Assembly (NCBI GenBank): GCA_947630845.1
Contig: CANRJB010000020.1
Location: 1 to 35,564, forward strand
DNA length: 35,564 bases
Source: an uncultured Clostridia bacterium
Lineage (GTDB): Bacteria; Bacillota; Clostridia; Oscillospirales; Ruminococcaceae
Direction of reading: 5' to 3'
A program made the translations under genes and the position numbers. Of this stretch, positions 1 to 35,564 are shown piece after piece. Positions within the stretch are counted from its first letter, which is position 1; each line of letters begins with the position of its first letter. Below the pieces are notes generated by a model. The model was not told the DNA's origin and ran no database searches. It saw only the letters and a list, made by a program, of their open reading frames with translations.

Positions 1-122
1 GAAAAATTTTCTTCGGAACTATTTTAGCACATTTTTCTGCCGCTGACAACGTTATGGAATGATTGGCGCTTACATTGCTTCTGTCGGAATGAGATATGAA
101 AGCAGCAGTAAGGATGGAAAGA

Positions 123-164
123 GAATCCCTGACGATATGATGCCTGTCAGATCGTCAGGGATTC
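123..164 (-). terminator. Intrinsic terminator of the solute-binding protein gene
   Basis: A perfect 14-bp inverted repeat (123-136 with 151-164, loop 14 nt) begins four bases beyond the stop codon of the minus-strand gene. Read on the minus strand it is followed by a pyrimidine-rich TCTCTTTCC tract. Bases 1-122 show no gene that I can support. Confidence 0.85.
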
Positions 165-167
165 GTA

Positions 168-1805
168 TTATGCGAAATGTTTAGCATCCCGGAAGCATAC
201 CGAGCCTGTGAACGGGTCGAACCGGATATCGGTATTGGTAGCCGTGTGGACAAGATAGAGGTTTTTGTAGAACAGTGGAATGAAGGAATTGGTGTCAAGA
301 ATGAGCTGTTCTGCGGCAGCATAGGCATCAAGTGCTTCGGTCGGGGACATGGACACAGAAAGCGGCTGCATCAGCCCGTCCAGTGTTCCCTCCTCCAGTC
401 CGAGCGGTGCTGTCCGGAAGGCATCAATGGCAGCATAGCAACTGTTGCGCTCCGGCTTGATACCAAGCAGAGCCATGCTGTAGTTTCCCTCAGCCATGCG
501 CTGGTCAAACTCCTCCGGCGAAACAGTTTCGATTCCGATATAATATCCGAACAGATCCTGCCATTCCTGACACATCGCAAGCAGCGCATCGGTATCGAGG
601 ATGGTGCTTGGCATCATGATCTGGATGGTGTTCATTTCATTGAGGGGGAGAGCCCCGGCGGCAAGGACAAAATGCTCTCTTGCCTTTGCGGAATCATAGG
701 GGACGGAAAGCTGCTCGTCCGCATACATCTCCCGGTAGGAGCGTCCAAGCATCGTGATACCCGGCGGTATCAGCCCATAGGCAATGTCGAGGTCATTTGA
801 CAGCATCGGTTCCAGTGCCGTCCGGTCGATACCGTAGGCAAGAGCCTTCCGCAGATCTTCATTTTTCAGCAGTAAGTTATCCGGATTGAACACCAGTCCA
901 TAGGTGACGGAACAAACTGACTGCACTGTGCAGTCTTTGGAACGGATCAGATCTTTCGGGTCGGTATCGCTCATCACGACATCCGTATTGCCGTCAGCAA
1001 AATCCTGCTTTGCTTCGGCGGCATTGTGCATGATGGTAAATTGCAGACTGGACGGGCAGATCTGTTCTGCGTTGTAGAATACGGGGTTTTTGTGCATGGT
1101 AATGAAGTTGCCGCCGCTGTACTGGTCATAATTCCATTTGGACGGATAGAAAGGACCGTTACAGAGGATGGTGTCCACATCAAGACCATAGCGACCGTCT
1201 GTGGAGAGGAAGAAGTCCTCGTTGCAGGGGGCAGCGCAGGGCTGTGTCAGCAGCGACAGAAATTCTGGTTCGGGCTTAGCAAGCTCAAAGAGGACAGTGG
1301 TTGCATCCGGTGCAGAGACACCGAGTGTCTGGACATCGTTTTTGCCGAGGTGAATTTCTATTGCATTTTTGAGACAGAGAAATTCCTCTGCATAGGGGGA
1401 ACGGGTCGCCGGGTCAAGCAGCCGCCGGAAGGCGCAGACATAGTCCCGTGCTGTGACACGTTCGGGACGGTCGGCATCGGAACTGGCATTGAACCAGAAA
1501 CAGTCATCCCGGAGGTTGAACATATACTGTAAGCCGTCGTCAGAAACGGTATAGCTTTCCGCTTCGCCGCAGACGATGCTGCCGCCTGCATCGATCCGCA
1601 TCAGTCCCTCATACATGCTGTCAAGGACAGCAGCCGCATTGGGGTCGTCTGTAAACTGGGGGTCAAGGCAGTCGGGATTGCCGGACAGGGTGCATGTGAA
1701 ATGGTATCCTGCGCCGGTATCCTCCTCACGCCGGAGACAGCCCGTCATACAGAGCAGGCAGAGGGCGAGCATGACGCAGAGTAATTTTCTGTAAGAATGT
1801 TGCAT
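168..1805 (-). CDS. Extracellular solute-binding lipoprotein, family 5 (peptide ABC transporter type)
   Basis: The 545-aa product looks like the substrate-binding component of an oligopeptide-type ABC importer (SBP_bac_5, OppA/DppA family), anchored to the outer face of the membrane. The N-terminus has a basic then hydrophobic stretch ending in a lipobox (MTGC, modified Cys at residue 23). Family features visible are the early segment on residual minimal charge (CLDPQFTDDPNAAAVLDSMY), the VTARDYVCAFRRLLDP region and LRKALAYGIDR. Length is normal for the family. The ATG at 1805 is preceded by AGGAGA. No permease or ATPase gene lies next to it: a terminator follows directly and the upstream gene is divergent, so it is an orphan in this window. 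The ligand cannot be predicted; peptides are the family default. Confidence 0.88.
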   Translation of the reverse strand: MQHSYRKLLCVMLALCLLCMTGCLRREEDTGAGYHFTCTLSGNPDCLDPQFTDDPNAAAVLDSMYEGLMRIDAGGSIVCGEAESYTVSDDGLQYMFNLRDDCFWFNASSDADRPERVTARDYVCAFRRLLDPATRSPYAEEFLCLKNAIEIHLGKNDVQTLGVSAPDATTVLFELAKPEPEFLSLLTQPCAAPCNEDFFLSTDGRYGLDVDTILCNGPFYPSKWNYDQYSGGNFITMHKNPVFYNAEQICPSSLQFTIMHNAAEAKQDFADGNTDVVMSDTDPKDLIRSKDCTVQSVCSVTYGLVFNPDNLLLKNEDLRKALAYGIDRTALEPMLSNDLDIAYGLIPPGITMLGRSYREMYADEQLSVPYDSAKAREHFVLAAGALPLNEMNTIQIMMPSTILDTDALLAMCQEWQDLFGYYIGIETVSPEEFDQRMAEGNYSMALLGIKPERNSCYAAIDAFRTAPLGLEEGTLDGLMQPLSVSMSPTEALDAYAAAEQLILDTNSFIPLFYKNLYLVHTATNTDIRFDPFTGSVCFRDAKHFA

Positions 1806-1842
1806 GGTATCTCCTATCTGTTCTCATGTTCTCATACTTTAT

Positions 1843-1871
1843 ATTATACCATTCCAAAGGGCGTTTGGCAA
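1843..1871 (-). promoter_or_regulatory. Sigma-A-type promoter of the solute-binding protein gene
   Basis: On the minus strand there is TTGCCA (1866-1871), a 17-bp spacer, and TATAAT (1843-1848) preceded by TGG, an extended -10. It lies 38 bp upstream of the ATG and faces away from the pilin promoter. Confidence 0.85.
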
Positions 1872-1913
1872 CTGTTTTTTAATTGTTATTTTATATTTTC
1901 TTTAAAAAAACTA

Positions 1914-1942
1914 TTGACATTCTGTGAACTGCATGCTATAAT
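1914..1942 (+). promoter_or_regulatory. Consensus sigma-A-type promoter of the first pilin gene
   Basis: A perfect TTGACA (1914-1919), a 17-bp spacer and a perfect TATAAT (1937-1942) with TGC before it. It should be very strong. The 5' leader would be about 55 nt, ending in AAAGGAGAT ahead of the ATG at 2005. Confidence 0.93.
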
Positions 1943-2004
1943 GGTAGTAATAGTAGAGTAACCATACATGAGAAAAGTGATGTTATGAAGAAAGGAGATC
2001 ACTT

Positions 2005-2511
2005 ATGAAGAAAAGAATGAAAGGATTTACGTTGGTAGAGCTGATCGTTGTCATTGCGATCATCGGCGTGCTTGCTGCGATTCTCGTGCCGAGCATGCTT
2101 GGTTATGTGAACAAAGCAAAATTCACAAGTGCCAATGCCTCTGCCAAATCGCTTTATGATGCTGCCATGACAGCATGCCGTGAGCAGGATGTATCAAAGC
2201 CGATCGATGAGGGCATTTACAGCAATAATACATCCGTTGCGTCCAGTGGGGTTGACCAAGACAACATGGATGCAATTATGCATTACATCTATGAATACTT
2301 TGATGATGCAGAGGATTGTGACTGGGCTGTCCGCATTGCCGGAGAAGTACCTCTGGGCGCAGCCATCCGGAAGTCGGAGAGCGATGCCTATATCGGGACA
2401 CATCCGCACAGCAACCATGAAAAGCACGATGATGACAGTTTGATCAGTGCAGTGAATTTCGGACAGACCGGTGAATGGTCTGCCACGCTCACGGGATCAG
2501 CAGACACGTGA
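2005..2511 (+). CDS. Type IV pilin-like prepilin (first of a tandem pair)
   Basis: A 168-aa secreted prepilin. The short basic leader MKKRMKG is followed by FTLVELIVVIAIIGVLAAIL, the class III signal in which prepilin peptidase cuts between Gly and Phe, methylates Phe and needs Glu at mature position 5, which is present. The hydrophobic helix forms the pilus core; the rest is a small globular domain with 'AKFTSANASAKSLYDAAMTA', typical of the pilin alpha1-C region. No assembly ATPase, platform protein or prepilin peptidase is encoded nearby, so assembly must rely on genes elsewhere. Ruminococcus albus has tandem PilA-type pilins linked to cellulose adhesion (CbpC); by analogy this may be a surface adhesin, but that is inference. 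It has its own consensus promoter. Confidence 0.9.
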   Translation: MKKRMKGFTLVELIVVIAIIGVLAAILVPSMLGYVNKAKFTSANASAKSLYDAAMTACREQDVSKPIDEGIYSNNTSVASSGVDQDNMDAIMHYIYEYFDDAEDCDWAVRIAGEVPLGAAIRKSESDAYIGTHPHSNHEKHDDDSLISAVNFGQTGEWSATLTGSADT

Positions 2512-2528
2512 TTATCACCAAAAAATAA

Positions 2529-2552
2529 ACACATATTTTGTGTATATTTTAT
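2529..2552 (+). terminator. Possible weak terminator between the two pilin genes
   Basis: A 5-bp stem (ACACA 2529-2533 with TGTGT 2539-2543) is followed by TATATTTTAT. The stem is short, so some read-through into the second pilin gene is likely. Confidence 0.35.
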
Positions 2553-2574
2553 GTACCAAAAATGAAATTTTCTG

Positions 2575-2603
2575 TTGACTTTTACAGCAGGAAATGGTAT
2601 ACT
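2575..2603 (+). promoter_or_regulatory. Sigma-A-type promoter of the second pilin gene
   Basis: TTGACT (2575-2580), a 17-bp spacer and TATACT (2598-2603) with TGG before it. A second TATAAT overlaps at 2603-2608 but would give a 22-bp spacer. The architecture matches the promoter of the first pilin gene. Confidence 0.85.
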
Positions 2604-2655
2604 ATAATTATGAACGAACTTTGAATGACAAGTAACCAAGTGGAGGTGTTTTGAT

Positions 2656-3279
2656 ATGAAAGGAAAGAAGATCAAGGGCTTTACACTCACAGAAATGATC
2701 GTTGTGATCGCAATTATCGGTATTCTTGCTGCCATACTTGCGCCGACAATGTCTACCTATTACCGCAAGTCGAGAATTAAGGATGCCAATGCCAATGCCA
2801 AGATGGTGTTCAATGCCGCACAGACTGCTGCACAGACATATATCAGCAGTGAAAGAGTGCTGAAAGATACCGATAAGATTCTCAATAAAACTCTGGTTGT
2901 TTCTTATGATCCTGCAAACGGAGTAAGGTGGAGTAATTCACTGAACGGTGCGTTGGCACCTGTTATAGTAGATTCTGAAGGTAACGCAGCAACAGCATAT
3001 GATAAAGCAGCGAATGATATTGCAAGTGTTGTCAACAGGACAGTGTCTGATGCAGAGGAAGGTTGCTGGACTGTTTATATCAGCAATTACATTGTACAGG
3101 GTTCAGTTGCAGCTGATTCCTTGTCAACCAATCGTGTCGGCTGTTATACTGCCAACAAGTATATGGCATCTGATGCAACAGATAAAACGTATGCAGAATG
3201 GCTGACTGGTGGAGTTGAGGGTGAAGTTGACTCACTTGCAGAAGTCTGCAACATTTATGAGCCATTATCCACAACTTGA
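2656..3279 (+). CDS. Type IV pilin-like prepilin (second of a tandem pair)
   Basis: A 207-aa prepilin with leader MKGKKIKG and the mature start FTLTEMIVVIAIIGILAAIL, again with Glu at position 5. The next stretch (KDANANAKMVFNAAQTAAQTY) resembles the equivalent part of the first pilin, which points to gene duplication, while the C-terminal halves have diverged. GGAGGTG sits 7 bp before the ATG. The product is predicted to be inserted in the membrane, processed by prepilin peptidase and built into a pilus or pseudopilus. It is followed by a terminator, so it forms its own transcription unit. Two pilins with strong separate promoters could be major and minor subunits or alternative fibres; the sequence does not decide. 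Confidence 0.9.
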   Translation: MKGKKIKGFTLTEMIVVIAIIGILAAILAPTMSTYYRKSRIKDANANAKMVFNAAQTAAQTYISSERVLKDTDKILNKTLVVSYDPANGVRWSNSLNGALAPVIVDSEGNAATAYDKAANDIASVVNRTVSDAEEGCWTVYISNYIVQGSVAADSLSTNRVGCYTANKYMASDATDKTYAEWLTGGVEGEVDSLAEVCNIYEPLSTT

Positions 3280-3310
3280 TGAGCGGAAAAGCGATAAAAA
3301 GAATTTAGGG

Positions 3311-3339
3311 AAAGGCTGGTAGTTCTACCGGCTTTTTCT
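3311..3339 (+). terminator. Intrinsic terminator after the second pilin gene
   Basis: GCTGGTAG pairs with CTACCGGC (one G-U pair) across a tight loop, followed by TTTTTCTT. It lies about 30 bp past the stop codon. Confidence 0.75.
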
Positions 3340-3425
3340 TATGTTTATACCGCTCCTCTGTCATGGTGATCTGTCGGATGACCGGAAATGAGCGTATGAA
3401 AAAAATAAGAAATGGAGACTAACGC

Positions 3426-4613
3426 ATGAAACAGGGTATGATACTTGTGCCGGCACTTCTGCTGACACTTCTGGGCGGCTGTGAGAGTATGCCCATGCAT
3501 ATGAATGAAGATGAGCTTTTGGAGCTTGCAGAAAACTATGGGACAGAAACGGCTGCCGTTTCCACTATGACTACCCCTGCCCCTGCTTTGCATCCCCCCA
3601 CATACACGACCGTGACCATCCCTCCCACAGAGACAACCGTCACAACAGAAGCCACTACCACTACTCTCCCCCCTGAACCGACAGTCCCGACAGCAGAACC
3701 CATTGACGGTGATGTGGTCATACAGAACGGTGTCATGGTCGTCAACAGCGGTACAGATCATGCCAGAGCATTGGAGACTTACTCGAACAGCCCGGCAAAC
3801 TGTGAACGCTATGCCGACATCCTCAACAGCTTCCAGACACTTCTTCCCTCCAGTGTCAATGTCTACAGTATGCCCTGCCCGACCTCTGCGGCATACTATA
3901 TTCCGGAGGACAAAGCTGCCTCCTATGGCGATCAGGGTGAGGAGATCGAGCTGATCGCATCGTATCTGAATGGCGTGACACCGGTGTCAGTGTATGATGC
4001 ACTGCTGTACCACAGGGATGAAGCGATCTATTCGAGGACGGATTATCATTGGTTTCCGCTTGGTGCATACTATGCGGCAGAGGAATTTGCTGAGGCGGCA
4101 GATGTGCCGTTTGCGCCGATCGGGGAGTATGACAGTGTGGAACGTGAGGGCTTTGTCGGTGCGTTTGCGGCGGTGAACGACATCAGTGAGCTTTACAATG
4201 CCCCCGAGTGCTTCACCTATTACAAGCCGTCTAACCTCGCTGCCACAAGCTGCTATTATTATGACAATGACTTTACCAACGGCAGGAGCGGTGCTATGTT
4301 CCATGAGGACAATGTTGTGTCGGCATCCTACACGGTATTCATCGGAACGGACGACTGCATCTTTCAGGCGGACACGGATGTGGATAACGGAAGGGTGCTT
4401 GTGATCTTCAAGGACAGCTTCGGCAATGCCCTCGTGCCGTTCCTGACAAATTCGTTTTCCACGATCTACCTCTGCGACTTCCGGTACTTCAACACCAACG
4501 CAGCCGCTTTTGTGGAAAACGTCGGGGCAACGGATGTGGTATTTGCCATCGGTGCGACTGCCTGCATGAGTTCCGTGAAGTTGGATACTCTTGCTGAAAC
4601 TCTCGGCGTATAG
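3426..4613 (+). CDS. DHHW/AlgX-type SGNH hydrolase-like lipoprotein
   Basis: A 395-aa exported lipoprotein: the signal peptide ends in LLGGC (Cys19), followed by a Thr/Pro-rich linker (about residues 45-95). The folded part resembles the DHHW family, relatives of the AlgX/AlgJ SGNH-like domain tied to polysaccharide O-acetylation. Visible landmarks are TDYHWFPLGAYYAAEEF (D206, H208, W209) and the C-terminal FKDSFGNALVPFLTNSF (D330, S331), which fits the nucleophile block. The name motif reads DYHW rather than DHHW; Asp, His and Trp are kept. No membrane O-acyltransferase (MBOAT) gene is adjacent, so the acetylation link is only inferred. GGAG lies 8 bp before the ATG. No clear promoter was found, but terminators flank the gene on both sides. 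Confidence 0.75.
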   Translation: MKQGMILVPALLLTLLGGCESMPMHMNEDELLELAENYGTETAAVSTMTTPAPALHPPTYTTVTIPPTETTVTTEATTTTLPPEPTVPTAEPIDGDVVIQNGVMVVNSGTDHARALETYSNSPANCERYADILNSFQTLLPSSVNVYSMPCPTSAAYYIPEDKAASYGDQGEEIELIASYLNGVTPVSVYDALLYHRDEAIYSRTDYHWFPLGAYYAAEEFAEAADVPFAPIGEYDSVEREGFVGAFAAVNDISELYNAPECFTYYKPSNLAATSCYYYDNDFTNGRSGAMFHEDNVVSASYTVFIGTDDCIFQADTDVDNGRVLVIFKDSFGNALVPFLTNSFSTIYLCDFRYFNTNAAAFVENVGATDVVFAIGATACMSSVKLDTLAETLGV

Positions 4614-4637
4614 CTGAAAATTACATTTCCGGACATT

Positions 4638-4687
4638 TCCGGCAGGGATTTGATACTACTTTTTGTAAAATCCTGCCGGATTTTTTC
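4638..4687 (+). terminator. Strong intrinsic terminator after the DHHW-like gene
   Basis: TCCGGCAGG (4638-4646) pairs with CCTGCCGGA (4672-4680), extended by an A/T-rich inner stem, and is followed by TTTTTTCC. Confidence 0.85.
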
Positions 4688-4718
4688 CACAATTTGCTGA
4701 AAAGGCTTGCCTGCGCAG

Positions 4719-4826
4719 GTATTCAACAGTTTCAACAGAGTTTTCAACAAGTGCCCTATGGATATACCGTGCTTTCTTGCATCTTTCAACAGGGATGTTG
4801 AAAAGTCTGTTGAAAGTTTTGAATAC
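4719..4826. repeat. Long imperfect inverted repeat, arms 31 nt
   Basis: Arm 4719-4749 and the reverse complement of arm 4796-4826 match at 28 of 31 positions, around a 46-nt centre. Both arms are built from the short motif TTTCAACA, which also occurs in the centre. A 10-bp perfect palindrome (CCTGCGCAGG, 4710-4719) abuts the left arm. The repeat lies between a terminator and the small membrane-protein gene. It could be a folded RNA, a protein-binding dyad or a remnant of a small mobile repeat. Confidence 0.8.
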
Positions 4827-4893
4827 AGCTTGTATATTTTGTCCCGAAGCTGCCCATTCTCTTAGCAAAATGCTTGTGAAGGGAGCAGCAGCC

Positions 4894-5136
4894 ATGTTAA
4901 AAGGTGTCAACCGCAAGGTCATTGAGATCAACCAGACAGAAAGTGATTATTTTGAACGGGCAGTGTTCTACCTGCGTCCGGATGTCAACGAAGCCCCCCT
5001 CCATGCCGCACAGCTTGAGGTGCAGGCACTCCTCGGACAGTCAGTACACAGGCGGCGAGTGCGTGGATGGATGTGGTTCGTACTCGGCATGCTGGTGTCA
5101 GGAGGCATCTTCTGTTTCATCCTGCTGTGCAGATAG
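4894..5136 (+). CDS. Small C-terminally anchored membrane protein, function unknown
   Basis: An 80-aa protein. I chose the ATG at 4894 because GGGAG lies 8 bp upstream; an in-frame ATG at 4777 would run through the inverted repeat and has no ribosome site. Residues 1-50 are polar and likely cytosolic (VIEINQTESDYFERAVFYLRP), followed by RRRVRG and one hydrophobic helix (about residues 59-78) ending in LLCR, so a tail-anchored or single-span topology is expected. The family is not recognised. Small proteins of this build occur widely in Clostridia, but no role can be given. A short AAGTCT/AGACTT hairpin (5194-5213) follows and overlaps the -35 of rlmB. Confidence 0.7.
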   Translation: MLKGVNRKVIEINQTESDYFERAVFYLRPDVNEAPLHAAQLEVQALLGQSVHRRRVRGWMWFVLGMLVSGGIFCFILLCR

Positions 5137-5211
5137 CATAGACAATGTGCCCTCTGTCTGCCATCTTATGTCAAAATCATCAAAAAATATATGAAGTCTG
5201 ACCAAAAAGAC

Positions 5212-5240
5212 TTGTAATTTATTTGTCACTATGCTATAAT
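5212..5240 (+). promoter_or_regulatory. Sigma-A-type promoter of the rlmB operon
   Basis: TTGTAA (5212-5217), a 17-bp spacer and TATAAT (5235-5240) with TGC before it, 34 bp upstream of the ATG. Confidence 0.83.
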
Positions 5241-5274
5241 AAAGAATATAGCAAATGGAGAGAAGGGTGATTGG

Positions 5275-6000
5275 ATGAACGAAACTCTCATCATTGGCAG
5301 GAACCCCGTCCGGGAGTACCTGCGAAGCGGTCAGCCGGTGGATACGTTATATTTCAGTGCCGGGAGCGGCGGTCTTGGTGAGATCATCCGCCTTGCAAAA
5401 GAAAGCGGTGCTGTCGTCAAGACTGTCAGCGATCAGAAACTCTCACAGCTTGCAGAGGGCGGCGTGCATCAGGGCGTGGTACTCATCGGTGGGTGTACTG
5501 CCTATGCCACGCTTGACGACCTGCTTGCAGTGTCGGCACAGAAGGGGACAAAGCCCTTTCTCATTCTCTGTGATGAGATCGAGGATCCCCATAATCTTGG
5601 TGCCATCATCCGGACGGCAGAAACTGCCGGTGCGGACGGTGTCATCATCCCGAAACGCCGCAGTGCTGCTCTGACCGCAGTCGTCCACAAGACCTCCGCA
5701 GGTGCTGCAAGCTATGTGCCCGTCGCAAGAGTCCCCAACCTTGCTGCTGCCATTGACCGGCTGAAAAAAGAGGGCATCTGGGTCTATGGTACGGATATGG
5801 ACGGGACACTGTATACCGAAACCGGATTTGATGGTGCTGTGGCACTGGTCATCGGTTCAGAGGGTCGGGGGATCAGCCGACTGGTAAAGGAAAAATGCGA
5901 TTTTTTGGTAAAGCTGCCGATGTATGGGAAGATCACCTCACTGAATGCAGCTGTAGCAGCCGGTATTTTTATGTACGAAGTGGTAAGACAGAGAGGATGA
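5275..6000 (+). CDS. rlmB: 23S rRNA (guanosine-2'-O-)-methyltransferase RlmB, TrmH/SpoU family
   Basis: A 241-aa SPOUT-class enzyme expected to use S-adenosylmethionine to methylate the ribose 2'-OH of a guanosine in 23S rRNA (G2251 in E. coli). The N-terminal substrate-binding domain starts IIGRNPVREYLRSG. The catalytic domain carries all three SpoU motifs: HNLGAIIRTAETAGADG (from N107), IGSEGRGIS (from G194) and ITSLNAAVAAGI (N224). Length is typical. AAGGGTGA precedes the ATG. It is the first gene of a likely operon with the degenerate P-type ATPase gene 12 bp downstream. A paralogous TrmH-family role on another rRNA or tRNA site cannot be excluded from sequence alone. Confidence 0.9.
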   Translation: MNETLIIGRNPVREYLRSGQPVDTLYFSAGSGGLGEIIRLAKESGAVVKTVSDQKLSQLAEGGVHQGVVLIGGCTAYATLDDLLAVSAQKGTKPFLILCDEIEDPHNLGAIIRTAETAGADGVIIPKRRSAALTAVVHKTSAGAASYVPVARVPNLAAAIDRLKKEGIWVYGTDMDGTLYTETGFDGAVALVIGSEGRGISRLVKEKCDFLVKLPMYGKITSLNAAVAAGIFMYEVVRQRG

Positions 6001-6012
6001 AGCTACATACCT

Positions 6013-8481
6013 ATGGAGAAACATGATCTGTCACTGGAAGAGATCCTGAATGCATATGCGCCCGAACCGGAGAAGCCTGTGCAGCCGACCGATGCGCAGG
6101 AATTGGGACGTGTGGTGGCACAGGCAGAGGCGGAGGCACTGAAACCGCTGCCGGAGAGTCAGGCAAGGGTCTCCTATGTGCAGGCACAGGACGAGCCGAT
6201 GCCGATGCGTGTCAATGTGCCCTCAAAGAAAAAAACTGCTGAACCGGAGCAGAAGCCGATCGTCTTTGCCGATGATACGCCGAAGATCAGGCGCATGAGC
6301 GATTCTACCCGTGCCCGTGAGATCGCAAAGAACAAAAAGAAAAACCGGCACAGAAAACCCTTGAAGCTGGCAAAGAACAACAAGGTCGGAAAAGTCGAAA
6401 AAACAGAGAAGAAGGCAGCCGAACAGCTTGCTTACCAGAAGGAGCGTCCGGAGGGAGAGTATGCCTATACCCAGATACATGGGGCAAAAAAGGCAAAGAA
6501 CCGGAAAAAGGTCAAGCGTGACCCCGTTCTGAATGCAGCCGGTACGGAGACGATCCATCTTGATCTGAAGGATGTTGTGACGGTTGCACAGCTGCCGCAG
6601 CCCGAACTGCTTGAACCGGTGGAGGTCAAGCCTGCGCCGAGAGCCGAAAAGACCAGCATTGATCTGAGTGAAAAGAAAAAAGCCGAGCCGGGTGAGCTTG
6701 ATGTGAGCATCAGCCGCTCCAAGGAGGAAGCCGAAGCCGAGAACCGCCGCCGTCAACAGGAAATGTCGAGCAAGATGGAGCTGGAGAATGCCGCTGACAT
6801 CCGCCATGACATTGCAGAGCTGCGCAGTGCGATCAATTTCCGCATCTTTGCGCTGACACTTGTGTTGGTGCTGAGCAGTTATATGGCACTGAGCGATGTG
6901 GTGCATTCCGTATGGCTGGACAATCTGCATCCCATCATGAAGGCAGTGCTTGAGCTGCTGCTTGGACTGGGCGCAGCGGTTGTCTGTCTGCCGGTGCTGA
7001 AGAACGGATTCCGCCGCCTGCTTTCCTTCCATGCGGACACGGACAGCCTTGCAGCAGTTTCCTTAGTAGCCTGTATGGCAGCCTGTATCTATAATCTCAT
7101 TGTCACCATAGCCGGGAAGGAAGAAATTCTGTATTTTCTGCCCTGTGCCATACTGACGCTGCTGCTGCACACACTGGGCAAGCTGCTGATCGTGAACCGG
7201 GAACAGGGCAATCTGCGGCTGGTGACGAAGCGGTTCAATTGCAGCGGACTTTGCATTGTGGAAAATGAGGCGAATGCGGACACATTGACAAGGGGTGTAC
7301 TGGGAGATCTTCCGATTCTTGCCACCCTGCGCCGCACGGATTCTCTGATCGACTTCCGGAAGTACACGTATTCCTCTGATCTTGCCGACCGGTTTTGCCG
7401 GATCGCTGCGCCGTTGGCGACGATCTTTGCGATCGGTGTGTCCGTTGTGATGACTTCACTCCGGGCGGAGGGCGTCGGTTACTGTCTGGAGCTGCTGTCC
7501 ATGTTCACGGCAGCAAGCAGCTGTGCTGCCATCACCTTCGTGGTCAATCTGCCGCTCCTGAAGGCAACACGTCAGATGGTGCGCAATGGTGCGCTGCTGC
7601 TTGGTTACCAGAGCGTGGATGATTTTTATGACACCAATTCTCTGATGGTGGATGCTGCTTCTCTCTTTCCGGAGGGAACGGTCAAGCTGTCGGGTGTGAA
7701 GATGTTCACCAATACCAAGATGGAGGAAGTACTTCTGAATGCAGCAAGCCTGTCCTATCATGCAGGTTCGGTATTCAGCGGACTGTTCACAGAAGTGATG
7801 CAGGGCAGGGAGAAAAAACTGTACCGGGTGGAAAATTATGTCTATGAGGACTCTATGGGACTGTGCGGCTGGATCCATAACCAGAGGGTGCTGCTTGGCA
7901 GCCGGGAGCTGATGGCGGCGCATAACATTGAGGGTCTTCCGTCAGTGACCCGTGAAGAGGAACTGGTGGGTGCAGGGAATGAAGCCGTCTATCTGTCCGT
8001 TTCGGGCAATCTCATGGCATTGTTTCTGGTAGAGCTTCACGCCGGCAGACAGGTAAAATTCTGGGCAAAACAGGCAGTCCGCCATGGCATCTGTCTGATA
8101 CTGCGCAGTGTTGACCCGGTCATCACGATCGCAAGAATCGCATCCCTGTTTGAGATCCCGCAGGAGATGATCAAGATCATACCGCAAAAGCTGCATGCGG
8201 AATATGCGGCAGAGACTTCGCCGGTCGAAAAGATGAGCTCGTCAATGGCAACGACAGGCGGCTTTGGCAGTGTGGCACAGCTCATTGTCGGCGCAAAGGT
8301 ACTGCGCAGTACGGCAATGATCGGCGTTTTTGTACAGGCAGTTTCTCTGTTGCTTGGATTGGGAATTGTACTGCTTGAGGCATTGGTAAATGTCGGCATG
8401 ACACCGGGATGGATGCTGGTGCTACAGTGCATCCTCACAGTCATTACCGTCATGTTCGTCAATATCCGGAAGATCTATTGA
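6013..8481 (+). CDS. Degenerate P-type ATPase-like membrane protein (predicted pseudoenzyme)
   Basis: An 822-aa protein. Residues 1-275 are charged, Lys/Glu-rich and probably disordered. Four hydrophobic helices follow (about 276-392), then two more (about 460-515), a soluble part, and two C-terminal helices (about 770-820). This is the layout of a P1B-type ATPase core. The soluble part still aligns with one: VRNGALLLGYQSVDDFYDTN, then VDAASLFPEGTVKL where DKTGTLT is expected (D547 kept; Lys, Thr and Gly lost), an N-domain-like GLCGWIHNQRVLLGSRELM, RSVDP where TGDN is expected (D701), and no GDGxND motif. The metal-site CPC is replaced by SSCAA. Catalysis by the usual cycle is therefore unlikely; a regulatory or scaffold role is inference. 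It sits between rlmB and an LCP gene on the same strand. Confidence 0.75.
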   Translation: MEKHDLSLEEILNAYAPEPEKPVQPTDAQELGRVVAQAEAEALKPLPESQARVSYVQAQDEPMPMRVNVPSKKKTAEPEQKPIVFADDTPKIRRMSDSTRAREIAKNKKKNRHRKPLKLAKNNKVGKVEKTEKKAAEQLAYQKERPEGEYAYTQIHGAKKAKNRKKVKRDPVLNAAGTETIHLDLKDVVTVAQLPQPELLEPVEVKPAPRAEKTSIDLSEKKKAEPGELDVSISRSKEEAEAENRRRQQEMSSKMELENAADIRHDIAELRSAINFRIFALTLVLVLSSYMALSDVVHSVWLDNLHPIMKAVLELLLGLGAAVVCLPVLKNGFRRLLSFHADTDSLAAVSLVACMAACIYNLIVTIAGKEEILYFLPCAILTLLLHTLGKLLIVNREQGNLRLVTKRFNCSGLCIVENEANADTLTRGVLGDLPILATLRRTDSLIDFRKYTYSSDLADRFCRIAAPLATIFAIGVSVVMTSLRAEGVGYCLELLSMFTAASSCAAITFVVNLPLLKATRQMVRNGALLLGYQSVDDFYDTNSLMVDAASLFPEGTVKLSGVKMFTNTKMEEVLLNAASLSYHAGSVFSGLFTEVMQGREKKLYRVENYVYEDSMGLCGWIHNQRVLLGSRELMAAHNIEGLPSVTREEELVGAGNEAVYLSVSGNLMALFLVELHAGRQVKFWAKQAVRHGICLILRSVDPVITIARIASLFEIPQEMIKIIPQKLHAEYAAETSPVEKMSSSMATTGGFGSVAQLIVGAKVLRSTAMIGVFVQAVSLLLGLGIVLLEALVNVGMTPGWMLVLQCILTVITVMFVNIRKIY

Positions 8482-8565
8482 TGCTGTACCGGGATATCCC
8501 CCACAGCACTGATTTTCCCCAATTTCAGAGATCAACAGGCATGATACCGGGAGGAGATGCATAGC

Positions 8566-9876
8566 ATGGAGGAGAGAGGGCATGGTTCTGATCTGCCGAA
8601 GCCAAGAAGAAAACCAGAACCGCCGCCGGCGGAAACATCACTTCCGCCGCTGCGCCGGGTAGAGAAGGGCAAACCTGTACGGCAGACACGCAAGCCGGAT
8701 GCCGCACCGGTCAGAAAGACCGCTCCCCGGAATCAGTATGCCAGCGATACGGCTGAATTTCCGGCAGTCAGGGACGATGAGGAGCTGCCGATCTATGAGG
8801 ATATGCCCCGCCGTCCTGCACCGCAGCGTCCGAAGGGAACAAAGAAACGTCCGAAAAGGGACACGGAATATACTTCTGCATCCCGTTCCTCCAGACACCG
8901 TCCGAAACGCCGCAGTCTGATTGGCAGGCTGCTCAGAAAGCTTGTCATGCTTGCAGCCGTAGTCTTTGCTCTGTATTCCTTAGTGGCATTGTTACTCATC
9001 AGCAAGCTGGAGCGTGTGCCGAGAAATGTACGTACCGTGACAAGCGGTGCGCTTGACAGAGGATATGTCCGCAGCATCCTGCTCATCGGTACGGATTCCC
9101 GTGACCTGACACAGGAAAGAGGGCGTTCCGATACCATCATGCTCCTGACACTCAATTCTGCGACTGATGAGATCGGCATGAATTCCTTTATGCGGGATGC
9201 CTACGTGGAGATTCCCGGATATGGCGGCGGCAAGCTGAATGCAGCCTATTCCTACGGCGGCGCAGAGCTGCTGATGGACACGCTCGAATCCAATTATGGT
9301 GTGAGCGTGGATGATTATATCTGTGTGAGCTTTACGGGCTTTGCAGGGCTGATCGATGCATTCGGGGGAGTGGAGATCACGCTGACGGATGCAGAGGCAC
9401 AGGAGATCAACAATATTCTGCGTAACGAGGTCAACGCACTGATGGGTGCTGACCCGGAGGATGATTTTCTGCCCGGCGGCGGCACGTATGCCCTTGACGG
9501 CAAGCAGGCACTGTCCTATGCACGTATCCGCTATGTCGGCAACGCTGACTTTGAGCGGACATCCCGTCAGAGAGAGGTCATGTCGCAGCTCCTGAACAAT
9601 GCTAAATCGAAGGCAGTCACCGCTGTTCCCGAACTCATGCAGGATGCCCTGCCGCACCTGACGACGAATATGTCCGTTCCGCAGCTTTACCTGCTGTCCT
9701 TACGTGCGCCATTTTTGCTTGGCTACGACATGTCGCAGCAGCAGATTCCGGCAGACGGTACATGGAGTGGTGCGAATATCGGGGGACAGGATGTTCTTCA
9801 GGTAGATTTTCCTGCCAACACACAGATTCTGCATGATACGGTATATTCTTCTACCAAAACGGAGGAGGCACAATGA
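8566..9876 (+). CDS. LytR-CpsA-Psr (LCP) family cell-wall polymer ligase
   Basis: A 436-aa membrane-anchored protein. LCP enzymes move lipid-linked glycopolymers such as teichoic acids or capsule onto peptidoglycan outside the membrane. A basic, Pro-rich cytosolic region (1-120) precedes one helix (LVMLAAVVFALYSLVALLLI), then the LCP domain: ILLIGTDSRD, RSDTIMLLTLN, a Arg-Asp pair in NSFMRDAYVEIPG, KLNAAYSYGG, LIDAFGGVEI, LSYARIRYVGNADFERTSRQ. The usual SIPRDT is SFMRDA here, but the key Arg is kept. The ATG at 8566 is chosen over one at 8557 because GGAGGAG lies 9 bp upstream of it and directly abuts the other. The stop overlaps the next start (ATGA at 9873), showing translational coupling. 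Confidence 0.9.
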   Translation: MEERGHGSDLPKPRRKPEPPPAETSLPPLRRVEKGKPVRQTRKPDAAPVRKTAPRNQYASDTAEFPAVRDDEELPIYEDMPRRPAPQRPKGTKKRPKRDTEYTSASRSSRHRPKRRSLIGRLLRKLVMLAAVVFALYSLVALLLISKLERVPRNVRTVTSGALDRGYVRSILLIGTDSRDLTQERGRSDTIMLLTLNSATDEIGMNSFMRDAYVEIPGYGGGKLNAAYSYGGAELLMDTLESNYGVSVDDYICVSFTGFAGLIDAFGGVEITLTDAEAQEINNILRNEVNALMGADPEDDFLPGGGTYALDGKQALSYARIRYVGNADFERTSRQREVMSQLLNNAKSKAVTAVPELMQDALPHLTTNMSVPQLYLLSLRAPFLLGYDMSQQQIPADGTWSGANIGGQDVLQVDFPANTQILHDTVYSSTKTEEAQ

Positions 9877-10781
9877 AAAAGAGTATGGTTCCGCTGCTGT
9901 TGGTACTTCTGACAGGCTGTGCCGCAGTGCCGCAGCCGGATGCCCCCACACAGGCAGAGGTGCAGACCACATCGCCGGCTGTGGAAACAGATACTGCCGT
10001 CCCTGCCACAGAAGCGGAGACACTGCCGGAAATGCCTGTAGAAACAGCCGCAGCGTCCACAGCCGTACAGCATGTCTTTGATGAGTGCGGCGTACTGGAC
10101 GATGCGGCATTGACGCATTATGATGACTATCTGGAAGGGATGTGGGAGTCCCGTATGATCTGTGCAGCGGTCATCATCACGGATGCTTTGAACGGAAGCA
10201 CGCCGGAAATGTATGCGCAGGAACGCTACCGGGAGCTGTACGGTGAAGAAAGCGGCTATCTGGTGCTGATCAACAATGATACCAACATTGACTATGTGTA
10301 TGAAGAAGGTGTCTGTGCGGAATTGATCGGAGATGTTTCGCTTCCCATTGCACAGGCAACACCGCATCTGGTCGAGTGCGATTATACGGCGGCACTGGAC
10401 ATTTTGCTGCCGATCGGAATGAAAGTGCCGGAGCTTGTGTATGACCGGAGCGGCTTGTTTTCGGCAGAACAGGTGCAGACGCTTGCGGACATAGCGGCAG
10501 CGGTTCCGGAGCGATGCTGTGTGCTGTTGACGAGAGATGTTCCCGAACCGACGGAGGAGGAAACAGAGGAGAGCGTATTGGATGCCTATGCAGAAGGTAT
10601 CCGCAGCCGTCTGAATGCCGGTGCGCTGCTGGTGATCGACCTGACGCATAACAGATGCGTCATTGCCGGGACAAAGCCGGAGACACTTGCCGCAGAGGTG
10701 CAGCAGGTATGGAGCGAGCAGAGTGTATATGATGCGGTCGTGCATTATTATGATGTGATGGGTGGAGACGCTGACGCATGA
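9873..10781 (+). CDS. Lipoprotein with two TPM-like domains
   Basis: A 302-aa exported lipoprotein (lipobox LLTGC, Cys16) with a Thr/Ala/Pro-rich linker to about residue 65. Two similar halves follow, each resembling a TPM (TLP18.3/Psb32/MOLO-1) domain: the first opens HVFDECGVLDDAALTHYDDY and contains YLVLINNDTNIDYVYEEG; the second opens LVYDRSGLFSAEQVQTLADI and contains ALLVIDLTHNRCVIAG. Bacterial TPM proteins are often membrane-associated and poorly characterised; some plant members have been reported to have phosphatase activity. Its start overlaps the LCP stop, so it is probably made together with that wall ligase at the same site. A terminator overlaps its last codons, ending the operon. 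Confidence 0.72.
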   Translation: MKKSMVPLLLVLLTGCAAVPQPDAPTQAEVQTTSPAVETDTAVPATEAETLPEMPVETAAASTAVQHVFDECGVLDDAALTHYDDYLEGMWESRMICAAVIITDALNGSTPEMYAQERYRELYGEESGYLVLINNDTNIDYVYEEGVCAELIGDVSLPIAQATPHLVECDYTAALDILLPIGMKVPELVYDRSGLFSAEQVQTLADIAAAVPERCCVLLTRDVPEPTEEETEESVLDAYAEGIRSRLNAGALLVIDLTHNRCVIAGTKPETLAAEVQQVWSEQSVYDAVVHYYDVMGGDADA

Positions 10782-10802
10782 TGCGGAGCGTCTCCGCTTT
10801 TT
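10764..10802 (+). terminator. Intrinsic terminator overlapping the end of the TPM gene
   Basis: GGAGACGCT (10764-10772) pairs perfectly with AGCGTCTCC (10787-10795), then GCTTTTTC. The left arm is inside the coding sequence and the stop codon lies in the loop. Confidence 0.85.
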
Positions 10803-10908
10803 CGGTGAAAAACAGGGCAAAGCGTCATGCAGACCGTTTCTGTATCGAAAACGATTAAAAAAGTTTACAATCCCTACATAAAATTTCAACAAATTGCCTT
10901 AAAAATAC

Positions 10909-10937
10909 TTTACTTTTTCAGCAAAATGTGATAAAAT
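10909..10937 (+). promoter_or_regulatory. Putative promoter of the moxR-DUF58-transglutaminase operon
   Basis: TTTACT (10909-10914), a 17-bp spacer and TAAAAT (10932-10937) with TGA before it, about 45 bp upstream of the start. The -35 is weak and the extended -10 carries most of the match. Confidence 0.65.
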
Positions 10938-10982
10938 AATAGCAGACAGATATCGTTATTCTTAGTAGGAGGAATCAGTGTC

Positions 10983-11921
10983 ATGCAGAAGGATGTGCAG
11001 AACATTCTACAGAGTGTCGGCAAAGTCATTATTGGAAAGGACGAAACCGTTTTACATGCGGTGATCGCTATGCTCTGCGGCGGTCATGTCCTGCTTGAGG
11101 ATGTGCCCGGTGTAGGCAAGACGCAGCTTGCCGCAGCCCTTTCCCGTTCTGTCGGCGGTGTGTTTCACAGGATCCAGCTCACCCCCGACATCATGCCTTC
11201 CGATATCACAGGTTATTCTGTTGTCAACCAGCAGGACGGCTCTCTTGAATACCGTCCCGGTGCGGCGATCTGTAATTTTCTGTTGGCAGATGAGATCAAC
11301 CGTGCAAGTCCGAAGGTGCAGTCAGCATTGCTTGAGATCATGGAGGAACACCAGATCTCCCTTGACGGACAGACGCATGTACTTCCGTCTCCCTTTATGG
11401 TCATCGCTACCCAGAATCCGGTCGAGACTTACGGTACTTACCATCTTCCCGAAGCGCAGATGGACAGATTTTTTATGAAGATCTCTATGGGCTACCCCAC
11501 CTTGCAGGAGGAGCTTGCCATCCTTGACCGAAACGGCGAAAAGAACCCCATTTCCAATATATCCGAACCGGTCATCTCGACCGATGCCGTCATGGCATTG
11601 CAGGAGCAGGTCAATGCCGTGCAAGTCTCAGACAATGTGCGAAATTATATCATCTCCCTTGTCCATGCCACCCGGAACAGTGACCTGAGTACACTCGGTG
11701 TCAGCCCCAGAGGGTCGATCGCCTGCTTCAAGGCAGTGCGTGCATCGGCATTTGTCCACGGCAGAAATTTTGTGACACCCGACGATGTCAAGGCACTTGC
11801 CGTGCCGGTACTCTCCCACAGAATTCTTCTTTCCCCTAAGGGACGCAACACGTTAGGCAGTCCGGAGCAATTCGTGGAGCAGCTTCTGACAACACTGCCT
11901 GTTCCTGATCAGAATGGGTGA
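10983..11921 (+). CDS. MoxR-family AAA+ ATPase
   Basis: A 312-aa cytosolic AAA_3 ATPase of the MoxR type, a chaperone-like group thought to mature or activate partner protein complexes. Walker A is GVGKTQ (G43-T47 core), Walker B is LLADEINR (D103, E104), followed by sensor 1 in VIATQNPVETYGTYHLPEAQMDRF and the C-terminal lid domain with a VSPRGS sensor 2-like motif. AGGAGG lies 10 bp before the ATG. The next genes, DUF58 and transglutaminase-like, form the familiar moxR-DUF58-TGM gene set, so those are its probable partners. The stop overlaps the region giving the next gene its ribosome site. Confidence 0.93.
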   Translation: MQKDVQNILQSVGKVIIGKDETVLHAVIAMLCGGHVLLEDVPGVGKTQLAAALSRSVGGVFHRIQLTPDIMPSDITGYSVVNQQDGSLEYRPGAAICNFLLADEINRASPKVQSALLEIMEEHQISLDGQTHVLPSPFMVIATQNPVETYGTYHLPEAQMDRFFMKISMGYPTLQEELAILDRNGEKNPISNISEPVISTDAVMALQEQVNAVQVSDNVRNYIISLVHATRNSDLSTLGVSPRGSIACFKAVRASAFVHGRNFVTPDDVKALAVPVLSHRILLSPKGRNTLGSPEQFVEQLLTTLPVPDQNG

Positions 11922-11925
11922 GGTT

Positions 11926-13125
11926 ATGAAAAAAAAGACAAAGCTTGCAGTGGTGCTTGACCGCATCAAGCTTGCTATGGCGTTGTTGATGATGGCACTG
12001 ATGGCGTATGTGTTCACATTCTATCTGGACAGTGACATCGGTGTGGTCATCTGTGCTTTTCTGCTTCTTGCACCGCTGATCTCTTTTCTGATCGCATGGT
12101 ATGCGGCAAGTAAGCTTACCGCACGTCTTGAAGCTCCCACCTCTCTCATGAAGGGCAGGCATTTCGTTGCTGATGTGACCATCACCTCAGAAGGCTCGCT
12201 GCCTGTGCCGTTTGTGCGGCTGACGATGGAGCAGGATGCCAATTTTGAACCGGACGATGCCCGGATGATACAGGGGGCAATGACCCCTGCCGAACCCATG
12301 AAGATCCCGATCGGCATGACAGCACGCTATGCCGGAAACGGACTGGTGTCTGTGGGGAAACTGGTGGTTTCAGATTATCTGGGACTGTTCACATTCCGGG
12401 TGAAACATGTGCCAAATGCATTGGCGATTGGCGTGATTCCGGCAATTCCGTCATTGACGGGTGCAGCACAGATGCTCCATGCTGTCAGTGATGTTGTTCT
12501 GACGCAGGATGAAGAGGAGGAGGAATCCGCTGCACTCTACTCCAGTCAGACAATGCCGGGCTATGTCCACCGTGACTATGCGCCGGGTGACAATCTCCGG
12601 CGTATCAATTGGAAGCTTTCGGCGAAGCGCAGAAAGCTCATGGTGCGGATGGATGAGGCGGCAGCGACCGTGCGTCCGGCTGTGATCCTTGACCTGTGTC
12701 CGGAGACGGAGGCAAATGCCCTTCAGCGGCGTGAGACTCTGATGGAGGGTGCGCTTGGTTTTCTGATGCTGCTCGTGCGGCAGGGAATTGTTTGCTCCAT
12801 ACAGTATGCGACGGCAGGCGGATGGAAATGTCTGCCGCTTGAAAATGAAGATGCCGTTCGTTCCGCAGCAGTGGAGCTGGCATCGGCTGATTTCATGGGT
12901 GACGGCAGCCGTGTCGATCCGGCAGTATTGCAGGAGCATGCAGGGGCGTATATGGTCTATTCCTCTAACCCGGACGAAGGGCTGTGCAATGCCCTGAAAC
13001 GTCTGCATGACGTAGGCTATGTCTGTCTGGTCATGCCGGAGCTTGCAGAACCGCCGGAAATTTCCGGACTGGATGCGGTATGGATGCTGTCGGAGGATTT
13101 CACCATGACAGCATTGCAGAAATGA
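11926..13125 (+). CDS. DUF58 domain-containing membrane protein
   Basis: A 399-aa protein with two N-terminal membrane helices (about residues 8-55) and a large soluble domain. The DUF58 signature is clear: YVHRDYAPGDNLRRINWKLS, then KLMVRMDEA. Proteins of this family have a von Willebrand A-like C-terminal fold, here with VILDLCPET as the first strand, though a full metal-ion site is not obvious. I chose ATG 11926 (MKKKTK) because GGTGA ends 4 nt upstream; an ATG at 11914 has no ribosome site. It is encoded between the MoxR ATPase and the transglutaminase-like protein, its usual partners, probably acting at the membrane under MoxR control. The precise function of the family is unknown. Confidence 0.88.
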   Translation: MKKKTKLAVVLDRIKLAMALLMMALMAYVFTFYLDSDIGVVICAFLLLAPLISFLIAWYAASKLTARLEAPTSLMKGRHFVADVTITSEGSLPVPFVRLTMEQDANFEPDDARMIQGAMTPAEPMKIPIGMTARYAGNGLVSVGKLVVSDYLGLFTFRVKHVPNALAIGVIPAIPSLTGAAQMLHAVSDVVLTQDEEEEESAALYSSQTMPGYVHRDYAPGDNLRRINWKLSAKRRKLMVRMDEAAATVRPAVILDLCPETEANALQRRETLMEGALGFLMLLVRQGIVCSIQYATAGGWKCLPLENEDAVRSAAVELASADFMGDGSRVDPAVLQEHAGAYMVYSSNPDEGLCNALKRLHDVGYVCLVMPELAEPPEISGLDAVWMLSEDFTMTALQK

Positions 13126-13135
13126 GGTGACGGAT

Positions 13136-15376
13136 GTGTGGGATAAGCTGAAAGCCGCTGCACAGCATCCGGCGGCACAATTGCTGAAAAAACTCTGCGG
13201 CGACCCGGTACAGCTCTATTCTGTGTTTCTGGTCATGACGAGTATGTACTATTACCATGAGGACTGGACATGGCTGTATACGATCATTACGATCTTTGTC
13301 TCCTTTGTCCTGAACCGGTTTTATGACTTTGTCGCCAGAAGACGATTTCTTGGTCCGATATGCTATCTGATCTTCCTGTTTGCCGGGCTGTACGGAGTCA
13401 ATATGATCACGGCTGTCGGACAGCGTACCTATCCAATCACCTTCATGGTATGGTTTCTGACACCACAGAGCGTTGTGGATTTCTCCATGCTCTACACGAT
13501 CGCCATTTATCTGCTGATGACGGGATTCCTGACAAGCGCAGTGTACTACTTTGCTAAGGTGCGCTACAGAATGGTGATGCAGTTTCTCATCATGCTGATA
13601 CCGCTTTCGCTGTACGCAAAGGAAGGCTTGCAGATGCCGGCGATTCTGGTGATCGTGCTGCTGGCAAGCTATTTCCTGCTGATGGTCTACTGCCGTCAGC
13701 TCAGGGAAGCTCCACAGGTAAGACAGCTCCACAGCTTTCACGGCGGTATTTCGATTGCTGCCTATGTGATGATGTTCAGCATCATTGCTGCCATTGTCCC
13801 GAAGCCGGCAGTGACTGCGGACAGAGAATTTATCGAGAATGCCATGTCCTACAGTACATGGTCGGATGTCCTGATGAACGCCATCCGGATGTTTACTGAA
13901 ACTACCGACAATCAGGTCTCCACTTCCAACAGTGCCATGACACTTTACTATGTCGATGCCCCCGAATCCCTGCGTCTGCGGACGCAGACATATACATACT
14001 ACGGAGAGGACGACAGCTGGACAGTGACGGAATGCGACAGACCCAGCCGCTCCCTTCCGGAATATGAGCTGACCTATAAACCGCAGGCACTGTTGCAGGC
14101 AATTGTGGATACCGCAGCAGAGGATCCGGAATTTGCACAGGAATATGGACTGACGGATGTTGCTGGTAAGACAATGCCGGAACAGAAGGAATATGAGCTG
14201 TATATCTATCCGAGGTACAGAAGCTGGAGGGTGCTGCCCTCCCCCACACGTACCGTTGAACTGACGGACGGTGTGGCACGGAAGGATGTGAGATTGTCAG
14301 ATACCAATGCCTTTGAAGCCACATCGACGGGCACAACGATGCTGTACTACCCGGATGCCTATGCAAGGTACAGTGAAGTTTCGGATATGCTTGACCTGCT
14401 GCACAGGGAAAACTATATAGAGCTGCTCGAAGATGCCTATATCCTTGCAGAGGAGGATGAGAGAAAACAGATCCTGTATGATGCATGGATGGAAGCAAGG
14501 GATGCGGCGGATTATCTGGAGTTGGCTGACGGGAAGGACTGGCAGTCGGAGATCATTGATGACCTTGCCGCACAGCTCACGGAGGGACTGAATTCTGATT
14601 TTGAGAAGGCACTTGCGATCGAGCGGTATTTTGTGGAGGCAGAATATGTCTATGACGATGCCTACCAGAAGGAAGAGGGGGAGAACATCGGGGATTTCCT
14701 GACGACTTCCCACAGGGGCGTGTGCTATGAATACGCCACTGCTATGGTGCTGCTCTGTCGGAGCGCAGGTCTTCCGGCACGGTACGTGCAGGGCTACAAT
14801 ATGTCCGAACAGTATGACAGCAACACCACAAGCCGTTTCAATCCCAATGGCAGAAAGACCAACTATGTCATTAAGGCACGCAATGCCCATGCCTTCCCGG
14901 AGGTCTACATCTCCGGTTACGGATGGCTGAGTTTTGAACCGACTGTTCCGAGTGATGATGTCGGGGACTCTGCTGCGGAGAATATCAAGGTGATGCAGTG
15001 GGGTTATGTGCTGCTTGCTGCGGCAGTGATCGCATTGCTCATTTACCTGCTGCTGCCGTACATCAGAGAGCGGCAGTTCCGCCGCAGGATCAAAACAATG
15101 TCCGCACAGGCGTGCGCATCGGCGGTTTTCCGCAGAATGCGGACACAACTCCGTCTGCCGGACAGTACGACCGTCAGGGAGCTTGCAGTGCAGTCTGCCC
15201 CCTTCTACCAGAGGGATGCGGTCTTTGACGCAATGGATGCACTGCTCTATCAGCCGGAGAATCTGCCGGCAGAACAACAGGAATCGCTTGCCGTAGATTA
15301 TATACAATGGCATGCCGAGAAACGTCTTTACGAAAAAGAACAGAGAAAAAGGAGAAGGTCTGACAGATCCTCTTGA
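13136..15376 (+). CDS. Transglutaminase-like membrane protein (TgpA type)
   Basis: A 746-aa protein. About six membrane helices fill the first 220 residues, an extracellular region follows, then a transglutaminase-like core, one more helix (VLLAAAVIALLIYLLLPYI) and a cytosolic tail of about 100 residues. The core shows the papain-like triad: HRGVCYEYATAMVLLCR (Cys530), NAHAFPEVYISGYGWLSFEP (His585, with an acidic residue in FEP). GTG 13136 is preferred as start because GAGGTGA ends 5 bp upstream; an earlier in-frame GTG at 13127 lacks a ribosome site. It is the third member of the moxR-DUF58-TGM set. The enzymes may be peptidases rather than cross-linkers; the substrate is unknown. Confidence 0.9.
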   Translation: MWDKLKAAAQHPAAQLLKKLCGDPVQLYSVFLVMTSMYYYHEDWTWLYTIITIFVSFVLNRFYDFVARRRFLGPICYLIFLFAGLYGVNMITAVGQRTYPITFMVWFLTPQSVVDFSMLYTIAIYLLMTGFLTSAVYYFAKVRYRMVMQFLIMLIPLSLYAKEGLQMPAILVIVLLASYFLLMVYCRQLREAPQVRQLHSFHGGISIAAYVMMFSIIAAIVPKPAVTADREFIENAMSYSTWSDVLMNAIRMFTETTDNQVSTSNSAMTLYYVDAPESLRLRTQTYTYYGEDDSWTVTECDRPSRSLPEYELTYKPQALLQAIVDTAAEDPEFAQEYGLTDVAGKTMPEQKEYELYIYPRYRSWRVLPSPTRTVELTDGVARKDVRLSDTNAFEATSTGTTMLYYPDAYARYSEVSDMLDLLHRENYIELLEDAYILAEEDERKQILYDAWMEARDAADYLELADGKDWQSEIIDDLAAQLTEGLNSDFEKALAIERYFVEAEYVYDDAYQKEEGENIGDFLTTSHRGVCYEYATAMVLLCRSAGLPARYVQGYNMSEQYDSNTTSRFNPNGRKTNYVIKARNAHAFPEVYISGYGWLSFEPTVPSDDVGDSAAENIKVMQWGYVLLAAAVIALLIYLLLPYIRERQFRRRIKTMSAQACASAVFRRMRTQLRLPDSTTVRELAVQSAPFYQRDAVFDAMDALLYQPENLPAEQQESLAVDYIQWHAEKRLYEKEQRKRRRSDRSS

Positions 15377-15460
15377 CCCTGAAGATCATGTCTACAGGAG
15401 TTTCGCTGTAACGGCACAGAGGATCGTATCGAAATTGATCCCGATAGGAGGAACCTTCCC

Positions 15461-16606
15461 ATGTCACACGCAAATGGAAAGAAGATTTGCGTCAGTGTTG
15501 TAATTGCATTGTTTTTGGTCGCATCCATTTTTTGCGGCACACTGACACAGGCAGCAGCAGATCATAAGGACTGGAATCAGTATGACAGCGGCTGGGCAGA
15601 CATCAAGCTCGGTCAGAGCGGAGAAACTATGCGGCAGAGCGGATGTGCCGTCACGGCAGCAGCCATTCTGATGGTGCATTCCGGCTCTGTTAAGAGCAGC
15701 AGCTTCACACCGAGGACGCTTGTCAATTATCTGAATCAGAACGGCGGATTTGACAGGAGCGGCAATCTGCAATGGTATGTGCTTACACAGTATGCCCCGG
15801 ATTTCCAGTACAAGGGCTATGAGGCACTGTCAGGCTCAAAGAGCAGCAAAACTGCAAAAATCCGGAATCTGCTTGCACAGGGGTATTATATCATCGCACA
15901 GGTGAATTACGGACAGCATTTTGCGGCAGTCGATACTGTTGTGGACAATACGGTCATCATGATGGATCCCGGCAGTAATGCGACAGATATGTTTGAAAAA
16001 TACACGGCAGCCGGTGTGACTTCGCTCCGGCTGTTCCGGGGGAAAAATTCTGGCAAAACACAGTCGGTTCAGAAAACAACTGACCCTCCGACACCCCCTG
16101 CTCCGAAAACGAGTACGGTAACTCCGGAAACACCCCCTGCACCGGCAATGCCCGATGCACGTGTGTCTGAAACGTCGGATGTGTCTGCGCCTGAAATGCC
16201 GGATACTTCCAAACCTGCTATCCCTGATGCACCTGTGCCTGAAACGTCGGTCGCTCCCACACCTGTCATTCCCGCTGCACCCGTGCCTGAAACGCCGGAT
16301 GCTCCCATGCCCATCATTCAGGATGCGCCGGAAGTGCCGGACTCACCGGCTCTTGCCATTCCGCCCATGCCGGGCATTACAGAGACGACAGGGGATGTAC
16401 AGTCCGTCATCATGAACATGCTGACGGACAGTTACCTGAATCTCAGGGCAGTACCTGCGATGGATGCAGCCGTTCTGACGGTCATCCCACAGGGCATGAT
16501 GCTGACGGTTACGAGTTTGACAAACGATGGTGCATGGGCGTTTGTTGCCTATGATGGTTATGAAGGATGGGTCTCGGCAGAGTATCTGACGATGGTATTG
16601 AATTAG
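15461..16606 (+). CDS. Secreted C39-like cysteine peptidase with SH3-like C-terminal domain
   Basis: A 381-aa exported protein: signal peptide (about 1-35, ending TQAAA), a C39-like peptidase domain, a Pro-rich spacer and an SH3b-like domain. Catalytic candidates are Cys62 (MRQSGCAVTAAAIL), His153 (GQHFAAVD) and Asp169 (MMDPGS), in the right order and spacing for peptidase C39-like enzymes. The spacer (about 200-305) repeats PDA-PVPET-type units. The C-terminus (TDSYLNLRAVPAMDAAVLTV, then WVSAEYLTMV) fits a bacterial SH3 domain, which commonly binds the cell wall. AGGAGG precedes the ATG. It starts 84 bp after the transglutaminase gene with no terminator between, so it may be the last gene of that operon. 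Its likely site of action is the cell wall or a secreted protein. Confidence 0.8.
   Translation: MSHANGKKICVSVVIALFLVASIFCGTLTQAAADHKDWNQYDSGWADIKLGQSGETMRQSGCAVTAAAILMVHSGSVKSSSFTPRTLVNYLNQNGGFDRSGNLQWYVLTQYAPDFQYKGYEALSGSKSSKTAKIRNLLAQGYYIIAQVNYGQHFAAVDTVVDNTVIMMDPGSNATDMFEKYTAAGVTSLRLFRGKNSGKTQSVQKTTDPPTPPAPKTSTVTPETPPAPAMPDARVSETSDVSAPEMPDTSKPAIPDAPVPETSVAPTPVIPAAPVPETPDAPMPIIQDAPEVPDSPALAIPPMPGITETTGDVQSVIMNMLTDSYLNLRAVPAMDAAVLTVIPQGMMLTVTSLTNDGAWAFVAYDGYEGWVSAEYLTMVLN
16149..16310 (+). repeat. Degenerate Pro-rich coding repeats
   Basis: Three related blocks inside the C39-like gene encode variants of PDA-x-V-x-ET (16149, 16221 and 16275 regions). They are irregularly spaced and have diverged at the DNA level, so they look like old duplications in a flexible linker. 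Confidence 0.6.
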
Positions 16607-16629
16607 AGGGGACTTGTCCCCTCTCTTTA
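16605..16629 (+). terminator. GC-rich hairpin between the C39-like gene and prmA, possible weak terminator
   Basis: AGAGGGGA (16605-16612) pairs with TCCCCTCT (16617-16624) around CTTG, starting inside the stop codon and followed by CTTTAT. The T-tract is poor and the prmA ribosome site (GGAGG, 16631) follows at once, so partial termination or attenuation is likely. Confidence 0.55.
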
Positions 16630-16640
16630 TGGAGGAAATC

Positions 16641-17597
16641 ATGAACTGGCATGAAGTTACGATCAAAACAGAAACTCCTGCGGCAGACATGCTCTGCGCC
16701 ATGCTCACTGACCATGGCGTGAAGGGCTTTTCTGTGCAGGATAAAGAGAGCTTTCAGGAATTTTTAGACGATAAGGATGGCAAATGGGACTATATTGACG
16801 AAGATCTTATGGGGCTGAAAAACTGCGACACGACTGTGACCTTCTATCTGCCGGACGATGCACAAGGAGAAGAACAGCTGTCCGGCATCCGTGCGATGTT
16901 GTCGGAGCTGCGGAAAGACACGGCATTCGGAAGTCTGGAGATGCAGATCGGGAGCGTGCGTGAGGAGGACTGGGCAAATAGCTGGAAGCAGTATTTCAAG
17001 CCCCTGCCCATCGGCAAACGTCTGCTCATCAAGCCGTCATGGGAAGAAGTACCGAAGGGGAACGACCGCATCATTTTAGAGATCGACCCTGCATCGAGCT
17101 TCGGCACAGGACAGCATCATACCACAAGGCTTTGTCTGGAGCTTGCAGAACAGGTGCTGCAACCGGGTGACAGGGTGCTGGATCTGGGATGCGGCAGCGG
17201 CATTCTATCCATCGGGACAATTCTGCTTGGTGCAAAAGAAGCTGCTGCTGTGGACATTGTGGAGAATGCAGTGCGCACAGCAAGGGAGAATGCAGAATGC
17301 AATGGTATTACTCCCGACTGCTACAGGGCATACTGCGGCGATATCCTCGAAGATGCATCGCTCCGGGAGACATTGGGCGGTGGTTATGACCTTATCACGG
17401 CAAACATTGTGGCAGATGTGCTGATCGCCATGTCAGGGCTGTTTGAGGGCTTTTTGAAACCGCATGGTTATCTGATCGTGTCGGGTATCATTACGGAGCG
17501 TGCAGATGAAGTGCTGAATGTGCTGACATCTGCCGGATTCCAGAAACTGACTGTGCAGGAGAAGGAAGGCTGGGCTGCGGCTTTATTGCAGCGATGA
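16641..17597 (+). CDS. prmA: Ribosomal protein L11 methyltransferase PrmA
   Basis: A 318-aa S-adenosylmethionine-dependent enzyme that methylates amino groups of ribosomal protein L11. The N-terminal substrate-binding part (MNWHEVTIKTETPAADML) is followed by the signature EEDWANSWKQYFKPLPIGKR, then the Rossmann-fold domain with FGTGQHHTTRLCLELAE, motif I VLDLGCGSGILSIG (D181) and DLITANIVADVL (N255), the latter being the PrmA version of the NPPF-type motif. The ATG at 16641 has GGAGG 5 bp upstream; an earlier TTG in frame was discarded. No own promoter was found, so it may be fed by read-through of the hairpin before it. A bidirectional terminator follows. Confidence 0.95.
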   Translation: MNWHEVTIKTETPAADMLCAMLTDHGVKGFSVQDKESFQEFLDDKDGKWDYIDEDLMGLKNCDTTVTFYLPDDAQGEEQLSGIRAMLSELRKDTAFGSLEMQIGSVREEDWANSWKQYFKPLPIGKRLLIKPSWEEVPKGNDRIILEIDPASSFGTGQHHTTRLCLELAEQVLQPGDRVLDLGCGSGILSIGTILLGAKEAAAVDIVENAVRTARENAECNGITPDCYRAYCGDILEDASLRETLGGGYDLITANIVADVLIAMSGLFEGFLKPHGYLIVSGIITERADEVLNVLTSAGFQKLTVQEKEGWAAALLQR

Positions 17598-17635
17598 GAA
17601 AACGCCGGCGATCACGCCGGCGTTTGTTTTTCTCA
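17596..17635. terminator. Bidirectional terminator between prmA and the EF-G-like gene
   Basis: An 11-bp perfect stem (17600-17610 with 17615-17625, loop ATCA) has a T-rich tract on the plus strand (GTTTTTCTC) and a run of A before it that serves the minus strand. It separates two convergent genes. Confidence 0.92.
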
Positions 17636-17645
17636 TTATAAGCAT

Positions 17646-19691
17646 TCAATCATTTGCCGCAATGGAGGCAATCACTTCGGACAGAAGATTCGCCGGCAGC
17701 GGCTCATACCGCAGGAATTCAAGCGTAAAGCTGCCCAGTCCCCTCGTCACCTGCCGCAGATACATTGCAAAGTCATGCATCTCACGGGCAGGGACTTCTG
17801 CCGTGATGGTGGTTTCTCCTTTGGCAGTCGGCTCCATGCCGAGTACTCTGCCACGCCGCTTGTTCAGTTCGCCCATGATATCGCCCGTATTTTCATCCGG
17901 AGCAGTGACATTGAGTGTGCTGATGGGTTCGAGCATAACCGGGTCAGCCGCACGCATCCCCTCCTTATAAGCAATGGACGCAGCCATCTTGAATGCCATT
18001 TCGGAAGAATCCACCGGATGATATGACCCATCAAGCAGGATCGCCTTCAAGCCAACCACCGGACAGCCTGCCAGTACGCCCTTTCTGACGGATTCCTGCA
18101 AGCCTTTTTCCACAGCCGGGAAGTAATTTTTCGGCACAGAACCACCGAATACCTTCTCCTCAAAAATCAGCTCATCACTTACGCACGGCTCAAATGCGAT
18201 CTTGACATGACCGTACTGTCCATGACCGCCGGACTGTTTCTTGTGCTTGCCTTCTGCTTCGACTTTCTTGCGGATGGTTTCACGGTAAGCGATCTGCGGC
18301 ACAGCAAGTTTCACCTCTGCGCCGAATTTAGATGCCAGCTTAGCCACAGCGATCTCCAGATGCACTTCACCAAGACCGCTCAGAATCATTTCCTTTGTGG
18401 ATGCATCCTGTACATAGGACAGAGTGGGATCTTCTTCCACAAGTCGCTGCATTCCGGCAGAGATCTTGCTTTCGTCGCCCTGTTTCTTAGCATACACTGC
18501 CATTGAATAGCATGCATGCGGAAATGCCGGCATGGGGGCAGCCTTGACATTGCCCGGCGCACAGAGCGTATCGCCCGTGAGAGCGCCGATCTTGACTGCC
18601 GCTACGATGTCACCAGCTTCAGCAGTTTTGACTTCGGTCTGCTTCTTGCCAAGCATGGTATAGAGCTTACCGATTTTTTCCTCTGCGCCGGTTCTGGAAT
18701 TGACCGCAGCGGTATCGGCAGAGAGCTTGCCGGAAAGGACTTTGATATAGGACGTTTTACCCACAAACGGGTCAGCCACTGTCTTGTACACCAGTGCGGC
18801 AAGCGGAGCATCCGTATCACAAGGAAAGTCTGTTTCCACCTCATTGGCAGCCGGAACGAGCAGTCCGAATTCCTTGAGCAGCATGTCAATACCTGCCAGT
18901 GTGGTAGCAGACGTGCAGATGACCGGAGAGATCAGTCCCTTGTTCATGCCGTTGTGAATGCCGTCGATCAGCTCTTTCTGGGTGAAGGATTCGCCCTCAA
19001 AGAATTTTTCCATCAGCGCATCATCTGTTTCCGCTACAGCCTCTGTGATGGCAGCGACCAGTCCTTCAAGACGGTATTCCTTTTCTGTCGTCACCTCATC
19101 AGGCATAGAAATCTCCACAGCCTTACCGTTCTTATCATAGGCATACGCCTTCATTTCGATAAGATTGACATAAGAGGAGATCTCGCCGTTAGTAATGACC
19201 GGCACAACGACCGGGCATACTGTCGGACCGAACACAGTTTTCAGTTCTGTGAGGACATTATAGAAATTGGCATCCTTGTCGTCAATTTTGGTAATGGCAA
19301 ACATGGTAGATTTTCCCATTACCTTTGCAGCGTCATATGCTTTTCGTGTGCCGACACGAATGCCGGATTTGGCAGATACGGTGATCAGGACAGTATCACT
19401 TGCGGCGATGCCGGAGAGCTGCTCACCTGCAAAGTCCAGAATGCCCGGTGTATCGAGCAGATTGATCCAGTTCTGCTCATAGGCAAAGCCAGCGAGTGCA
19501 GTAGAGAGAGAGCCTTGACGCTTGATCTCTTCCGGGTCATAGTCGCAGACGGTGGTACCGTCAGCAGTTTTTCCGAGCCGGTCGGATGCCCCTGCCCTGT
19601 AAAGCAGAGCTTCTGCGAGAGAAGTCTTACCGGAGCTGTGATGTCCGGCAAGTGCGATGTTTCTGATGTTTCCTGCATGGAATTGGTTCAT
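17646..19691 (-). CDS. EF-G-like translational GTPase (not the canonical FusA)
   Basis: A 681-aa protein with the EF-G domain order. G motifs: G1 is GHHSSGKT (16-23) rather than GHVDHGKT, G3 is LLDTPGILDFAGEQ rather than DTPGHVDF, and G4 is TKID instead of NKxD. The later segments include RETIRKKVEAEGKHKKQSGG(H), which matches domain IV of EF-G, and the domain V ending RREGRVLGM-like stretch (KRRGRVLGMEPTAKGE). These replacements match the EF-G-like/EF-G-2 branch found next to, and in addition to, the true translocase. Its role is unclear in most species. The ATG at 19691 has AAGGAG 10 bp upstream; an upstream in-frame start would overlap the promoter. It is a single-gene unit with its own promoter and terminator. 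Confidence 0.85.
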   Translation of the reverse strand: MNQFHAGNIRNIALAGHHSSGKTSLAEALLYRAGASDRLGKTADGTTVCDYDPEEIKRQGSLSTALAGFAYEQNWINLLDTPGILDFAGEQLSGIAASDTVLITVSAKSGIRVGTRKAYDAAKVMGKSTMFAITKIDDKDANFYNVLTELKTVFGPTVCPVVVPVITNGEISSYVNLIEMKAYAYDKNGKAVEISMPDEVTTEKEYRLEGLVAAITEAVAETDDALMEKFFEGESFTQKELIDGIHNGMNKGLISPVICTSATTLAGIDMLLKEFGLLVPAANEVETDFPCDTDAPLAALVYKTVADPFVGKTSYIKVLSGKLSADTAAVNSRTGAEEKIGKLYTMLGKKQTEVKTAEAGDIVAAVKIGALTGDTLCAPGNVKAAPMPAFPHACYSMAVYAKKQGDESKISAGMQRLVEEDPTLSYVQDASTKEMILSGLGEVHLEIAVAKLASKFGAEVKLAVPQIAYRETIRKKVEAEGKHKKQSGGHGQYGHVKIAFEPCVSDELIFEEKVFGGSVPKNYFPAVEKGLQESVRKGVLAGCPVVGLKAILLDGSYHPVDSSEMAFKMAASIAYKEGMRAADPVMLEPISTLNVTAPDENTGDIMGELNKRRGRVLGMEPTAKGETTITAEVPAREMHDFAMYLRQVTRGLGSFTLEFLRYEPLPANLLSEVIASIAAND

Positions 19692-19740
19692 AGCTGTTAC
19701 GCTCCTTTTCTTCGTATGATTCACGCAATACGATAGTTTT

Positions 19741-19769
19741 ATTATACCATCTATGAACAAATATTGCAA
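19741..19769 (-). promoter_or_regulatory. Sigma-A-type promoter of the EF-G-like gene
   Basis: On the minus strand there is TTGCAA (19764-19769), a 17-bp spacer and TATAAT (19741-19746) with TGG before it, about 50 bp upstream of the ATG. Confidence 0.85.
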
Positions 19770-19844
19770 TCGAATGCAATCACTTTCTATATATTCTATA
19801 TGTTTTTGTTATAGAATTTGTGTATATTGCACAACTATCCAGAC

Positions 19845-19878
19845 AAAAAAAGCATACGGGCAACGTATGCCCGTATGC
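19845..19878 (-). terminator. Intrinsic terminator of the SleB-like hydrolase gene
   Basis: A 10-bp perfect stem (19852-19861 with 19869-19878, loop 7 nt) is followed on the minus strand by seven T. It lies about 30 bp beyond the stop codon. Confidence 0.92.
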
Positions 19879-19909
19879 AGTGTTTGTTTGTTTCGGATTG
19901 ACTTCTATC

Positions 19910-20875
19910 TTATCTGAAATAATTTTGCCTGCCATCGCCAGTAAAGCTCAGGTAGCCATCATTGAAAGCGGAAGGATCCTGAAAATAAAGATCGACAGCT
20001 GCCTTTACCTTATCAGATACCTTAGAAGAGTAAGTGCCGAGATTCACATAAGAAGAGGAGCCGCTGAACTGGTACTTCTGTGTCAGTACCTCATAAATCG
20101 TGTTCGGATAATTCGGAGAAGCGACTCTGTTCATGATAACCTCAACGACTTTTGCCTTCTCGGTTTCACTGATGTTGTTTGCGCCTGCCTCATGTGCAAC
20201 AGCATTGCACAGCAGGATGTAATCACTTTCTGAGATCTGGGTTACAGAAGGTGCAACGTTTTCTGCCGGAGCCTCAATAGCTGGCTCGGTCGGTGCTTCT
20301 GTCGGCTGCTCTGTCATCGGAGCAGGTGCAACAGTCTCCACTTGTGTCTGTGGAGGAACAACCTCTGCGGGCTGTTCAGGCATGGGCGGATTGGTAACAA
20401 CTTCTTCCTTGATCTTAGGTGCGGTTGTGCTAAGAGGAGCCGTTTCCTTTGGAGCAGCCTTTGTGGTCGTTGTGGTCTGGACCTTCTTTGCGGCTGTTGT
20501 TTCGGTCTCCGCAGTTGTACGAACAGGCGGAGCTGCATAGGAGTCGGGCTTTACAACGGGAATATACTTGAGCGGCTCTTTGGTCTGCTCTGTACTGGAA
20601 ACTGTTTCCACCGTTGTCTCAGCAGTGATCTCTGTCATCACAGGTTCTGTCGTGGCTTTTTCACTCGATTTGGCTGCGGCTGTGCTTTCGATAGAAGTTA
20701 CTGTAGCAGCGGCTGCCGGGATATCCTCAGTGGGTATTTCAATGGTAAGGCTGACCACTTCGGGGGCAGAACTATCGTCGAGCGTGATCGTTGCTGCATC
20801 TACAACAGCAAATCCTCCAAACAAACAAGAAGCGATCATCCCACAGACGATTGCTGCAACTTTGGCTTTTCTCAT
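19910..20875 (-). CDS. Secreted SleB/CwlJ-like cell wall hydrolase
   Basis: A 321-aa exported protein: signal peptide (MRKAKVAAIVCGMIASCLFG...), a long Thr/Ala/Pro/Glu-rich linker (about 40-215) and a compact C-terminal domain of about 105 residues. The domain opens SESDYILLCNAVAHEAG, has the conserved glutamate (Glu229) in HEAG, then AKVVEVIMNRVASPNYPNTI and QFSGS, which is the hydrolase_2 (SleB/CwlJ) pattern of cortex-lytic and related peptidoglycan hydrolases. In a non-spore context such enzymes remodel vegetative wall; whether this organism sporulates is not shown. The ATG at 20875 is 7 bp after AAAGGA; an adjacent TTG at 20878 is less likely. It has its own promoter with a dyad at the predicted transcription start. 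Confidence 0.85.
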   Translation of the reverse strand: MRKAKVAAIVCGMIASCLFGGFAVVDAATITLDDSSAPEVVSLTIEIPTEDIPAAAATVTSIESTAAAKSSEKATTEPVMTEITAETTVETVSSTEQTKEPLKYIPVVKPDSYAAPPVRTTAETETTAAKKVQTTTTTKAAPKETAPLSTTAPKIKEEVVTNPPMPEQPAEVVPPQTQVETVAPAPMTEQPTEAPTEPAIEAPAENVAPSVTQISESDYILLCNAVAHEAGANNISETEKAKVVEVIMNRVASPNYPNTIYEVLTQKYQFSGSSSYVNLGTYSSKVSDKVKAAVDLYFQDPSAFNDGYLSFTGDGRQNYFR

Positions 20876-20903
20876 CAACTCATCCTTTCCTAAATGGAGT
20901 CAT

Positions 20904-20930
20904 GTCCAATGGGAAGCCTTTCCGTTGGAC
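20904..20930 (-). promoter_or_regulatory. Dyad at the predicted transcription start of the SleB-like gene
   Basis: GTCCAA (20904-20909) and TTGGAC (20925-20930) flank a further partly symmetric core (GGGAAG...TTTCC), giving a 27-bp near-palindrome. It begins at the predicted +1, the position of an operator or of a 5'-end hairpin. Confidence 0.55.
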
Positions 20931-20937
20931 TGTCCTA

Positions 20938-20966
20938 ATCATAGCATATTTTCTGGAAAAAGGCAA
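20938..20966 (-). promoter_or_regulatory. Sigma-A-type promoter of the SleB-like gene
   Basis: On the minus strand there is TTGCCT (20961-20966), a 17-bp spacer and TATGAT (20938-20943) with TGC before it. Confidence 0.78.
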
Positions 20967-21253
20967 TGATTTCATTTTGTTTTCCATTTATTGAACAAAG
21001 AAAAGGCAGAAAAAGCACGGCTGCTTCGTCGTTATGCACATATAAATATGAATAAATCATGAACAAAAGCGAAGAAAATCAAACGATTTGGTTTTAATTT
21101 TATGTCAAAAATGACAGCCCGGTTACATTCTAAACAAAATTTGCATTTTCGTTTGGCAAAGCGGAACAGAATCAACAGTGCTTTTTTGTGCAGATGCGAC
21201 ATAATTTTACATGAGCTGACTGTAACATCGTTTTCGGCATTTTTTGTGCATTG
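20967..21253. other. A/T-rich non-coding stretch between divergent promoters
   Basis: This is the central part of a 601-bp intergenic region. No credible reading frame with a ribosome site, no strong dyad and no convincing catabolite-repression (cre) or other operator was seen. Only short, chance-level inverted repeats occur. Confidence 0.6.
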
Positions 21254-21282
21254 TTGACAAGGTAAACAAATTCTGTTATCAT
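21254..21282 (+). promoter_or_regulatory. Distal promoter of the GH26 mannanase gene
   Basis: A perfect TTGACA (21254-21259), a 17-bp spacer and TATCAT (21277-21282) with TGT before it. The start is predicted at about 21289, giving a leader of about 190 nt before the ATG. Confidence 0.8.
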
Positions 21283-21287
21283 GACGA

Positions 21288-21348
21288 TGACAGCCTTTCA
21301 GTGTGCAAGCTTCATGCAGGGAAAAACTGCATCCGCATACCGCTGTCA
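21288..21348 (+). promoter_or_regulatory. Structured 5' leader RNA of the mannanase gene (candidate regulatory RNA)
   Basis: Three nested helices are in register: TGACAGC/GCTGTCA (21288-21294 with 21342-21348, 7 bp), GTGTGC/GCATAC (21301-21306 with 21335-21340, one G-U) and ATGCAG/CTGCAT (21314-21319 with 21327-21332) closed by GGAAAAA. They are separated by asymmetric internal loops. The outer helix begins at the predicted transcription start. AGGAGA with a start-stop ATGTGA (21356-21361) directly follows the outer helix. I do not recognise it as a known riboswitch class. Confidence 0.6.
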
Positions 21349-21425
21349 GGAGAAAATGTGACAATATAACTAAAAAATAATGAAATATTTTGTCTATTAT
21401 GTTCATGGAATTGCTGTGGAAAGTG

Positions 21426-21434
21426 TGTTATAAT
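21426..21434 (+). promoter_or_regulatory. Proximal extended -10 promoter of the mannanase gene
   Basis: TGT followed by a perfect TATAAT (21429-21434), 42 bp before the ATG. No good -35 lies 16-18 bp upstream (TGGAAT at best), so it may need an activator or rely on the extended -10. Confidence 0.55.
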
Positions 21435-21476
21435 ATGTAATATATAAATGCCTCGTAAACAGAAAGGGAGGAAATT

Positions 21477-23570
21477 ATGAAGAAAAGCATCAGAAAAACA
21501 CTTTCCGCTGCCGTTGCCGCTGCGATGTGTGCCGGGCTTGCAGGGGCAATGCCGGCAGCACCGGTATCGGCTGCGAACGGAATGGGGACGTATGAGGTGG
21601 AAACCTTCGAGGGAGTCGATCAGGTCTGGACTTCCATCTATGAGAATCAGCTCCCCGGCTACTACGGCGATGGATTCGCCTACCTGACAGCAGCTCCGAT
21701 CAGCATTGAGATCGAAGCTGAAAAAGAGGGTATGTACGAAATTGATGTGCGTGCAGCGCAGATCCTCAGCACTGAGGGCAGAATGCAGACCATCTCCATC
21801 AATGGTATCGACTACACCTACAATATGCCCTATCTTTCCGAATGGACAGATGTCAACTTCGGTGTATTCCGTCTCAAAGAGGGTGTGAATGAGATCACCC
21901 TCAAGCCGAATTATGGTTATGCCGCATATGACACCATGACCATCAAGGAAGCTGATTTCCCGTCACTGGACATCGCTTCCGATGAGACATGCGACCCCGA
22001 TGCCACCCCGGAAGCTAAGGCACTGCTCAAATACCTGAAATCCGTCTATGGCAAGAACATCCTCTCCGGTCAGCAGGAGATCTACGGCGGTGGTCACGGT
22101 ATGCAGTCCACCATCCGCTATGATGCTGCAACGGATACCTGTGTCGATCAGGATGGCAACGTTTATACCTTCAATGAAGAGGACAAGGGTACTCTGGAGG
22201 ATACCGGAGAGACGGTTGTCTGGTCGTGCTACGGTGCGGACGGACAGAAGTATAACTATGACCAGCAGAGTCATGGCTATACTTACAATGACTACAACAC
22301 AGAGTGCCGCTATCTCTATGAGCTGACCGGCGATTATCCGGCAATCCGTGGCTTTGACTTCAACTGCCACAACCCCGGCTTTGCATGGGAGGACGGCGTG
22401 ACCGAGCGCATGATCGACTGGGCTGTCAATAAGAACGGCATTGTCACTGCAAGCTGGCATTGCACTGTGCCGACATCTATGGATGATTTTGAAATTGATG
22501 AAGACGGCAACATCACTAAAATTTCCAATGACTGGCAGAAATTCACCTATACCCAGATGACTGATTTTCACACTGCCAACTGCATGGTCGAGGGTACAAA
22601 GGAATATGTGTTCTATCAAGAAGCCATCAAGCTTGTTGCCGCAGAATTGCAGAAATTGCAGGATGCCGGCGTGCCGGTCATCTTCCGTCCGCTGCATGAG
22701 GCAGAGGGAAATCCCGGCAACAACGCCGACGGCAGCGGTGCATGGTTCTGGTGGTCAAAGGAGGGCGCAGAGGTCTATAATCAGCTCTGGAAACTGCTCT
22801 ATACCACGCTGACGGAAGAATATGGCATCCATAACCTGATCTGGGAGCAGAACCTGTATGCATGGTCGGAGGAATCTGCACTGTGGTATACGGGCGATGA
22901 GTGGGTGGACATCGTTGGATTTGATAAGTACAACACCCAGTATAACCGCCATGACGGCAAGACAGAAGGTCCGAATGAGGACGCTGAAAGCAAGATCTAT
23001 TGGTCGCTCGTAGACTATGTCAAGGGCGGAAAGATGGTCTCCATGCCGGAAAACAGCACCATTCCGAGTCTGGAAAATCTTCAGATCGAGCATGCAAACT
23101 GGCTGTATTTCTGCACATGGTATGATGATCAGGACAAGTTCATTTCCGGCGAGAATTACCAGAATGCTGATACCGTGAAGGAAATGTTCCAAAGTGACTA
23201 CTGCATCACGCTTTCCGAGCTGCCGGAGGATTTGTATTCTTATGACGGCGATATCACCACGCCCACGGAGGTTACGCCTACAGAGGACACACCCACAGAG
23301 GTCACACCTACAGAGACAGATGCACCCGATCCCACAGATGCTTCCGTCCCGGATGACGTACTCTATGGCGATGCGGATGGAAATGGTTCTGTGCAGATGG
23401 TGGATATGATTCTGGTGAACAAGTACCTGATGATCGGTACAGAGATCTCACCGCAGGGTCTGCGCAATGCCGATGTGAATCTGAATGGTGAAGTTGAAGC
23501 CGATGACGGACTGAACATTCTGCGCTATGTCATTGATCTGATAACACTGCCTGTTACTACAGCAGAATAA
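21477..23570 (+). CDS. Cellulosomal mannanase: CBM35-like, GH26, dockerin I
   Basis: A 697-aa secreted enzyme: signal peptide (1-32, APVSAA), a CBM35-like carbohydrate-binding module (about 36-160, opening YEVETFEGV), a GH26 catalytic domain (about 175-590), a Thr/Pro linker and a type I dockerin (about 629-690). GH26 is mostly beta-1,4-mannanase with a retaining two-Glu mechanism. The acid/base is Glu408 in FRPLHEAEG, and the likely nucleophile is Glu525 in SMPENS. The dockerin has two calcium loops, DADGNGSVQMVD and DVNLNGEVEADD, so the enzyme should bind a scaffoldin cohesin in a cellulosome. GGGAGG precedes the ATG. It is probably co-transcribed with the dockerin peptidase-like gene 57 bp downstream. 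A minor alternative is another GH26 activity. Confidence 0.92.
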   Translation: MKKSIRKTLSAAVAAAMCAGLAGAMPAAPVSAANGMGTYEVETFEGVDQVWTSIYENQLPGYYGDGFAYLTAAPISIEIEAEKEGMYEIDVRAAQILSTEGRMQTISINGIDYTYNMPYLSEWTDVNFGVFRLKEGVNEITLKPNYGYAAYDTMTIKEADFPSLDIASDETCDPDATPEAKALLKYLKSVYGKNILSGQQEIYGGGHGMQSTIRYDAATDTCVDQDGNVYTFNEEDKGTLEDTGETVVWSCYGADGQKYNYDQQSHGYTYNDYNTECRYLYELTGDYPAIRGFDFNCHNPGFAWEDGVTERMIDWAVNKNGIVTASWHCTVPTSMDDFEIDEDGNITKISNDWQKFTYTQMTDFHTANCMVEGTKEYVFYQEAIKLVAAELQKLQDAGVPVIFRPLHEAEGNPGNNADGSGAWFWWSKEGAEVYNQLWKLLYTTLTEEYGIHNLIWEQNLYAWSEESALWYTGDEWVDIVGFDKYNTQYNRHDGKTEGPNEDAESKIYWSLVDYVKGGKMVSMPENSTIPSLENLQIEHANWLYFCTWYDDQDKFISGENYQNADTVKEMFQSDYCITLSELPEDLYSYDGDITTPTEVTPTEDTPTEVTPTETDAPDPTDASVPDDVLYGDADGNGSVQMVDMILVNKYLMIGTEISPQGLRNADVNLNGEVEADDGLNILRYVIDLITLPVTTAE

Positions 23571-23577
23571 CGGAATG

Positions 23578-23610
23578 ATGCCGGCTGCATGTTGCTGCCG
23601 GCATTGTTAT
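23578..23610 (+). terminator. Hairpin after the mannanase gene, weak terminator
   Basis: ATGCCGGC (23578-23585) pairs with GCCGGCAT (23597-23604), with further partial pairing inside. The following TGTTATTG is a poor T-tract, so read-through into the next dockerin gene is expected. Confidence 0.5.
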
Positions 23611-23627
23611 TGTGATTGGAGGTAATT

Positions 23628-24857
23628 ATGAATTACAGAAAACTGACTGCATCCGGCATCAGCCTTGCGCTGACGATCGCCATGTTTCCTTTTCCCGTCC
23701 GCACCCATGCGGAGGAGCTGAGTGAGGGTGTGAAACACATTGTTGCAAGGTCGGACTTCCTGTACAATATGGCATGGACATGCCAGAAAGACGTCAAAGG
23801 TTGGCGCAACCAAAGTGCCAACACGTTTATAGAAGGAAGATCATATCATATCCCATACGGTCAGCCGGATGATATCGGGGGCTTTCTGAGCTTTGACACG
23901 GACTTTGCAACCTTTCTTGCAGCAGCAGCAGATGCTGAAAGTGAGTTTTACACACAGCGTTCCTACAGCTATGAGAATGGTGGAAGTTATTCTGTGTATT
24001 ATGCGCTGGACTGCTCGTCGGCGGTCAGCTTCTGTTGGGATGTTGCAGTGCGGACGGAGACAAAGGATTTCCCGAAACTTGATGTTACCAGCATAGGACT
24101 TTGTACCTCTGCCAATGTAGACAAGATCGAAGTCGGCGATGCCATTAACAAGACCTACAGCCATGTTGTGCTTGTCACAGATATCCGCCGCAATGCAGAC
24201 GGTACAGTGCAGTATTATGAAATTACTGAACAGACTGTGCCGGAAATGAAACGCAGTCTCCTGACACCGGCAGAAATGACGGCAAAATACAGCAAATATA
24301 CCATTCTTCGCTATAATCAGCGTGACAGCGTAGCACCGCCGCCGGAGATGGAGCCGACTGTACAACTGACGACAACATCCGGCACATCCATGACGGATAC
24401 TGTATTTTCTTGGGGGACAACTCTGCCGGATACTGACAGCTATGATCTCATGATCTGGAGTGATGCCTATTCCGATACGGAACCCGTCCTGAAAGAAACG
24501 GGGATGGATGTGACGGAATACAGTGTCTCTCTGACGCCGGGTGTCTATGAGGCATCTGTCGGCGTGACGACAACAGGCAGCCGCACTTTCCGGAGCTGGG
24601 ACATGGTGTTTGAAGTTGCCAACGCCTACGGCGATACCGACGGCAGCGGTCAGATCGACACAGCTGATGCAGCCATGATTCTCGAAGGTATCTCTGCGCT
24701 CGGCGCAGGCAGTACCCTTCTGACGGATGCACAGGTGACAGCTTCTGACATCAACACGGATGGTCTGCTCGGGACGGACGATGCCAGTGCGCTGCTGCAA
24801 TACATTGCAGTCAGCGGTTCGGGCGTGGATATGACACTGGAGGAGTACATGCAATAA
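23628..24857 (+). CDS. Dockerin-bearing cysteine peptidase-like secreted protein
   Basis: A 409-aa exported protein with signal peptide (ending near THAEE), an NlpC/P60- or CHAP-like papain-fold domain, an Ig-like or fibronectin-like beta segment (about 245-335) and a C-terminal type I dockerin (about 340-409, loops DTDGSGQIDTAD and DINTDGLLGTDD). The active-site candidates are Cys129 in YALDCSSAVSFCWDV and His179 in YSHVVLVTDI, preceded by DKIEVGDAI, the usual order for this fold. The substrate could be peptidoglycan, plant protein or cellulosome components; none can be chosen from sequence. ATG 23628 is used because GGAGG lies 5 bp upstream. It follows the mannanase gene and ends at a bidirectional terminator. 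Confidence 0.78.
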   Translation: MNYRKLTASGISLALTIAMFPFPVRTHAEELSEGVKHIVARSDFLYNMAWTCQKDVKGWRNQSANTFIEGRSYHIPYGQPDDIGGFLSFDTDFATFLAAAADAESEFYTQRSYSYENGGSYSVYYALDCSSAVSFCWDVAVRTETKDFPKLDVTSIGLCTSANVDKIEVGDAINKTYSHVVLVTDIRRNADGTVQYYEITEQTVPEMKRSLLTPAEMTAKYSKYTILRYNQRDSVAPPPEMEPTVQLTTTSGTSMTDTVFSWGTTLPDTDSYDLMIWSDAYSDTEPVLKETGMDVTEYSVSLTPGVYEASVGVTTTGSRTFRSWDMVFEVANAYGDTDGSGQIDTADAAMILEGISALGAGSTLLTDAQVTASDINTDGLLGTDDASALLQYIAVSGSGVDMTLEEYMQ

Positions 24858-24925
24858 TACAAATTTTCATCGTTCTGTCCGATCGGATAATAGCATCCTG
24901 TGGTTGGCAGCTTCCAATAAGAAAA

Positions 24926-24957
24926 CATCCCCCGTCCTTTCAGATGGGGGATGCTTT
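24926..24957. terminator. Bidirectional terminator between the dockerin gene and the APH-like gene
   Basis: CATCCCCC (24926-24933) pairs with GGGGGATG (24946-24953). CTTTTGCTT follows on the plus strand and TTTTCTT on the minus strand. Confidence 0.88.
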
Positions 24958-24960
24958 TGC

Positions 24961-25701
24961 TTACTCATATTCTACAACGTCTACCCATTTCAGCAGCAGA
25001 TCACGTTCTTCCTCATGTCCCTTGACGGACTGGGATGCAGCAACGATCGGTGTCCAACGCAGGACATATTGCTTTGCGGTATCGGTCTTGCGGCAGAAAA
25101 GGTTGAGGTACTTTTCTGCAAGTTCCTCCTTGCCGGCAAGACAGAATTTCAGATACGTCCTTGCAGCATCGGCAGAGGCATTGCCCTGTGTGGCATGTGC
25201 CCAGTCAATGATATAGTGCCTGCCGTCCTCGGAAATGATGATGTCTGACAGTCCCAGATCGCCGTGGCACACTTTCAGGTGTTTCGGCATGGATTCCAGA
25301 CGGGTGTGCAGGTCATAACGGGTGGTGGCATCAAGCTTTGCCGCAGAGATCTTACGGTTCATCTTGTCCTTGAGACGGGGCAGGAGCGGTGCGCTTTTGC
25401 TATGGATCTCATTCTGGATGTCCACAAACTGTTCCAGATAATGATCCTCCATATCCGGATTTTCGTCCATGAGCTGCTGGAGTGTCTTTCCCTCCACATA
25501 CTCCATGACGATTGCCCACTTGCTGCCGTTTTTGAGTACACTGACGAGCTTCGGGATGGGCAGACCGGTTTCCTCCACCCTTGCCTGATTGAGTGCCTCG
25601 TTCAGGACATCGGACTTGGAATAATCTTCGTTAAATTCCTTGACCACATTGTCGCCCTCACGGTAGACGATCTTCTTGACACGAGTTGCAAGTACGTCCA
25701 T
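24961..25701 (-). CDS. Aminoglycoside phosphotransferase/choline kinase-fold protein
   Basis: A 246-aa protein of the APH/ChoK kinase-like fold, which transfers phosphate from ATP to small molecules. Visible parts are an N-lobe with VKEFNEDYSKSDVLNEALNQ, the hinge AIVMEYVEGKTLQQLM, the catalytic loop CHGDLGLSDII (His146, Asp148) and the metal-binding IIDWAHA (Asp166). The catalytic loop normally reads HGDxxxxN; here Asp stands in the Asn position, although the rest is intact. ATG 25701 has AGGAGG 7 bp upstream. It lies 36 bp downstream of adhE on the same strand with no terminator between, so the two are probably co-transcribed. The substrate is unknown, and resistance to aminoglycosides should not be assumed. 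Confidence 0.8.
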   Translation of the reverse strand: MDVLATRVKKIVYREGDNVVKEFNEDYSKSDVLNEALNQARVEETGLPIPKLVSVLKNGSKWAIVMEYVEGKTLQQLMDENPDMEDHYLEQFVDIQNEIHSKSAPLLPRLKDKMNRKISAAKLDATTRYDLHTRLESMPKHLKVCHGDLGLSDIIISEDGRHYIIDWAHATQGNASADAARTYLKFCLAGKEELAEKYLNLFCRKTDTAKQYVLRWTPIVAASQSVKGHEEERDLLLKWVDVVEYE

Positions 25702-25737
25702 TTGTTTTCCTCCTTTTATCAAATAGCGGCATTCCGC

Positions 25738-28350
25738 TTATTCTCCATAGTAAGCTTTGAGGTACATTTCCTTGATCTCGCTCATGAGCGGATATCTCGG
25801 ATTAGCACCGGTACACTGATCGTCGAAGGCATCCTCCGTCATGCTGTCAAGACGATTCAGGAAGTCCTGCTCCTCGATGCCATAGTCACGGATGGTCTTT
25901 TTGATGCCGATGGTTTCTTTCAGTGCTTCGATCTTGGCAATAAAGTTCTCGAATACCTCGTTGTCATCCTTGCCGGTCACACCGCAGGCTCTTGCGCATT
26001 CACAGTAACGCTCAAATGTGTGCGGATACTGATACTGGGAGAATGTGCCCATCTTTCTGGGCTTATCGGATGCATTATAGCGCATGACTTCTGTGATGAG
26101 CAGTGCATTGGCAACGCCGTGCGGCAGATGGTGGTAGGCACCGAGTTTGTGTGCCATGGAGTGGCAGACACCGAGGAATGCGTTTGCGAATGCCATACCA
26201 GCCATTGTGGAGGCATTTGCCATTTTGTCACGGGCAATGACATCTGTCCCGTCTGCGTATGCCCTCGGCAGATACTCAAAGATGAGCTGCATAGCCCGGA
26301 TGGCAATGCCGTCAGTGTAGTCTGTTGCCATTACGGATGCAAACGCTTCGAGCGCATGGGTCAGCGCATCAATACCGGATGCTGAGGTCAGCCCCTTCGG
26401 CGCACTCATCATAAGATCCGTGTCAATGATCGCCATGTTCGGCAGCAGGGAATAGTCAGCAAGCGGATACTTCTGACCGCTCTCCTGATCGGTGATCACC
26501 GCAAACGGTGTTACCTCCGAACCTGTACCGGAAGAAGTCGGAACGGCAATGAAGAATGCCTTTTCGCCCATATCCGGGAAGGTGTAGACTCTTTTGCGGA
26601 TGTCGATAAAACGCATTGCCATGTCGAGGAAGTCAGCCTCCGGATGTTCATAAAGCACCCACATGATCTTGCCGGCATCCATTGCTGAACCGCCGCCGAG
26701 TGCGATGATGCAGTCCGGTTCAAAGCTGCGCATTGCCTCTGCACCCATCTGAGCGGAATGCAGTGTCGGATCCGGCTCAACGTCGGAGAATACAGTATAG
26801 GTGATGCCCATTTCACTGAGCTTATCGGTAATGACTTTGGTGAAGCCGTTCTTGTAGAGGAAGGAGTCGGTGACAACGAAGCAGCGTTTCTTGTGCATTA
26901 CGGTCTTTAATTCATCGAGTGCCACCGGCAGGCAGCCTTTTTTGAAGTACACCTTCTGGGGGGTTCTGAACCAAAGCATATTCTCTCTCCTCTCGGCAAC
27001 GGTCTTGATATTGAGCAGGTGCTTGACACCGACATTCTCTGAAACGGAGTTGCCGCCCCACGAGCCGCAGCCCAGTGTCAGGGACGGTGCGAACTTGAAG
27101 TTATAGAGATCGCCGATACCGCCGAGTGAGGACGGGGTGTTCACGAGGATACGGCAGGTTTTCATTCTGTCAGCAAAGGCAAGGAGCTTTTCACGTTCAT
27201 GCTGATTGTCGATCCAGAGCGATGCCGTATGCCCAAGACCGCCGGCATTGATAAGGAGCTGTTCTGCCTTGTCTGTGGCATCCTCAAAGCTTTCCGCCTT
27301 ATACATGCCGAGGATGGTCGTCAGCTTTTCATGCGCAAATGCCTCATCTATGTCCGTGCGTTCTGCCTCACCGATCAGCACCTTTACATCCTCCGGCACT
27401 TCAAATCCGGCAAGTTTTGCCACAACATACGGACGCTGACCGACAATTTTCGCATTCAGTGCGCCATTGATGAGCATGGTCTTACGGATCTTGTCAGCTT
27501 CCTCCGGATTGAGGAAGTAGCAGCCACGCTTGATAAATTCTGCTTTGACAGCATCATAGACATCCTTATGTGCAATGACGGTCTGCTCTGTGGCACAGAT
27601 CATACCGTTGTCAAAGGTCTTGGAGTGGATGATGGAGTTGACAGCATTGATGATATCGGCAGATCGATCAATGACAGCAGAGGCATTGCCTGCGCCGACA
27701 CCGATCGCCGGTGTACCGGAGGAATAAGCAGCCTTCACCATGCCCGGACCGCCGGTCGCAAGGATGATATCAGCTTCCTTCATGACGGTATTGGTCAGCT
27801 CCAGAGACGGCACATCCACCCAGCCGATCAGCCCGTCCGGAGCGCCTGCCTTTACAGCTGCTTCAAGCACAAGTTTGGCAGCAGCGATGGTGCAGTCCTT
27901 GGCACGGGGGTGAGGGGAGATGATGATGCCGTTGCGTGTTTTGAGGGCAAGCAGGCATTTGAAGATAGCGGTAGATGTGGGGTTGGTAGTCGGAATGACA
28001 GCGGCAATGACACCGATCGGCTCGGCGATCTTGGTCACGCCATACTCCTTGTCCTCCTCCACGATGCCGCATGTTTTTACGTTCTTATAGGCATTGTAGA
28101 TATGCTCTGCGGCATAGTTATTCTTGATGACCTTATCCTCAACGATGCCCATGCCGGTTTCCTTGACAGCCATTTTGGCAAGCGGGATACGGGCGTGGTT
28201 GGCAGCAACGGCAGCTGCCTTGAAAATGGCATCGACCTGTTCCTGCGTATAAGTTGCATATTTCTGCTGTGCGGCACGGATCTCCTGAAGCTTTGTCATC
28301 AGGGAGTCCATGCTGTCGACCAGAGCAGTTGTCTTGTTGACTTCACTCAT
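25738..28350 (-). CDS. adhE: Bifunctional acetaldehyde-CoA/alcohol dehydrogenase AdhE
   Basis: An 870-aa cytosolic enzyme that reduces acetyl-CoA to acetaldehyde and then ethanol with two NADH, regenerating NAD+ in fermentation. The N-terminal half (about 1-440) is a CoA-acylating aldehyde dehydrogenase with catalytic Cys252 in FDNGMICATEQTV. The C-terminal half is an iron-dependent alcohol dehydrogenase with ALGGGSAMDAGKIMW, PTSSGTGSEVTPFAVI and the metal-ligand histidines in HSMAHKLGAYHHLPHG. Length and order are standard for AdhE, which assembles into spirosomes. The ATG at 28350 has GGAGAGG upstream. It has a good promoter with a dyad and a hairpin in the leader, and a kinase-like gene follows it. 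Confidence 0.97.
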   Translation of the reverse strand: MSEVNKTTALVDSMDSLMTKLQEIRAAQQKYATYTQEQVDAIFKAAAVAANHARIPLAKMAVKETGMGIVEDKVIKNNYAAEHIYNAYKNVKTCGIVEEDKEYGVTKIAEPIGVIAAVIPTTNPTSTAIFKCLLALKTRNGIIISPHPRAKDCTIAAAKLVLEAAVKAGAPDGLIGWVDVPSLELTNTVMKEADIILATGGPGMVKAAYSSGTPAIGVGAGNASAVIDRSADIINAVNSIIHSKTFDNGMICATEQTVIAHKDVYDAVKAEFIKRGCYFLNPEEADKIRKTMLINGALNAKIVGQRPYVVAKLAGFEVPEDVKVLIGEAERTDIDEAFAHEKLTTILGMYKAESFEDATDKAEQLLINAGGLGHTASLWIDNQHEREKLLAFADRMKTCRILVNTPSSLGGIGDLYNFKFAPSLTLGCGSWGGNSVSENVGVKHLLNIKTVAERRENMLWFRTPQKVYFKKGCLPVALDELKTVMHKKRCFVVTDSFLYKNGFTKVITDKLSEMGITYTVFSDVEPDPTLHSAQMGAEAMRSFEPDCIIALGGGSAMDAGKIMWVLYEHPEADFLDMAMRFIDIRKRVYTFPDMGEKAFFIAVPTSSGTGSEVTPFAVITDQESGQKYPLADYSLLPNMAIIDTDLMMSAPKGLTSASGIDALTHALEAFASVMATDYTDGIAIRAMQLIFEYLPRAYADGTDVIARDKMANASTMAGMAFANAFLGVCHSMAHKLGAYHHLPHGVANALLITEVMRYNASDKPRKMGTFSQYQYPHTFERYCECARACGVTGKDDNEVFENFIAKIEALKETIGIKKTIRDYGIEEQDFLNRLDSMTEDAFDDQCTGANPRYPLMSEIKEMYLKAYYGE

Positions 28351-28373
28351 AATTGACCTCTCCTCTCCATTTG

Positions 28374-28389
28374 CGGCAGTTCTCTGCCG
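28374..28389 (-). promoter_or_regulatory. Hairpin in the adhE leader near the ribosome site
   Basis: CGGCAG (28374-28379) and CTGCCG (28384-28389) form a 6-bp stem with a 4-nt loop, about 10 bp upstream of the adhE ribosome site. It may stabilise the mRNA or affect translation. Confidence 0.5.
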
Positions 28390-28399
28390 ATCCGGCTAT

Positions 28400-28414
28400 G
28401 GGAATAGAATTCCC
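28400..28414 (-). promoter_or_regulatory. Perfect dyad just downstream of the adhE promoter
   Basis: GGGAAT and ATTCCC flank three bases. On the minus strand this lies about 5-19 nt past the predicted transcription start, where a repressor could act. It is unlike the known Rex consensus. Confidence 0.5.
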
Positions 28415-28425
28415 CCTATACCTCT

Positions 28426-28454
28426 ATTTTATCACATCGTTATTTTTTCGTCAA
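28426..28454 (-). promoter_or_regulatory. Sigma-A-type promoter of adhE
   Basis: On the minus strand there is TTGACG (28449-28454), a 17-bp spacer and TAAAAT (28426-28431) with TGA before it. The leader is about 70 nt. Confidence 0.85.
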
Positions 28455-28598
28455 GAGTTTTTGCAAATTATTGCCGCCTAATTTATGTTTGAGCTTGATG
28501 CTTTTTTTGTGCATTACTACAATCAAGGGGAAATTTGGTGTTTTTGGGGGATATGCCGGAACACCCTCCTGCACAATAAAATGCTCCGGGGAGCAGTG
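28455..28598. other. Intergenic region between adhE and the response regulator
   Basis: No gene is visible. A 14-bp palindrome (TGCTCCGGGGAGCA, 28582-28595) abuts the first hexamer of the phased repeat array that follows. The rest is A/T-rich and unremarkable. Confidence 0.55.
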
Positions 28599-28673
28599 TT
28601 CATAAACTGTTACTGAATTGTTATATTTAGTTCATAAAAAATTCATATTTGAACAGACAAAATCATGTATAAT
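28599..28673 (+). promoter_or_regulatory. Phased hexamer array and -10 box upstream of the response regulator gene
   Basis: TTCATA (28599), TTACTG (28610), TTATAT (28621), TTCATA (28631) and TTCATA (28642) are spaced 11, 11, 10 and 11 bp apart, followed by a TATAAT -10 (28668-28673). There is no -35: the last repeat occupies that region. Binding sites of PhoB/PhoP-type regulators have this 11-bp direct-repeat layout, so the array may be the operon's own activator site. Confidence 0.65.
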
Positions 28674-28722
28674 AATAATAAGTATCTTTATGTAAATAAA
28701 GATGAGGAAAGGAGAAATTTAT

Positions 28723-29421
28723 ATGGCATTGGAAAAAGTACTCGTAGTAGACGACGACCAGAATATCTGTGATCTTCTGAGACTGTATCTGGAGAAGGAG
28801 GGTTACTCCGTGATCATCTCCAACGACGGCAAGGAAGCTGTCAATAAGTTCAATGCGCTTAATCCCGACATTGTACTGTTAGATGTGATGCTCCCCTCTA
28901 TGGACGGCAGACAGGTGTGCCGTGAGATCAGAAAGACATCAAATGCACCGATCATCATGATCTCAGCCAAGAATGAGACTTTTGATAAGGTACTCGGTCT
29001 GGAGCTTGGTGCAGATGACTACATCGCAAAACCTTTCGATGCGAAGGAAGTGCTTGCCCGGATCAAGGCGATCGCACGCCGCATCGGTACTACATCCAAT
29101 GAGCAGGAAGAAAATAAAGAGGTGCGCTACGACAAGCTCGTAGTCAATATGACCCGCTATGAGCTGCGTGTCAATGACAAGGTACTTGATACCCCTCCGA
29201 AGGAGCTTGAACTGCTGTTCTATCTGGCATCGAACCCGAACCATGTCTATACCCGGGATCAGCTTCTTGATGAAGTCTGGGGCTTTGAGTACTACGGCGA
29301 TTCGAGAACCATTGATGTCCATATCAAGCGTCTGCGTGAAAAGCTGGCAGATGTATCTCCGCACTGGGCACTCAAAACTGTCTGGGGCGTGGGATACAAG
29401 TTTGAAGCGGACGAAGAGTGA
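28723..29421 (+). CDS. OmpR/PhoB-family response regulator
   Basis: A 232-aa two-component regulator. The receiver domain (1-118) has the acidic pocket DDD (10-12), the phosphorylation site Asp54 in VLLDVMLPSMDG, Ser in place of the usual Thr in IIMISAKNE, and KPF with the conserved Lys. The C-terminal winged helix shows PPKELELLFYLASNPNHVYT and RTIDVHIKRLREKL, typical of the OmpR/PhoB DNA-binding domain. The ATG at 28723 has AAAGGAG 8 bp upstream; an earlier ATG at 28702 overlaps that ribosome site. Its stop overlaps the GTG of the kinase gene. Upstream lies an 11-bp phased repeat array suitable for binding by this class of protein. Confidence 0.95.
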   Translation: MALEKVLVVDDDQNICDLLRLYLEKEGYSVIISNDGKEAVNKFNALNPDIVLLDVMLPSMDGRQVCREIRKTSNAPIIMISAKNETFDKVLGLELGADDYIAKPFDAKEVLARIKAIARRIGTTSNEQEENKEVRYDKLVVNMTRYELRVNDKVLDTPPKELELLFYLASNPNHVYTRDQLLDEVWGFEYYGDSRTIDVHIKRLREKLADVSPHWALKTVWGVGYKFEADEE

Positions 29422-30863
29422 ACTCTCCCATGAAACTGAAAAAGAAAAACAGAGGAACGCTTTCGGACAGCTATTTGCGGCTTTCAGGCGTTCTCCTGTT
29501 TGTAGGGCTTCTCATTACCGGAACCATCATGGTCAGCAGTGCTGTGGCAACCTATACCGATACCATGAAAAACACGCTCCTGCGCAACTGTCAGGCATTG
29601 ACTGCCAACATCTATGATGTGTTTCAGGATGGTGAGGGCTTCCCGGAAGAGGAGATCAAAAGCCTTATCCGGACAGCAGAGATCGAGTATCACTATCAGG
29701 TGCGGATGTATGATGAAAAAGGGGTGGAGCTTTATCCCGGTACGGATTCCGGGGATGATGTCCGCCTTCTGACACCTTCTATCCGCTCTTATCTGGAGCG
29801 GGATGACTATGTGGAATTCGGCTATTATACAGAGGATGCCGAACAGCCGCAGCTCTGCGGTGTCATCCGGGTGTATATGGAGTCAAAGTCCGGAGAGGTG
29901 ACACAATATTATGTGGCAGCTCTGACGGATGCCGGCGATGTACAGGAATATACCCTCATGCTCACACGCAATCTTATCATCAGTCTGCTGATCGTGATGC
30001 TTGTGTTCATGATCCTGTTCCGTATCGGTGCAGGCAAACTTGACAAGCAGCTTGCAGAGATCGGGAGAGTGACTGAAAAATATGCGGAGGGCGATTTTTC
30101 CGAGCATGTCAATCTGCCGGAGCATGCGACGCTCTACCCGTTCTCTTGTACCCTCAACCGTATGGCAGAGTACATCGAGAAGAATGAGACGACCCGGCGT
30201 GATTTTGTGGCGAATGTCTCGCATGAGCTGCGCACGCCCATGACGACCATCGGCGGTTTTGCGGAAGGCATACTGGACGGCACGATACCGGAGGAGCAGA
30301 CCCAGAAATATGTCCGCATCATTGCCGAGGAGATACGTCGTCTGCGCACACTTGTCAACTCCATGCTCAACCTCTCCAAATTCGAGTCGGGAGAAATGCA
30401 GCTTCGCATCACCAATGTGGACATTGCCAAGCTTCTCATCAAAACTGTTCTCATGTTTGAAAAGCGCATCAGCGACAAGCATGTTGAGGCAGAGGGGCTT
30501 GAGGACATTTCTCTTGTGGTGAAGGCAGATGAGGATCTGATGTATCAGGTGCTTTACAACCTGATCGAAAATGCGGTCAAATTCGTAAATGAGGGCGGCA
30601 CGATCAGTTTTTCTGTCCGTGAGGAAAATGACACCGCCTATATCGGCATCAAGAATACCGGCGATGGTCTGGCAGAAGATGACCTGCCAAAAATCTTTGA
30701 TCGGTTTTACAAGACAGATACGTCACGCAGCAAGGATAAGACCGGACTGGGTCTGGGGTTGTCCATCGCACGAAAGATCGTGCATCTGCATAAGGGACAT
30801 ATCGTTGTCAAGAGCGTACAGGGAGAGTATACGTCCTTCGAGGTACAGCTTCCTGTCGGATGA
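29418..30863 (+). CDS. Sensor histidine kinase with extracytoplasmic domain and HAMP
   Basis: A 481-aa membrane kinase paired with the preceding response regulator. It has two transmembrane helices (about 20-45 and 185-207) flanking a roughly 140-residue outside domain, then HAMP, HisKA and an ATPase domain. The phosphorylated His269 lies in FVANVSHELRTPMTT; the ATP-binding motifs are NLIENAVKF (N box), GDGLAEDDLPKIFDRFY and KTGLGLGLSIARK (G boxes). The GTG start overlaps the upstream stop; an ATG at 29430 is an alternative. No PAS domain was seen, so the signal is probably sensed outside the membrane. The HtrA gene follows within 15 bp, suggesting an envelope-stress role. Confidence 0.93.
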   Translation: MNSPMKLKKKNRGTLSDSYLRLSGVLLFVGLLITGTIMVSSAVATYTDTMKNTLLRNCQALTANIYDVFQDGEGFPEEEIKSLIRTAEIEYHYQVRMYDEKGVELYPGTDSGDDVRLLTPSIRSYLERDDYVEFGYYTEDAEQPQLCGVIRVYMESKSGEVTQYYVAALTDAGDVQEYTLMLTRNLIISLLIVMLVFMILFRIGAGKLDKQLAEIGRVTEKYAEGDFSEHVNLPEHATLYPFSCTLNRMAEYIEKNETTRRDFVANVSHELRTPMTTIGGFAEGILDGTIPEEQTQKYVRIIAEEIRRLRTLVNSMLNLSKFESGEMQLRITNVDIAKLLIKTVLMFEKRISDKHVEAEGLEDISLVVKADEDLMYQVLYNLIENAVKFVNEGGTISFSVREENDTAYIGIKNTGDGLAEDDLPKIFDRFYKTDTSRSKDKTGLGLGLSIARKIVHLHKGHIVVKSVQGEYTSFEVQLPVG

Positions 30864-30877
30864 TGAAAGGAATATTT

Positions 30878-32488
30878 ATGGATGAACACAATGACAATAT
30901 GAATTTTCCGGAAACACCGACCTTTCCGGAGCTTTCATCTCCCGATCCGGCAGCCATGCAGCCGTCTGCACAGACGGCAATGCCCGATATGAGCCGTACA
31001 CCGGAGCCGCCTCCGCCGGAGCAGCCCGTGCGGACTTCACAGCCCGGCTATGTTCCCCGTCAGGGAACAATACCGCAGCAGGGGGGATATCCGCAGAGCG
31101 GCTATCCACAGAATGACTATCAGGACAGGTATCCGCAGGGGTATCAGGGATATCAGGGATATCCGCAGCAGTCCGGCTATTACGGCGCACCCATGCCGTT
31201 CCGGTATACACCCGGTGACTCCATGCCGCCGCCCGTACCGCCGTATTTTCCGCCGCAGTATGGCATACCGCAGACGCCGCCCCCTCCGCCCGTACCGAAG
31301 GAAAAGGTACACCCCATGAACCGCCGTATTTATATGATGGCACTGGTCATCGGAATACTGGTATTTCTGCTCTGTGTGTTCTGCATCGGTTCGGACATTC
31401 TGCACGGGGCACTTGGGGATGACAGCATCCTGACGAAGGATGTCACTGTGGAGCTGAACATGCAGGAAAAGCCTGAGCTTGATCCGGCGGATGAAAATGT
31501 CACGGAGGATGGCGAATACACGGTCAGAGGTGTGGCAGAACTGGTGAAGCCTTCGATCGTGGAGGTCTATAATTACAGCAGCGTTTCCCGGAAGGAGAGT
31601 ACGCTGTCCGGTACAGGCTCGGGCATTATCATTTCTGAGGACGGCTACATCGTTACCAATGCGCATGTTGTCGAAGGGACGGCATTTTCTGTGATCCTTG
31701 ACAATGAAGAGGAATATGAGGCGGAGCTGATCGGCATTGATCACAAGACGGATCTTGCGGTTCTGAAGATCAGTGCCGTGGGTCTGGTACCGGCAGTGCT
31801 TGGTGATTCGGATGAGACGTATGTCGGCGAAAAGGTAGTCGCCATCGGCAATCCGGCAGGGCTGACCAATACTGTTACACAGGGTATCGTTTCCGCTATC
31901 GGCAGACAGGTGCGTGCGGAGAACAATGCCTATATGATGGACTGCATCCAGACTGATGCTGCCATCAGCCCGGGCAATTCCGGCGGTGCGCTGGTCAATA
32001 TGTACGGGCAGGTCATCGGCATCACCTCATCTAAGTATGCATCGGAGTTTTCCGGGGCGTATGAGGGACTGGGCTTTGCCATCACCATCAATGAAGCCCT
32101 TCCCATTCTGGAAGACCTCATGGAAAACGGCTATGTGGAGGGAAGATTCCGCATCGGCATCACGTTTGCAAGCATGAACACCGGAATGCAGGATGAGATC
32201 TATGAGGCGACCTTCGGAACGGAAGTACCGGAGGAGCTGCGCAATGCACTCTGGATCTCGGAAGTCAGCGAGGATTGTGACATTTCCAATACAGATTTAC
32301 AGCCGAATGACTTTATTCTGGAATTTGAGGGTGTGGAGACACCGACATATGACGATGTTCTGGAGGTACTGGACGGCTACAAGGGCGGTGATACGGTAAC
32401 AGCATACTGTGCCCGTGTGGACGGGGACGACATCACCTATTTCAATATTGAATTTATGCTGGAATCGGATACTTCCGGTAACTATTAA
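30878..32488 (+). CDS. htrA: HtrA/DegP-like membrane-anchored serine protease
   Basis: A 536-aa protein with a Pro/Gln/Tyr-rich cytosolic N-terminus (about 1-145, with GYPQ-type repeats), one transmembrane helix (about 148-172), a trypsin-like protease domain and a PDZ-like C-terminal domain. The triad is His263 (TNAHVVEG), Asp292 (HKTDLAVLKI) and Ser368 (SPGNSGGAL). The start at 30878 follows AAAGGA; an earlier ATG at 30860 overlaps the kinase stop. Such proteases degrade or refold damaged proteins on the outer side of the membrane. In this operon it is likely a target of the two-component system. The PDZ part (ISEVSEDCDISNTDLQPNDF) is recognisable but diverged. Confidence 0.92.
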   Translation: MDEHNDNMNFPETPTFPELSSPDPAAMQPSAQTAMPDMSRTPEPPPPEQPVRTSQPGYVPRQGTIPQQGGYPQSGYPQNDYQDRYPQGYQGYQGYPQQSGYYGAPMPFRYTPGDSMPPPVPPYFPPQYGIPQTPPPPPVPKEKVHPMNRRIYMMALVIGILVFLLCVFCIGSDILHGALGDDSILTKDVTVELNMQEKPELDPADENVTEDGEYTVRGVAELVKPSIVEVYNYSSVSRKESTLSGTGSGIIISEDGYIVTNAHVVEGTAFSVILDNEEEYEAELIGIDHKTDLAVLKISAVGLVPAVLGDSDETYVGEKVVAIGNPAGLTNTVTQGIVSAIGRQVRAENNAYMMDCIQTDAAISPGNSGGALVNMYGQVIGITSSKYASEFSGAYEGLGFAITINEALPILEDLMENGYVEGRFRIGITFASMNTGMQDEIYEATFGTEVPEELRNALWISEVSEDCDISNTDLQPNDFILEFEGVETPTYDDVLEVLDGYKGGDTVTAYCARVDGDDITYFNIEFMLESDTSGNY

Positions 32489-32499
32489 GGAGGATATCT

Positions 32500-32985
32500 A
32501 TGGACATCCGGAGAGCAAAGCAGGAAGATATCCCGGAGCTGAACCGGCTGCTGCATCAGGTGCTTATGGTGCATCATGAGGGCAGACCCGATCTGTTCAA
32601 ACCGGATTGTACAAAATATACGGACGAGGAGCTTTCTGTGCTGTTGGAGGAAGAAAAGCGTCCGGTATTTGCAGCGTTTGCCGATGGGAAGATGTGCGGT
32701 TATGCGTTCTGTGTCGTTGAGGAGTACCGGAACGACAACATTCATACCGACAGGCGCACACTTTATATTGACGACATCTGTGTGGATGAGACGGCAAGGG
32801 GACAGCATGTCGGGACGGAATTGTACCGATATTGTGTGAATTATGCAAGAGAGCTGGGCTGTTACAATGTGACTTTGAACGTATGGACATGTAATCCCGG
32901 TGCAGAGGCATTCTACCGGGCAATGGGAATGCAGCCGTACAAGACGGGAATGGAGACAATTCTGGGGAATGGTGAACAGTCGTAA
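32500..32985 (+). CDS. GNAT-family N-acetyltransferase
   Basis: A 161-aa acetyltransferase of the GNAT fold, which uses acetyl-CoA to acetylate an amine. The N-terminus is DIRRAKQEDIPELNRLLHQV; motif A is TLYIDDICVDETARGQHVGTEL, with the RGxxxG acetyl-CoA loop as RGQHVG; the end is NPGAEAFYRAMGMQPYKTGM. AGGAGG lies 6 bp before the ATG and 11 bp separate it from the htrA stop. It is the last gene of the four-gene two-component operon, ended by a strong terminator. The substrate is unknown, and its relation to envelope stress is only positional. Confidence 0.9.
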   Translation: MDIRRAKQEDIPELNRLLHQVLMVHHEGRPDLFKPDCTKYTDEELSVLLEEEKRPVFAAFADGKMCGYAFCVVEEYRNDNIHTDRRTLYIDDICVDETARGQHVGTELYRYCVNYARELGCYNVTLNVWTCNPGAEAFYRAMGMQPYKTGMETILGNGEQS

Positions 32986-33055
32986 AACCGGAGACGAAAA
33001 TCTCTGTTGTTATCCATCCGATGCCAATCTTGGCAGTAAAGCCCGGCAATACAGC

Positions 33056-33103
33056 AAAAAACTCCGCCTGATGCAGTGTAAATTGCATCAGGCGGAGTTT
33101 TAC
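33056..33103. terminator. Very stable bidirectional terminator
   Basis: An 18-bp perfect stem (33058-33075 with 33084-33101, loop GTGTAAAT) with A at its left end and TTTT at its right, so it can serve both strands. It separates the two-component operon from the convergent TPR gene. Confidence 0.93.
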
Positions 33104-33131
33104 TCTGTAAGCAGCGTTAAGGTATCTCCGA

Positions 33132-34166
33132 TCATGCCTTTGCTGCGTTTTCAAGTGCTTCTTCCGCATGTTTCAGATCAGCTTCTGCCTTTGGGTCATG
33201 GGTCAGATCACGGATCAGCCGCAGATAATAGACTGCTTCCTCCCAGTTCTGTTTTTCCTGTGACTGGATGGCGAGTGAAGTCAGGACATGGAACATCTCC
33301 GTACCCGGACCATAGGGAAGTGCATATTTTTCAAATGCAGCCCGGACTGCCTCCTTAGTGGGTTGGGTGATACGCTTACCGGTGAGCTGACCGATCTGCC
33401 GCAGCTCTCCAGCCACCATCGGATGCACTTCATACCGCATGCTCTCATCATAGAAGCATACGGCATCGTCAAACTCCTTGATCTCCACACAATAATACCC
33501 CATATTGGTGCAGCACCTTGCCAGAGCATAGTTTGTCGTGCAGATCGGGAGTGTATCCCGTATAGTCTCAAGCAGCTTGTCCGGCTGGTTCAGTACCTTG
33601 TATGTCTCTGCCAGTTCAAAGCGTGGGTCAGGGTTGACCGGATTGTAACGAATCGCCTCTGACAGCACAGAAACAGCCTCTTCCGGACGGTGCAGCTCGA
33701 TCAGGTTATAGGCATGTGCTGTGATGAAGAGCGTAAAATCAAACGGTGTTTTAATGAGGTTCTTGGTCGGATGGTAGAGCTGGTAGTACAGATTGGATTC
33801 GAGCAGATTGCGGAAACTGAAATAGCGAGAATCAGCCGACTCCCGGAACCGCATCAGAATGTGTTCATAGAGCTGTCTGGTAAGGACAAGGGACTTTTCA
33901 AACTGTTTCTGTTTCATCAGTGCCGCAGCCTCTGCATAGATCCGGTTCAAAGGGCGGTTTCCGATATACAGCATGCTTTTCAGGTAGTTCTGCTGCTCCG
34001 GTGGGAGCAGACCCTGTGCCATTTCGAGCAGTGCCTCCGAAAGCTTGCTGTCCTTATCATGATATTTCCGTACTTCGCCATCGAGCAGCTTCATATCTGT
34101 AAGCTGATCTCCGGTCATCTGTGCCTTGACGGAGGCAAGAATTTCATTTCTTTCCTGTTCGGTCAT
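33132..34166 (-). CDS. TPR-repeat protein, function unknown
   Basis: A 344-aa soluble, mostly helical protein with no signal peptide. Tetratricopeptide-like units are visible, for example AYNLIELHRPEEAVSVLSEA and the following AETYKVLNQPDKLLETIRDT, then GYYCVEIKEFDDAVCFYDES, with the regular A/L/Y spacing of TPRs. Such repeats act as protein-protein docking platforms. AAAGGAG lies 5 bp before the ATG. It follows the repeat-rich partial gene on the same strand with a 141-bp gap that holds two dyads but no clear minus-strand terminator. Its partner cannot be named. Confidence 0.8.
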   Translation of the reverse strand: MTEQERNEILASVKAQMTGDQLTDMKLLDGEVRKYHDKDSKLSEALLEMAQGLLPPEQQNYLKSMLYIGNRPLNRIYAEAAALMKQKQFEKSLVLTRQLYEHILMRFRESADSRYFSFRNLLESNLYYQLYHPTKNLIKTPFDFTLFITAHAYNLIELHRPEEAVSVLSEAIRYNPVNPDPRFELAETYKVLNQPDKLLETIRDTLPICTTNYALARCCTNMGYYCVEIKEFDDAVCFYDESMRYEVHPMVAGELRQIGQLTGKRITQPTKEAVRAAFEKYALPYGPGTEMFHVLTSLAIQSQEKQNWEEAVYYLRLIRDLTHDPKAEADLKHAEEALENAAKA

Positions 34167-34207
34167 AACTACTCCTTTATTCAGATGTTCATTTTTGCAT
34201 CAGTCAG

Positions 34208-34222
34208 CCGTCACAGTGACGG
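34208..34222. promoter_or_regulatory. Perfect 15-bp palindrome upstream of the TPR gene
   Basis: CCGTCAC and GTGACGG flank one base. It lies 42 bp before the TPR start and may be an operator or the base of a hairpin. Confidence 0.45.
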
Positions 34223-34229
34223 TATAGCT

Positions 34230-34264
34230 GCACCATTCCACATTTCTGCGGAATGGTGCTTTTC
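34230..34264 (+). terminator. 10-bp hairpin in the gap between the repeat gene and the TPR gene
   Basis: GCACCATTCC (34230-34239) pairs with GGAATGGTGC (34250-34259). A TTTT run follows on the plus strand only. Since both neighbours are on the minus strand, where no T-tract follows, its role is uncertain. Confidence 0.4.
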
Positions 34265-34307
34265 AGATCATAGGGATACATTCTGCCAAAATCATCCCGA
34301 TACGCTA

Positions 34308-35564
34308 TCAGAAGCCCTTCTTGGCAAGATCCTTTTTGAATTGTGCATCGATCTTATCACGGCGTTTCTTTTCCTTGAGTTCCTGCGGAGTCAGCGGACG
34401 GTCAGGCACATCGGACTTGGCTTCTGTTTTTTTCTTGGTAGATTTTCTCTGCTTAGGCTTATACTCCTCATATTCGAGGCTGACGGTCGGGTCTTCCTTT
34501 TTCTTTTTCATCGTGGAAGTATCCTCACCCATCGAGGACAGGATATCTTCGATATCACCCATGACCGGAACAACGGTATCCTGCTGATCGAAGATGTTCC
34601 CCTGCGGAGCTGCGGACTTAGCGATCGCAGACTTTACGATATCGGGCATAGAGGAATTGGATTCGATCTTGGAGACATGTACGCCCTGCATGGAATTTTG
34701 CTGCTGTGGAATGGACTGAGGCATGATCGGCTGCTGCGGTACAACGGGCTGAACGGGTTGCTGCGGAACGACCTGTGGAGCGGGTTGCTGCGGCGGCATA
34801 GGCTGCGGCATGACAGGTGCCTGCGAATAAGGCTGCTGCGGAGCAGGCTGTGCATAGACGGGCTTGCCGGATGCATCGTACCCCATAAACTGTGGCATCA
34901 CCGGCTGTGCATAGCCATAGATAGGCTTGCCGGATGCGTCGTAGCCCATGAACTGCGGTACGCCCTGCGGAGCAATGGGCTGTGCGAAAGGCTGCTGCAT
35001 AACTGGCGGTGTCATCTGCTGTGGTGCAGGGAATGGCTGTGCCGGAGCAGCAACAGGCTGCTGTACTTGCGGTGCAGGAGCGGCTGCCGGCTTCGGTGTT
35101 TCCGGAGCAACAGGCGTTTTTGCTGCGGCAGGCGTTTCGGGGACAGAAGAAACGGGCGGAACGGAAGGTGCTTCCGGAGCAGCAAACTGTGCCATGAGAT
35201 CGTCCATCGCATCTGCCTTGGGAGCTTCTGCGCTTGCCACTTCTGCGGCAGTTGTTGTTGGTGCTTCGGGAGCGGCAAACTGTGCCATGAGATCGTCCAT
35301 TGCATTCGCCTTGGGAGCTTCTGTGCTTTCCACTTCTGCGGCAGTTGTTGCAGGAGCTTCCGGAACGGCAAACTGCGCCATGAGATCGTCCATTGCATTC
35401 GCCTTGGGAGCTTCTGTGCTTTCCACTTCTGCGGCAGTTGTTGCAGGAGCTTCCGGAACGGCAAACTGTGCCATGAGATCGTCCATCGCATTCGCCTTGG
35501 GAGCTTCTGTGCTTTCCACTTCTGCGGCAGTTGTTGCAGGAGCTTCCGGAACGGCAAACTGCGC
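34308..35564 (-). CDS. Repeat-rich, low-complexity protein; gene cut by the window edge
   Basis: The visible part is at least 418 codons, and the frame is open to the window edge, so the true start lies outside. The N-terminal part is made of 31-residue repeats built on MDDLMAQFAxPEAP. They are followed by a Pro/Gln/Ala-rich region that contains two QFMGYDASGKPxY repeats and then a basic C-terminus (KKKTEAKSDVPDRPLTPQEL to AQFKKDLAKKGF). No catalytic domain, signal peptide or membrane helix is visible in this portion. The MDDLMAQF unit may form short amphipathic helices that bind a partner several times. The family is not recognised. It is co-directional with the TPR gene downstream. Confidence 0.75.
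   Translation of the reverse strand, partial: AQFAVPEAPATTAAEVESTEAPKANAMDDLMAQFAVPEAPATTAAEVESTEAPKANAMDDLMAQFAVPEAPATTAAEVESTEAPKANAMDDLMAQFAAPEAPTTTAAEVASAEAPKADAMDDLMAQFAAPEAPSVPPVSSVPETPAAAKTPVAPETPKPAAAPAPQVQQPVAAPAQPFPAPQQMTPPVMQQPFAQPIAPQGVPQFMGYDASGKPIYGYAQPVMPQFMGYDASGKPVYAQPAPQQPYSQAPVMPQPMPPQQPAPQVVPQQPVQPVVPQQPIMPQSIPQQQNSMQGVHVSKIESNSSMPDIVKSAIAKSAAPQGNIFDQQDTVVPVMGDIEDILSSMGEDTSTMKKKKEDPTVSLEYEEYKPKQRKSTKKKTEAKSDVPDRPLTPQELKEKKRRDKIDAQFKKDLAKKGF
35182..35564. repeat. Tandem 93-bp coding repeats
   Basis: The period is exactly 93 bp (matching points at 35182, 35275, 35368, 35461 and 35554), with the last copy cut by the window edge. The three outer copies are nearly identical and the inner one is more diverged. 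Each encodes 31 residues and keeps the frame, so copy number can change without breaking the gene. Confidence 0.9.

Follow-up and report, generated by a model that had tools for sequence, protein, structure and literature searches.

The stretch of DNA analysed here (35,564 nucleotides, hereafter the window) carries a gene for a protein that is derived from P1B-type ATPases and has lost the catalytic motifs of the pump; it is called the pseudoenzyme below. Its open reading frame begins with ATG and contains no internal stop, which confirms the intact frame of the original prediction. The gene lies between rlmB and a gene for an LCP-family protein. The features of the locus are listed in Table 1, together with related genes beside rlmB in other bacteria.

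Table 1. Coordinates of the features discussed. Positions refer to the window unless a locus (L) is named.
Feature	Position	Strand	Basis or remark
rlmB, 23S rRNA G2251 2'-O-methyltransferase, conserved upstream neighbour	5275..6000	+	TIGR00186 E 5e-73
P1B-ATPase-derived pseudoenzyme gene, 822 aa	6013..8481	+	frame, alignments, structure model
N-terminal tail, residues 1-262, mostly disordered in full-length model	6013..6798	+	
conserved helix motif S7-L-E-E-I-L-N-A-Y15	6031..6057	+	alignment A3; distant families
second tail motif KIRRMSDSTRAREI (close relatives)	6283..6324	+	
third tail motif PEGEYAY (close relatives)	6448..6468	+	
four N-terminal membrane helices (P1B layout)	6820..7197	+	alignment, helix prediction, model
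shrunken A-like domain, TGE absent, lowest median dN/dS in protein	7198..7380	+	alignment, dN/dS
membrane helices 5-6; CPC replaced by S503-C504-A505	7381..7572	+	alignment
replaced phosphorylation motif D547-AASLFPE-G555 (canonical DKTGTLTEG)	7651..7677	+	alignments
N (nucleotide-binding-type) domain; G616, G629 kept	7675..8040	+	
replaced TGDN motif S699-V-D701-P-V-I-T705	8107..8127	+	alignments
GDGxND deletion in P domain, approximate place	8218..8241	+	alignments
two C-terminal membrane helices	8263..8466	+	alignment, model
LCP-family glycopolymer transferase, Ruminococcus-level neighbour, outside order-wide unit	8557..9876	+	
f39 intact CopA	L231:3351-5567, L232:4047-6263, L233:2915-5173	+	directly downstream of rlmB
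f40 degenerate P2-type ATPase	L235:322-2958, L234:827-3202	+	directly upstream of rlmB

Elsewhere in the window, two prepilin-like genes with N-terminal methylation motifs (PF07963) are found at 2005-2511 and 2656-3279 (+). After the LCP gene and a TPM-domain gene, genes for MoxR-type AAA, DUF58, and transglutaminase-domain proteins stand in a row (10983-15376, +). A GH26 glycoside hydrolase with a type I dockerin is encoded at 21477-23570 (+); this dockerin implies that the organism may build cellulosome-like complexes.

P1B ancestry and loss of the catalytic motifs

Sequence searches match the pseudoenzyme to P1B ATPases. With phmmer, the protein was aligned to the copper ATPase of PDB 3rfu (E 4.4e-10), with VDAAS opposite DKTGT and SVDP opposite TGDS. 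Profile-profile comparison, a check proposed with the original prediction, aligned residues 200-822 to 19 canonical P1B ATPases with E 1.3e-37. As a single sequence, the protein matched TIGR01525 (E 2.4e-9) and CopA (E 4.8e-8) in NCBIfam, far below the curated cut-offs (36.6 vs 346 bits). The Pfam search of the window protein returned a single insignificant match to an unrelated family, and none of 22 members of the pseudoenzyme family matched P-type Pfam families at E <=0.01. Up to 14 of these 22 matched CopA at E <=0.001, a count for which cut-offs are given for the window protein alone. In the tree, 42 family rows and the 19 canonical P1B rows occupy the two sides of a single branch with support of 100/99.

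Alignment, helix prediction, and structure modelling agree on a P-type fold in the eight-helix P1B layout, with an N domain, a reduced A domain, and a truncated P domain. The modelled N domain is no more than 2.5 A from that of CopA over 116 residues. Structural comparison with CopA agrees with the alignments in that the P1B fold is kept in the model. The family is derived from a P1B (CopA-type) ATPase, of which the eight-helix membrane body and the N domain remain, together with a smaller A domain and a portion of the P domain.

Motif columns were inspected in 88 close (Ruminococcus-level) and 41 distant members, the latter including congeners such as four of f7 and four of f13, and in the 19 canonical ATPases. 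The Lys of DKTGT is present in 19/19 canonical sequences and in none of the 41 distant or 88 close members; the window reads DAASL. The position of the phosphorylated Asp (547) is Asp in 11/41 distant and 63/88 close members. Downstream of it, position 552 is F or Y in 38/41 distant members and position 553 is Pro in 35/41, and both are invariant in the 88 close members in these terms. At the TGD motif, the Gly position (700) is never Gly, either in the 41 distant members (displayed block, one gap) or in the 88 close ones. The following Asp (701) is kept in 39/41 distant and 87/88 close members, and of the two distant misses, one (L118) comes from a truncated frame that has a gap at this position. 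Position 703 is Asn in 34/41 distant members and Val in the window. A segment of ~33 residues that carries GDGxND is deleted from the window protein; all 41 distant members have a gap there (the truncated frame of L118 among them), while the motif is found in 19/19 canonical sequences.

The original prediction had listed the replacement of DKTGTLT by DAASLFPEG, of TGDN by SVDP, the absence of GDGxND, and the loss of the CPC metal site, and all four are borne out by the alignments. Its statement that only D547 and D701 remain is correct for the window protein, but the counts above show that D547 does not hold across the family. Further losses are added here. The A domain is reduced to ~60 residues, and its TGE motif, present in 19/19 canonical sequences, is found neither in the window nor in any of the 41 distant members; the only match to TGE[SAP], in L132, lies within the N domain. 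In the sixth membrane helix, CPC is replaced by SCA in the window, which lacks the Pro too. The Pro is kept in 33/41 distant members, and a flanking Cys in only 3/41.

The N domain retains G616 (40/41 distant, 88/88 close) and G629 (41/41 and 88/88), so that ligand binding is possible. Position 614, where GxG begins, holds Gly in only 12/41 distant members, and in the displayed block neither the window nor any of the 41 has the His of the canonical HP motif. A DKTGT flag in L112 proved false, arising from DKTGS within its disordered tail. No homologue with intact motifs was seen within the pseudoenzyme family. Judged from these alignments, the catalytic loss is old, and new conserved motifs are in place. 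Because TGE, the CPC cysteines, DKTGT, TGD (except its Asp), and GDGxND are lost, the protein should not pass through a phosphorylation cycle, by the established mechanism of P-type ATPases.

The long charged N-terminal tail of the original prediction is also confirmed; it comprises residues 1-262, contains no Cys, and has acidic ends and a basic middle (net charge +18 at residues 86-172). The full-length structure model has a pLDDT of 74.3, with most of residues 16-187 below 50. In 39 distant members, the tail has a median length of 275 residues (range 104-653), and its charge is negative in 32 and positive in seven, as in the window. This lack of charge conservation argues against a general rRNA-binding tail.

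Near the start of the tail, many members have a motif similar to S-L-E-D-I-L-x-E-Y/F. Among 43 full-length close sequences of alignment A3, which were selected for carrying this helix motif, L8 is conserved in 41, I11 and L12 in all 43, and Y/F15 in 42. The hydrophobic residues stand at i, i+3, i+4, and i+7, the spacing of an amphipathic helix. A strict pattern for the motif occurs in 16 of 42 distinct sequences (0.075 expected from shuffled tails) and a relaxed one in 22 (0.115 expected), leaving 20 without it; the patterns were written after the sequences had been viewed, the window and several congeners are among the 42, and the expectations ignore relatedness and the post hoc choice of pattern. 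The model leaves the tail disordered except for short helices; these include two, both with low confidence, at residues 8-14 and at residues 99-112, where the second tail motif KIRRMSDSTRAREI lies. This second motif was found in 89/139 family ORFs and in 0/2900 other ORFs of the fetched loci. When the tail was used as the query against its own genome, only itself was matched at E <=10, and the idea that the tail is shared with other proteins of this genome was rejected. A DNA pattern of the helix motif matched this gene alone in the genome; the reversed control pattern also gave one match.

Distribution, selection, and pairing with rlmB

The family was surveyed in the order of the window's family, which we take to be Oscillospirales (GTDB); named Ruminococcus members are placed in Oscillospiraceae by NCBI. 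Among 297 draft genomes of this order, each at least 90% complete, a family match (profile A1, E <=1e-45) was observed in 290, representing 144 of 146 genera, and 288 of the 290 have exactly one. The class sample comprised 243 genomes, of which the 12 from the order scored 317-796 bits. Matches were also obtained in 221 of the 231 non-order genomes, with a best score of 127.7 bits, and those listed are to ordinary P1B ATPases, only within their N/P region. In a phylum sample, 3/249 genomes matched at E <=1e-45, all three from the window's order; for 226 of the non-matching genomes, the listing leaves out the relationship to the window. Within these samples, the family is confined to the order, where it is nearly universal.

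The median dN/dS (omega) of the whole protein is 0.064 over 25 disjoint close pairs (NG86; the first 25 of 30 pairs, some of them near saturation). By region, with fewer pairs in some, the median is lowest in the A-like domain (0.027) and P/N (0.035), and higher in the three membrane regions (0.072-0.083) and the tail (0.088). Constraint is strongest in the cytosolic head, which fits a surface for interaction or ligand binding better than a membrane pathway. The same motif losses in the 88 close and 41 distant relatives, the presence in 290/297 genomes, the purifying selection, and the kept P1B fold give good support to the original proposal of a maintained pseudoenzyme with a non-pumping role. 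The family probably serves an important role other than pumping, because the gene is kept in nearly all of the order's genomes surveyed despite the loss of the ATP and metal sites.

A few irregular members were observed. The frames at G319:C4:55932-57542 and G385:C36:6876-8492 are open over just 544 and 547 codons; in both genomes the family member is on a contig other than that of rlmB, and rlmB lies close to the end of its contig. A single TGA, which may reflect an error, decay, or recoding, interrupts the orthologue in L111 (G058); rlmB is 1110 nt from the 3' piece of this broken gene.

The most constant neighbour is rlmB. It lies within 600 nt upstream on the same strand in 109/115 Ruminococcus-level loci, which include duplicate fetches and early-ending contigs, and in 21/23 loci of distant families. 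At L130 (G037), there is no rlmB at the locus, and it is present on another contig. Among the matches listed, from which positions were collected by eye for 84 of the 297 genomes, rlmB is followed by the pseudoenzyme gene in 81, the exceptions being G319, G385, and G037.

At E <=1e-30, rlmB was found in 291 of the 297 genomes. Both counts refer to the same 297 genomes, as judged by genome handles. In the raw table, 289 genomes have both genes, one has the family gene only (G367), two have rlmB only, and five have neither (Fisher p 6.7e-9, which overstates the link, since neighbouring genes share assembly gaps). In G300, one of the two rlmB-only genomes, the gene after rlmB is a frame that carries the tail motif and is cut off where the contig stops (weak match, 10 bits). 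The other, G565, has a divergent family frame of 941 residues (124 bits). As both carry the gene, all 291 rlmB-positive genomes appear to keep it. The five genomes with neither rlmB (1e-30) nor the family gene (1e-45), namely G326, G347, G358, G381, and G479, are 95-100% complete, and two are from one genus; assembly gaps may explain them. Over 26 loci, the distances of RlmB and of the family protein are moderately correlated, with a Pearson coefficient of 0.50 (0/1000 permutations as high) but a Spearman coefficient of only 0.17.

The genes on the other side are less constant. An LCP gene is within 600 nt in 99/115 Ruminococcus-level loci and in 0/23 distant-family loci, where the downstream genes vary. 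In five of these 23, an EF-G-like gene directly follows the pseudoenzyme gene. A homologue of these followers, an EF-G-like GTPase, is encoded in the window at 17646-19769 (-).

Proposed role and competing explanations

The best explanation for these observations is that the P1B-derived, order-wide pseudoenzyme acts as a membrane-anchored docking platform, a role that we infer and regard as reasonably probable. The cytosolic head would provide a fixed surface, and the short amphipathic helix of the disordered tail (SLEDILxEY), seen in many members, would recruit a partner. The process served would be ribosome maturation or translation at the membrane, over wall synthesis; the pairing with rlmB suggests the former, and this adjacency may also be an old operon without shared function.

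The most serious rival to the docking platform is a ligand sensor, in which the N domain would still bind a nucleotide or other metabolite, and the membrane body would relay the bound state to a tail-bound partner. The similarity of the modelled N domain to that of CopA would fit such a sensor, as do the two kept glycines and the low dN/dS of the P/N and A-like regions, but the missing HP His and the rarity of Gly at 614 speak against it, and we consider it rather unlikely. Less likely still is ATP-independent transport, with the P1B membrane body serving as a channel or carrier. The eight-helix layout and the CPC Pro of most distant members are consistent with transport, yet a Cys seldom stands beside this Pro, the window lacks the Pro, and constraint is weaker in the membrane regions than in the cytosolic ones. 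HAD phosphatases carry DxD, which the loop x-D-x-[DE]-h-[FY]-P of most other families resembles, and an enzyme with a rebuilt active site could be imagined. Position 548 is Asp in 28/41 and position 550 Asp or Glu in 35/41 distant members, and Asp 701 is nearly constant. Among the close relatives, however, position 548 is Ala in 72/88 and never Asp, and the Mg2+-binding GDGxND segment is missing in all aligned members, which makes a rebuilt enzyme highly improbable.

The original prediction had proposed a scaffold or sensor of the adjacent wall-synthesis genes. The frequent LCP neighbour in Ruminococcus-level loci would suit a scaffold acting with the LCP ligase, but LCP proximity is confined to that level among the loci examined, and the downstream genes vary in distant families, where rlmB is mostly retained. 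The wall-synthesis partner was rejected, with very little probability left to it. The least probable reading is a decaying pseudogene or a recent mutation of an active pump. The motifs are absent in this genome, and one relative (G058) has an internal TGA; the frames are open in the other listed relatives, omega is low, and distant members share the same losses. With the gene kept across the order under purifying selection, this reading was rejected as well.

Pseudoenzymes are well known among kinases and proteases. A bacterial pseudoenzyme family of P-type ATPases was not found among the papers listed in the literature searches. The available passages of the P-type ATPase review PMC10654040 mention no inactive bacterial families. 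A gene that is near-universal in the sampled order, present almost always once per genome at the threshold applied, and under strong purifying selection points to an important function in the order, which includes Ruminococcus of the rumen and gut, and the family is a test case for the uses of the pump fold without pumping.

P-type ATPase genes beside rlmB outside the order and comparison with CopA

The surroundings of rlmB, ~5 kb on each side (some cut by contig ends), were inspected in 57 non-order genomes, with P-type queries that included proteins from three of the examined loci, found earlier by other queries. A P-type-ATPase-like gene was present near rlmB in five genomes and absent in 52. 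Each of the five genes directly adjoins rlmB on the same strand. Such genes make up 5/112 adjacent genes vs 0/379 further genes (p 0.0006), although the five cases are not independent because they are drawn from three families.

In the family f39, which belongs to the same class as the order (G074 and G104, with G128 outside the 57), the neighbour is an intact CopA. In f43 (G131, L293), rlmB is preceded on its strand by an intact P2-type ATPase gene at a distance of 218 nt. In f40 (G075 and G105), L235 has GKTGI for DKTGT (in G075) and TYDN for TGDN, and L235 and L234 both lack GDGxND. The L235 gene matches PF00122 and PF00689, while that of L234 has weak NCBIfam matches to Ca and Mg ATPases. 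From their sequences, the f40 genes are apparently a second lineage of pseudo-P-type proteins. As in the pseudoenzyme, they are P-type-derived, lack catalytic motifs, and are immediate neighbours of rlmB; in contrast, they are P2-like, lie upstream of rlmB, and are found in two genomes only.

The recurrence of P-type genes by rlmB is the strongest hint of a functional link with rlmB. Non-pumping descendants of P-type ATPases might have been recruited more than once as an rlmB partner, from P1B ATPases in the order and from P2 ATPases in f40, and might link ribosome maturation or the methylation of 23S rRNA to the membrane. We put this proposal forward only tentatively, as it is less likely to be right than wrong. 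If true, this coupling would be a use of the P-type fold undescribed in the searched literature. The intact and degenerate P-type genes by rlmB elsewhere make the link between RlmB and the membrane directly testable.

The closest known system is the P1B copper ATPases (CopA; PDB 3rfu and 7r0g; TIGR01525 and TIGR01511). The f39 CopA occupies the same place and strand beside rlmB as the pseudoenzyme and belongs to the CopA family, but all of its motifs are intact. An intact rlmB-copA pair is a possible ancestral state; in the RlmB tree, which is poorly resolved, f39 is not beside the order. CopA has TGE, CPC, DKTGT, TGD, and GDGxND, whereas the pseudoenzyme retains only the Asp of TGD. The metal-binding N-terminal domain of CopA contrasts with the disordered tail of the pseudoenzyme, whose A domain is shrunken.
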